A stretch of 64,000 bases of DNA from contig OY987246.1 of the NCBI GenBank assembly GCA_963920765.1, positions 9,178,501 through 9,242,500 of the forward strand, in the 5' to 3' direction. The notes beneath the pieces were generated by a model. It had not been told where the DNA came from. It saw nothing but the letters and a program-made list of their open reading frames with translations, and made no database searches. The stretch comes from Ulota crispa. Lineage: Eukaryota > Streptophyta > Bryopsida > Orthotrichales > Orthotrichaceae. Below, one piece after another: positions 1-64,000 of this stretch; the stretch's first letter is position 1; each line of letters starts with the position of its first letter. Position numbers and translations under genes: made by a program.

Positions 1-499
1 GCAATAATTTGGTTGAATTGTCGGGGGGTTTCTGGCTTGGATTTGGTCCACGTGATACCCTAACTTTGTCTCTGTTCTTTTGGTGATGCTGATTATTCGG
101 AGAATCCGGGTGATAAGTTGTTAATTTGATATTTATTAGTTTCTTAGATGAGTAAGTTGAGTTACCGGTTGGTCAGCTTCGTTTTGCTGAATGATTCTAA
201 CTTCTTTTTTTTGAAACTGAGTTCTCCACCTTCTGATTTTCTATATCATTAAGTGAATTGTGTTCTGTTTAGTTAGTTTTGTCTTCATCATACTACCTTG
301 GATCGTGTTCGTCTTCGGTTTATCTGAGTTGTATCCGCTTTCTCTTGCTTTCCAAGGGTTTGAATCTGTTAAGCTTCTTTTCTGCATTGATATGCGACTC
401 TAGAACGCTTCTTTTTGCACTTTTGTGAGCTTCCTTTCTTGCAGATGTACAGATCGTGAGTTTAATGACCCGCTGATTCGATGTGTGCAGTGCAATAAG

Positions 500-1740
500 A
501 TGGCAGAAGCATTTTTCAACAATATTGGCACTAAGATTGAGAGTTTTTTTGGTGGAGGCGACTCTTTGCCATGGACAGACTCAGAAATGATTTCCGTAAA
601 TTTTCTTTTGTTTCTGTCTCGCATGTTTAACGTACTTTATTATTAGGACTGATGGCGTTCTACAATTGTTAAGTAGGCTTGAACTCGCAATCAGGATTTC
701 ATTAAGTGCACATAACTGCTTTAGTAAGACGTGGTAGTGATGTCGTTGCGAGGTCTTTAGTATTCATCTCAAAATAATGTTTTCTGTAGAGCTGCGAATT
801 GGAGGCTTCTGGTGAAAAAGCTGCTGTGTCTGGTGAGAACACTGATGGTATCATGCGACTGGCATGGGCCCTTGTTCATTCGCGCAACGCACCAGATCTT
901 CAGCGTGGTATCGCCATGTTAGAAGGTTTGAAATGTTCCTTTGCATACCAAATGTTTGCATTTGTAATGATGTTGGTGACCCTGTTCTATATGATACCAG
1001 AGATGTCGATACCGTAAAGAACTTTGTTACTGATGAAACCTAGATGGATATATCTTCTCCATTTATTTTTTGTATGATTATTCATGACATTCCTTCAATG
1101 GTGATTGCGCAGCCCAATTGGCAGGTGTAGGAGCTCCTATGCAAAAGAGGGAAATTCTCTACTTGCTGGCAGTAGGTCAATTCCGAGCTGGTGAATATGC
1201 GAGGAGTCGGCGCCTTGTTGATCAAGCTCTCAAGGTATATAATTTTCTTGTTTTCGTGCAAAATGCTCAGAGTTCATAAATCTTTACTGTGTTTAATTGC
1301 CCTGGGCTGTTTCTTATTGCGTTGTGAATAAATGTGCAGATCTCGCCTGATTTCCGACAGGCTTCCACGCTAAAGAAGATGGTTGAGGATAAGATTGCCA
1401 AGGGTAAGTATTACATCTAACTTTTGCAATGAACTCCAGTTTTGAGTTCTGATGAGTACAGGTCTGATTTGTTGTGGCGATTATTAGTATTTGTCTCTGG
1501 CTTTGGTAATTGGTAACATCTGGACTTCTTCTCGACACATTCTGTCCCCGTGACAATTGTTCTATCTCTACACTCCTACAGGGTTCTGAGGAAATGTGAG
1601 TTCTTATTTGGAGTGCTTATGATTGTGATCTGATTTCCTTGACGTCAGATGGTCTGGTCGGAGTTGGCTTGGCGGCTGCGGCGGTGGGTGTTGTGGCTAG
1701 TGGCATTGCTGCTGCTGTTATTGGTGGTCGAAGAAGATAA
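500..1740 (+). CDS. FIS1: Mitochondrial/peroxisomal fission protein FIS1
   Basis: Five coding exons join in phase: 500-595, 790-925, 1113-1234, 1340-1403, 1649-1740, giving 169 aa, close to the usual plant FIS1 length of about 165-170. All introns are GT-AG. FIS1 is a tail-anchored outer-membrane protein that takes part in recruiting the dynamin-type division machinery to mitochondria and peroxisomes. Seen here: the N-terminal arm with SLPWTDSEM, the TPR-like helices with the diagnostic MRLAWALVHSR and QRGIAMLE, then REILYLLAVGQFRAGEYARS, and a C-terminal hydrophobic Gly/Ala/Val segment followed by a basic GRRR tail, which fits tail anchoring. The start at 500 is the first ATG giving a family-like N-terminus; a TTGCAG at 438-443 may be the acceptor of a 5' UTR intron. 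An AATAAA at 2045-2050 could be the polyadenylation signal. Identification is firm; exon edges are inferred from phase and motifs. Confidence 0.93.
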
Positions 1741-2754
1741 AGTTGCAACACTTTCAGCAAGACTGGCGAAAATAGCTATCGTTTTCCAGATTTTGTAATC
1801 TGTAGGTAGGCCGGTTTAGACCTTGTCCAAGTTTTAGGAAGGGCTAGTAACAAGCATTCCATCAATAATCAGGTTTACGAGCAGAGTTTTTTTCCATGTT
1901 TGTAAAAGTTTGTAGATAAGGATTTGAACCAGTGCAGAGAGATTTCATCTGCTGGCGAGGTTGGTATATGTTCCATAATGTTGGATTTATCCGGAATCAG
2001 TACCACTCTGGGATATAGCCTTGTAATGCTCTATCTACAGCGTCAATAAACACTTAAAATCCACGAGAACTGGTGATTGTAGTGCTTTTTTCTGCAGTAA
2101 TGCTAGTCCATGCAGTTCAACATATGACACTGGTTATTTTAGAGAATCTGGGATTTGAGATTAGTCATTTTGAGTAATTGTGGGCGAATTATGAATGTTT
2201 GCCATGACTCAATCAAGCTACTGTCTGAGCTACTTTCTTTGGGTTCGTGCTGTAATTTATTCAGAAACATGAAGAAAACAACTGCTGAACATAAGCTTAA
2301 CTCGCAATTAGTGACTTGCTCATGGAATTATGTTCAAGGAAGTAAATTGTTGGTCCCAATTTCTATGTTGATATCTTGCTTTTTTTTTATAGGAGCTTTT
2401 GCCCTTCAAATAATGGTACAAATAATGGTACAGACCAAATAGATTGGAAAACTGCCTTGGTTTATGAGCACTTCCTGGGGACTTCGACCTCTTACGTAAG
2501 AGGCTCATAAACCGTGCGGTCATTTTGAACCGCCCTATGCAGTCAATTTCTTATAATGGGTTAGGTTTTTTATGTTCAAAAATTGTACTTGTGAATGCAT
2601 TATTTTAGGAATTTAAGAGAGTGACATGAGTCATTATTGAGTGTGCTTATTGGTCATAATTGTGTTCAGATTTGTTTTTTAGTAAAATATGGATATTTGT
2701 CATATTAAAATAAATGAAAACTTGTTCTCAATCATGACTTGAGTATTAGAATAT
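1741..2754. other. FIS1 3' region and intergenic DNA
   Basis: No gene seen. It holds the presumed FIS1 3' UTR, a possible polyadenylation signal at 2045, and AT-rich DNA. Short open frames near 2155-2523 have no recognisable features. Confidence 0.5.
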
Positions 2755-3679
2755 CCCCTAAAGGACTAAGCCCTTTTTTTGGCCAAAATCACTAAAAATT
2801 GCCACTTCTAGGAGGTTTAGAAAAAAAGGATTTTATGTTTTGATTTTGGGAAATCCAATTGTGGGATCTTGTCCCAAACTAGAAGAGGTACTTGCGGGAA
2901 AAAAATCAGCTCATTCCAGATGGAGAGGAGTGAGATATTTACATCTAAAGTGAAAACAAATTTTTTTCCATGCTGCCCAAAACCTCCAGAAGCCTTTGAC
3001 CACTCTTATAACAAAAGAATTGCTCTACCCAAAGTTGCGCTTTATTTTTTCCATGTAGGAGATCAAGTTAGGTATGTGTGGGAGAATTTTCAAATTAATT
3101 GGAACTATACAACACATGGGAAAAAATGGTAAGTAAAAAGTAGAGAATGAGTCAAAACACAAAATTGTTCAAAATTTAATTACGGAAATGAAAAATGCAA
3201 ATCCCAACTGTGATAATGTTGTGATGAACAATCTACTTCATTTGGTTCAATTTTTTTCCAAAATATTAAAAATTGAGAAAAATAAAGGACTTCAAAGTTT
3301 ATTTTAGAGTAGAGAATCCATAACTGCCCACAAACAAAAACTCTTCATAACTTTCATGTCATAGATTGAAATTGAATGATTCAAAGCTTCCCACGTACTA
3401 AAAAAATCTAAAGAACCAATTTCAAATTTTAAATTAAAAAAATGAACTTTTTAAAGAATTTTTTTGGGCTGCTCGAACTGCCAATAGTCCCATGTTTTTG
3501 ATAAAGTCTTGCATAACTTCTTCGTTCAATGTGAGAATGAAGAAAAATTAGATGCCCTCTTAGATCTCTAAATTCCTCATCTTCAATAAAAATTTCAGAA
3601 AATCACACATTCTAGTTTAGCCATAGGTACATGCTTGAAATCCCAAATGTCCCCCGAAGGGACAATGATCCTTTCGGGG
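2755..3679. mobile_element. TTAA-type non-autonomous DNA transposon (family A)
   Basis: Begins CCCCTAAAGGACTAAGCCC and ends near CCTTTCGGGG, inverted versions of one another. The same interior recurs at 21753-22694 and 25410-26346, including conserved stretches around 'aattttcaaat' and 'cataactgcc'. The right end abuts TTGA (3680-3683), a likely decayed TTAA shared with the next element; the left TTAA is lost. No transposase is present. TTAA target duplications with CCC termini are typical of the piggyBac superfamily; the assignment is inference. Confidence 0.6.
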
Positions 3680-3683
3680 TTGA

Positions 3684-4148
3684 CCCCTAAAGACCCAACT
3701 GTCCCCTCAAGAGACAAATGGATTTTGGGCATGTACCTATTGCTAAACTACTTTGTGTAATTTTTTGAAACTTTTATGGAAGGTGGGGAATTCTAAGACC
3801 TAATCGGGCATCTAATTTTTTCTTCATTCCAACATTTGACGAAGAAGTTATCAAGGATTTTTTGAAACTAGGCAAGAAGAGGCAATTTGAGCAAGGTCTC
3901 TCCTATGTAAGTGGGTGTTGTCTCCAAAGAGGGTTAACCCTTATAAGCACAAGGTGTGGACACTTGGGCAAAGGGGAGTAGAGTTGAAGGTGCCTAACAT
4001 GGGGGACTCCCAAACCTCCATTCTTTTTGCCCCTTGTAAAATTTGGTGTTTTGATTATTTGAGAGATTTGAGTATTTTTTTTTGATTAAATTTTTTCCCA
4101 AGTTGTAGTAGGCTAAGAACCCGTAAAAGCGCTTGGGTCTTTTAGGGG
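3684..4148. mobile_element. TTAA-type short element (family A derivative)
   Basis: Starts CCCCTAAAGACCCAACTG and ends GGGTCTTTTAGGGG directly before TTAA (4149-4152). The subterminal sequence (gggcatgtacctat) also occurs at the ends of the copies at 22694, 26346 and 45531. It looks like an internally deleted relative sitting back to back with the preceding element. Confidence 0.5.
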
Positions 4149-4220
4149 TTAATAAAAGTCCTGTATTTCTCATTTTCCAATGAATTTTGGTGCATACACC
4201 AAACATTGCTTATATACATA

Positions 4221-5835
4221 GAGCATCCCTAATACAACCGGTCAACATGCTTGGTATAACAACCTTGATTTTTCAATTAATAACAAATCATACCATAAAA
4301 AATGTATGAATTGAATGGCATGACTATTCTTGTTGTAAAAACGCAATAAAATTTTGGTTTGGACATTGGTTGATTTAGAAATATGGCATCAAATATTAGC
4401 TAGCTTCCAAAAAATTTAAGTTATGCCGTGCCCTTGGCTGATTTTTTCCTTCTTAACCCTTGAGCGTCCAGAGTTATTTTGGGATTGAGGAGAAAATGGG
4501 GGGTTTAATGGCCACCATAGCTTGGAAAATTACATCCAGAAAAAGTGACCGCAGGATTTGAAAAAGGATTACCTTCTCTGTTGATGGGACCAAGTATGAC
4601 TATTTTCAACATACAAATTAAGAGAAAATTTGAGACAAATTTGTGGGCCCCAACGACAGGATATTGTCGCTGGGGAGCTCAAGGATTAACCCCTAAAATT
4701 CTTTTGTGTTTAGAGGCCCAAAATTGCTCCAAAATACTAGTCCCCAAACCAGGGTCAAAATCTTCATTGAAAATTACTTTTTAACAAATCCAACCATAGG
4801 ATCCTTTGGTTGACTTGCACAAGTACATTGTCCCAAAATTTCAGAATGAATATCCCCATCAATTGCAAGATCAATGTGCCTAAATTTCAAAATGTAGGCT
4901 TTTCTAGTCCTTCCAGAAGGTGAATTTTGGTTTTTCAAACTTTTTAGAGAAAAACACGTATATTGTATTTCTTGTGCAATTTTTGCAATATGTTGGAAAA
5001 TGGGTTGAAAGCGTATATAAAAACATTTAACCAAAAAAAATTGGATTCATTTTTATAAAAATTGTAAAGTGAAAGGTATTGATGAATGAAAGATATAACT
5101 AATATGCTAATAAGTTTTGGAAGAATTTGAAAATTGTTAATCCCAATGGTGAGAATGCTCTAATAGACAATTAGTAAAATTATTTTTTATTTTCATTTGA
5201 ATTTTTTTAAAATTGAGAGTAAAAAAAGATAACTTTATATGCTTTTTCTACCCTCTTTCTATCTTCATTGCCTGCAAAATAAAACTCCTTTTAACTCTTA
5301 CCTCATTATTTGGAATTGAATAATTCAATTTTTTTTGAGTAGGTATCAATCTATACAATTCTTTAAAAAAAAGAAAAAAAATTAGAATATATTTTTTGCT
5401 GCCCAATTTGACATTGAAATTGAAAAAACTTTGCAATTTTTGCATTACTTATCTGAACGACATGAAATAAAGCTTCACATGTAGATTATGATGAGTATCA
5501 TCCATCTTAAGAATTTCATGAAAATTTTCCAAATTATGAAATCAATAGAGCCTACCCAAGTTCTCATAAAGCCCAAAGTGGGCTACATGGTCCTTTAAGG
5601 GTTAAGTTTGATTTGGTGAGGCCTCTAAGCTATTTGGAAGTTAGTTAACATTTGATGCCATGTATCTAAATCAATCAATGTCCAAACCTAAATTTTATTG
5701 CGTTTTTATTACATAAATAGTCATGCCATTCAAATCATATAATGTTTATGTTATATTTATGTTATGATTAATTATTAATTATAAAAATCAGGTTTGTTAT
5801 ACCGGAACTCTTTACCGGTTGCATTAGGGATGCTC
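4221..5835. mobile_element. Long-inverted-repeat element with GAGCATCC termini (PIF/Harbinger-like)
   Basis: GAGCATCCCTAATACAACCGG at the left matches the inverse of the right end (ACCGGTTGCATTAGGGATGCTC). The match continues inward for about 200 bp on both sides: 'catgactattcttg' and 'ggacattggttgattt' on the left face 'aaatcaatcaatgtcc' and 'aatagtcatgcc' on the right. Flanking triplets are ATA and TTA, compatible with a decayed 3 bp target duplication. The middle is interrupted by a TTAA-type insertion (4457-5601). No transposase is visible. Confidence 0.6.
4457..5601. mobile_element. TTAA-type element nested in the GAGCATCC element
   Basis: Flanked by TTAA at 4453-4456 and 5602-5605. Left terminus is CCCTTGAGCGTCC, right terminus GGTCCTTTAAGGG. 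The interior is AT-rich with no coding capacity. Its place between the two arms of the 4221-5835 element makes it the younger insertion. Confidence 0.5.
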
Positions 5836-6408
5836 TTATACTGTGATTATACTTTTCCCACAAATCTAACCAATTTTGATCCAGTTGATTCATATTTCAA
5901 TCGGATTTGCTTACATAAGTTACATTTTGTTTGGGCGACTTTCTACTGTTATTCGAATCTCCCCACTCATCGAACCCCAGCCATAATTGAGTAGTACATT
6001 TGAAATTTTGAATGGTTCTCTGAGTATTTTAGTATGTGTCTGTACAGCTCGTGGTACCCAAAGTCAAACTTGACTGGGGACATGTGGTCAACAGAGACAC
6101 AGTGTTACCAAATGTGGTGAAGTTTGACAAAACTCCTACCATTTTGTTTTGTCGGAGCTCCAAAAACACATACAAATAAAGTAAAATATTAGATATGAAC
6201 AACTACTGGTACAGTATAGATAATAGCAGCTTGGACTATCAATGGTTATCACATTTACAAGGCTCCGTTTAGTACATACACGTCGGTGTAGGGCCAGGGT
6301 AGAAAAGCTTTATTTTTCGCTTCCTTGAATATATAAGAATTTAGATACTTACTATTGGAAGGTAGAATTTGGGGGTTTTGTATAGTGGGAGGCCTCCCAA
6401 TGCATTAA
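5836..6408. other. Intergenic stretch without recognised features
   Basis: AT-rich DNA; the open frame at 5794-5994 is short and featureless. Nothing supported. Confidence 0.4.
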
Positions 6409-7942
6409 CCCCTCAAGGATCATTGTCCGTTCAACGGATAAATGGGATTTCAGGTAGGTACTTACGGTCTCAATTTTTGTTTTGATTTTTTGAAACTTTT
6501 TTTAAAGTTAGAAAAACACATTAGCTCTTGAGGAATATAATTTTTATTCTAATTGATGCCATGGAGCAAAAGTTATGTCCAAACTAGTTTGCGTACCCGT
6601 TGTACCAATGGAGGCAACAAAAATATCCTTGCAATAAACAAATTGTGCAATAGCAATCTTATCCTTGTGCTCCCCTATCCTTATGCCTCCTATCCATGTG
6701 TCCCTATCCCCGTGCCCCTTATTCCCGTGTCCCTATCCCCATGCCCCTTATTCCCGTGCCCCTATCCCTATGCCCCCTATCCTCATGCCCTCTTATCCCC
6801 ATGCCCCCTATCCCTTTGCCCCCCTATCCCCATGCCCACCTATCTCCATGCCTCATATTCTCGTGTCCCCCCTATCCTTATGCCCTCCTATCCCCGTGCT
6901 CCCCAAGAATACAACCTTTTGAGCCACTCATTTTGATTGGATTGAGAGAGTGTTGTGGGTGAAATGGCTCAATCTAATTGGTTGAGAGAAAGTGTTGTGG
7001 TGTCATTTCCAATGACCCGTTATACATTATTGTTAACTACCACATGAATCATGGAGCTACTCACTTTTATTGTCTAAAGAGAATTTAAATGGTGTAACTT
7101 ATTAAACTATTATCTATTGCTACATGCATGGAATGCGACTCATAGTTGCACTCAAATTCTCTCCTTTTCATCCAAAATGGGAGCTTTGGATTCTTTATAT
7201 ACAGATAAACACAAATTTGGAGACTCTGGGTAGCAAAAAAACCTTATAAAAACTTGATATTTTTTTTCTCTCTCGTAGATTACATCTTTTTCTACATCTG
7301 AAGCTTTGATTCATACATTTGCACTAGTTATGAGAAAGTTATGGACAATCTTGTTTTTGGGCAATTCAAGCATCTTCTTGAAAAAATAACTTATAAACTT
7401 TATTTTTTGAATGCAAATACAACATTTTTTCAAAAAAAATTGTTGGAGAGTGTGAAGTTTGCTTTCTAGAACAATCTCACCATCGGAATTATTGTGTTTC
7501 AATTCCATTGCAAGGTTATAAGCAATTTAAGTTTTTGTTCAATCTCATACCTTCTGCTACCTAATGTTTGTTTGTAAGAATGAAAGTTAATTATTTTTTG
7601 TTATTTTTTTTTCCCAAGATTACCAACTCAACTTTCCACCATGCAAAAATAGAATTCCAAACTTTGTGGTGCCAAACTTTTAAGTTAAAAAAGTTCAAAG
7701 TCAAATAATCTAGTTAGGCAAGGTGCAAAAAAAGTTGTTTTTTACACTTTAAACGCAAATATCTTCCAATTTGTGTGGTCAAAGTTCTTAAGTTTTGTAT
7801 GACACACTCCTATACTAGTCTAACACAAGATCCTACAATCAAATATGCAAAGAGATCAATTTTCAAACTTTTTTACTCTTTGCCATAGAAGTGGCAATTT
7901 CGAGTGTCTTTTGACAAAATAAAGTCCATGGTCCTTTAGGGG
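6409..7942. mobile_element. TTAA-type element (family A, reversed) carrying a minisatellite
   Basis: Flanked by TTAA on both sides (6405-6408 and 7943-7946). The left end CCCCTCAAGGATCATTGTCC is the inverse of the right end of the 21753-22694 copy. The right end, ending GGTCCTTTAGGGG, is the inverse of that copy's left end, including the 'agtggcaatttcgagtg' subterminal block. The element is therefore in opposite orientation. The C-rich minisatellite at 6664-6905 lies inside it. Confidence 0.55.
6664..6905. repeat. C-rich minisatellite, about 14-16 bp unit
   Basis: Many degenerate copies of a unit close to CCCCTATCCCCATGC run through this interval. All three forward frames stay open and give Pro/Cys/Ser-rich translations, which is a by-product of the repeat and not evidence of a gene. 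The same unit in reverse orientation occurs at 44516-44662. Confidence 0.85.
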
Positions 7943-7946
7943 TTAA

Positions 7947-8792
7947 GCACGCAAGCAGCCGTCTGCCTGCTCATAAAAAAAAAATCTAAACTTTTTTTTG
8001 CTTGACATTGGTTACTCTCAAAAAACTTGAAATTAACCCTTGCGCGTGATGAATTGTCCGTTTAAATATGCCTACAAAAAAAATTGAATTAAAATAAAAA
8101 TCTCATAGTGCCAGGCACTGTGAGCAGTGCCATTATGGTAAGTAATCTTGCTATTTTTCTACAGTGCTGTGACTGCAAAGTGCTTAACAAATTCACATTT
8201 GATTCAAGGACCTAATTTGATCTAGAACCACAAAGGAAGATATAGTTGACCAACTCCAAAATGGCTAGGGCAAACTTATGTTGTCATTGTTCCTTGTTTG
8301 GATGAATGGGACCTCAGGCTTTGTCCATTGCACATCCATGTTTTTGGGTCAAGGTGAAAAAACTTCGTAATACTTCAAGTAAGGGAAGAAGTGGTAATTT
8401 ATGCTTTTGTTAGGTGTTGATCAATGTACCCTCCTACGTGATTCTTGACTGAATTAGGGTCCAGGAATTCAAAATTTTAAAAGTCAATCTTAAGATCTCA
8501 CAATTTTTAGAGTGTGAAAAAGTATAGGTTTTTTACCTTGGCCCACAACCTCATAAAGTAGTTGTCTGAGCTCTCAACCCCATTCATCCAAGCTAGAGGC
8601 ATTGAGAGGGTCAGTTCACTCCACAATCCGAGAAGTTCTATGGAAAAATTGGTACTTTTCCTAGTTTGTTGACAAGGGTTGATAAGTTTTTTACTTGGCA
8701 AATGCAAGCTCTTTTTTTTTGGGTATAAATTTGTCATTTCTATTTATCAAGTATTTACCATTTGGCAAATGGCTAGGTTTTGAATTTCTCCT
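7947..8792. other. Intergenic stretch without recognised features
   Basis: AT-rich DNA with no coding or RNA feature seen. A short 'ttaacccttgcgcgtg' at about 8035 resembles an isolated terminus of the TTAA families. Confidence 0.35.
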
Positions 8793-9576
8793 GGGCATAT
8801 TTCCAAAATATCAAATATACCCCTAAAGATATGAAATATCAATAATATCCTTGGCTTTTTGTAAGAATATCAACTACACCCCTATTTCTTTGGGAAAATA
8901 TTAAAAAATCCCTTCATTATTATGAAATCTATATTACTAAGTGGGAGGGTTTCTCTCAGTGTGCCCTTTTCTAAAACCTTCTAGAGCTTTTTTGTAATAA
9001 GTTCAAGCAACAAAGGGCGCTCAAATATAGAACACCAAGTGCTCTCCAACCATGTTCCTTTCCAAAATTTCTAAAATTTCTTGGTGGAAGTTGAATGTTT
9101 AGTAAGTCAAGCTCCAAATATAAAACACCAAACTCCCTCCAACCATGTGCTAGAAAATAAATAAAATGCCAAGTGCCCCCTAGCAAAGTATTAAAGAGTA
9201 GCATTGTACTAAAAGCAATTAATATTCTTGGTCTCAAAAAAGGACCAAAATGATGGCGTACCAAGGTTAGATTTTAGACCAATTGTGAGATATTGATTTT
9301 TTGTAGAGTACAATAGGATTAGATCCTAGACCAATACATTTGTGAGATATTGACTCTTTGTAAAGTTGAATGTTGCAATACCCATACAACTCGCCTAAAG
9401 TGTATGCATGAGTATACTAGTTTCAAATATATCCTTATGTTATTTGAACTAAAAAAAACTCCTAAATTTTTCTTGTGCCTCTCATTGCAAACATTTGTAA
9501 ATATTAGGGTGACAATGGAAATTACAAAAACTAGATAAATTGAATGCAAGTCAAATCTTGGAGGCAAGCTCTTTAA

Positions 9577-9803
9577 CCCTTAAACAACCAAGCAACCATA
9601 GGACATAGTATGTACTTTGATGTATAATTGGCATTTGCTACCAACAAAATGTCTTGATTTGGGATCTTGACTACCTCGCTTGAACAGCATTGATCTATAT
9701 TCTAATTGCTTTGTAGATCTCAAATGTAATAAAGGTGTGGATGCATTCCAAATACAAGAAAAATACATTGTTTTGTATTGCTTATTGTGGGCTGCTTTGA
9801 CGT
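9577..9803 (-). mobile_element. Small TTAA-type MITE (family B), reverse copy
   Basis: Inverse orientation of the element directly to its right: it shares 'gcattccaaatacaagaaaa', 'gatttgggatct' and 'aattggcatttgctacc' in reverse complement. TTAA occurs at 9573-9576 and at the shared junction 9804-9807. No coding capacity. Confidence 0.6.
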
Positions 9804-9807
9804 TTAA

Positions 9808-10040
9808 CCACTAAAGGACTAAGCGTGCCATTGCAACCAATAGAATACAGGGCATTTTTCTTGTATTTGGAATGGATCCATATCTATACTACATTTGAGA
9901 CCAACAAAGAAGTTGGAAAATAGATCAAAGCAGTTCCAGTGAGCTACTTGAGATCCCAAATTAACACTTCTTACTAGTAGCAAATACTAATTATATGGCA
10001 ACATATATACTATGCCCTATCGTCCTTTAAGGGTTACGGG
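9808..10040 (+). mobile_element. Small TTAA-type MITE (family B), forward copy
   Basis: Begins CCACTAAAGGACTAAGCGTG and is flanked by TTAA (9804-9807, 10041-10044). It is closely similar over its whole length to 40657-40897, sharing 'ttgtatttggaatggatcca', 'acaaagaagttgg' and 'ctacttgagatcccaaatta'. Three copies in one window mark a discrete family of about 230-240 bp. Confidence 0.7.
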
Positions 10041-10053
10041 TTAAGCTCTATAT

Positions 10054-11644
10054 GGGTGATTGCAAGAAACACCGGTCCTATTTCTTGTCCCCTTCACCTC
10101 CCACTGGTGCTTTTTGGCTTGTAACTTTTGCGCAGCAAGTTCTTTTGAGCTGAAATTTCAGAAAAAGATACATGTCATAGTTACAGACCTTCCATGATTT
10201 TTGCAATTTTTTTTTAAATTATTTTAATATTTTTGAACAACCCCCAAATGGGTGTCTACCTTGGCCATTTTGGAGGTTATTAGTACTATTTTGGGTCCAA
10301 AAAGGCTTTTCTAGGGCTATAAATCAGGATTGTTGTTTATGGAGCATGCTTGCATGCATTTATGAAAGAATTTTGCAAAATTATAAATTCCATGGCATCT
10401 ACATTGTCTCAAAGTGGGCATCCTATCTCCCTTCATTGGCAAAATACAAAGAAATTCCTCAGCAAAGCAATTGTACCATGTGAATGTGTTTAATGGGTTC
10501 TCAAATGGCCAGTTTTTATTTTTATTTTTAAATTATTTTACTATTTTCTAAAAAGCAAGAAAGAAATTGGCTTTTTGTTGGTGATTTTGTTTTGTGCATA
10601 ACTTTTAGAATAAATTTTTTCTAGGTCTAAATTTTCACATGTATGCTATTTTAAGTGCTTTACAAATTTTCCATATTTTATTTATTTAAAAAAAATTATT
10701 TCAAAAGCTCATAGTACTACATAGTACTACCAGTTTTAAGGATGTTTGAGACAAAAATGTGAAGTGTTTCTTGCAACTACCCATATAGGGTATTTGCATG
10801 TAAATCTAACGTGGTCAAAGCCATTCTGGTGACTACATAATATTTTCCTTTTGATGTTTACAAAAGCATTGTAGTAAAGAAGCACAAAAAAACTAGAGGT
10901 GGATAGTTGCAAGAAACATTTCACAATTTTGTCTCAAACACCCTTAAAACTGGTAGTACTAGGTAGTACTATGAGCTTTTGAAATAAATCTTTAATAAAT
11001 AATATAAAATATGCACAATTTGTAAAGCAATTAAAATAGCATACTGGTGAAAATTCAGACCTAGAAATATTTTATTCTAAAAGTTATGCACAAAAATAGA
11101 GGGACAGAAATTACTATCAAAAAGACAATTTCCTTTTTGAATTTTAAAAAATAGTAAAAAAGTTCAAAAGAATAAAACAAAAAATGGCCATTTTTTATCT
11201 CTTTGAAAAGCTACACTTGATGCAAGTGGTTTTTGGAGGATTTTTTTAATTTATTTCACCAATGTAGGGAGAATGGATGCCCACTTTGAGAGCATGTGGA
11301 AGGCAGAGAATTCACAATTTCCTAGAACCCTTTTACACATCCGTGTAATGCCCTATGATGAACAACTTCCTTGATTTGCGGCATGAGATTTACTTTTTTG
11401 GACCCAAAATAGTATTAAAAATCCCAAAAATGGCCAAGGTAGACACCTATTTGGGGGCTGTTTAAAAATAGTAAATTAATTTAAATAAAACCAAAAAAAT
11501 CACTGAACATTTATAACTTTGAAGTGAACATCACTTTAAAATTCTAGGTCAAAATGACTTGGTACGCAAAAGATAGGAGCCAAAAACAACCCGCAAAGAG
11601 GTGAAGGGGACAAAAAATAGTACAAGTGTTTCTTGCAATCACCC
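10054..11644. mobile_element. 1.6 kb foldback element with nested inner palindrome
   Basis: The outer ends are GGGTGATTGCAAGAAACAC and its inverse GTGTTTCTTGCAATCACCC. The arms stay complementary far inward, for example 'gtgtctaccttggccatttt' at about 10252 against its near-inverse at about 11430. In the centre (10715-10975) a second palindrome has ends carrying TAGTACTAC blocks and 'gtttgagacaaaa', with its own GTTGCAAGAAACA motif. No transposase. No clear target duplication, so the class is undetermined. Confidence 0.65.
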
Positions 11645-11789
11645 AAGTATTAATAATAATTTCAAAAACCACCAAGGGTATAATTTAAATTCTTACACAA
11701 AGCTAAAGGTGCTTTTGATATTTCAAAATTTTGAGGGGCATATTTGATATTTTGAAAGAATTGAGGGGTATTTTTGATATTTTCCCTAA

Positions 11790-13029
11790 GATTTTTTTCT
11801 TCTTCCTATGTGACGCTTTCAAAGGTGTTCATGTGTAATTAAGGTTCCATATTTTAATGTCTTGATAGGAGTTAAATATGGCCAAGCCTCCACCTTCTTG
11901 GGGCCAAAGATTTTGCCTTCAAAAAATGCATGCATCAAAAAGAGGGTCCATGCCTTTTATAAAAGCTCATTAGTACAACAAAACAATACAAGTGATTCAA
12001 TCCAACTCCGTTTTTTGAGAATTAGGTAAATCAAACAAACATGAAGTACTGCTTAAATCAAGAAAGTCAAATATTAACTTAAAGGATTCACATATGAAAA
12101 ATTGAATTATACTTTCATTTTCCCACAAAGATATGGCATCCGATTAATGATACAACTTCACAACACAATTTAGCTTCTCCAAGTCAAACTCAAGAATACA
12201 AAGGAGAAGAAAATGAATTTCAGGCTCCTTTCACGCAATTGCCATTTCATGTCATCTTGAGCCCTAGTTTTGTTTAAATTCTATTTATCCTTTTATTCTA
12301 TTTATTTTATTAAATTTTCCAAGAAACTTTCCATCCTCTTGACTTAAATCCGATAAGACAGACCACAAACAATAAATATGCTTTGTAATGGTGGGATGGC
12401 CAACCAAATTGCAGAGATTAATTTTTTTAACCTCCTCGGTTGATTTCCTCATTTCTCGTTTTTGGGATCAATACCTCACCTGACCCTTTAAATTTTTGTT
12501 TTTTTTGTTGGTTGTGCAGCTGGCACCAAAAAATGCAAGCATGTAAGAAAAGTTGGATTGAAATGGATAGAATCATCGACTTTTGCTTGTTCATCCATAA
12601 ATATATTAATTTCAGTAGCTTTCATTCAAATTTTGACAATTGCTGTGAGGAAGAACTTGACAATTTCATCCATTTTTTTGCATGATTTTTCTAGTGTTAC
12701 AGTAGCCAATCCAAAATTGAGTTGAGATTTCAAAAATTTGACAAGGGAGCCTCACCTAAATGTTTTCTATGCCACTTGAAAATCTTCAATTTTTTTTTAC
12801 TAGATCACAATTGACTTACACCTTGGCAAACCCTGTAGGCTGTACTGTACATTGGTTCACCGAGGCCCTCCAAAAATAGGGGGAAAAAGATTATATTTAC
12901 CCTTGTCTGTACAAAAGCTGATATTACCCACCCCGGCCCCACAGACATGGACATACAGAACACCGATCCAGGGTCCGAGGACTCAGCAATCGGTAAGCGG
13001 AGTTGCTCATCTCCTTGACCACTTGACGC
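11790..13029. other. Intergenic stretch without recognised features
   Basis: AT-rich DNA; the open frame at 12440-12685 lacks recognisable features and has non-coding-like composition. Nothing supported. Confidence 0.35.
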
Positions 13030-13176
13030 GTGCCACGCAGGGTTTAATTTTTGTTTTTGCCAAGGTAGAGCGACCCGCAGTCCCGCACCCCAGAATGCAC
13101 GCACGTAAGGAAAAATTTGCCTAAAGTTGGAAAGAACGAATGCCAAGCAAAATCTCATTCAAAAATCTACTAATGT

Positions 13177-13445
13177 GTGCTATTTTCATCGAAAACTAGG
13201 CGAATTGGATTCTCGCTCAAGGAAGGATCTCATGATTTCTTCCAATTTTTTACCCAAGTTTTTAGTGTATTGGTAGCCAATGGCCTTCCAAGCAACATTT
13301 ACTTTCTCGGCAAAATTTCACATAAATCTTACCTTGGAAGGCCACTGGCTACCAATACACTAAGAAACTTGGGTGAAAAATCAGATGAAATTGCCATATC
13401 CTTCCTTGAGCATCCAATTTGCCAAATTTTGGATGAAAATAGCAC
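13177..13445. repeat. Hairpin with arms of about 115 nt and a short loop
   Basis: The left arm from TGCTATTTTCATC through 'tagtgtattggtagccaatg' and 'gccttccaag' folds onto the right arm 'cttggaaggccactggctac' through GATGAAAATAGCAC. The loop is about 40 nt. The longest near-perfect block covers 'aagtttttagtgtattggta'. This is either a small foldback MITE or, if transcribed, a precursor-like hairpin. Confidence 0.65.
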
Positions 13446-13459
13446 GTAATAATAGTATA

Positions 13460-13631
13460 GTAGTGCCTCGTTAAGATGAACTTTTATAAGAAAAAATGCT
13501 TGACTAAGATGAAGTAGATGACTGTCCTTAGTGGTTGGGGAGCTACAGAAGATCTTTTAGTTACAATGAATATTTTCCTTACATGAAATGAATATGCTGT
13601 CCGGATACCTTCATCTTATCAAGGCACTCTG
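13460..13631. mobile_element. 172 bp Tc1/mariner (pogo-like) MITE
   Basis: Left terminus is GTAGTGCCTCGTTAAGATGA; the right terminus read inward is CAGAGTGCCTTGATAAGATGA. TA dinucleotides flank both ends (13458-13459 and 13632-13633). The CAGnGTGCCTC-type end with TA duplication is typical of pogo-like MITEs. No coding capacity. Confidence 0.65.
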
Positions 13632-13768
13632 TACTTAGTTATTTGGATGAAATTTTACTTGTCTTTTGTTCTCTCCAAATTCAGCCAAATTTTCCTTACC
13701 TGCGTGCCGATTCTGGGGTGCAGGTCGCTCTACCTTGGCAAAAACCAAAATTAAACCCTGCTTCCAAG

Positions 13769-14429
13769 GTAAGATTTAGGCGAAAATTAGCCAAGAAATT
13801 AAACGTTGCTGCCACGCCCTCGCACTCGCAGTCAGTCAGTCGGCCGATGGGGCAGCACCTCGTCAGTCGTGACGCGTTGTGCGGCAGACACGACGTGCTT
13901 CCTGCCCGACTCCTTCCGAAGTTCCACCCCGCGTAAACAGAGAAACTTCGACTGCACCGGCTAAAATCCGGCATTTCACATATTCAACAGGATTTCCAAT
14001 GGATCGCACCAGACGTTATCTATAAACATTGTAATGTACTATAAACAACCTTTTTGTAACATTTAGACCTGTTTTTAGGCCGGTGATTTCATATCCATCT
14101 GGCTAGTTTGGATTATCAACCGGCTGAGAAATGAGCATACACAAAATGCCGGTTGCCCTGTTATCTTCGGACAATGGTTCCACCCTCACTGCCTAGTGCC
14201 TACCTCAGAAGAGCATGCCCGCGAACACCGCCCCAGATGCTTCCCCCCGTTACCACGACGCTGCGGCTCTCGTGCACCTCTCAGGACGTTTCTAATACAA
14301 ATGAAAGCGACTTTTCAAGCAGAGACAGAAGAGATGTTGTCTATTGGCGCTGTGTCTACCGATGGGGAGTGATTGAGTGGATCGAGAGAACGAAGGCCTT
14401 GCCGACACTTTGATTCACTGTCACTTGCA
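13769..14429. other. Intergenic region upstream of the first kinase-hydrolase gene
   Basis: Somewhat more GC-rich than the preceding 12 kb. Open frames at 13643-13974 and 14153-14413 overlap on opposite strands, with no conserved features. No gene supported; promoter elements could not be identified with confidence. Confidence 0.35.
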
Positions 14430-14903
14430 ATCCTGATCTGCAGGGCACATCGGTCCTTTCGCAACTTACTGCTTCGGGAACATAGTAAGAGCTTCACCTT
14501 CAGGTAGTCGTCATGGTGGTGGTAGCCCGGGTGGTAGTCGGGGATGGTGAAGGGGAGATCTGGAGGTGGATTTTCTACCGCCAGTGAGGTGCACGTCTTG
14601 TCAAGTTGACGACGACTTCATCATGAGGGGTGTTTTTGCTTTCGATTCTGCAATGGAATTGTCGATGGGCGATTCTGTGTGGGAATCTCTCGGTGCTGTC
14701 AAAATGGCGCAGGTGTTGTGAGGTTTGTGACTTGTCGGTAAAGCTTTGGGAGACGGGAGGAATATTAAGTATGATAAGTTTCTCTTGCTGTTGGGCAAGA
14801 AGAATTTGAACAAGCACAGCATTTGTTGATTTCTACTCCAGGCCGTGGTCTTGGGATGAGATTGCCGACAGAGTTTCAAAAGGGTTCTGAGGTTGGGTTG
14901 GGG

Positions 14904-17900
14904 ATGGCGATGAAGTACTTGAACGTGGATTACTTTGATGAGGCGGTATCGTCCATCACGGTCGTGCAAGACTTGGCATCCAGCTCCGAAGTGCCTCTAC
15001 ATCCGTCCCAGTGCCGCTACCTTGCATCCAAGCTGCGCGTCACCCGGAGCTCCCTAAAGGCGATGGTGCTGGATCTCCAGGGCCTTCACAGCAACGACGA
15101 CATCCGCCGGACGGCCCTGCGGAAGCTGTATTTTGCGCTGAAGCGCGCGGAGATGCTGCTGCGGCGCTGCTGCTGCTGCGAGGCGGAGCGCTCGTGGCTG
15201 GAGTCCGCCGTGACACTCGTCCATATCAAAGAGGACATCGTGGACATACTTCTCGACGTCCGCTGGTGGATGTCTATGGTGGATATCGCCATCACCTCCG
15301 ACAGGCAGGAGGGCTCACAAGAACTTGAGCTCGTGAAACGCGCGGAGAAGGATCTCAAAGATTTGACGCGCCAGTTGCAGTCGAATGACAGTGATCTCGA
15401 CAAGGCCGTGGCCGAGGACAACGAGAAGCTCCTCAAGCGCGTGCGGGAGATTCAAAATTCGCATGCTTGCAAAAGCGACCACGAGTATCTCCTCGCGACC
15501 CATGTGCGGAAGCGGCTGGAGAAGACCGACCTGAGCCCATTCACGCCGGAGGAGCTCAACAAGCATATTGACGGGCCAGTGATTGGCTCCGGCACCTTCG
15601 GAGCCGTGCAGCAGGTGGAATGGTTGAAACGCAAGTGCGCTTTGAAAACGCTCAATGTCAAGTGCAGGGAGGAGGCCGCCACCTTGAGCTCTTTCCAGCA
15701 TCCGCACATTGTGCAATTTCTAAGGTATTGGGAATTTCCATTCGATGCACTGCCGGGTGAATCACCACCCGCCAGCAGCACTACTGCGATGAGTACGTCC
15801 ATATCAAATGGCAATGCATCCGACTCATCATCGTCGGAGGCCAGCTCGGGGAAATCGTACATTCTGATGGAGCTTCTGCCGACAGACCTTGCGAATCACT
15901 TAATCGCCGTAAATAATGCGGCATCGAGATCGCGAGGGGGTTCGAGGAGGAACTTGGGCGAGTCTACTTCGACCCCTGAAGCGATTCCCATGTCGCAGGA
16001 CGTCGCAATTGACGTGATGCTGCAAGTGGCGAAGGCGATGTGTCATTTGAACAAAAGCAACGTCGCGCACCGGGATTTGAAGCCGAAGAACGTGTTGGTG
16101 AGGACCGTGACCGGCGAGGAGGTCCCCGAGCTAGCGGCCTGCGGGTACGTGCGTGTGAAGCTCGCTGACTTTGGGCTGGCAAAAAACGCGGCCTTGAGCA
16201 CCGCGTTCAAGTCGCTGACGAAAAATAAGGGGACGACGATGTACGGGGCGCCGGAGATCTTCACAAAGGAGAGTGCGCCCCCCAAGGAGCCCAAATTTCC
16301 TCGCTTAGCGGATGTGTGGAGCTTCGGGATTATGTTCAGCGAGGTGCTCACTGGGAAACCTCCGTACGTGCCGAATGAGAAGAAACCTCCGTTTGTGCCG
16401 AATGAGAAGAAACCTCCGCTCGTGCCGAATGAGAAGGATGTTGGCCTGAGCGATGTGCAAACCAGGTTCCGACAAGGCTGGCGGCCGGAGCTGCCAGCGG
16501 CGTGTCCTGAGTACCTCAAGTTCTGCATCATGCGGTGCTGGCAGCTCCATCCGCAAGACCGCCCCAACTTCACTGATGTGCTGAGGCTGCTGCGGTTGGC
16601 GCAGGCCCGGAGCCTCGGCATCATTCGAGAGGATCACGACCTCTTCACTTACAGCACAAGAGATGGCGTTCCGAAAAGTTTGCATGAACCGCCCCCCGGC
16701 GCCATCGATCCAAAACCCCCTACCTCCTGGTGGCTCGTTCTCGCCAGGCGGTTCGCTCAGCTATTTTCCGACAGTAAGTAACTGACCCCACGATATTCTC
16801 TTGGCTCTAGCGTAACTCTCGTGGGGGGAGCGACGTCATCGAAGTCATCATTGAGATGCTGTTTCTTTACCTCAGAAGAAAATACATGTGCAGAGTTTTG
16901 GCCCTGGTTCTAGATTTTAAATCGGTTCCTTCGAAGCTGACCGTGCAAATAGTCTTGCACTTGTCGAGATTAGGAGTCTCTGGTAGCCACTAGCCAGGTA
17001 TTTCCGTGTCACGATGACGTGTTTTTGTACTGGATGTGTTCAGGACGGGTCGACCCGATCAGAAGGCCGTCGTCCAGAGCAGGTCAGTGGCAGCGTTTGG
17101 CGATCTGAATCAGCGTTGTTGAGTGTTCGGGAATACCGGTTCTGAATGTGAGGATGGTGCAATGCTGCAGATGCGTCAGTGAAGCGACCCCAGGACCAGC
17201 CGCTCGGGTACATCGTGAACTGCGTGTGGCCGAAGGACGCGAGCTTGGAGAGCAGCAAGGCGGACGTGATCTTCTTCGAAGGCAACGTCGGCCGACGGGT
17301 GTTCCTGTCGTGCAAGGATACGTGGGTGCAGCGAGGCAAGCGTGAGATGCGTGACGTGTTGTGGCCGCGCGACTGGTTGCCCAAGGACTTCAACGACGAC
17401 CTGCGCGTCTTGCTGCTGGAGTACAGCATCTCGGACGCCGCCGTGATAGGCGTGGTGGACCAGCTGCAGCAAATGCTCGTGTTCAGGTAAAACCAACCCC
17501 GAGTATGGAAGGAGTCGTGATGAGAAAACGGCTATGTCGATTGCTTGTGTTGGGAAGCGTATAATTGAATGGGAGCCATGCAAGTTTTATACCAACAGAT
17601 TCAGTGAACAGCACGAAACATGGGAATAGTGGAAGAGGTAGAGGGCCTCCATTGAGCTGCGTGTGCAGACGCTGAGGTTCCGAGAGTCTTTGACGGGTGT
17701 TGGCGTGCCTGCTTGCTTGGTGCAGTAAACGATGGAATCGAGGGCACACGTGGAACCGTCCCATTGTCTTGGTCGGCCATAGCTTAGGGTGCGTGGTGAT
17801 CGAGCAGCTGGTGGTGGCGCTGCAGCAAAGAGCGAGCTTGAAGGACGATTCCGAAGCCAGCCGCGGCGCTGAGGCTTTCCTGGCAAACCTGGCGGGATGC

Positions 17901-18428
17901 TTCTTCTACGCACCCCCTTTCACGGGACTGGAACCCGACGAGTCGCTGCTGAAGCACGTCTTCGGAGGGTTGACGTACAAGGACGATCTGTTCGACGATC
18001 TGAGTTTGGATTCCCCGGTACCGCAACAGCTTTTTCAGAACTTCATGCTAGCAAGACGCGATCGCGTGAAGTTGATGGCGTTGGTGGAGGGTTTTCACAC
18101 CCAAGGGGTAAGTGGAGCCAGTGACATTTTCTAGTAACCATTGGTGGGTTTTCGTAGACACAGTTTTGGACAGGGAATTTTGGACTTGAAGCTGTTTGGA
18201 GTGGACGTTGTTAGGGTTGTGGGCTGATGCGGTTGGATGGGTGCGCATGTGCAGAAAACCGTAGCGCCGGCGGCGTGGATGGAGGAGTTCAAAGCAAAGG
18301 GAGGCATTGTAAAGCGTTTGGGGGATTCGAACCACAGCAGGACGTGCAAGCCTACGGAAAAGGAGCACGCTGCGTATCAGGACCTTTCCAAGTTCATTAG
18401 AGAGATTTTGGAGGGAGAGAAGATGTAG
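14904..18428 (+). CDS. Helical domain - TKL-like kinase - SERAC1-like hydrolase fusion, copy 1
   Basis: Exons 14904-16773, 17171-17486, 17726-18107 and 18255-18428 join in phase (913 aa). Residues 1-200 are predominantly helical with a charged coiled stretch at about 140-200, recalling helical-bundle plus brace layouts such as MLKL (inference). The kinase spans about 225-570 and has GSGTFG (228-233), K248 in CALKTL, HRDLKPKN (389-396), DFG (422-424), APE (449-451) and CWQLHPQDRPNF, so it should be active. An acidic/Ser-rich insert occupies about 285-316. After the first intron, ADVIFFEG, WPRDWLPKDF, GHSLG (Ser748) and NHSRTCKP (His883) match SERAC1/DUF676-type hydrolases. The strong donor GTAAGT at 16774 overlaps the last sense codons of the kinase frame; unspliced, the kinase would end at 16781. 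ATG 14904 is preferred because copy 2 keeps it in frame; ATG 14856 is possible. Biochemical role and location are unknown; the context suggests signalling or immunity. Confidence 0.75.
16008..18376 (+). repeat. Near-perfect identity tract with the second gene copy (copy 1 side)
   Basis: From 'attgacgtgatgctgcaag' to 'gagcacgctgcgta' I find no difference from 28031-30399 over about 2369 bp, all three introns included. The offset is constant at 12023 bp. Just outside the tract, on both sides, the copies differ at many positions. This pattern fits gene conversion. Confidence 0.85.
16357..16437 (+). repeat. Triplicated 27 bp in-frame repeat inside the kinase domain
   Basis: Three tandem copies of a 27 bp unit encode KPPYVPNEK, KPPFVPNEK and KPPLVPNEK. 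They lie between the DVWSFGIMFSEVLTG helix (alpha F) and the next helix of the kinase C-lobe. A single KPPY-type motif is normal there, so two units are an expansion. The same triplication is present in copy 2 at 28380-28460, inside the identity tract. Confidence 0.9.
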
Positions 18429-19180
18429 CAAGCGTCTCTCGCCGCATGCCGAATCAATGCACTACCGAGTTTGTGCAGGTTTAGGGTTTAGGGATTCGAT
18501 GAAGACACTTGGAGTAAGAGAACCCCTGCTGAAACAAGCGTCACGTCGACCTGATCAACAGACTACGTGGTATGCAGGGTTTTGGGTTAGGATGTCGGAG
18601 GTAAATGGAGTGATTGCGATTGGAAAGGAAAGGTAACGTTACTGCTGAAAAACTCGACCAGCGCAGTTCTTAGATATCTGGAGTAGGGTTTAGGGTTTTG
18701 AAGATGCTTTGAAAGGATTTGCGTGTATAATGGGTAGTGCAGCAAGTATTCTACCACTGTGATGAAGGCACTAGGGTTTTGGGGTTCACTAGAGCAGCTT
18801 CAAGCCAGAAATAAAGGCAAGGCAATATTTAGCGGTCATGATCAAAGTAGCAGATCCCTTTGATTACATGGAAAGCAAACAGGGTTGAGATTGTTTAGCA
18901 AGTGATGTTAATTGAGCATCCAAAACCGGCTGTCTTGCTTCTCTCAGGAACTGTAAGAAAGTTCGTTTATGTTTGAAGTTAGTAAATATTGAACTTGTGT
19001 GTATGTTTGGGATTGGCGTGTGTGTAAAATGGCTCTATGATATTGCAGTTTACTCTTGATACAAAGATGCATGATGAAAAAACTAAAGCTGAGGGCATGG
19101 TCTTTTTTTTTTTTTTATCACTTAGATCATTGAACCATATGTAGGAATTTGATGCGGAGAGGTGGAGACTGGAGTGCTCA
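18429..19180. other. 3' flank of kinase-hydrolase copy 1
   Basis: No gene. It contains scattered plant telomere-like 'gtttaggg' and 'tagggtttt' motifs (for example 18479-18495) and sequence homologous to the flank of copy 2. Confidence 0.45.
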
Positions 19181-19712
19181 GGGCTGCTTCACACTATGGT
19201 CGAAGGTCAAGAGGCCGTCGGTTTCCACCAATCACATTGCAAGAAATCAAGAGTTTGGCCACTCAACCCTTCACACTAGAGGTCACTCAAAAAGTTGTCA
19301 TCTTCCAAATGTGTACATGGCAGTACTCTATCATCCAAAGCGACCACCTCTCAAGAAAAGTTTGGGTCCAACAAAAAAGGGGACCCAAACTATAGTTAAG
19401 AGGCAGTCAAATTGTTTTAATCAACAAGATCTTGTCCGTTAGATTTGGAAGGCCTAATAAATGTTATGGCTTTGGACTAGGCCTTTGGAGGCTTCACACT
19501 ATGGCCATTCAAGGTGAGAGGCCGTGGACTCTCGTTGCCAAGAGTTTGGCCTTTGGACTTGGCCATTGGAAGCTTTACACTAAGCATGGCCAAAGGTGTT
19601 AAAAATAATATTTTATTGCCTATTTTCAGCCCATTTCTTTGGCCTCTCAACAAAGTTTGGCCAATCAATCCCATGGCCTCTCAACTTGATTGACCATTGT
19701 GTGAAACAGCCC
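19181..19712. mobile_element. 532 bp MITE with GGGCTG(C/T)TTCACAC termini
   Basis: Left end is GGGCTGCTTCACACTATGG; the right end read inward is GGGCTGTTTCACACAATGG. It is absent at the homologous site of copy 2 near 31935, where 'gagaggtgggg' runs into 'tgtgattttcttgtgatatt'. Flanking triplets TCA and TTA would fit a decayed Tourist-type target duplication. Internal repeats around 'ggcctctcaa' and 'aagaggcc' are also present. Confidence 0.65.
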
Positions 19713-20625
19713 TTAGTCTGTGTGAATTTCTTGTGATACATTTGACAGTGGTAGAGGCTAATCAATAAAAAAACAAATGGTTGTGGGTGAATGAGTGATG
19801 ATTATGGGTAATGAAGTGATGGTGATTAGCATGAGGTTTTGAGTACCCATATCACTATTTAAGAACCAACAAGTCTTGTTTTTAGCATCTCTTACACATG
19901 GTTCCTACAATTTCAGTGATTTTGGACTTTGAAAAATCTTTGCGAACAAATACTTGCAACTAGAACCTTGATATTGATGCCAAAATTTTTGGTTTCCACT
20001 TCCTAACTTACAATATTTTTTTCAAAGTTAGTCAATTGTTTTACCTACTCCAAAACCCTTATTTCCACGCTTGTGGGTGCGCCTACCTTACTGACAATCT
20101 TATGAGCTGTAGAGGCTGTAAAGGAATCGAGAATATAACCCATGAAGGCATGAATACATTTCACAATTAAGAGCTTGTTCACACAAAAGCAAAAACAAAA
20201 ACTTTTGAAGGGACAAGCATGGAAGAAAACGACCCCACCTTCTTAGGGGGCTTTAGAGTTTTTTAGTTATCATTTTTCAATATCTAAGTACTTTGAAGAT
20301 TATAATGACATGGGAGCAAATTTTGACCCTTAAGAGTTTAAGATTTAACATGCTTACCCTATCATATAGTTTTAACTTAGATTCTTTGGTGCTAGCCTTC
20401 AATGAGGTTTAAAATCATAATCTCTTGAAGTTCATACTGTCTCTTTTGTAGGAATGCACCCCAAGTTTAGGGCATCTAAATTTTTATTTGAATATTTATC
20501 AACCATTGAGTCACCTTGCAACAACTTGTGTGAGTAGATGAGTTGAGGGTTGTGTTGGAATAGTTAATGGGTGACAAGGTTACTTAATGTGGGTTTTAGT
20601 ATGACCTTCATTGACCTTAGACTTA
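19713..20625. other. Duplicated non-coding DNA
   Basis: No gene. Much of it aligns with 31960-32540 in the second duplication copy. Confidence 0.4.
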
Positions 20626-20939
20626 GAGCATCTCCACCGATGACTCCAACATGCTTCAAAGTGGATGAAAAGTGTTGCGGCCACTCTCCAAACCCTCTCA
20701 AGACACTTGGTCCTACCGTGTCTAGCAAGGGCTCTTCAAACCACTATTCATCTTTATTGAGCTTAAGTTTAGTGGACTTTATCCTCTATTTTTTTTGATA
20801 AGTGGTCAATTGCTTATTTATGGAGCGTATTGGAATGCGAGGCCACCTTTTTGAAGAGCATAGGTGGAGATCCAAGGGCTTCATGGCCGACCAAAACAAA
20901 TGAAAAACTTTGAAAGAGCCCGGACCGGTGAAGATGCTC
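20626..20939. mobile_element. 314 bp PIF/Harbinger-like MITE with a paralogous empty site
   Basis: GAGCATCTCCACCG at the left is inverted at the right (CCGGTGAAGATGCTC), and both flanks are TTA (20623-20625 and 20940-20942). The homologous site in copy 2 (near 32547-32560, 'ggcctattacaaatgcaatc') lacks the element and has a single TTA. That confirms the insertion and its 3 bp duplication. Confidence 0.85.
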
Positions 20940-20942
20940 TTA

Positions 20943-21752
20943 TACAAATCTAGTCAAATTCTATGTAGTCAAATTTCAATGTTTTTTACAAAATCAATAA
21001 CTTCACCTTTATAGAGTTATTAGAAGTCACTCTCTTGTGGACTTAGGATGTAAAATGTCACTTTCTCAAATTGTTGAGTGTCAAAAGCGTGACTTCCCTA
21101 TGATTAATTTTGGGGTTATTCACCCCTTTTTTTAAAATTTTAATGTTTGCAAAAGACAGATTGCAATTTAAAATTTTATTTCCCACATAAAAGGTTTATA
21201 AAGCAATGTATTATGCAAATATTGCGAATTAATGTAGTATGCAAATAGAACATCTTAGATGAATATGTCAGTTTTACTCCTTGTGAGATTAACAAATTCA
21301 TTAAATTCAAACGTACAACGCAGTCTCGGGACGCACCTGTTTTTCCCCCACGGGAGTTTTTGAAATTCAAAAGTACAACAAAGTAGTTTTCTACAACACA
21401 CACTTTGTCCATGCCTCTTCAAGGTTAGAGAATATCATGATTTTTATTATTGCAACTCTCTTGTATGCTTCTAATGTCTCAAGTATCAAATTAGATGCAC
21501 AAATGATTTAATGTGATTTTGAGTTGTAAGTCTCTCAAAAAATAAAAGTACTGCCTATTAGATTTGTTAGCAAATCATGCCACAGTTTGATAAATATGCT
21601 TTTCATTGCAAAAATGCATTGAGTAGTTTATGTTATAATCATTCTGCTCCTATTATCACTTTTTCATCTTCAAGAATCTATATCTTTTAGGGTTTAGTTT
21701 CAAATCTAGGTTAAATAGTATTGCAAGAAAGGTTTTAGAGTCTCTTACTTAA
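20943..21752. other. Duplicated non-coding DNA, then unique AT-rich DNA
   Basis: Aligns in its first half with about 32560-32900. No gene or RNA feature seen. Confidence 0.4.
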
Positions 21753-22694
21753 CTCCTAAAGGTCAAAGCCCTTTTTTTGTGAAAATCACTCAAAATTGCT
21801 ACTTTTGAGGGAGTGAGGAGAAATGTAATTTTTTTTTTTTGGAAATCCAACCATAAGATCTTGCCTTAGACAATGGGAGGTACTTATGCAAAAAAAAATT
21901 AGCTCATTCTAGATGGTGAAGAGTGAGATATTCACATAAGAAGTGAAAAAAAAAGTTTTCTTCATTGCTGCCCAGAAATTTCAAAAGCCTTTGACGGCTC
22001 CTAAATCAAAAAAATTGCTCTACGCAAAGTTGAGGTTTATTTTTCCCATGTAGAAGACCAAGTTAGGTAAATGTGGGAGAATTTTCAAATGAAACAAAGG
22101 TGTGAATCATACTTTGTAAAATCTTGCAATGCCGTAAGGTCATGAAATTTGCATATACACTAGGCAAAATTGGAGGATTTATGTAAAATTCAAAAACCCA
22201 AATCACTTTGATCCAAATGGTAAAAATCAAGGAATCTTGGTCTACTACAACTTACCCAAAAAAAAGTCAAAAAACAAATACACAAAGAGCTCAAAAAAGT
22301 AAAGCAACAAGTTTTACAAGGGGGAAAAAGAATGGAGGTTTGGGAGTCCCATACCTACCTGCAAACTAAAACTTCTCATAAATTTCATTGCACCTATCAA
22401 AATTGAATGATTCAAAGCTTCCCAAATACATAAAAATTTAAAGAACCAATTTCAAAAAAAATTAAAAAAAAGTTGCAATTTTTTTTTTTGCTGCTTGATT
22501 TTCCCCTATTTTTCAGTTATTCATGCATAACTTCTTCAATTATTGTTAGAATGGAGAAAAAATTATACTCCCACGTAGGTCTTCACATTCCCCACCTTCA
22601 ATAAAAGTTTCAAAAAATCATGCAAAGTAGATTAGCCATAGGTACTTGCCCAAAATCCCATTTGTCCCCTAAGGGGACAATGGGCCTTTAGGGG
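21753..22694. mobile_element. TTAA-type element, family A, full-length copy
   Basis: Flanked by TTAA on both sides (21749-21752 and 22695-22698). Begins CTCCTAAAGGTCAAAGCCC and ends GGGCCTTTAGGGG. Its 942 bp are similar along the whole length to 25410-26346 and 2755-3679. No transposase; several long A or T runs. Confidence 0.75.
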
Positions 22695-22698
22695 TTAA

Positions 22699-24526
22699 AA
22701 CTGCAATTTTTTTTTTCCATTTGACCAAAATTTGCAAATGATAGGGTGTAATAGCTATGAAGACTTCAGTTACACATACAATTTATTCCCCCAATGCCTT
22801 AGCTATAGCAATTTCAATTATAAAATACCAAAAACAACTAAACTTTGTCAGTTAACCCCTTAAGTTTGAAGCTAAGTTTTTCATCAAATCTGCTCCAAAA
22901 TTGCTATTTATAGTGCAAGTACCAAATTTTAGAAGAAAAAAACATTTTTTGACACACGTAGCCATAAGTTCTTGTACTAAACTGGTATTAAAAGATGTGA
23001 AAAACATTCAGAATTTTTCACCATGTAGATTGTAAGATATTTTGAGTTTTAATTGACAAAATATGTGGGCAATTGCACTTCACAAGGTCATATTTGTACA
23101 ATTTTTTTTTTCAAAAAACGGTTGTAATTATTTGGATTTTTTCTTCAAAGAAATTTGGGTACATACTTTAAAAATTTCAAATCATTTGGAATTGTACAAG
23201 CACATTGACAAAAACATAGTAAGTAAAAAGAAGTAGAAAATGATTCAAACCACTAAATTGTTAAGAAATTAATTATGAATTTAACGAATTCCAATCCAAT
23301 GGTTGTAATGATGTAATAAAAAATCCACATGTTGAGTTTTATTTTATTTCCAAAATATTAAAAATTGAGTAAAATAAAGAACTTCAAAGTTCATTTCATA
23401 GTAGAGAATCCATAATTGCTTGCAAAGAAAATCTCCTCATAACTTTCATCTCATTGATCAAAATTGAATGATTCAAAGCTTCCCATGTATATATAAATCT
23501 AAAGAACCAATTTCAAAAAAATCAAAACTAAAATAAAAAATGTAAAGAAATTTTATATTTGCAAGACGAGCAAAGAAAACTACATATCATTCAATAACTT
23601 TTGAACCATGTAGTCAAAAGCTATGAAAATAGTTGGGCCTTAGAGCTACGCCTTGGACACCATGTGTGAAAACTTCAGAGAAAAAAAATGAAAAAGCCAA
23701 TAGTAGTGAGGTGCCCAAATTGCCATGTTGCCAAAAAATGATGTTCATGGCTTTTGGAATTAAGCTATCACTTATGAATGACCACAAAGGCCAAGGAAAG
23801 GAGAGGAAGCCCAAAGATGAAAATGACAAAATATGATCATTTATGACAATGATAACTTGTAATGAAGTGATAATAGGACAATTTCAGATTTGAACTTAAC
23901 CTTGATCTTACCTCAATGAAACCCTAATAATTAACTTATACTTCACTCATATAGGAATTTGAAACTTGATATAAAACCTTGACTTGATTCTCTTTCAAGT
24001 GATACCATAATCATGACATTTGGTGTATTATAGTTTTTATAATTAATATTTGAATTAATATCCAATGACAATGATAATAGGGTAAACTGCCTGTAAGGTA
24101 GATGCACCTTAATTGGATAGGATTTGTTTATGGACCCTTAGAAATCATGCTTAACCAAGCACAGCAGATACCCAAATCAAACATGGAGGTTAACTTAACT
24201 TGTCAGCATAATTGAGTATAGGAACACAAAATATGTAGGTGGCAATTTGGGATTGCATGTTATAGGTGATGCTACATGGTCTTTTTGTTGTCGTTTTTTC
24301 ATTTTAATATGACCATTTCAACAAGGGTCTAGTGTCCACAATAGGTTGGTCTAGGGAGTTACCTTCAACAATTCATAGTTTATTCATACAATCTCAAAAA
24401 TTTCCAAAAATGATTTTTTAGCAATGTTTGCAAGTTTCCTAACCCTCCTACAATCTCAAAATCTTGATACACACTCCCAGTGTTTTGATTTAACAAAAGT
24501 GTCACATTTAGGTACTTCTACCTTAA
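22699..24526. other. AT-rich stretch with a partial family A copy
   Basis: The part at about 23200-23530 resembles the interior of the family A elements ('aagtaaaaagaagtagaaaatg', 'gagaatccataattgc', 'tcaaagcttccc'). This is probably a truncated insertion. No gene. Confidence 0.4.
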
Positions 24527-25264
24527 CCCCTAAAGGACCAAAGAGCCCAATATGGTCAAAGGGGGTGCTTGGAGGTGTGAAAGTATACAAAAGAGGCATT
24601 TTTAGCTCAAATTTTGATCTGCCACTCAAGTCCAAATGGAGTTGTTAGTTTAAGAAAAAGCGCCTCCTTTGCTCTAGATTCTACATGGAATATGGAAATT
24701 TCTATTTTTTCAACAATTAGGAGAAGAATGTCTTTGGCCAAACAAAGGGAGCGGCTTAGAGAGTGGATGGGACAGGTGCTCTCATGTCTTATATTGTACA
24801 AAGGAGAAGTTTGGTGATGTGTCACTTTTATTTTCTTGATTTGGGCAAGGGTTTTATAGCTCTAAAGTAATGAGTAGTGGAATCTAGCTACTTTGAGTGA
24901 CCATATCTTTTGGAATTTTTATCCATTTGTGGAGTTTTTTTTTCCATTAAGTATAGTAAGACACAATCTCATGAGATCAACCATTAGGTAAATCTTTTTT
25001 TTGAGAAAATATTACATGAAAGTCCAAAATCCATATTTTGAACTGTTGCCCAAATTGGAAAACATGAGATTCTCAACGATGGGGATTTTGCAAATTTACT
25101 TGGATTTGAAATCAAATTGGTTTAAAACATTTGATTTATAGTTGGGTATAGAATGACCGGTTTGAATTATGTGATTGCTTGTTCAACTTTCCAAAAAACT
25201 AGGAAATGTGTTAAAGGTTTCATGTTGGAGGCATGCTGAATTTTCTTAGCAAGACGCTTAAGGG
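24527..25264. mobile_element. Possible TTAA-type element
   Basis: Left terminus CCCCTAAAGGACCAAAGAG follows TTAA (24523-24526). The right side ends CGCTTAAGGG before TTAA (25265-25268). The interior does not resemble the other families, so pairing of these two ends is uncertain. Confidence 0.35.
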
Positions 25265-25409
25265 TTAAGTTACTGCAATTCAAAGCCATGATTGCTTGCA
25301 CTCTCTTTGGTTCAGAGGCATGCCCATATAAGAAATTATTTAAAAACAAAAACACGAGCAAATACGGACCTTGAGTAAATGTGAAGTAAAAAAAAGCCAA
25401 GAAAGTTAA

Positions 25410-26346
25410 TCCCTAAAGGCCCAAGCAATTTTCTCCACTGAAAAGTCATTGTTAATTGCCACTTTGGGGGGAATGAGTAGAAAAGTAGGAAATAAATTTT
25501 GTTTTGCAAATCCAACCATATGATCTTGCCTTAGACTAGAAGAGGTACTTGTGAGAAAAAATCAGGTCAATCTAGATGGAGAGGAGGGAGATATTTACAT
25601 CTAAAGTGAAAAAAATAGGTTTTTTTTTGTACTGTCCAAAAAATTTCAGAAGCCTTTGTCCATACTTACATGAAAAAAATTACTCTACACAAAGTTGAGG
25701 TTTATTTTTCCCATGTAGCAAACCAAGTTAGGTATGTGTGGGAGAATTTTCAAATCAATTGGAACTATACAACACATGGGGGAATATAGTAAGTAAAAAG
25801 AAGTAGAGAATGGGTAAAATCACTAAATTGTTAAGAATTAAATTATTAAAATGAAAAAAAAGAAAATCCCAATGGTTATAATGTTGTGATAAACAATCTA
25901 CTTCCTTAGGTTTAGTTTTTTTTCCAAAATATTAAAAATTGTGGAAAATAAAGGACTTCAAAGTTTATTTTAGAGTAGAGAATCCATAACTGCCCACAAA
26001 CTAAAACATCTCATAACTTTCATCTCATTGATTGAAGTTGAATGATTCAAAGCTTCCCACATATAAACAAATTTAAAGAACCAATTTCAGATTTCTATTT
26101 TTAGAAAATACAAAATTTTAAGAAGTTTTTGGGATGCCCAGATTGCCCTCCCTCCCTCGGGCAGTAGAAATTCTTGCATAACTTCTTTGTCAAATGTCAA
26201 AATGACAAAGATATTAAATTCCCGGATAGATCTTGGAATTCCACACCTTCAGTAAAAATTCCAAAAAATCACAAAAACTAAATTAGCTATAGGTACATGC
26301 CCGAAATCTCAACTGTCCCCCGCGGGGACAGCTGGGCCTTCAGGGG
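25410..26346. mobile_element. TTAA-type element, family A, full-length copy
   Basis: Flanked by TTAA (25406-25409 and 26347-26350). Begins TCCCTAAAGGCCCAAGC and ends GGGCCTTCAGGGG. The 937 bp length equals that of the 21753 copy. Subterminal GGGGACA motifs, partly palindromic, are present at the right end. Confidence 0.75.
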
Positions 26347-26938
26347 TTAATGAAGTAATTATAAGATTAGAGAGACCAAACTTACTATAGTAGTACAAGT
26401 CCAATAGATTCGAAAGAAAGAAGGGGCCTGGCCGACATTTTTATACAGTAATCACTTGTCCCGATCTGCAAGATGCACTGGTCCTTCCGCTGCTGCTTCG
26501 GGGGCACAATGAAAGCTTCACCTTCCGGAAGTCAAGGTGGTGGTAGTTGGGGATGGCGATGTAGACGTCTGGATATGGATTTTCTTCTGCCTGCGAGGGT
26601 GCACGTCTTGCCGAATTCCCGACGATTTCTGCATTGAGGGTGATTCTGCTTTGGATTCTGCAATGAAATTGCCGATGGCAAATTTGAGCGGGGTTCTGTC
26701 GGTGCGGTCAAATTCGCGCAGGCGTTGTAGGGTTTCGCGACTTGTCCGTAAAGCTTTGAGAGACGGGAGGAATTTCGGATGATAAGAATTCTCTTGCTGT
26801 TGGGGACCAGAATTTTGAAGAAGCAGAGCATTTGTTGATCTCTACTCGAGGCCGTGGTCTTGGGATGAGATTCGACCAGGGCGTCGGGGTGTCGGGCTAC
26901 CGACAGTTTCTGAAAGGTTCCAAAATTGGGGGTTGGCG

Positions 26939-29900
26939 ATGGCGATGGACTACCTGAGCGTGGACTACTTCGATTAGGCGGTATTGTCCATAGCGATCGT
27001 GCAAGACTTGGCATCCCGCTCCGAAGTGCCACTGCATCCGTCCCAGTGCCAGTACCTCGCATCCCAGCTCCGAGTGACCCGGAGCTCCCTGCAGGCGAAG
27101 GCGCTGGAACTCCAGGACGTTCGCAGCGGCGGCATCCGCCGGACGGCCCTACGGCAGCTGCATTTTGCGCTGAAGCGCGCAGAGATGCTGTTGCGGCACT
27201 GCTGCTGCAAGGTGGAGCCCTCATGGCTGGAGTCCGCCGTGACGCTGGCCCAGATCAGAGAGGACATCGTGGACATACTTCTTGACGTTTGCTGGTGGAT
27301 GTCCATGGTGGATATTGCCATCACCATCGAGAGGCGGGGGGGATCACAAGAACTTTGGTAGCTGAAACGCGCGGAGAATGATCTCGAGGACCTGATGCGC
27401 CAGTTGCAATCGCGCGATAGTGACCTCGATAAGGCCGTGGCCAAGGATAACGAGGAGCTCCTCAAGCGCGTGCAGGAGCTTCAGGAATTGCATGCCACCA
27501 AAGGCGACTTGGAATATCTCCTGGCGACCCATGTGCGGACGCGGCTGGAGAAGACCGACCTGAGCCCATCTACAGCGGATGAGCTCAACAAGCATATTAG
27601 CGGGCCAATCATTGGCTCTGGCAGCTTCGGAGCCGTGCAGGAGGTGGAATGGTTGAAACGCAAGTGCGCTTTGAAAGTGCTCAATTACAAGTGCACAAAG
27701 GAGGCCAGCGCCTTACGCTCCTTCCAGCATCCGCACATTGTGCAGTTCCTCAGGTATTGGGAAGTTCCATTCGATGCACTGCCGGGTGAATCACCATCCG
27801 TCAGCAGTGCGATGGGTATGCCCTTACCAAATGGCGATCCATCCCATACGTCATCGTCGGATGCCAGCTTGGGGAAATCGTACATTCTGATGGAGCTTCT
27901 GCCGACAGACCTCGCGAATCACTTAGCAACCGCCGTAAGGAAAGCTGCGTCGAGAGCGCGAGCGGGTTCGAGGACCTTGGGCGAGTCTCCTTCGATATCT
28001 GATGCGATGCCCATGTCGCTGGGCAGCGCGATTGACGTGATGCTGCAAGTGGCGAAGGCGATGTGTCATTTGAACAAAAGCAACGTCGCGCACCGGGATT
28101 TGAAGCCGAAGAACGTGTTGGTGAGGACCGTGACCGGCGAGGAGGTCCCCGAGCTAGCGGCCTGCGGGTACGTGCGTGTGAAGCTCGCTGACTTTGGGCT
28201 GGCAAAAAACGCGGCCTTGAGCACCGCGTTCAAGTCGCTGACGAAAAATAAGGGGACGACGATGTACGGGGCGCCGGAGATCTTCACAAAGGAGAGTGCG
28301 CCCCCCAAGGAGCCCAAATTTCCTCGCTTAGCGGATGTGTGGAGCTTCGGGATTATGTTCAGCGAGGTGCTCACTGGGAAACCTCCGTACGTGCCGAATG
28401 AGAAGAAACCTCCGTTTGTGCCGAATGAGAAGAAACCTCCGCTCGTGCCGAATGAGAAGGATGTTGGCCTGAGCGATGTGCAAACCAGGTTCCGACAAGG
28501 CTGGCGGCCGGAGCTGCCAGCGGCGTGTCCTGAGTACCTCAAGTTCTGCATCATGCGGTGCTGGCAGCTCCATCCGCAAGACCGCCCCAACTTCACTGAT
28601 GTGCTGAGGCTGCTGCGGTTGGCGCAGGCCCGGAGCCTCGGCATCATTCGAGAGGATCACGACCTCTTCACTTACAGCACAAGAGATGGCGTTCCGAAAA
28701 GTTTGCATGAACCGCCCCCCGGCGCCATCGATCCAAAACCCCCTACCTCCTGGTGGCTCGTTCTCGCCAGGCGGTTCGCTCAGCTATTTTCCGACAGTAA
28801 GTAACTGACCCCACGATATTCTCTTGGCTCTAGCGTAACTCTCGTGGGGGGAGCGACGTCATCGAAGTCATCATTGAGATGCTGTTTCTTTACCTCAGAA
28901 GAAAATACATGTGCAGAGTTTTGGCCCTGGTTCTAGATTTTAAATCGGTTCCTTCGAAGCTGACCGTGCAAATAGTCTTGCACTTGTCGAGATTAGGAGT
29001 CTCTGGTAGCCACTAGCCAGGTATTTCCGTGTCACGATGACGTGTTTTTGTACTGGATGTGTTCAGGACGGGTCGACCCGATCAGAAGGCCGTCGTCCAG
29101 AGCAGGTCAGTGGCAGCGTTTGGCGATCTGAATCAGCGTTGTTGAGTGTTCGGGAATACCGGTTCTGAATGTGAGGATGGTGCAATGCTGCAGATGCGTC
29201 AGTGAAGCGACCCCAGGACCAGCCGCTCGGGTACATCGTGAACTGCGTGTGGCCGAAGGACGCGAGCTTGGAGAGCAGCAAGGCGGACGTGATCTTCTTC
29301 GAAGGCAACGTCGGCCGACGGGTGTTCCTGTCGTGCAAGGATACGTGGGTGCAGCGAGGCAAGCGTGAGATGCGTGACGTGTTGTGGCCGCGCGACTGGT
29401 TGCCCAAGGACTTCAACGACGACCTGCGCGTCTTGCTGCTGGAGTACAGCATCTCGGACGCCGCCGTGATAGGCGTGGTGGACCAGCTGCAGCAAATGCT
29501 CGTGTTCAGGTAAAACCAACCCCGAGTATGGAAGGAGTCGTGATGAGAAAACGGCTATGTCGATTGCTTGTGTTGGGAAGCGTATAATTGAATGGGAGCC
29601 ATGCAAGTTTTATACCAACAGATTCAGTGAACAGCACGAAACATGGGAATAGTGGAAGAGGTAGAGGGCCTCCATTGAGCTGCGTGTGCAGACGCTGAGG
29701 TTCCGAGAGTCTTTGACGGGTGTTGGCGTGCCTGCTTGCTTGGTGCAGTAAACGATGGAATCGAGGGCACACGTGGAACCGTCCCATTGTCTTGGTCGGC
29801 CATAGCTTAGGGTGCGTGGTGATCGAGCAGCTGGTGGTGGCGCTGCAGCAAAGAGCGAGCTTGAAGGACGATTCCGAAGCCAGCCGCGGCGCTGAGGCTT

Positions 29901-30490
29901 TCCTGGCAAACCTGGCGGGATGCTTCTTCTACGCACCCCCTTTCACGGGACTGGAACCCGACGAGTCGCTGCTGAAGCACGTCTTCGGAGGGTTGACGTA
30001 CAAGGACGATCTGTTCGACGATCTGAGTTTGGATTCCCCGGTACCGCAACAGCTTTTTCAGAACTTCATGCTAGCAAGACGCGATCGCGTGAAGTTGATG
30101 GCGTTGGTGGAGGGTTTTCACACCCAAGGGGTAAGTGGAGCCAGTGACATTTTCTAGTAACCATTGGTGGGTTTTCGTAGACACAGTTTTGGACAGGGAA
30201 TTTTGGACTTGAAGCTGTTTGGAGTGGACGTTGTTAGGGTTGTGGGCTGATGCGGTTGGATGGGTGCGCATGTGCAGAAAACCGTAGCGCCGGCGGCGTG
30301 GATGGAGGAGTTCAAAGCAAAGGGAGGCATTGTAAAGCGTTTGGGGGATTCGAACCACAGCAGGACGTGCAAGCCTACGGAAAAGGAGCACGCTGCGTAC
30401 CGGGACCTTTGCAATTTCATTGGAGAGATTTTGGAAAGGGAGGTGATGAGCAACAGGATTGCAAGAGCTTCAAAGCCATATGCAAGATAG
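26939..30490 (+). pseudogene. Kinase-hydrolase fusion, copy 2, with two 5' nonsense codons
   Basis: Exons corresponding to copy 1 are 26939-28796, 29194-29509, 29749-30130 and 30278-30490. Relative to copy 1 the frame is broken by TAG at 26975-26977 (a GAG in copy 1) and TAG at 27359-27361, both before or within the N-terminal helical region. From ATG 27395 the frame is open through the coiled stretch, a kinase with GSGSFG, HRDLKPKN and DFG, and, after splicing, the hydrolase: 770 aa without the first helical domain. The C-terminus is about 13 residues longer than in copy 1 because the copy 1 stop is not conserved. About 80% protein identity upstream of 28031, apparently 100% in the following 2.37 kb. 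It may be a dying gene, a truncated but active kinase-hydrolase, or a conversion donor. Expression data would decide. Confidence 0.7.
28031..30399 (+). repeat. Near-perfect identity tract with the first gene copy (copy 2 side)
   Basis: Counterpart of 16008-18376 at a constant offset of 12023 bp. Immediately upstream the two genes encode different residues (QDVAID against GSAID); immediately downstream 'taccgggacctttgc' replaces 'tatcaggacctttcc'. Confidence 0.85.
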
Positions 30491-33480
30491 GGCTTGCTCA
30501 ATTGTAACTCAAAGGAACATTCATGGTTTGGAAAATCATTAACGCGCCCAAATCTAGGTCAAAAAAAGCTTGTTGGGTTAGTCGGCACCAGATGCATTCT
30601 GTTGAAACTTGACACTTATCCTCCGTGATATGCTCTCTATTCTTGCTTGCACAAGAACAATAGTGGAGCATGTAAGATTTGGGCAAGCCCGCGATTGTGA
30701 ATGCGGATGCGCTCTAGGCACCTACTTTTGGTACCTACAGCTTGCGTGCAAGGGTGCGGATGCTCTTAGGATTTTTGGGTCTCTTGGCTTGAGAGAGAAT
30801 CCTGCTGAACTAAGCATCTCGTCGACCTGATCAACGGACTACGTAGTATTCGTAGTCTAGGATTTAGGATTTCGAAGTACCTTGGAGATATTTTGCGCGG
30901 AAAATGGGTAATGCAGCAAGCATCTTACCGACATGATCTAGGCACGAGGGTTCTGAGGTTTACTGGAGCAATTTCAAGCGAGAAAAAAAAGGCAATGCAG
31001 CATCTGGTGTACCTGATCAAAGTCGCAGTTCCTTTCAAGGCTTACATGAAGAGTAAGCTTAGAGAAGGTTGGTATTTTGTAGTAAGTGATGTTAACCCCT
31101 AAATGCTTGCTGCCTCAAATTTTGGTGTCTGCAATATTCTGAGGTTTGTAGTTTGTATTTTGGGTTTATAATTTGTGAAGTCTAATTTTAGGATTAGCAA
31201 TCTGATTTTGAAAATGATCAATTATGAGTTTTTTATTCAAGCTTTTGTGCAAGGGTCTTGACTTTCTCTAGTGTTGAGAGCTCTTGGAAATGAGCCTCAA
31301 ATACACTAGATCTTGGAGAAAAATTTAGTTCGTTTGAAAAAATTGTAGAAGAGATTTTGAGAACCTATAAAGTGATTGGGGTTATGTATGTTACTTCCTT
31401 TAACCTTATATTTTTTTGATGGTCATTTTTTTAGATCCAACATGTGAAAAAAGGATTCAAAGTCTTCAAGTCATTTTTGTAGTTTTAACACCCACATGAT
31501 CAAACATTATAATCTTTCAATCCATTAGTGATATTGTTGTGTTTTCTTTTCTAGTGTGACCTCTAACATATCTAGTTTCAATTTGTACAGTTACAATTCA
31601 AAAGAGCTTCACACAACTTATTAAAATTTTGCCTTTTTGTTCAATTTGAAGCAAATTCCTAACAGCCCAAAAAAGGCCTCAGGCATTTAGGGATTAATTT
31701 TGCTGCTAAAGGTGGCTTTTTTTTCTCTCATGAAATGTAAGATAGTGTATGTTTGAAGTTTATAAATATTGAAGGTTTATGTGTATTTGGATTTGCCGTG
31801 AATGTGTAAAAGAATGTCTCCATGGTGTTGCAGGTTTACCTTGACACAAGGTGCGTGATGGCAAAGCTACAGCTGAGGGCATAGTTTTTGTCTCCTTGAG
31901 CTATTAACCATATGTTGGAATTTGATTTGGAGAGGTGGGGAACATTGTTTGTGTGATTTTCTTGTGATATTCTAGTGCCCTCAGGGTGCACAACCAGAAG
32001 TGATGAAAATGTGTGGTACAATACATAATCTTGTGGGTTCTAGAGGTGTTAAAGTATAACCCATGAAAGCATAAATACATCTCACGATTGAGAGGGTTGA
32101 GAGCTCATTCATACAAAGGGGAAATAGTATCTTTCAAGGTGAGCATGGAGCAAAAAGACCCCACCTTCCTTGAGGGGTTTGAAGTTTTTTAGTTACTATC
32201 TTGAAAATTCTAAATAATTAAAAATTATAATTGCAAGGGAGCAAATTATGATCCTCAAGAGTATAAGATACAACTTTTATGCCTTGTCATATGGCCTAAA
32301 ATTGTATCCCTTGGTGCAAGCACTCAATGAGGGTTTGAAATCATTAGTTCACAAAATTCATATTTCCCCCCTTGGTGTGAATGCACCTAAGTGTCAAGGG
32401 CATCTCCATTTCCTTTCAAAGATTTGTTAGCCATTTTGTCACCTTGCAACCAAATGTTTGGGTAGATGAGTTGTATGCTATTGACACACTTATCAAATAC
32501 AAGGTCAAGCAATGAGGTTTTAGTATAGAACTTTATTGGCCTATTACAAATGCAATCAAATTCCATGTAGTCGAACTTGAGTTCTCTTTACAAAATCCGT
32601 AACTTCACCTTTATAGAGTTATTGGAGGTTACTATCTTTAGGATTTTAGATACAAAATGTCACTTTTCAAATTGTTGTGGGTTGAAAGTGTTACTATTCC
32701 AAGAATAATTTTGAGGTTCTTTTCATCTTTCTTTTGTATAAATTTGGATTTCCACACCTATTTGATTGCATTTCAAAATTTCAATTCCCCAAAAAGATTT
32801 GCAAAATAAACTAGTATGCAAATAAAACATCTTGGACAAATATGTCAATGTTGTTCTTCATGGAATTAACAAATTCTTTAACTAATAAATGTTGGGCTAA
32901 TTAGTGTAGTTGCCTCTCTACAATAGCTCTAAAGGCTCTATAGTGGTGTGGCAAGTGTCCGCCCATTATAATATTGTTTCCAGAAGTTGTAAAAGTCGAT
33001 GCTATTCTTATGAAAATTGCAAGGGCAACATGGAACGTAACACCAATTATCCAAAAGTATGTGTGCATTTAGTGAGGTTGTTTTTTGCCTTCCAAGATGA
33101 ACCATGTATCTATGATTATTTTTTTATTAAAATCAAATGAAAAACAATTTTCTCCATCCTATAAAGGATTTTTTTGTTATCAAGGGGACAAAAAATGTCC
33201 TCTTTGATGTTTAAGGGTTAAACACAAATATACCACAAAAGTGAAGGTCCTCCAATATGTCTCATTTGTAACATGGTCAAGAGTTAAATGTATAAATGAA
33301 TGGAGAGACTGGTGTAACCCTTAACCATGTCATAAATGAGTCATATTTATTGTATATTTGTAACTCAACACAAATGTGTGCTAAAATATTGTTTTTATTT
33401 TATTTCATATTTCAAATTTTATAGGTTGGGCTATAGGGGTGTTGTAGCAACTAGAGGGTGTTCCCTAGTCATTCACACAA
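30491..33480. other. 3' flank of copy 2 and intergenic DNA
   Basis: No gene. 30820-32900 aligns in parts with 18540-21430. The stretch at about 30490-30775 is absent from copy 1 and ends 'gcggatgctctta', resembling GAGCATC-type termini. Beyond 32900 the DNA is AT-rich and featureless. Confidence 0.4.
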
Positions 33481-34092
33481 TTAAACCTTTTAAGGACCAC
33501 GCGACCATATTTTGGTTGCGAGGAGTGGTTTTTGGCCTATAGATTGAAATTGCTTAACAATTTGGAATTTGGCCTTGAAGAATGCATGTGATTACAAGAA
33601 TTTTGCGTCCATCTAAAAAGTATATAATGGAATTGGGTATGTGAGTTGACAAATAATGGTGTTTATACAACATGGCTTCAAAATACGTATCCATTTTTTT
33701 TTTTTGTCAAAGATGGATCAAAGCAACAACACAATACATCAAATATCCAAGAAGAATGTCAAATTTCAATTGCACAATCCAAAAATATCTCAAATTACTT
33801 AAGAAATACACATGTATTATTTTCTTCTACGGCAGTAATATAATTGTAGTATTTGAAGATCTATTGAAATAGTTTTCTCATTTTATCTTTAAAATTCATC
33901 ATCATACATTTAAGGCTAATTCTTGATTGTTTTCAACAATTGAATTTCCCATAACAATTATCAAATTTTTTGTAGAACAGTTTTAGGGTAGCAAAGAAGT
34001 GGGATTTTTTACCCTTTTTGCCCACTTGGCTACACCTTGTGATTGCTTCTTTTATCTATTTTGTGTGAAACTAATCTTATTGGAAAGGTGAG

Positions 34093-34529
34093 TGTCACAA
34101 ACATACAATAGAAGCTTGTAGAACTCTCTAGAAGCTTGTAGAACTCTCTGGAAGCTTGTAGAAGCTTATAGAACCTTTTAGAAGAATATAGAAGTTACTT
34201 TGGAAACAACTCATAAATAGGTGGAAGCTTTTCAAGAAGCTTCCTAGATAGAAATAGCTTGCACAAGAAGTTAGAGTATTCCGGAAACCTTTAGTAGAAA
34301 TTGCTAGAAGGTTTCATACTTAGAAGTATATATAGAGGTCAAGACTGAGGAATTCTTTAGTCTCAACAATTTAACTTTTGGAGCTTATAGCTTATCTCTT
34401 TGGCGTTACTCTTGTACTCTCTTGACTTGTCAATTCTAGTCTTATTTCTCATATATCTTGTCATACACTCTACCTCATATTTCTTTGGAAACAAATCTTT
34501 TATGTTTTACATTTAGTACTTCCGTAATA
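34093..34529 (+). repeat. 5' LTR
   Basis: 437 bp, TG...TA. It opens with several copies of an AGAAGCTTGTAGAACTCTCT-like unit. A TATATATAG box lies at 34327-34335. The 3' LTR is 467 bp; the difference lies mainly in the number of AGAAGCTTGTAG units. Confidence 0.85.
34231..34243. promoter_or_regulatory. Heat-shock-element-like motif in the LTR
   Basis: TTCAAGAAGCTTC is a perfect three-block heat shock element (TTCnnGAAnnTTC), about 85 bp upstream of the LTR TATA box. The equivalent place in the 3' LTR (40045-40064) reads GAAGCTTCTCAAGAAGCTTC, with two GAAnnTTC pairs. Heat-factor control is inferred from motif and position only. Confidence 0.5.
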
Positions 34530-34918
34530 GTTTGTTGAGACTATTTTTTGAACAATACCAGAGTTTGGTTTTTTTTTAAGAGTGTGGACTATCCCTCTTT
34601 TAAAAGGAACAAATGCTTTTTAGAAGTTGCGAATTACTCTCCTCTAATACGGTATTGTTCTTCGTTTGTTAAACTCAATCTTTCTTAAGAGAGCGGACTA
34701 CCCCTCAATTGAAAGATTTAAGTTTTTAGAGGTTGTGGACTACCCACGTCTAAATTGTCGTGCTTGTTGTGTGATTTTTTTACTACTATTGAATAAACGT
34801 TACAATGGGGAGCACTGACCAAGGGATGGAGAACGTTTATGGAGGAACGGAGAATAGATTTGTAACAATTGCAGACTTTTAAGAACTTTTGAATAATGTT
34901 TGTGTTTAAATCAATTGG

Positions 34919-35860
34919 TTGGAAAATCTTAGAATGGAAAAACAAATCAATATCTTGTCCAAAGACACCAACAATGAGCTGCTGCGCTTACAAAGAGAAA
35001 ACTTACAACTTATAAAAGCGAGTACTCGTAATCAAGCTTCACTAACACATCTTTTACCAACAAAAGAACCAAGAATAAGTTTGCCTGTTAAATTTGATGG
35101 AACAAGATCAAAATTTTGAGGTTTTGTACAACAAGTCAAGCTCATTTTATGGCTACATCATTCTTGTTACGTTAATGGCTATACTCAAGTGGAATTTATT
35201 GGTTCTCTTTTAATTAACAACACCTTTGTTTGATTTGCACCTCTCATGGAGAAAAATTTGTCACTATTAAACGATTTGGATGCATTTTTAGATGCATTCT
35301 TGGCAACATTTATAGATAATGACCAAGAGAGAGTGGTTGAAACCAAAATGCAAAGTATACAACAAGGTTCACAATCAGCTGCCATTTATGCTGCTGAATT
35401 TTAATAGCTTCTTTGTGATTTTAATTGGAATGATAAAGCACTTATGAATCGATTTTGATTTGGCCTAAAAGATGAGGTCAAAGACCTATTGCTTACCATG
35501 CCAAAAGTGTTATCTTTGGAGGAATTCATTACTCAAGCAATTGCTTGCGACAATTGTTTATTTAAAAGACGTCAAGAACAAAGGTTATGATACGGAAGAA
35601 CACATCATAATATGTCAACATCGTCTTCATGACTACAAAAAATCGCTCAACAGGACTTGGACCAATGCAATTTGATACAACACGCTTCAAACAATTAACT
35701 CAAGAAGAAAAAGATTGACAAAAACAAGAGAATTTGTGCCTATATTGCGGAAAACTAAGACACAAAGCAGAAGATTGCCGAAACAAATTAAACGGATTCA
35801 AGGCGCAAAGTACATCTACCAACATTGAAAAATCAGAAAACGAGAGCGCCCAGTTATAGT
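34919..35860 (+). pseudogene. Retrotransposon gag remnant with CCHC zinc knuckle
   Basis: An open frame begins at 34919, with repeated in-frame stops after 35119. A capsid-like region follows, and a zinc knuckle of CX2CX4HX4C form is encoded at 35737-35778. Frames change several times, so no intact gag protein exists. Gag normally packages the element RNA. Confidence 0.7.
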
Positions 35861-35900
35861 ATGAACCAAGTAACTGGACACCACCAATTACATATCTTCA

Positions 35901-36236
35901 ATGAAAGGTTCCATACTACCTCCAAATCCGTCTCCATGTTTTACATTTCTTATAAATATTGAACTATTTAATACTAAAATTTTGATAATAGCTTTATTAA
36001 TCACTATAGCTTCAGCATGTTTTATAGACAATAATTTTGCATCTCAACACAACATATGCTTATTAAAAAAGATTCATCCGGCGCCTGTAGAAACTATTGA
36101 TAGCCGATCACTTGCTTCTGGAAATATTGTCAAAAAAACAAAGCCTCTGAAAATAAATTTAGAAGATAAAGTTTCAAATATTATCTTTAACATCATTCAA
36201 AGCCCTACAAATCCAATAGTTTTTGGTCTTCCTTAG
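35901..36236 (+). pseudogene. Retrotransposon protease-region remnant
   Basis: A 111-codon open frame lies between gag and reverse transcriptase, the expected place of the aspartic protease. A segment resembling the region around the catalytic Asp is present, but the Asp-Ser/Thr-Gly triad itself is lost. Assigned mainly by position. Confidence 0.5.
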
Positions 36237-36639
36237 TTTGAATTACATAATTCAAATATTGTTTGGCGATTACGGAAAATTTCCTCAAGAAAAATACAAA
36301 AAGAGAAGAACCAACCTCAGTTTTATTTTTTGGAGCTAAATTTTTTATGCGAGTAGCAAAAAATAATATAGCATTTGTTATTTATGCTACATCAATGACC
36401 GACCTATCAAAAAATAATATAAAAATTATCATTTTTCAGTATCAAGGCTTTAAAGATGTATTTGAAAAGAAAAATGCAGATATATTACCGCAACATCAAC
36501 GTTATGATTGTGTCATTGACCTTCAAGAGGACGCCCAACCACCATTTGGACTATTTATAATTTATCTCAAAACAAATTTTTTGCATTACAAGAATACATT
36601 AATGAAAATTTAGTCAAAAATTTCATCCAACATTCAAAA

Positions 36640-37060
36640 TCTCATGTCGACGCTTCAATATTATTTGTAAAGAAAAAAAATGATGCTTTACAAATGTGCG
36701 TTGATTATTGTAGCATCAATAAACTCACCATGAAGATAAGATAGTCATTACCATTGATATCATGACTTTTTAACCAGCTTGATAAAGCAAATATATATAC
36801 CAAGATTGATTTGTGAAGTGCTTTTAACCTAGTACGCATCATAGAAGGAGATGAATAAAAAATAGCATTTTGAACAAAATACGGATATTTTGAATATAAT
36901 GTCATGCCTTTTGGACTTACCAATGCACTGCCATATTTCAACACTTGATGAACGACATCTTTTGAGAATATCTTGACGATTTTGTCGTATATTTTTTAGA
37001 CAATATTTTGATTTATTCAAGGAATTCAATAGATCATGAACAACATGTACGCCTTGTTTT
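36640..37060 (+). pseudogene. Retrotransposon reverse transcriptase remnant
   Basis: Motifs of the Ty3 reverse transcriptase are readable in order: a VDYCSINKLT-like block, a YTKIDL-like block, a MPFGLTNA block at about 36903-36926, and a decayed catalytic region near 36975 in which the YxDD box is altered. Multiple in-frame stops are present. Confidence 0.75.
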
Positions 37061-37339
37061 ACAAAAACTACAAGATGCCATATTATACATAAAGTTAAAA
37101 AAACTTGTATTTCATGAATCTTAAGTAGAATTTTTGGACTATATCATTTCCAACAAAGGTTTATTGATGGATTCTAAAAAAGTTGACGCTATTAGTAGCT
37201 GAATAACACCAAAAACAGTGCGCGACGTATAATGTTTTCTTGGATTTGCAAACTTTTACATGACATTTATAAAAAAACTATTCTTAAATAGCTGCTCCAC
37301 TTACATAGCTAACATGCAAAGAAAAGCTAAAATGAGAAA

Positions 37340-37762
37340 CTGAAGCAGGATTGGCATTTCAAAAGTTAAAAACAACATTTATTTCAGCTCCAGTATTAAT
37401 ACATGCAAACTTTGAAAAACCATTTTTTATGGAAACCAATACTTCAGACTGTGCATTGAGAGCAGTATTCTTGCAGTTTGGAAAAAAAAAAAAAATTACA
37501 TCCAGTTGCTTTTCACTTAAGAAAATTTTCAGCTGCAGAAATTAACTATAAGCTTCATGACAAAGAACTCCTTATTATTGTAGACTCATTTCAAGAATGG
37601 CATCACCTTTTTGAAAAGGCAACTCATCCAGTCACTATATACACGGATCACAAAAATCTTGAATATTTTATGTTAGCTCATGTTTTGAATTTCTGTCAAG
37701 CGCAATGGAACATGTCTTTGTTTCGATTTGAATTCAATATTATTTATAAATGTAGAAGATAG
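37340..37762 (+). pseudogene. Retrotransposon RNase H remnant, frameshifted
   Basis: Two overlapping frames (37351-37545 and 37478-37762) together cover an RNase H domain. The first has the ETNTSDCALRAV block, the second the AEINYKLHDKELL and YTDHKNLEYF blocks. The shift falls in a run of 13 A residues at about 37482-37494, a likely slippage site. Confidence 0.8.
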
Positions 37763-38239
37763 TAAAGGTTATCAGATGTTTTATCAAAAAAGAGCATATC
37801 TTGCTCTAAAAGAAAGAGAAGAAGTGTATGATAAATAATGGACAACACTATTGAAGCTTGAATAATTTTGTCTTTGAGCAACTACAATTTTAATGACAGT
37901 AGATTCATTATTTCTTGATCAAGTCTATATAGCATCAGCATTAGACCTTTTTGTTCTTGACATTAAACATCAAATCAACAATCATTCAAAAGATTCTATT
38001 AAATTCAAATTTGAAAATAATCTCTTATATTTTGAAAAACGCTTATATATTTCCAAAAGATCAATATGACTTAAGATTCTTCAAGCACAACATCACTTTC
38101 CAACGGCTGGATATTTTGGATTCAATAAAACCATAGTATTTATCTCTTGAGATTTTTGGTAACCTAAATTATGAAAGGCAATCAAAGATTTTGTACTTTC
38201 ATGTAATATTTATTCTAGATAAAAAAACTTTTAATATCA

Positions 38240-38951
38240 ACCGTATGGTTTGTTTTAACCATTACCGATTCCAAAGCAACCATAGTCTTTTGTTTCCATA
38301 GATTTTATCACAGATTTTCTGCCATCAAATATTTTTGACACCATTTTTGTGGTTGTTGATAAGTTAATCAAAATGTCACATTTTATACATTGCAAAAAGA
38401 CAATCACAAGCAAAAAAACAGCAAGAATCTTTAAGGACAATATCTATTGTTATCATATTCTACCAGATGACATTGTTTCAAATTGTAGTCCACAATTTGT
38501 TTCAGAATTTTAGAAGTCAATTTTTGGAATAGTAAAAGTGGATATCAAACTATCTTTTAATTTTCACTTACAGACTGATGGACAAACAAAACAAGTCAAT
38601 CAAGTTTTGAAACAATATTTGAGATATACTATCAACCATCAATAGAACGACTGGATATCTTATTTACTGTTGGTAGAGTTTGCTTATAATAACACTATCT
38701 TTGTTTCTACGCAGCAAACACCTTTCTACTTTAATTATGGGTATCATTCAAAGTTAGACATGCTACAATCTCCAAAATTTGAGAATCCTGCAGCAGAAGA
38801 ATTTGTTACAAGAATGGCGGAATTCCAAAAAGTCACAAAAATGCAATTGGAAAAAACCCAAGAAAGATATAAAACAGCAGCAGATGTATTAAAAAAAAAT
38901 AACCTTTATTCCAAATTGATGATAATGTATGGCTCCTTTGATGCAGTGTAA
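38240..38951 (+). pseudogene. Retrotransposon integrase remnant
   Basis: Integrase core traces include a DFITDF-like and a VDKLIKMSHF-like block near 38310-38390, a decayed second acidic block near 38465-38515, and a TDGQTKQVNQVL-like block at about 38577-38610. The 93-codon open frame at 38670-38951 is the C-terminal part. In-frame stops occur at several places. Confidence 0.75.
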
Positions 38952-39024
38952 AGACTGATAAACTATGTGATAAGTTGGATTATCAAAAATTGGGACATTT
39001 GCAATTCAAAAGCAAATCAATAAA

Positions 39025-39345
39025 GTGGCTTATTGTTTGAAACTATCAATATCTGTGAAGATACACCCAGTTTTTTACGTTTCACTTTTAGAGACTTACA
39101 ACAAATCATCTATATTGGGACAAAAACAACCACCTCCTCCAGCAATAGAAATTGAAAATCATCAAAAATTTGAAATTGAAGAGATATTAGATTTAAGAAT
39201 CAAACAAAGAAAACTTGAGTACTTGGTTCATTGGCGTGGACATGATATCAACAAACGCACATGGAAACCAACTAATAATCTTGCAAACTCACAGATAAAA
39301 GTTTGAGAATTTTATCAACAACATCCATCTAAGAAAAAGTAGCCG
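39025..39345 (+). pseudogene. Retrotransposon integrase C-terminus with chromodomain
   Basis: The open frame 39025-39306 ends in a chromodomain: EIEEILDLR, then EYLVHWRGHD and RTWKPTNNL. One stop follows before EFYQQHP. Chromodomains of this type target integration to particular chromatin in chromoviruses. Confidence 0.8.
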
Positions 39346-39534
39346 CAAATGGAACAGTTACTAACACAGTTGCATAACCTTGAAGAGTTTGGACCTCTAA
39401 ATCCTTTAAAAGGGGGAGGAGAAACCACATATTGTTCATTTTAGTTTTTAGTTCGTTGTTTTTGTACATTGATTTTAATTATGGATAGTCATATTGCAAA
39501 TGCTATGCCAATCATGTTATCTTAGCCAAGTAAC

Positions 39535-39831
39535 TTGCGCCACCAACCTCAAGAAGATGAACCAGCTAAGCCAAGAAAACAATGGATGATACCAAGCAAT
39601 AGATCATTAATCATTGTTTTTGAAGTTGAGCCTACTCATAATGATCGTACAGAAGCAATATTTGAAGGACGTTTTCACAATGAAGATACAAAAGTTCATA
39701 CTTGGTTTGAAGTAGAAGGCGTAGGTCACTATCGTTGGTTGCAGGGACCTATGAATCATCTGACACGGCAAAAACAACTTGAATATATTGCAGAAACTAT
39801 GCGACATATTTTTTATTTTCTACGCCTTTAA
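39535..39831 (+). CDS. Extra open frame between pol and 3' LTR, unrecognised
   Basis: 98 codons, open, in the retrotransposon downstream of the chromodomain and before the 3' LTR; a more usual chromovirus would end almost directly. A purine-rich AAAAGGGGGAGGAG tract lies upstream at about 39408-39421 and a second, AGAAGGAGAG, lies directly before the LTR. The sequence is acidic/charged with WFEVEGVGHYRW in the middle. I do not recognise the family. It may be an accessory frame or chance openness. Confidence 0.35.
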   Translation: MRHQPQEDEPAKPRKQWMIPSNRSLIIVFEVEPTHNDRTEAIFEGRFHNEDTKVHTWFEVEGVGHYRWLQGPMNHLTRQKQLEYIAETMRHIFYFLRL

Positions 39832-39883
39832 AAAAACTCTATGACACACTTCTCAAAGACCTCGAAGCTAGAAGGAGAGTTGA

Positions 39884-40350
39884 TGTCACAGACATATAAT
39901 AGAAGCTTGTAAAACTATCTAGAAACTTGTAGAAACTTGTAGTACTCTTTAGAAGCTTGTAGAACTCTCTAGAAGCTTGTAGAAGCTTATAGAACCTTCT
40001 AAAAGAATATAAAAGTTACTTTGGAAACAACTCATAAATAGGTGGAAGCTTCTCAAGAAGCTTCCTAGATAGAAATAGCTTGCACAAGAAGTTAGAGTAT
40101 TCTGGAAACCTCTAGTAGAAGTTGCTAGAAGGTTTTTTACTTAAAAGTATATATAAAGGTCGAGACTGAGGAATTCTTCAGTCTCGACAACGCAACTTTT
40201 GGAGCTTATAACCCATCTCTTTGGCGTTACTCTTGTACTCTCTTGACTTGTCAATTCTAGTCTTATTTCTCATATATCTTGTCATACACTCTACCTCATA
40301 CTTCTTTGGAAACAAGTCTTTTATGTTTTGTGTTTAGTACGTCCGTAACA
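39884..40350 (+). repeat. 3' LTR
   Basis: 467 bp, TGTCACA...GTAACA, clearly related to 34093-34529 but visibly diverged, so the insertion is not recent. It contains an expanded AGAAGCTTGTAG array and a TATA box near 40149. Confidence 0.85.
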
Positions 40351-40656
40351 TTGAAAGACCTTGCTTTCTAAAAATGTAAAACTCTTCTCAATAAAAGCTT
40401 GCATAAAGTGGTAACATTCAAAACCACACAAGCATGAAAAACTAGAGATTTTCCACATATGGTTCACTCAATCATTATAATCTTTCACCATCAACGGTAG
40501 ATCTAGATGAAATTTTGATACATTACAATAAACAAGATGTCCTTCACATTTATATGGTTGGATTATTAAAATTGGGTCATTAATTGATTCAATTGCACAT
40601 CCAAATTTATTACCTTAGATTTTAGTGGATTTTGTGAAAATGAATATGGTCTTTAA

Positions 40657-40897
40657 CCCCTAAAGGACTGAGCGTGCTGCTGCAACTAGTACAATATGGG
40701 ATATTTTTCTTGTATTTGGAATGGATCCACACATTTACTACATTTGAAATCAACAAAGAAGTTGGAGAATAGATCAAAGCAATTCTAGTGGGCTACTTGA
40801 GATCCCAAATTAAAACTTCTTATTGGTAGCAAATACCAATTTTATGGCAGCATAGCAGCATATATACTGTGCCCTATGGTCCTTTTAAGGGTCACAG
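40657..40897 (+). mobile_element. Small TTAA-type MITE (family B)
   Basis: Flanked by TTAA at 40653-40656 and 40898-40901. Begins CCCCTAAAGGACTGAGCGTG and is highly similar to 9808-10040. It shares its left TTAA with the end of the split family C element. Confidence 0.75.
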
Positions 40898-40901
40898 TTA
40901 A

Positions 40902-41875
40902 TGAGTCTTGAGTTGAGAGTCTCTCACAAAAGCAATGCTCAATTAGATTTGTAAGAAATCTTACCACAACTTGATATATAAGGTCTTTTATTGGAAGAAT
41001 ATATGGTGCATTGTCAAGCCAGCTTTTTATTGAGATACATGGTGCACTTTCAAGTCATTGCATAAAATGTTTGCACACTCTTTGGTTGAAAGACATGACC
41101 AGAGGAGAAATAAATTAGAAACAAAACACAAGCAAATATGGATCATGAGTAAAAAATGGAGCAAAAAAGCCAAGAGAACTAATACAGCAACTAAAGTATT
41201 AGAGAGAATAAACTTACACGTACATGACCAATAAATTAGCGTGCACATACAAAACTGTAAATATATAACACAACCCGTAGTTCCTTTCAATTCTCATATT
41301 TCTATTGCCTTGCGGTCGGCTGCGTTGCTCCAATTCTAAAATAACGTCAATAACAAATACATACAACACGGAAGTGTTGCACAAAAAATAGATCCACTCG
41401 AGAAGTTGTAGCATCTCACACTCGAATATCAGGAAATTGTATCATATCCAATAAACTGTTCATACAGAAGTAGAATTACCATGGACTTTTACCCCGTAAA
41501 CAAGTCTAAAGCCGATAGTATTTAAACAAAATCCTAATCAAAGCCACACTAAGCTTTCGTCACTCTTAAGTCCAGCCGCAAAAATCCAGAGAAACGAACA
41601 CTGATGAAAAAGCACCAACCATTCTATCAAATCCTTCATATAACCTCTATTTACAGGGAAACCAAATATAATTTAAGGCATAACTAAACCAACTTTAACC
41701 GTAAACGGCAGAATCAACTTTCATCATCGTCAAGGAACCAGAAGGGTAGACATAATCGAAGGACATGGAGCAGACATATTACAAGTGCCTCATTTTGAAT
41801 CACCACCCGAATTTTTGAAGATATGTCGCCAAAGATCGATAATAGCAAGCGTGCATCATGTGCGCTGTAGACGCA
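40902..41875. other. Intergenic DNA and probable 3' UTR of the minus-strand gene
   Basis: No gene seen; open frames here are short and AT-rich. The last few hundred bases are likely the 3' UTR of the gene at 41876-43893. Confidence 0.4.
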
Positions 41876-43893
41876 TCAGCCGCGCTTAGCTACAGCCGAT
41901 CTTTTGAAGACGACGATAGCCAACACCAAAATCGCAAGCATCATGCAAGCCTTCACCGAACGCTCAAACAAATTTGTCTTCTCGTTAGCACTAATGGCAG
42001 GACCTTTCTTCTCAGCAGTCTCAAACAATGACGTCACGAAGTCCTGGAAGTTTGTAACGAAGTTGGAGAAAGCCTGCTTTGATTTCCAGAAAAATCGAGA
42101 GAAGACATTGGTGTTCTTCCGAAAGACTTTCTGTTCCACAGCACCACTATGAGAGTCTGCACGTGAAAAACACTTCGGATTAGAAACAGCAATTGATCGA
42201 TTATCCCTTCAGTAAATAAAATCTTGAAAATCTTGAAAATTTATACCAAAACAGTCACTTCTAATTGACAATCACAGGAAAATCAAAATGGTCGGCGCTC
42301 AGCAGTTGTAAAAAATGCAAGGCATCAGAAAGTGATGTCGACATAAGTACCCTCTGATGCAGGAGCACTGAAATTTCGACGAAATTCTTGGATTTTTTCA
42401 TTGGCCAACACCGCATCCCAGATTCCTTTGTCAGTAGCAAGAGACACCACCATACCCTACAGGAACAATCAAGGAATAATTGATAAGCTGTTCTACAAAG
42501 CAATCAGCAATCGTCGAAGTACAGATTTCAAAATGAAAATATTATAACTAAAAAATTAAGGGAAAATTTCATGGATACCAGTGAAGTTTGCAATAATTTC
42601 ATAGATACCCTGCATTTTCAGAAATTTCACAGATACCCTTGGACCAAAATCTCCAAAATCTCCAGGTCTTTGTTTTTTTGTGCATGTCACTTCCTTCTCC
42701 CTTTGTGCGCACACTACTTCTTTCTTGTTATGCGTGCGCACAAAGAAAGAAGGGAAATGACATGCACAACAACAAAAAAAGGCTTGAAAATTTTGGTCCA
42801 AGGGTATCTATGAAATTTCTGAAAATAGCAGGGGTATCTATGAAATTATTGCAAACTTCAGGGGTATCCATGATATTTTCCCAAAAAATAAAACTCACAT
42901 TCGACCACACCGTGTTGATAAGAAATTCTCTGTCAAGCTCACTCACAGAAGCAGTTCATCACAGAAACAACTCGCGCTTTCCAAATTGGATCACTAACCT
43001 GAACCTGCGGGTTGTGCTGAAACTGATGGAACGCATCCAACATAGCACTGCTTGGAACCTCGGGCTCCTTAGGACTGGTGGCTACCTCGTATGGTGGAGG
43101 TTCTATCCAAGCCTCGTGATCGGATGACGGAGCAGAAAGATCCGAAGAAACCTCCTCTTCTGTGTCTCCAACTGTAGTGACAGTCGATATCTCTGTAACC
43201 TCCGTCACTTCAACGACCGAAGGGCCACGGGGTGTGCGTGGAGTGCTTGGTGATCGAGGCGACCGTGGCGATCGTGATGAAGAGGAGTCGTGATTAGGCA
43301 AGGCTTCAGCTTTAGGAACAGGTGTAAAGAATCCCCTGTTCAAAATCATCAACAAACATCTCGTTTTAAGATAATAAAAAAAAGCACCTCAATCGTAACT
43401 ATGATCAACCTTACAGAACTCCACGAGCTAAAAGCAATAAAACCGCCTCTCTAACAACCGATCCACAGTAATCGTACCTTGCCGTGTCAAAGGAAAAATT
43501 CTTAATAATCAAAAGCATCAAACAAGTAAGAAAATTAGGTTATGATGCATACAAGCGAAGCGCGTTCTGGAGGTCGGACGACGCTTCTTCGACCTCCTTC
43601 ATAGTTGGAGGCGATCCAAAGACGAAATGATCTCGCTCTTCATCTCCTGTAATCTCCCAGTCGTCGGTGTCCCAGAACTGCTGAGGCGCGTAGCTCACCG
43701 CTGTGAGTGACGGATGCGACTGAACGGGTCCCGGCAGCGCTTTACAGTTACAAGCCGCTCCTCGCGTTCTCGACGAGGCTTGTGGCGCCGCCGTGCATGC
43801 GCTGCAGAAAGCTGCGTTGCTCGTGACAGCCACAGTCGGAGCAGCCGCTCCAACCGCCCGAGCGACGCTTCTCCACAACGTGCCGCCTCCCAT
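41876..43893 (-). CDS. Plant-type protein with C-terminal membrane anchor, family unrecognised
   Basis: Four minus-strand exons join in phase: 43893-43553, 43335-42999, 42456-42351 and 42156-41876 (354 aa). The N-terminal 110 residues are Ala/Cys-rich, then acidic around WDTDDWEITGDEERD. The middle is Ser/Pro/Arg-rich (SPRSPRSPSTPRTPRG), then acidic and disordered-looking. A conserved-looking block follows: AMLDAFHQFQHNPQVQ, then GMVVSLATDKGIWDAVLANE and QEFRRNF. The last exon is basic and amphipathic, and ends in one hydrophobic helix (ACMMLAILVLAIVVF) with a KRSAVAKRG tail, consistent with tail anchoring. The AVLANE block resembles plant-specific proteins of unknown function I have seen; I cannot name the family reliably. 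Intron 2 holds a MITE (42560-42882). Confidence 0.75.
42560..42882. mobile_element. MULE-like MITE in an intron (GGGAAAATTTCATGGATACC family)
   Basis: The inverted termini GGGAAAATTTCATGGATACC and GGGAAAATATCATGGATACC each contain several short direct units of the form '(c)atagataccc(c)tg'. The flanking 9-mers are AAAAATTAA and AAAAAATAA, 8 of 9 identical. A 9 bp duplication points to the Mutator-like superfamily. It lies within intron 2 of the minus-strand gene and is related to 52357-52666. Confidence 0.8.
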
Positions 43894-44515
43894 CGTGCTT
43901 GCTCAATTCTCCTCCTCCGAGTCTCGCGAGTGACTTCCCCCGGTCCCGAATTCGATCAGCTCGGTCTCAGCATCGTCCAGTGAGAGAAATTGTCGCCGTG
44001 ATCGATCACAAACCCCCGCGAGCTCCGACGATGCAGTGGCTTGCTTTGCAAACGTCGAGTTCTAAAAGCAAAATCGAAAGAGGAGAGATGACCCGGTCTT
44101 TCGAAAGGCGGTGAGATCACCGACCCCCTAACGGATGGACGGCGTTCATCGCTGGGAGTTCTATTCGTCGAATTTGGATGAATGAAATATGATCGAAAGC
44201 CTTGGTTTGCGGTTGTAATGACGAGTGTAATTATCAGCTCCGTTTTCGACGCTGCGTTCTGTTCGTTCAGCTTTCCTGATTGCACTGCCTTGGAGATGAA
44301 TGCCGGGCTTCTTTGGGCAAACTTCTATGTTGCATTGGAATTGGTCACAGGGGTCAATGTTTTTATCTTCTTCTACTTATATAATTGAATTGGCAGTTTT
44401 GTAGGTGAGGAGGATGACTGTGCAAACTTCATCTTTAGTTTCACTTAAAAATAACTTAAAAATAATGTAGAGTTCAAGTTTAACTAAAGTTATAAATGGC
44501 ATAAAGTAAAATTTG
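43894..44515. other. Promoter-side intergenic region of the minus-strand gene
   Basis: Upstream of the ATG at 43893. The region is relatively GC-rich until about 44160, then AT-rich. No gene supported; a hydrophobic open frame at 44182-44388 has no recognisable features. Confidence 0.4.
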
Positions 44516-44662
44516 AGGGGCACAGGGGTAGAAGGCATGGGAATAGGGGGTCACATGGATAAAGGGGCATATGGATAGGGGGCATGGGGGCACGGGGACA
44601 AGGGGGCACAAGGATAGGGGATGATGTGGCATGGGATAGCATGGGGCCATGCCATGCATAAT
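44516..44662. repeat. G-rich minisatellite
   Basis: Degenerate repeats of a GGGGCATGGGGATAG-like unit, the reverse complement of the array at 6664-6905. It is not obviously enclosed by the same TTAA element here. Confidence 0.75.
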
Positions 44663-45530
44663 CCTATCGGTACGACGAGCAGTATACTAGTAAGAAAAAA
44701 AACAGATTTCAAAATTTGTGTTGCTTTTAACCCTTGAACGGCAAAGGGGACAAAAAAATGTTCCTTGACCACCAAACAAACACTCTATACTATAGAAAAA
44801 AGTTGTCTTTTACTTGAATTTTTTTAGAAGCGACCATAGATACATGGTGCATCATAGAAAGCAATAAACACCCTTAGCAAACTCACTCATGGTTTTAGGT
44901 AATCCAAATTGTGAGAAGATTCAAAGACACGGTGTTAAGTCCCATGCTGCCCTTCTTGTAATTTTATGAATGCACCATGCACTATTGACTTTTGCAATTT
45001 TAGAAAACAATATTTTGATGGGTGGGCACTTGCCACACCATTGTAAAAACCAATGTAAAGCACTATAGAGGGACAAGTATGATCACCTATTTGACATTCA
45101 AGGATTAAATTTGTTGTAACACCATTATCAATTCTTTATCTTATTATTTTATTACACACGTCCATGCATGATTCAATAACGTTTTTATATCATTTTTGCA
45201 ATTTTTTTATTCTAATGGAGCATGGAAGTTGGCTCTTTTTCATGTGTTCACAACTAAACAATGGCAAGGTTATTGAACACAACATAAGACATTCCAAACG
45301 TATTACGAGTGTGCAATGTGCAATTAGAGAAGGTGAAGTGAAGTTTAATTCCTACATCGATTTATCTTGTATATCCACTTGGATTTTATACATGTTGATG
45401 CTAGATTAGATTCTAAACTACACCAATTGTTCACCATCATGAAAAACTAAACATAGGATTGTAAGGATTGTACTTGGCACTACATGAATTTAACAACAGA
45501 TACTTGTTTTGAAAAACATTTCATATTTAA
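44663..45530. other. Intergenic stretch without recognised features
   Basis: AT-rich DNA; an isolated 'ttttaacccttgaacggc' at about 44727 resembles a TTAA family terminus. Nothing else supported. Confidence 0.35.
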
Positions 45531-46245
45531 CTCCTAAAGGCCCAAGGGCCCTTTAGGGGACAAATGGAATTTTGGGCATGTACCTATGGCTAAAGTACTT
45601 TGCGTGATTTTCTAAAAATTTTATTGAAGGTGTTTAAAGATCTACGTGGGAATGTAATTTTTTCTTCATTCCGACATTAATTGAAGAAGTTAAAAATGAA
45701 TAACTTAAAAACAAGGGACTTCAGGCAGCCCAAAAACTTCTTTAAAAATTATGTTTTTTTCAAATAAAAATCTGAAATAGGTTCTTTAGACTTATGTAGA
45801 CGTGGAGAGCTTTGAATCATTCAATTTTGATAAATGAGATGAAAGTTATGAGAAGTTTTAGTTTGAGGGTAGGTGTGGTTTCTCTCAAAATCACACCTAT
45901 CCACAAACTAAAACTTCTCATAACTTTCATCTCATTTATCAAAATTGAATGATTCAAAACTCCCCATGTCTATATAAGTCTAAAGAACCTATTTCAGATT
46001 TTTATTTGAAAAAAATGTAATTTTTAAAGAAGTTTTTGGGTTGCCCGGAGTCCCATGTTTTTTAGTTATTCATTTTTAACTTCTTCAATAAATGTCAAAA
46101 TGAAGATTTTTTTTAGATTCCCACGTAGATTTTTGAATTCCTCACCTTCAATAAAAATTTCAAAAAATCACGCAAAGTAGTTTAGCCATAGGTACATGCC
46201 CAAAATTCCATTTGATCCCCCAAACAAGCCTTGGGCCTATAGGGG
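45531..46245. mobile_element. TTAA-type element, 715 bp near-perfect palindrome
   Basis: Flanked by TTAA on both sides (45527-45530 and 46246-46249). The two halves are inverse copies of the right half of family A. The symmetry centre is near 45886, where 'ggtaggtgtggtttc' meets 'aatcacacctatcc'. The target itself is palindromic: 'atttcatat' before TTAA and 'atatgaaat' after it. Confidence 0.8.
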
Positions 46246-46249
46246 TTAA

Positions 46250-46684
46250 ATATGAAATATTTAACATGTTAAAAACATTTTAACATAAAGAATTGACAAT
46301 TTGTTAATAACCAATTTCAATTTTGGTGAAATAAATTTGAAAGAAATTAGTGTTTTTCATTAGTTTCCAATTTTGTGGAAGATTTTTATGTTATTGTTTG
46401 ATTGCCCAAAATTGGTAGGTTTCTAATGGATATCAAATTACTACATTTGTAAAATTTAAACCACTTGTTACACTCTCGGTTACACTTATCTTATTGACTT
46501 TCTTCTATTTGCCAATTGATTTTGGATGGAAAGATAAAGAAGATGAGAGACTTTTGTTCAAGAAAGTAGAACTTCATGAAGCTATTTATAATATGTATGT
46601 ATATATAGGTGTCAATCATTGTATCCAAAGCAAAGTGCAAACAACATTAATGCCAAATGATGTATTTCCGCATGGTTAAAAATT
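46250..46684. other. Intergenic stretch without recognised features
   Basis: AT-rich DNA with one featureless open frame at 46494-46679. Confidence 0.35.
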
Positions 46685-47118
46685 GGGGAAATTACAGATA
46701 GGGGCATTAAAATGTAAAATATTACAAATAGGAGCGCAATTTCAAAATAATTACAAATAGGGGCACAATTTTAAAAAAAGTCGTAATTTTTTGTAATTTT
46801 TTTTGGTTTGGATATTAATTGACTTAGACACATCACATAAAATGTTACCTAATTTTCAAAAAATTTAAAAATCTTCAAAAATTGCCATTTCCTATACTAA
46901 TATTTTTGTATTTAGGCTTGATGTGGAGAGATCTTTAAGTTTTTTGGAAGTTAGCTAACATTTAATGTGTTGTGTCTAAGTCAACCAATGTGCACACCAA
47001 AAAAATTTACAAAAAATTACAACTTTTAAAAAAATCGTGCCCCTATTTGTAATTATTTTGAAACTGTGCCCCTTTTTGTAATATTTTACTTTTTCATGCC
47101 CCTATTTGTAGTTTCCCC
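46685..47118. mobile_element. MULE-like MITE (GGGGAAATTACA(A/G)ATAGGGGCA family), copy 1
   Basis: Inverted ends of about 100 bp are made of repeated 'attacaaataggggc' units. The flanking 9-mers are identical (TTAAAAATT at 46676-46684 and 47119-47127). 434 bp, no coding capacity. Confidence 0.92.
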
Positions 47119-47377
47119 TTAAAAATTTGTAAAGTACTTAAACAAGTAAATTTTGATTGATAGATTATGCTTGAAAGTATGGTTTAGATTGTTTTGGAGT
47201 GAATTTGATCATTAATTCCTAAAAATCTAGGGCTGAAGTTCTATTTTATGTATGCTTTTTGAAATACTATTTGATATGTCATACCTAGAATCTAAATTTA
47301 AAAAACTACATATAGACAGTTCAATTATGTAACTCCTGGCTTTGAAATTTATCAAAGATACAAACATATTTTTAGAA

Positions 47378-47787
47378 GGGAATTGATATATGCACTCCAA
47401 GGGGTTAATGTTTGAACACCCCCCATGAGGGTAAATTTTAGATTTCTACCATCAAAAAGTTGAATTTGGAAAATTTGAATTCAGATTTGGACTTAGAGAC
47501 CACAATTTTGTCTAAAACCATAAAAATGTTGCAATTGAACAACACCCAATGAAAAAACTTATCCTTTTTTACAAACAAAAGTAAAAGTAACACTTTTTCC
47601 TCTATTTGAGCTTTTTCACTAGACATTGTTCAATTGCAACATTTTTTATGATTCTAGACTAAAACATGGTCTTTGAGTCCAAATTTGAATTTAAAATTCT
47701 CAAATTTAACTTTTTTGATGATAAAAGTCTAAAATTTACCCAAGGGGGGTGTGCAAATATCAACCCCGGTGTGCACATATCAATTCC
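47378..47787. mobile_element. MULE-like MITE (GGGAATTGATATATGCAC family)
   Basis: The left end has GGGAATTGATATATGCACTCC then a second unit ending CACCCCCC; the right end mirrors this (GGGGGGTGTGCAAATATCAA, then GTGCACATATCAATTCC). Arms of about 180 bp continue inward ('ggacttagagaccacaattt' against 'catggtctttgagtcc'). Both sides carry TTTTAGAA, an 8-9 bp target duplication. Confidence 0.8.
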
Positions 47788-48361
47788 TTTTAGAATATGA
47801 AATTTTCATAATTAGCAAAAAAAATTGTCTCTTTTGATCAATTTGTGAAAAGAAGGTACGTGTTTTGATGGTGAGATTAGTGACTCCTCATAGGAATTAT
47901 GTATACTTATTGTTTTGAAATTAACAAATATTAAACACTAAATGCCAACTTTTATGATGCATATGAATTACGAAATGTGGAAACAAAAGAAGAATTATGA
48001 AATCATATACGGAAGTGTGTTGAAAAACAACAAAATTTGGAAAATCGAATATGGTGCTTCAGCAAGTTTCTTGCAAGAAGCATGGGAATTTTGGGAATTT
48101 GAGTCTTCTAAAGTAGAAAAAGGTAGATAATTGTGACCAATTCTAATGTATCACAAAGGTTTGCCCTTATCATTGTTTTTCATGTAAAACACGTTTGGTA
48201 CAAGCAATCCTTGTTTTACATGTCCCAATTTAAAAACAATGTGCTTTACTATAAAAAGATTTGGTAATTTTGAATATTTTGCTAAAAATAGCTGCCCAAA
48301 GTAGGGCAATACCTAGAAAATGGTTAATTTCGGCTTTCAGGTTATAATAAACTATAACTTA
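47788..48361. other. Intergenic stretch without recognised features
   Basis: AT-rich; the open frame at 47942-48130 (62 codons) has no recognisable features. Confidence 0.35.
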
Positions 48362-49443
48362 CAGTAAGGTAGGAGGCTCTGAAACCGTCCGGGCATTGAA
48401 ATCGTCCACTTTCTCAAATGTATGTATTTTGCATATGCTGTTTTTTTTAGGCTTTGAAAATGTACAAGTGGAGTACATTTGAGAAGGTGGACGGTTTTAA
48501 AGCCCTATGCACTTCAACTTCAAAATTTCATAGCTATGTCCACAAAATTCCAAAAAATACGAAATAACTTGTGTTAAGGTATGTACACCCATAAGCACCA
48601 GTGTCCCCATAACCGTCACCTTTGATATCTTGGTAACTCTATGAAAATGAATAGATGTAATGACAAGGATGTACAACATGTGAACATGAAATCATAGTAG
48701 TGGTTATGGGTGCAATGCCAGTTTGCTCTTTAAAAATTCACAACTTATTCTCACAATATCCAAATAATACATTTGAAAGTGCAAACTCATTATTTTTTGG
48801 GGAAATTACAAATAGGGGCATGAAATTGAAAAATATTACAATTAGGGGCATAGTTTCAAAATAATTACAAATAGGGGCGCAATTTCAAAATAACTTGTAA
48901 ATTTTTGTAATTTTTTTGGGTTTAAACATTGGTTGACTTAGACATATCACATTAAATGTTAGCAAACTTCCAAAAAAATTAAAGCCTCTCCAAATCAAGC
49001 CTAAATAAAGAAATTTTAGTAAAGAGGATGGAAGTTTTTGAAAAGCTTTTAAGTTTTTTGAAAATTTATAACGTTTAATGTGTTATGTATAAATCAACCA
49101 AAGTCCAACAAAAAAAAACTACAAAAATTTACAAATTATTTTGAAATTATGCCCCTATTTGTAATTATTTTAAAACTACGCCCCTATTTGTAATATTTTT
49201 CATTTTCATGCCCCATTTGTAATTTCCCCTTATTTTTTTGTTCCTAATAGGATCCTATAATTTGCTAGCTGTTCATTGATACTCATCATTTTCAAAACCC
49301 TTAGTTTGACGCTTATGAGAGTACATACTTTAGATGCCAACTCCTCTTATCTTTCTGAAAAATATTTCAAAAAGTTTCACCTCCCCAAAATCTAGTTTCA
49401 GCCCTTAGATGGACGGTTTACGAGCCTCCTACCTTAGTGACTG
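48362..49443. mobile_element. Possible CAGT-ended element with a MITE inserted
   Basis: CAGTAAGGTAGGAGGCTC and AAACCGTCC at the left are inverted at the right as GGACGGTTTACGAGCCTCC then TACCTTAGTGACTG. TA precedes the left end (48360-48361); the right flank is CA. The ends resemble Tc1/mariner-type non-autonomous elements. Another hairpin ('gtccactttctcaaatgta' against its inverse) lies at about 48406-48494. The MITE 48799-49229 sits inside. Confidence 0.45.
48799..49229. mobile_element. MULE-like MITE (GGGGAAATTACAAATAGGGGCA family), copy 2
   Basis: Same family as 46685-47118, with the same repeated 'caaataggggc' units in both ends and the same 'gttgacttagacatatcac'-type core. The flanking 9-mers are identical (TTATTTTTT at 48790-48798 and 49230-49238). 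Confidence 0.92.
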
Positions 49444-49557
49444 CAATGACCACATCGTGGCAGCTTAGTGAGCTGTGCTGACGATGTAGGAGGAATTGCG
49501 TTCCCTCGACCTTGAAACTCCATAGCCAGGCTCCTCGTTGCCATGCTAACTAACTTA

Positions 49558-51144
49558 CAGTGACTTCAGAAAATGAGTCTATGTGAGTATTTGGGTTAGA
49601 AAAGTGACATTCTCGAGAGTATGAAAAATCAAACCAAAAAATTTTAAACACAAAAGTTTGAGAGCATGAGGTAACACATCATCTCAAAAAATTTGAAAAA
49701 ATGTTGCTACTAAATTTAAAAAATAAATAATGCTAAAGTAGACTATGTACATAGACTCAATTTTTGAGACCGGTATTCTTACAACTTCAAATGGGTGTAG
49801 AATTTAGAGAATATGTGTTTTTTGTTGAATTTTTTAGTGTTTGCTCTTCTTGTCTCTTGCAGAACATATTGTATTGTGTAGAAAGTAATATTGGCATTAT
49901 GAAGCCAATTTCAAGATAGAAAACAAGTGATATTGGTGCTCTTTTGATGAAAGATAAGAGTGCAAGAGAGATTACAAAATTTCTTGGTTTCTCACAAAGT
50001 ACATTGAATAGAATAAGTTGGAAAGTTTGTAGTAGCTTAGAATTGCCAAAAAAAGATGCCCCAAAGATTTTTACTACTTCAGAATGATGGAATGTAGTAA
50101 GTTTAATCATGGTTGGAGGGCTAGATATGACATCACAAGTAGTAGAAGTAGTGAAAGAGGGTAGAGAGGTAGGGTTTTGTGACAATACACCGTAGTAGGC
50201 TTTGAGAGATGCTACATTGAGTGCTTGTGAGAAGGTGTCAAAGTCTTGTTTGTCACTAAAACATGTATATTTTTTGCAACAATTCACAAAAATTAAACAA
50301 TAGAGGAGTGCAAGAGATCTTTTTTAGTAATGAGACGAAAGTAAATTGTTTTAATGCAAATGGGACTATGGGAGGGCCTAGTGTTGGGTCAATGACAATG
50401 AAAGTTTGCTTGATTGTAGAGTGAAGCAGACAATGAAGCATGGTAGAGGGTCTTTGATGCTACAGAGTTGCATGACATCAAGAGGTCTAGGTGATTTATA
50501 GAAGGTGGATGGTTGTTTAAATGCATAAGACTATACTTCAATCTTAGATGGAGATTTGTACTTGGGTTTGGAGAGATTAAGACTTTTCAACATTGATGGA
50601 GTTATTTTTGAGCATGATAATGCTCCTATTTATAAAGCAAAGATTGTTCAAAAATGATTTTAAGAGCATCCATTTACTATTTTAGAGTGGCCAACTCAAT
50701 CTTTGGACCAAAATCCTATAGAACATGTTTGGGAAATTTTCAAACATTGTTTGCATTCCTACCCAACTCCTCAAGCAAATCTTTTACAATTAAGGGAATA
50801 TGTACAAGACACTTTTAGAGCCATTACTACAAAACAATATGAGAGATTACATACTAGCATGCCAAGTCAAATTTCAGTAGTTTTGGTTGCTTGTGACAAG
50901 TAAACAAAATTTTAATCACTTTGTATAGACCCCCTCAAAAAATGAGTCTATGTACATAGTCTACTTTAGCATTATTTATTTTTTAAATTTAGTAGCAATA
51001 TTTTTTCAAATTTTTTGAGATGATGTGTTACCTCATACTCTCAAACTTTTGTGTTTAAAATTTTCTGGTTTGATTTTTCATACTGTCCAGAATGTCACTT
51101 TTCTGACCCAGATACCCACATAGACTCATTTTTTGAAATCACTG
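49558..51144 (+). mobile_element. Tc1/mariner transposon with long inverted ends and dead transposase
   Basis: The termini CAGTGACTTCAGAAAATGAG and CAGTGATTTCAAAAAATGAG (inverse of the right end) start inverted repeats of about 215 bp. TA flanks both ends (49556-49557 and 51145-51146). At 1587 bp it has the size of an autonomous Tc1 element and encodes recognisable but broken transposase. Confidence 0.88.
49890..50903 (+). pseudogene. Tc1-like transposase remnant
   Basis: The N-terminal helix-turn-helix is readable (MKDKSAREITKFLGFSQSTL, about 49938-49997). The C-terminal catalytic region is present as an HDNAPIYKAK-like block (about 50616-50645), a WPTQSLDQNPIEHVWE block (about 50688-50735) and the end of the protein in the open frame 50703-50903. 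Several in-frame stops and shifts lie between them. The acidic catalytic residue preceding NPIE is kept, but the enzyme cannot be made whole. Confidence 0.82.
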
Positions 51145-51146
51145 TA

Positions 51147-52121
51147 TCTCCGTGCTCAAATTTGTAGTCCCATTCCAAGCTCCACGTAAGCTTAAGTACT
51201 ATCGAGCACTGACATTTTCTGCAGCATTTATAGAACCGCGCCCTTATTTTTCAGCATAACTTATTTTCTTTTCGAATTCCAGGTTCCGGAGCTTCACACC
51301 ACTGCATCGATCCGAAGGTTTGACTACATTCTAGCTGGATTCATGTTTTTGGATCCAACTGCAGTCGTTCGCTGCACTCAGGCACTATCTTTTGTCCTTT
51401 TGTTACTTGTCTGAATTTTTATGTGTGTTTTGATCGCTTCTAAATGGAATGCTTACATATGTAGAGGTGAAAATAAGCTTTGAGTAATTATCAGTTAGTG
51501 GAGTGTATTGGAGCTCTGAATTCGTGGTGATGATACGCTAGGGTTTTGGTTTTCTTTATAGCGATGATATTCTGATGATAGACTGGGGCATTGTTCTTGA
51601 TTCATCTTGTTGTTTGTTATTGTGTTCTGCATCTTATTGTTCTCCACAAAGCGCTTGTTCTGTGAAATTTTTCTTATGCTGAGCAGGCTCCTGTTTCTAT
51701 TGAGTGATTGGAAGCACATGAGTTTAATTGTGGTTTACTGGATTCTCAGAAACCTTGACAGATGGATTTTTTTTGTTTGCGAGCTTCTTGTGCTTTAAAA
51801 TTATAAAATCAAAAAAGGAATAGCGTGTCTTTGTGTTGGAATCGCAGGAATAGAGTGTCTTAAGACATTCGAAGCTTTTAGTGATTCTCTTTCTCCTCTA
51901 TCTCTTTTGAATTGGACTTCTGAAATGTACAATTCACGAAGATGATTCAGCTTTTCCGAGCGAATGTGAGCTAGTGAATTTGCTGTAGCAGCATGGTAAG
52001 GAATGAAGAACATGCAAACTCCTGCAGAGGCTCTTGGAAGCGAGGTTCAATGCTTGTGGAGCGTTCAGGTTAGCGTTTGAGCAGCGCTGCTACTCCATCT
52101 GGAAGGAGCAGTATAAAAAAC
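51147..52121. other. Upstream region and possible 5' UTR of the AAE14-like gene
   Basis: No other gene seen. Pyrimidine-rich and mixed sequence with potential 5' UTR introns, for example a donor-like 'atggtaagg' at about 51993. No confident promoter element identified. Confidence 0.4.
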
Positions 52122-55100
52122 ATGGAGCGGAATGTGGGAGCGCACATAGGGCAAGCGCTACGAGCCCTTCATACAGGCAAGGGATTCATTTCATGTGAGG
52201 ATAGGGTTCAAATCCTGTCTCATTTTGCACAACGAGTGGCAGCACTTGCTGCAGGGCTTTCTAGAGGTGGAGGTCTTCAGCCCGGGGATCGTGTAGCGGT
52301 TGCCGCGCTCAACAGGTGTGCCTGCACTTCTTTCACTGATGCATGCTCTTTTATAAGGGAAAATTTTATGGATACCCCTGAAGTTTGCAATATTTTCATA
52401 GATACCCCTGCTTTTTCAGAAATGTCACAAATACCCTTGACCAAATATTTTAAGAGTTTGTTTTGTTGTGCATGCCACTTCCCTTCATCCGTTCTGCACA
52501 TGCATAACAAGAAAGAAGCAGTGTGCTCACAAAGGGGGAAGGAAGTGACGTGCATAAGAAAACAAACGCTTAAACTTTTTGGTCCAAGGGTATTTGTGTA
52601 TTTCTGAAAAAGCAGGGGTATCTATGAAAATATGGCAAACTTCAGGGGTATCCATGAAATTTTCCCTTTTTATAAACACATTATCTAGAGCACGGAAGAC
52701 GATACTATAGTATCGTTCTTCAAGTCTCTTCTGAATTTCCATCAGAATTCTGTTTAGAGAAGTTTTATGCTTGCGAAGTTACCGAAGTTGTCATAATGTA
52801 AGAGATATGGTTTGTGAACCGAAACAAACTTATGACGCGAAGGCTCTCTCTTTCATGCCGTTTGCAGAATCCGAAAAAGTTGCAATATTGATTTCGAACA
52901 TTCCCGCATCTGCATTCCTTAAAATGTCAAGATTGCTGCTTTATGTTATTTTGACGTGACTCTTTTCCAGAATTGAGGCTCTTTTTAGCTTCTAAGACCT
53001 TCTCTAGGCGAAGTCTAGTCTCATGAACGTTTCATTTTGCAGTGAAAGGTACTTGGAATGGCTCTTTGCTGTGCCATGCGCCGGCGGAATCGTCGCTCCA
53101 CTTAATTATAGATGGGTATGTATGACAATGCATCCTCTACTTTTTGCAATTCAGTCTTCTCTATCTATTGATGATTGGCCAAGTGTTTTTGATGATTCTG
53201 AAGTTTTCAGCAAAGTTTGCAGTTCGTAAGTAATTTTAGAGTCCTTACAGTCCTTCATTGAGGATTTTTATTGAACGCGCTTCCTGGAATTGTGTATTAG
53301 GATGAAAATGCCGTCAACGAGGTGATGTCAATTGAATCTTGGCACTTAATGTTAAATCCACGTATGCAGTGATCATTTTACCTTTATGAGTGCAGAGTAT
53401 GGAAGAGGCTAGTGAGGCAGTTGCGCAAATTGGGGCCACCATATTGGTGCTGGATCAGACCTGTTTACAGCAGTGGCCTGATCTTCACACCAGGTGCCCG
53501 TCGCTTCGTTTGCAGATTCTTCTTGGTCCAGGATTGAACTGTCCTTCCTGTGAGTAAAGGTCTATCCTGTTGTCAAGCTTGATGTTGCAAATGATTTTGA
53601 TTAGGAGAGATGATAGCTCTCTTCTACAGTTGTAATAGAAGATCCTTTCTTGCTTACAGAATGTCGCGAGGTATAATTAGTTAGGAATCACCCTGGAGTA
53701 TTAGAGCCCATCCGCTTCCTCTGCAGTATTGTAATACCTGTAAAAAGATTTCCAACAATACTTGGAGGATCATCATCTGTGCTTTCCTTGAATCGGAGAA
53801 GGGGAAATTATAGTATCTTATGTCAGATTGTTGTGCATGTCTGAGTTGCCTTGTCCCCAATCGTTAGTTACATCTTCTGTAGTCAATCACATCACCTATT
53901 AATGTTTACAACTATGCTTAGCTTCAAGAACATGCAAATGATGAGATGTTTACAAGGGTCTACAAAATTTATATTCGGGATGCTCTGATGCTTGTTACGA
54001 CAAGTTTCCGGATGTGCCGTTTGCAAGTCTCCTGACAATAAAAATACGAACCTTCATTGTCCCTGGCAATGACTTACCGAGTTTATTTGTGCTAAGGTTC
54101 TGATGCTGATGAATATCTGCAGCTTTTGTTGACGCTGAAGAGGTTCTGACGTGGGCTGGTCCAAGCCTGGAATTTGACCTAAAATGGGCGCCAAATTCGG
54201 CTGCCCTTATATGTTTCACATCAGGTACATATAGAGGCCTAAAGAGTACTTTGCTCACTCGTGTCTATTCTGCCGAGAACCCATGGCATCTTGTGTTCGT
54301 TTTACTTGATTGGAGATCTTTATTCTTGAATACTCATGTTAGTACAGACATCACGTAATCGTCTAAAGTAACAATCGTTGTACTTGTGCTAAATGTTGGT
54401 TAGATTCAACTGTGTCGTCTTTACCTTGGCTAATTTTGCTTCTTCATCGATAAGTGTTTGGTGGTTATTTTAAAGTAAACGCATTTGAATCTAATGTTTG
54501 GGTTCACTGCGTAGTCTTATTACTCATGTATCTGTACAATTATTGACTTAGGCATAAGACATATGTACAGCAGACTGGTTCGCATTGGAATCTAATTGTC
54601 ATAATAGTAGATCTACTTCCCCATCCGAGGTGCCGTTCATATTTTAACTTTAGTTTGCCCCATCTCCTCAGGAACCACTGGAAAGCCAAAAGGAGTGGTG
54701 ATTAGTCATAATGCGCTTGTGGTGCAGTCACTAGCAAAAGTAGCTGTGGTTGGCTACAAGTCCTCTGATGTAGGATGATCTCTCCCTTTACACATCCTCT
54801 TGTTTCTGATGTTTAGTTGGCATTCACTTGAGTTTTTTTATGCGCAGCTTCAAACGCTTTGATCTCTAACTAGCATTCTTGGAAGCACATTATTTAGTCG
54901 AAAATTTTCTGAATAACTATTTGGCAGATTTTTGCAGATTATATATTGAATTACTTGCTGTGACTGTAGGTTTATCTGCATATATCACCACTCTGCCATG
55001 TAGGAGGGATTTCGTCAGCCTTGGCGAATATTATGGCAGGAGCCTCCCATGTCATTTTGCCCAGGTTCCATGCTGTGGCAGTATTTGATGCCATCCGAGA

Positions 55101-57462
55101 CCATCATGTGACCTCCATGATCATTGTTCCAACTATGCTTGCGGACTTGGTAGCAGCGTCTGCAACTACAAAAGGGTAATTTCTCTTTGCGCTGAATCGT
55201 GACACCAGTTTAGGCTTGCAGTTGCGACCGAAAACCTGCTCCTCGTTTTAGGATTTTTTTTCTCGTCTTTAGCCATATGCTCTATATATGTGACCTTCAT
55301 GATGGTCTCTTAGAGAATTTTGTTCGCATCTGCAGAGACGGCCTTTCGTTATTTTGTTTTATACATTGGCCTGCATATGTCAAACATAACATATTATGCT
55401 GATCCTTTGTAATCGAACGTTTCTCTTCCACTGGTGGATATATACCAATTCATGACGTTAATAATGCTTTAAATTCTTGCAAGAATCAATAGGAAGAACT
55501 TATGCAGCAAGATATTGATAGTGAAAAGTGGTCCAGAGCATCGGGCAGTCCACCTTCGTTTTCAAGCGTACGGATATTGTTAAACGGAGCTGGGGGAATT
55601 CCTGCACAGCTCTTGGATTCAACCAGAATTCTCTTTCCTAATGCAGAAATTTTTTCAGCGTATGGTAAGCGTTCTATTACCGACAATTGATTAGGTCTGT
55701 TTTCCAGCATAATATATTTGCTACAGGAGGCTGTTCTTACTACCTGATTGTTTGGTTTGTACAGTTTTAGTGACATATTGCATTTGAAAGTTTCTTGTAC
55801 TTAATTGAATGTTATTTTTGGTTAGTATAGGCTCTTTGATAAGGTGTTATTGCATTAGTTGAGCTCGAATGGATTGGATTCACTGATTGACATACCTTGG
55901 TATGTTATGTTCGAGTTAAGAGTGTAGACTCTGAAGCTATATCAGTGCTGTTCTTGAGTTGGTTAATGTGACTCGCCACGCTCTTTTTAGAGGGCCGTAG
56001 AACACGTAGTTTTGAAGCTTTATATCGTTATGCTAAACCCTTGACTAACGGGGACAGTGGGTTCAGGTTTTGCCACTTCTAACAAGTTTCCTTTTGTCTC
56101 ATTTTGCTGAACAGGCATGACTGAGGCTTGTTCAAGTATGTCTTTCATACCGATACATGAGCAAGAAGCAACTGGCCAACTCGGTGGTGTCTGTGTTGGA
56201 AAGCCAGCCCCTCATGTTGAACTGAGAATTGGGCAGCCAATCCTGTCACGAAATCCACCATATATGACAGAAAATCTCATTGTGAAAAGTGAGTTGTTTA
56301 GAGAAGGGCATGTTCTCACTCGAGGACCACATGTAATGGAATACTACTGGGGACTTCCGTCGGAGACTGCAGCAGTCTTAAGCGTTGATGGGTGGTTGGA
56401 CACGGGTGATGTCGGGTGGATGGATGAATCTGGACTTCTTTGGCTTCTCGGCCGTTCCAAAGATGTCATCAAAAGTGGTGGTGAAAACGTTTATGCTTCA
56501 GAGGTGATTACTATCTTTCTATTTCTTGCTTCTGTGAGAAATCTTGCGCAATTTCAAGTTCATGTCAGGAACTCCTTAAAGACAAAAGTGCCGGGTCTGA
56601 GTTGTGATTTAAGACACACAGGGGCTTTCTGTGAGCATCTTGCCTCAGGTTGGCTTTTATGCATATTTGGTTCCCAGAGGTATATCCGGTTTTTAGTTCT
56701 GTTTTCTTCGAAGTGAGCTTAGTTTTGGCCTTGTGGATGCAGGTAGAATGTGTCCTGCTGAAGCATCCAGGAATATCGTCAGTGGCTGTTGTGGGTATTC
56801 CCGATGAGAGATTGACCGAAATGGTGGTTGCTTTTGTGCGTCTCCGAGACAAGTGGGTTTGGGAAGACAAATATCAAGGGCAGCTCAGTGTGACAGGAGC
56901 CATCAATCAAATTCAAATGGAAGATTACCGAGGCAACCGGGTCGTATCTCAGATTGAGTTGCGCATTCACTGCCAGCAACTTGGCCTTTCAAGGTCCAGA
57001 TTCTATCCATCATTCTCTCCTTCTGCGTGACCTTGGAAGCATTGAATCCACTCATGAGATCGTCCCATGTTTATCCATCCTCTTTTTTCTTGCAACTCAC
57101 AGAATCGTGGGTCTTAAAAGTTACCTGAGTAACTCCTAAAAGCTTCACAATGTGTGTCCCACTCTTTCGGCTGAACTTCTCGATCCAGGTTACCGATGTC
57201 TAGAAGATTGCATGCAATGGAAATTGACCTCATTCGAAGCTAATCATTTTTGTTGTGCAGATACAAGGTACCAAAAGTCATTCTAGTGAGCAAGGAAGCA
57301 TTTCCAACAACCTCCACTGGCAAGATTAAAAAGGAGTCTGTTCGCCAGATGGCCCTGAGACGACTTGTTAAAAATGCGTTACATATGAGAGCTGGTGATC
57401 TCAACTCCGTGGCTGGAGTCGAACCTTTAGAACGGAGTACTTTGACTCGAAGCCGGTTATAA
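52122..57462 (+). CDS. AAE14: 2-succinylbenzoate-CoA ligase (AAE14/MenE type), phylloquinone synthesis
   Basis: Ten exons join in phase: 52122-52315, 53043-53115, 53396-53549, 54123-54224, 54672-54769, 54970-55175, 55522-55664, 56115-56503, 56743-56993, 57261-57462 (603 aa). The enzyme activates o-succinylbenzoate with ATP and CoA, a late step of the naphthoquinone ring pathway to vitamin K1. ANL-superfamily motifs: ICFTSGTTGKPKG (ATP/AMP loop, across an intron), YLHISPLCHVGG, ILLNGAGG, SAYGMTEACSS, WLDTGDVGW, GRSKDVIKSGGENVYASEVE, and the C-terminal TSTGKIKKE with the catalytic Lys. PCAGGIVAPLNYRWS and the whole layout are closest to plant AAE14 among family members I know. The C-terminus is SRL, a strong PTS1, so peroxisomal import is expected. 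The exon 7 acceptor (55522) was chosen for phase; 55493 is a less compatible alternative. A MITE lies in intron 1. Confidence 0.9.
52357..52666. mobile_element. MULE-like MITE in intron 1 of the AAE14-like gene
   Basis: GGGAAAATTTTATGGATACC ends with repeated 'atagatacccctg' units, inverted at the right side. The flanking 9-mers CTTTTATAA and TTTTTATAA match at 8 of 9 positions. Same family as 42560-42882, which is also intronic. Confidence 0.85.
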
Positions 57463-57760
57463 TTGTTAATTGATCTTTTGCACACTTGTTTGCATCCTGA
57501 TGACATCCACTTTTATTGAGCAGGTCATACAGGTTTGTTCAGGTTTACACAGTGCCACACCCTTGTTGTTATTTATACTAAGATTTGCAGTCTTTGAATG
57601 CTAATTCAGAAAGTGACAAGTTTCGATTTGCGAGACAGAAATTTGGCCCTGCGGGAACCACTATTGTGAGCTTGGTAGGATAGATGTGCTGCAGACCTTT
57701 GTTTGCAGCGTCGTTAGTGAGAAAATATTAGATTTCTCACTCCGTACGGTGAGAACGTTA
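57463..57760. other. 3' region of the AAE14-like gene
   Basis: Presumed 3' UTR and spacer; no coding feature seen. Confidence 0.4.
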
Positions 57761-58084
57761 GGGGGCTTCAAACAGAAAATCTGGTCTTCGATGTTCTCAC
57801 CTCACAGGACTCAGCTCACTATTGAATTGTATTTGTTCCCTTGCATGCACAAAGTTTGAGACACCTGTGAGTTTGCGGAAGTTTCTGTGCGAGAAGTTTT
57901 GGGGTTTGAGGATGCAGGTGAATGAGTTGCGAGAAGCCACGAAGGTGAGTTTTTGAAGTTCACTCCTCACGTGAATCACGTTAGGAGTGAAGTCCAAAGG
58001 TGCGTCACCTCGCGGTTCACAAGTGAATTCATAAAGGTGAATCGTAACGTGAGTCACCAAAAAAAGTTGATGTTTGAAGCCCCC
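57761..58084 (+). mobile_element. GGGGCTTCAAACA-ended MITE, copy 1
   Basis: Starts GGGGGCTTCAAACAGAAAAT and ends ATGTTTGAAGCCCCC. The interior holds several 'gtgaatcacgt'/'aggagtgaa' blocks. Same orientation as the copy at 60260-60680. Target duplication not clear; flanks read TTA and TAT. Confidence 0.7.
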
Positions 58085-58089
58085 TATTA

Positions 58090-58392
58090 GGGGCTTCAAA
58101 CATCAACTTTTTTAGGTGACTCAAGTTGTGATTCACCTTGGTGAATTTAGCACCTCTGAAATTCACTCCTAACGTGATACACGATAGGAGTGTACTTTAG
58201 TAACTCACTTTAACGTGGCTCATCCTTTCGGGTGTCTTAGATGCTTAGACCCCCGACTTGTGCACAAAACTCTAATTGCAAACTCATGGGTGTGTCAAAC
58301 TTTGAGTGTACCAATGAACAAAAATAGTTCAGTAGTGTCCAGGGATCTTGTGAGGTGAGAAACTAGTAGGCCAAATTCTATGTTTGAACCCC
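58090..58392 (-). mobile_element. GGGGCTTCAAACA-ended MITE, copy 2 (inverted)
   Basis: Begins GGGGCTTCAAACATCAACTT, the inverse of the right end of copy 1, and ends TATGTTTGAACCCC. Only five bases separate it from copy 1. Confidence 0.7.
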
Positions 58393-58399
58393 TCTATTA

Positions 58400-58725
58400 G
58401 GGGGTGCAAACATCAAATTTTTCAAGTGACTCATGTTGCGATTCACCTTGATGAATTCACTAGTGACAGTGAGGTGAGTCACCTCTGAAATACACTCCTA
58501 ACATGATTCACGTGTGAATAGTGAACTTCAGAAACTCACTTTTGCATGGCTCATCCTCTTGGGTGTATCAAGTGCTTAGACCCGTGACTTGTGCACAAAA
58601 ACCCTAATTGCAAACTCACAAATATGTCATATTTTGAGCATGTAAGTGAACAAAAATAAATCATTAGTGAGCTAGGACCCTGTGACGTGAGGAACTCATA
58701 GACCAGATTTCATGTTTGAAGCCCC
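58400..58725 (-). mobile_element. GGGGCTTCAAACA-ended MITE, copy 3
   Basis: Begins GGGGGTGCAAACATCAAA and ends ATGTTTGAAGCCCC. Collinear with copy 2, sharing 'tgattcaccttgatgaattc'-type, 'cctaattgcaaactca' and 'gtgaacaaaaata' blocks. Confidence 0.7.
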
Positions 58726-59077
58726 TACACTTGTCTGTGTGCGTTTCACCATTCGAACTGTCACTCACTGCTTTCTGATGCGATATGAATGTGAGTCGCT
58801 TTTGCAAAAATGGCTAGAGCCTGGACTTAGGAATGACAATTGGGTGCATTAGAAGATGCGCCAACTTGTGATTGAATTATACATGAACGTTGATTTTGGT
58901 ATGAGCTTTCCACCTTGATTTCCCTGGTCCGTAACGTAGTATTTCTTGACAATGAGGGCAGCACACTGTCAAGTCACGTAACGAGAGACGGCCAAATTTA
59001 AATTACAACCGCGAATGCAGGTCTAAAGTTACACTCCTATCAAGCCTTTCTCAAGTTAGCACAGTGCTCTGGATTAA
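58726..59077. other. Intergenic stretch without recognised features
   Basis: No coding or RNA feature seen. Confidence 0.35.
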
Positions 59078-59960
59078 CCCTTTAACGACCACACCCATTT
59101 TCACAGAATCCACTGAAAACAGGGGCTGTAAGATTAGATTTGGAATTGACTCAAATATGAACCCATTTTCAATAATCCAACCATACAAACAGGCTTGTTT
59201 ATTGTAAAGCACCAAAATTTGAGCTAGATTTATTGTTGGAGGTGAAATATTATAATGATTGCATGAGCCGTATGCGGGAAATCTCTTGTGTTTTATTCTT
59301 GTTTAGTTTTGAACTTAACCATTCATGCAGGCTTTGATTGAGAAGAGCCTTACATTTCTAGAAAGCAGGGTTTCCCACCTTTCCAACCAAACTAGTTTCA
59401 CACAAAATAGACAAAAATAGCAATCACAAGGTGTAGCTAAGTGGACAAAAAGGGTCAAAAAACCCACTTTCTTTGCTACCCTAAAACGGTTCTACAAGAA
59501 ATTTGATAATTATTCTGGAAAATCCAATTGGTGAAAACATTCAAGAATTGGTCTTAAATACAGGATGACAAATTTAAAACCAAAATGACAACCACATTTT
59601 AGTAGATTTTCAAATACTACAATTATACTACTACTGTATATGAAAACAATACAAGTGTATTTCTTAAGCAATTTGAAATTTTTTAGAATTGTGCAATTGA
59701 AATTTGACATTCTTTGTGCATACTTGATGAATTGTGTTGTTGCTTTGATCCATCTTTGACAAAAATTGGATACATATTTTGAAGCCATGCCGTATAAACA
59801 CCATTATTTGTCAACTCACAAATCTAATTGCGTTGTTATTTTTTAGATAGATGCAAAATTCTTGTGATCATATATGTACTTCAAGAACAAATTCCAAATT
59901 GTTAGACGATTTCAACCTATAGGCCAAAAACCACTCCCAGCGACCAAAATCCTTAAAGGG
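59078..59960 (+). mobile_element. TTAA-type element, family C, uninterrupted copy
   Basis: Preceded by TTAA (59074-59077), begins CCCTTTAACGACCACACCC and ends CCTTAAAGGG before TTAG (a decayed TTAA). It is the empty-site reference for the retrotransposon insertion at 34093: 'ggtttcccacctttccaacc' here spans the point where the retrotransposon is inserted in the other copy. Confidence 0.75.
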
Positions 59961-60044
59961 TTAGGTTTTTAACAGTACAAATGAATAAACGGCGACTCAA
60001 AAGCCAAGTAGCGGTGCATGAAAGGTCTTATGATCCGGACTGTA

Positions 60045-60116
60045 GCCTCCATGGCTTAGTGGTAGAGCGTTCCCTTCGTAAGGGAAAGGTCGTGAGTTCA
60101 ATCCTCACTGGGGGCA
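60045..60116 (+). tRNA. tRNA-Thr(CGU)
   Basis: 72 nt, intronless, cloverleaf complete. Acceptor stem GCCTCCA pairs with TGGGGGC (one G-U type pair), discriminator A. D arm GCTT-AGTGGTA-GAGC. Anticodon arm TTCCC-TTCGTAA-GGGAA with anticodon CGT (CGU), reading ACG. T arm GTGAG-TTCAATC-CTCAC is perfect. GGTAGAGCG and GTTCAATCC match the internal A and B box promoters. No CCA is encoded, as usual for eukaryotic nuclear tRNA genes. Confidence 0.95.
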
Positions 60117-60259
60117 CTTCGCCAATATCTGTTCCATGCACAATGGAAGTCGTCCTTTCTATTTCTTTTGTAACGCCTACTTTGAGCTCAATGCACTTAA
60201 ATAGACTTCTCAAATTTACATGCAGCAAAGTCTAATCCAAGCATCTCGACCTACATTAT

Positions 60260-60680
60260 GGGGCTTCAAACATAGTCTTCGATCTTCTCACCTCATAGGA
60301 TCTCCGTGCACTAGTCCTCATAGGATCTCCGTGCACTAGTGAATTGTTTTTGTTCCCTCCTACGCATAAAGTTTGAGACACCCATGAATTTGGGGAAATT
60401 TTGCAGGACAAATTTTTGCAAAAGAAGTTTCAGGGTTTGAAAATGCATGTGAATGAGCCACAAAGGTGAGTTTCTGAAGTTCACTCCTCACGTGGATCAC
60501 ATTAAGAGTGAAGTCCAAAGGTGAGTCACATAGCAATTCACAAGTAAATTCACAGAGGTGAATCACGTGGACCACGTTAGGAGTGAAGTCCAAAGGTGAG
60601 TCACCTAGCAGTTCACGAGTGAAATCACAGAGGTGAATCAGAACGTGAGTCACCTACAAAAGTTGATGTTTGAAGCCCCC
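60260..60680 (+). mobile_element. GGGGCTTCAAACA-ended MITE, copy 4
   Basis: Starts GGGGCTTCAAACATAGTC and ends GATGTTTGAAGCCCCC. Longer than the other copies because of internal direct repeats, including a doubled 'cctcataggatctccgtgca' and a repeated 'ttaggagtgaagtccaaagg' block. Confidence 0.7.
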
Positions 60681-60887
60681 TATTGATTCACTGTTTATCT
60701 TTTGTGAACTTTACTACAGAAGAAGAGGAGACTTCAAACAGAACACAAGAGGGCGGCATATTCTGATACCGACCGCCAGGATAGGAACCAGCCCCAACTT
60801 AGATACGATTTCCAAAGGCAAAGCTCAGAAAGACCTCGTTCACACCACATCCCAATAAAAATATCTAGACAAAACAACCGCGGTCGC

Positions 60888-61853
60888 ATGGAGTTCCAGC
60901 TTCGCCCAGCAGCAAGGAATCTCCTGCAAGACAACGCTCGCCATCGCCATTTCCAGAGCCGCGTGCAAGCAAGACTGCGAGGATTGACGATTTGCATCGC
61001 CGCGACTGCATTCCGGCATAAGTTAAATTCAGAGCAGGCGCAGGAGTCGGCGATGATGATGCCGGTGTGGATGTACCCGATCCAGGGCTTCTACTTCTTT
61101 TTCCGCAACGCGCATCTTCTGTGGCACCGCGTGGCGCGGTTCGTGCTGGAGGTTGCCATCGCCGTCGCGGGGATCCTGGTCCTCCTCTTCACGACCACCT
61201 TTTCGTCGCAACGGCACTTCGTGCTCCGCCTTTTGCCTTACCGGACGGGAACTCCAGTCGCCGTCGCGCTCATTCTTCTGGAGACGGCGATCGCCATCGT
61301 GATGCTGTTCCGGAACCGCCTGGAGAGCGCGCAGCGGAAGCTTTTTATCGACGTGCTAGCCATCCGCAAAGTGGCGGTGGAGGTCGCTACCCCGGAGGAT
61401 CACTCGTGGCTGCAGGAGCGTCTAATTCCGCAGCTGGTGGGCGTCCCTCTGCAAGCCCCGACGAAGCGCGTCTCCAAGCAGCAGAAACCGGCGGCGTACT
61501 TGAGCAGCGTGCTTACCGAGGACAGTCACCCGATTCTGCATTTTCTTCTTACCCTTCCCCTCAACTTTGTTCCCGTGGCGGGAACTGCGCTCTTCTGCTT
61601 TTTGAACTCGTTTCCCAATGCCATTGGCTTGCACCACTACTACTACACGCAGATGAAAGGGCTCACCTCGCAGGAGTTCTCCGCCGTGGTGCATGCGAAG
61701 AAGGCGCAGTACCAGTCGTTCGGGTTCGTCGCGTCCGCGTTCAGTCTCATCCCGGGGCTCGACATCCTCCTCGTGCTCACCAACGCCGTGGGCGCCGCGT
61801 TGTGGGCTGCCGACATGGAGAAGACGCAGGGCAGCATCAAGTCTAAGTACTGA
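60888..61853 (+). CDS. Intronless multi-pass membrane protein, EI24/RRT8-like C-terminus
   Basis: 321 aa from ATG 60888, no intron. Hydrophobic segments lie at about 83-105 (VARFVLEVAIAVAGILVLLF), 121-141 (GTPVAVALILLETAIAIVML), 218-243 (PILHFLLTLPLNFVPVAGTA and following), and 276-306 (FGFVASAFSLIPGLDILLVL then TNAVGAALWAADME). The last two, with LPLNFVPVAGT and TNAVGAALWAADMEK, closely resemble the C-terminal signature of the fungal RRT8/LDS outer-spore-wall and lipid-droplet proteins in the EI24-like group. Function in those proteins is membrane or lipid-droplet related and poorly defined. GC content is clearly higher than in the flanking DNA. Transfer from a fungus is possible but unproven. 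A later start (the MMMP at about residue 56) would remove only the soluble N-terminus. Confidence 0.75.
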   Translation: MEFQLRPAARNLLQDNARHRHFQSRVQARLRGLTICIAATAFRHKLNSEQAQESAMMMPVWMYPIQGFYFFFRNAHLLWHRVARFVLEVAIAVAGILVLLFTTTFSSQRHFVLRLLPYRTGTPVAVALILLETAIAIVMLFRNRLESAQRKLFIDVLAIRKVAVEVATPEDHSWLQERLIPQLVGVPLQAPTKRVSKQQKPAAYLSSVLTEDSHPILHFLLTLPLNFVPVAGTALFCFLNSFPNAIGLHHYYYTQMKGLTSQEFSAVVHAKKAQYQSFGFVASAFSLIPGLDILLVLTNAVGAALWAADMEKTQGSIKSKY

Positions 61854-61879
61854 CACCATCATCTCACCAAGGTTCTTTT

Positions 61880-62168
61880 TAGAGTTTTCCGTTTTCCCAT
61901 TTGCTTGAAAATCGCCGAAACTTCTCTGAATGCCACGAGTAAACTAGTCGCTCGTTACCAAATCCTTAGGGTCATACAGTTCAGAATGTGCTTAGAACTA
62001 GTTTCAGAAGGTGTAAGGATTTTTTAGGGTTTCAGTTTTCCCATTTGCTTGAAAGTCACCGAAACCTCTCTGAATGCCACGAGTAAACCAGTCGCTCATT
62101 ACCAAATCCTGCAGGTCATACAGTTCAGAATTTGCTTAGAACTAGTTTCAGAAAGTGTACAGTTAGAA
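61880..62168 (+). repeat. 144 bp direct tandem duplication downstream of the membrane-protein gene
   Basis: Two head-to-tail copies with about 90% identity; 'cccatttgcttgaaa', 'ctctgaatgccacgagtaaa' and 'gcttagaactagtttcagaa' each recur 144 bp apart. Probably in the 3' UTR or just beyond it. Confidence 0.85.
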
Positions 62169-63544
62169 ATGTTGTTATTTTAGATGTTTCGATTTTTCTG
62201 CTTTGAATTGAGTGGAATGGAAGGAGCCAGTGTGACAGTTTTTGGGGTTTAAGGTTTTCAATTGCTTCGAACGTCTCACACAACAGAACAACTTTCTACT
62301 AATTGCCGGACTAATTAGCAACTTATCACTAGTTACCGAATACTTCGTGGTACGAAGTTCGAAGTTTTATTGGTTTCAGATATTCTCAAAACGGTCCAGT
62401 TGAAGGTGCTAGTTTGAAGTATCTTACCTTTTCCGCTTTGTTAGGGAAATCCTCTGGAGCCGATACTTTACCCACTGAGCATAGTTGCCATTAGAAGGTC
62501 GAATCTGAAAACACTCTTGTTCTAAAGTTGTACCAAAGGATACAGTTTGCTAAGTTCTGAGAGTCCAAAGTTTCAATGGTAGATGACCTAAAGCCGACAC
62601 TAGATGAGGTAGTGTACATCCTCATAAACATACAATCCATTGTCTAAAACTTTTAGGGTTTTGGTTCTAGAGAGGGTGCTGGGTTTTACGTGTATACGTA
62701 CCTTACGGTGTGAAGTTATTGGCATTATAATGGCGACGCCATTATAAGACTTGGACAATGACTATGGCAAAATGATTCTGTCCCTGTCCATCTTCGTTCT
62801 GCAGATGGTCATTAAACTTGTTTGACAAGGATGGGCCGGCTTATGGTACTTTTGGTGCCTCTTCGTCCGGAGAGTCATCGTCCCTCAGCTGAGTTTCAGA
62901 TGGAATTAAACCTGAGGACATCAACTCACCAGCTGAAGAAATGGCTAGACGGGAACAAAGGGAGGCTTTTCCATCTTCTTTACACTTTCATTGTGCAAAC
63001 ATGCTTTCCAATGTACAGTACTCAATGAGCTATGCCGTTTAGTGGAGTGGAACGCTCACAACTTTAGAAAATTAGCGCCTTTATTTGTGCTGTGTTTCTT
63101 TTCAAATTTTAGGATACTTGTCAATGCATACCTTTGCCCGCTCCTTTAACCAGATGTCTTTCTTATATAATCGGAAAAGTTGGCATCTTTGCTCAGTTGT
63201 GTCGGTATCACTTGATCAGGTCTCGATTTTATGAGAAGGATTCCATTTGCAGTAGATTTTGTTTCTACTATGGTCATAGTCGCATAGGTCCAAATACGTT
63301 AAAACCTGCACAACACTTGTGGTGCCAACTCTTAGGTACATCTTTCATTCCTTATTTTACAGCATAAAACTAACCACGATGTTGTTAATAAACTTTAATA
63401 TCCTTTAGAGATATTGCTATGGCAGTGGCAGTTTCCTCTGTGATGCCGTACTAAACGTCACGAGTGTCGATTGTGATTGGTACTTCTTTCATTTGAGTTT
63501 ATAAATTTTAAAGACCCTTTAGGCCAAGCAACAATTTATTAAAG
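62169..63544. other. Intergenic stretch without supported genes
   Basis: An open frame at 62822-63028 and a neighbouring frame around 62890-63040 look mildly coding-like but are not recognised and lack clear splice context. Confidence 0.35.
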
Positions 63545-64000
63545 GTGGGGAAGGTGAACGGCACAAGACTCGTCTACAGACTGTGGAAAATCTCTCATAG
63601 TTGGGTGGTTAATGCCCAAGAGGAAGAAACCCAACCATTGGATGAAGAGCCTGACGAATATGCTAAAAGTATTGAAGAAATATATCTGTTTGCAATCAAG
63701 AGTGTATTTGCTGAAGAATCTGACAGCCAGGTATAAAGCCCAAACAAGGTACAATTCCTCCAAGTATCCCTCCAGCCATTCTCAAACCTTCTAAATTCTC
63801 CAAAGTAGAAACCTGCACTGGCTCCATCAAAATCACAGCTTACTGTTATTGAAAATGAAGAGCTATTTGAATTAAAATACTCTGAGAATTGGGAATACTG
63901 TCTACCTGTAACCTCTAGGTTAACCAGTCACTTAAATACCTATTTACTTCTCAGAGGGCTCGATATTTGTGAAGAAGGGTCCCCTGGTGTACTAAATATG
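63545..64000 (+). pseudogene. Coding-like fragments at the window edge, unrecognised
   Basis: An acidic open frame at 63545-63736 (QEEETQPLDEEPDEYAKSI, then AIKSVFAEESDSQ) and a second open frame from 63809 to the window end (TVIENEELFELKYSENWEY) look protein-like in composition. They are in different frames without an obvious intron between them. They may be exons of a gene that continues beyond the window or a decayed element. Family unknown. Confidence 0.3.

Follow-up and report, generated by a model that had tools for sequence, protein, structure and literature searches.

A kinase and a hydrolase in one spliced gene

Exploring a 64,000-nucleotide stretch of the Ulota crispa genome, hereafter the window (G000:C5:9178501-9242500 of a 274.8 Mb assembly), we found on the forward strand a gene whose four exons join to 2,742 bases and encode 913 residues with no inner stop before the final stop at 18426-18428. 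Exon 1 (14904..16773; residues 1-623, ending in phase 1) carries a HeLo-type bundle, a brace and a kinase. Exon 2 (17171..17486) holds the first part of a hydrolase with a WPRDWLPKD motif, exon 3 (17726..18107) the hydrolase core with the nucleophile elbow GHSLG (Ser748, codon at 17781), and exon 4 (18255..18428) its end with DSNHSRTCKP (His883, codon at 18333); a hydrolase profile that includes the window's own sequence matches these three exons with E 1.1e-48, 2.1e-61 and 8.8e-19, respectively. The introns are all GT-AG and in phase: intron 1 (16774..17170; 397 bases, phase 1, GTAAGT..CTGCAG), intron 2 (17487..17725; 239 bases, phase 2, GTAAAA..GTGCAG) and intron 3 (18108..18254; 147 bases, phase 0, GTAAGT..GTGCAG). 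GC content is 0.52-0.62 in the exons, 0.49-0.50 in the introns and 0.39 in the whole window. The exon and intron coordinates proposed in a first-pass annotation of this DNA were exact throughout, the chain being open and the phase kept at all three junctions.

The anatomy of the encoded protein is well supported. A structure model places a four-helix bundle of the MLKL-type HeLo domain at 14925..15305 (residues about 8-134; AF2 model, pLDDT 87), followed by brace helices at 15321..15521 (residues about 140-206, with helices 140-159, 164-186 and 193-206). Structural comparison of the N-terminal 219 residues, which the same annotation had proposed for residues 1-200 against HeLo/MLKL and RPW8 bundles, returned the necroptosis protein MLKL: the nine best entries are all MLKL, and the alignment of the top one, Arabidopsis MLKL2, extends to residue 219. 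The modelled N-terminus thus has the fold of a HeLo bundle of the MLKL type with its brace, as at the N-terminus of plant MLKLs. At the level of sequence, DUF1221 matches were obtained in 4 of 8 aligned N-termini (best E 2.2e-4), and the window protein has no DUF1221/MLKL_NTD match at E 10, so that we name it MLKL-like and do not file it as an MLKL member.

The TKL-like kinase (15567..16595; residues about 222-564; Pfam PF07714 115 bits, PF00069 109 bits) looks active, with GSGTFGAV at 228-235, Lys248, HRD at 389-391, DFG at 422-424 and APE at 449-451 all in place; one relative, P0051, has HGD where HRD is expected and may be an inactive kinase. The best PDB sequence matches of residues 363-578 are 6ka4 (AtMLKL3; E 3.4e-18) and 6lba (AtMLKL2; E 9.1e-17), so that within the PDB, which samples plant kinases only in part, the kinase domain is nearest to MLKL. 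Inserted in the kinase C-lobe at 16356-16436 are three near-identical nine-residue repeats (KPPYVPNEK, KPPFVPNEK, KPPLVPNEK; 27 residues), opposite which the aligned relatives have a gap.

Behind the kinase, the chain ends in an alpha/beta hydrolase that carries Ser748 and His883: the fold with nucleophile Ser and catalytic His is seen in the structure model of a relative (P0049), and both residues are invariant in all seven aligned hydrolases. The window protein misses the cut-off of Pfam PF05057 (11.8 vs 20.3 bits), on which an unattached hydrolase relative in the same genome (L009) scores 20.8 bits. By likeness of motifs we take the domain to be SERAC1-like, a putative serine hydrolase of the SERAC1/DUF676 kind.

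Full-length relatives and the first splice junction

Searching about 5.8 billion proteins with the window protein, and scoring the 8000 candidates that shared most words, yielded 45 matches at E <= 0.001 among those scored, 13 of them strong (P0001-P0013, E <= 4.8e-22). Three hypothetical proteins of the moss Ceratodon purpureus (P0001, P0002, P0003) span the query completely (100%) with identities of 50-54% and align over the whole of exon 1; a fourth (P0011) covers 96% at 34% identity. In Ceratodon, five gene models keep the order of the window protein, with bundle, kinase and hydrolase annotated as a single chain (KC19_2G119000, KC19_2G120600, M758_6G067300, M758_6G067200, M758_6G066100), three of them full length and all annotated as unnamed 'hypothetical protein'; their locus tags bear two chromosome numbers, 2G and 6G, three being under 6G. 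Two differ from the window protein: KC19_2G119000 has a second bundle-kinase behind its hydrolase, and M758_6G066100 has a kinase from another branch plus an SH3 domain. Among the protein records, a second bundle-kinase follows the hydrolase of P0001, an SH3 label that of P0011, and P0013 carries a SEL1-repeat Pfam label, a further partner of a bundle-kinase.

When the hydrolase part of P0002 served as query (3774 candidates), six proteins came out at E <= 0.001 (P0001-P0004, P0011, P0051), and every one of the six also has the kinase. The frame of P0004 (764 residues, from a contig of 2,386 bases) runs from the brace to the hydrolase end unbroken across all three junctions; it looks like a spliced cDNA, the alternative being an intronless gene, and the coding parts are joined either way. 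The first-pass annotation had read the locus as one spliced gene with a helical region, an active-looking kinase and a hydrolase, and the full-length relatives bear this out; the domain order that it had suggested looking for in other bryophytes is present in Ceratodon. The combination that it called new already exists as the unnamed Ceratodon models. The window gene is a new arrangement of known modules that is conserved in at least one other moss.

Junctions 2 and 3 are aligned by P0001-P0003 without gain or loss of a residue, and the linker that contains junction 1 varies in length, so that alignment cannot place this junction to the residue. By eye, the AG at 17170 is the only one in its vicinity to give the right phase. 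As had been pointed out before, the stop of the kinase frame (TAA, 16779-16781) falls in the GTAAGT donor, directly at the start of intron 1; in GTAAGTAA the stop lies inside the donor, and an unspliced mRNA would end in Ser-Lys-stop. Seven gene calls stop after exon 1 (P0005-P0010 and P0012). The last homologous residues of P0005-P0010, judged by eye, are Ser-Lys or Gly-Lys, which appears to be the reading of a phase-1 donor (A/G↓GTAAG); unlike the window copy, their reading continues beyond this point with no immediate stop, so the stop of the window copy seems incidental and the donor the conserved part. P0012 also has Ser-Lys near its end, with less clear placement, and two hydrolase calls (P0048 and P0050) read Gly-Val-Ser after exon 3, the same as the window frame at intron 3. 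From these readings, P0005-P0010, P0012, P0048 and P0050 seem to derive from genomic DNA.

These data bear on whether the locus instead consists of two adjacent genes, the kinase one stopping at 16779-16781 and the hydrolase one starting near 17171. The position of the kinase stop, the 397-base gap between the parts and the unsplicing gene calls that report the parts apart (P0005-P0010, P0048, P0050) would suit that layout, but P0005-P0010 keep the donor-like reading instead of the stop, and the exon 2 frame has no ATG between the upstream stop (just before 17152) and the conserved core, so that exon 2 lacks a start codon of its own there. Given the single-chain order under both 2G and 6G tags in Ceratodon and the uninterrupted frame of P0004, two separate genes are very unlikely. 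It is also unlikely that the gene makes both an MLKL-like product and one bearing the lipase, as a regulated switch, splicing giving the fused protein and retention of intron 1 or early polyadenylation a 625-residue HeLo-kinase. The stop inside the donor would allow this, and HeLo-kinases with no hydrolase in the fetched DNA occur as separate genes (L012, L013); stops are, however, common in retained introns anyway, and P0005-P0010 lack this one.

The window holds a second, damaged copy of the gene (26939..30490, forward strand), which shares the three introns, carries two TAG codons in exon 1 within its HeLo/brace part and differs at the C-terminal end. The 2,369 bases at 16008-18376, introns included, are letter-identical between the copies, and the second copy is therefore no independent witness of the gene layout; the bins from 15000 to 16050, which are coding, are 82-88% identical. 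The identical block could be accounted for either by gene conversion or by a copy arising in the assembly.

Bundle-kinases and hydrolases in front of NLRs

Searching the genome with the window hydrolase gave close matches to the two window copies only and five distant ones on C6 and C5; three loci (L009-L011) carry the same kind of hydrolase with no kinase or NB-ARC in the fetched DNA. The window bundle likewise matched the two copies closely, and three distant loci on C8, C1 and C4 (L012-L014) are bundle-kinases with no hydrolase in the fetched DNA. The genome contains at least 132 kinase matches (124 of 1009 candidates scored) and 54 NB-ARC matches. By eye, in at least 18 places among the matches listed a kinase match stands directly before an NB-ARC on one strand, i.e. 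these are kinase-NLRs, of which eight were fetched (L015-L022).

The HeLo profile matched all eight kinase-NLRs among 2748 frames of the window and the loci, two of them weakly (E 3.1e-7, 5.7e-7, 3.1e-6, 3.6e-5, 0.0058, 0.0073, 0.021 and 0.08); the top four sequences are nearly copies of each other, which leaves fewer than eight independent cases. At 28 other kinase loci (L001-L008, L035-L054) the profile reached E <= 0.1 in two (L044, L046) and gave no match at that threshold in 26, the DNA before the frame being short in some. When the N-termini of six of these eight kinase-NLRs were aligned, without the near-copies L016 and L022, profile-profile comparison with HeLo gave 96.5% (E 7.3e-10, 154 columns). 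Single kinase-NLR sequences scored lower (L015, 81.7%, E 1.1e-5; L021, 63.4%, E 6.8e-5; L019, 19.8%, E 0.0012), and one single CC-NLR N-terminus, as a control, gave 1.4% (E 0.037). The kinase-NLR N-terminal profile alone has AtMLKL2 as its best PDB match (E 0.024), and Pfam returned noise on the six N-termini apart from DUF1221 in two, whose best E of 0.0063 does not stand out from the other stray hits. In the available text of the literature examined we found this kinship stated nowhere. Judging from these matches, the moss kinase-NLRs L015-L022 may be MLKL-NB-ARC-LRR proteins.

A hydrolase exon stands directly before an NB-ARC frame in L023, L024, L026 and L030, and in L029 too, where it is interrupted by a stop. 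The window hydrolase profile matched an alignment of the hydrolases of L023, L024, L026 and L030 and two of L009 with 98.2% (E 4.6e-14). In L023:3171-3908 and L030:2764-3453 the nucleophile elbow reads CHCVG, with Cys for the expected Ser, which is kept in L024 and L026. The earlier suggestion that the two modules are partners of NLRs, the kinase in mosses and the hydrolase in liverworts, stands in that both are kin to NLR front ends within one genome; the assignment to liverworts does not, as hydrolase-NLRs occur in this moss and, according to the available text of PMC10952240, are not confined to liverworts.

The window protein shares the N-terminal HeLo-like bundle and kinase of a kinase-NLR (PNL), and behind its kinase the hydrolase takes the place of an NB-ARC, none of the 54 genome NB-ARC matches lying in the window. 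The NB-ARC that follows the hydrolase of hydrolase-NLRs (HNL) is absent as well, the chain ending after the hydrolase. In a kinase tree built from the 49 of 64 kinase-domain matches that passed a length filter (LG+C20+F+G4), the kinases of the fused proteins form a clade of nine (99/96), comprising the window, P0051, P0004, the first kinases of P0001, P0002 and P0003, and the calls P0006, P0008 and P0010. This clade is nested with the bundle-kinases P0012 and L012 (100/100), and the eight NLR kinases form a separate clade (99/98). Neither the P0011 kinase nor the second one of P0001 belongs to the fused clade; the P0011 hydrolase on another bundle-kinase may reflect either module exchange or a wrong gene model. 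The deep order of the tree is unsure because several branches are long and rows labelled 'other' (L013, L014, L042, L049, L053, L054) fall among the bundle-kinases.

It is quite improbable that the gene is a degraded NLR or the remnant of an integrated decoy, a former piece of a kinase-NLR or hydrolase-NLR without an output of its own. Both NLR front-end modules are shared and the second copy is damaged, as such an origin would have it, but the catalytic motifs of kinase and hydrolase are intact, the fused kinases lie apart from the NLR kinases in their own clade, and the same order at 50-54% identity in another moss speaks for long maintenance.

Comparison with known executors and receptors

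Plant MLKLs (AtMLKL2/3, 6lba, 6ka4; wheat Pm13) share with the window protein a HeLo/DUF1221-type four-helix bundle, a brace and a C-terminal TKL kinase. The similarity of the bundle sequences is weak, and the window protein differs by its added hydrolase and by the triple repeat in its kinase. Pm13 likewise has an active-looking kinase, according to the available part of PMC10951266, and the family is described, in what is available of PMC9950082, as conserved across seed plants and acting in TNL immunity. In moss kinase-NLRs the intron between PK and NBS is in phase 0 (PMC3352924, available text), as opposed to phase 1 for the intron behind the kinase of the window gene. These receptors have an N-terminal exon with a HeLo-like bundle and a related kinase; the window protein has no NB-ARC or LRR and belongs to another kinase clade. 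Moss kinase-NLRs are known as PNL or Pkn-NLR (Xue 2012, Chia 2024). Hydrolase-NLRs share the TW, WPxxWL and NH..CKP motifs, but their hydrolase is N-terminal and followed by NB-ARC, whereas that of the window protein lies C-terminal of the kinase and keeps GHSLG, two of four aligned Hyd-NLRs having CHCVG. A further likeness, by analogy, is to the fungal HELLP/SBP/PNT1 and SESA/SESB/HET-eN loci, where, as far as the available text of PMC5485727 goes, NLRs activate a HeLo-like killer and a lipase together, so that one signalling route uses both a HeLo-type membrane protein and a lipase. The fungal partners are separate proteins (HELLP with SBP, SESA with SESB) that amyloid motifs join, with no kinase, and the moss protein would be a one-chain version of this pair.

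We cautiously favour, as somewhat probable, an MLKL-like executor in which the kinase would control the delivery of a lipid hydrolase by the membrane bundle. At rest, brace and kinase would hold the bundle; autophosphorylation, or phosphorylation through a receptor kinase or NLR acting upstream, would free it, and the freed protein would oligomerise and move to a membrane, where the tethered hydrolase would cut lipids or make a lipid signal, adding to leakage. From its relatives we infer an immune role, the protein then being a cell-death executor that would combine membrane-perforating and lipid-cutting arms in one chain. Human SERAC1 is a lipid-remodelling protein, and the hydrolase could instead be a SERAC1-like enzyme remodelling lipids for the upkeep of membranes or organelles, with the bundle and kinase setting its location and activity. 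The intact hydrolase motifs and the hydrolases of L009-L011 agree with such a non-immune enzyme, which we nevertheless consider rather unlikely: the relatives of both modules are NLR front ends in the same genome, the damaged paralogue and exchanged block look like a fast-changing defence locus, and three models stand under Ceratodon 6G tags.

More tentatively, the executor reading may be extended to a single-chain 'necrosome with lipase' in mosses, the same MLKL-like bundle-kinase fronting the kinase-NLRs, which as a class would be MLKL fused to NB-ARC-LRR, and NLR front-end modules being recombined with and without the receptor; we regard this as possible. We know of no mechanism for the kinase-NLR and hydrolase-NLR front ends of bryophytes. 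If true, the reading would link plant MLKLs, both bryophyte NLR types and the fungal pairing of HeLo-type killer and lipase, and the role of the moss NLR kinase front end would become a testable question. On this reading the front end is predicted to work like MLKL, by way of the bundle that precedes the kinase, and a construct that begins only at the kinase would lack the active part; a published moss kinase construct gave a modest, variable response (PMC11218826, available text).

Neighbouring features in the window

Elsewhere in the window, 52074-52607 and 56111-56716 are fragments of an AMP-binding (acyl-CoA synthetase-like) gene with sub-threshold Pfam matches, and an open frame at 60708-61853 has an EI24/CysZ-like match (E 1.2e-6) slightly below the cut-off. 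Repeats of 300-600 bases, dispersed in direct and inverted orientation and 84-93% alike (33509-34090/59376-59950; 34109-34527/39930-40348; 42558-42882/52357-52668), are probably transposon remains. A tRNA-Thr gene with anticodon CGT lies at 60045-60117.
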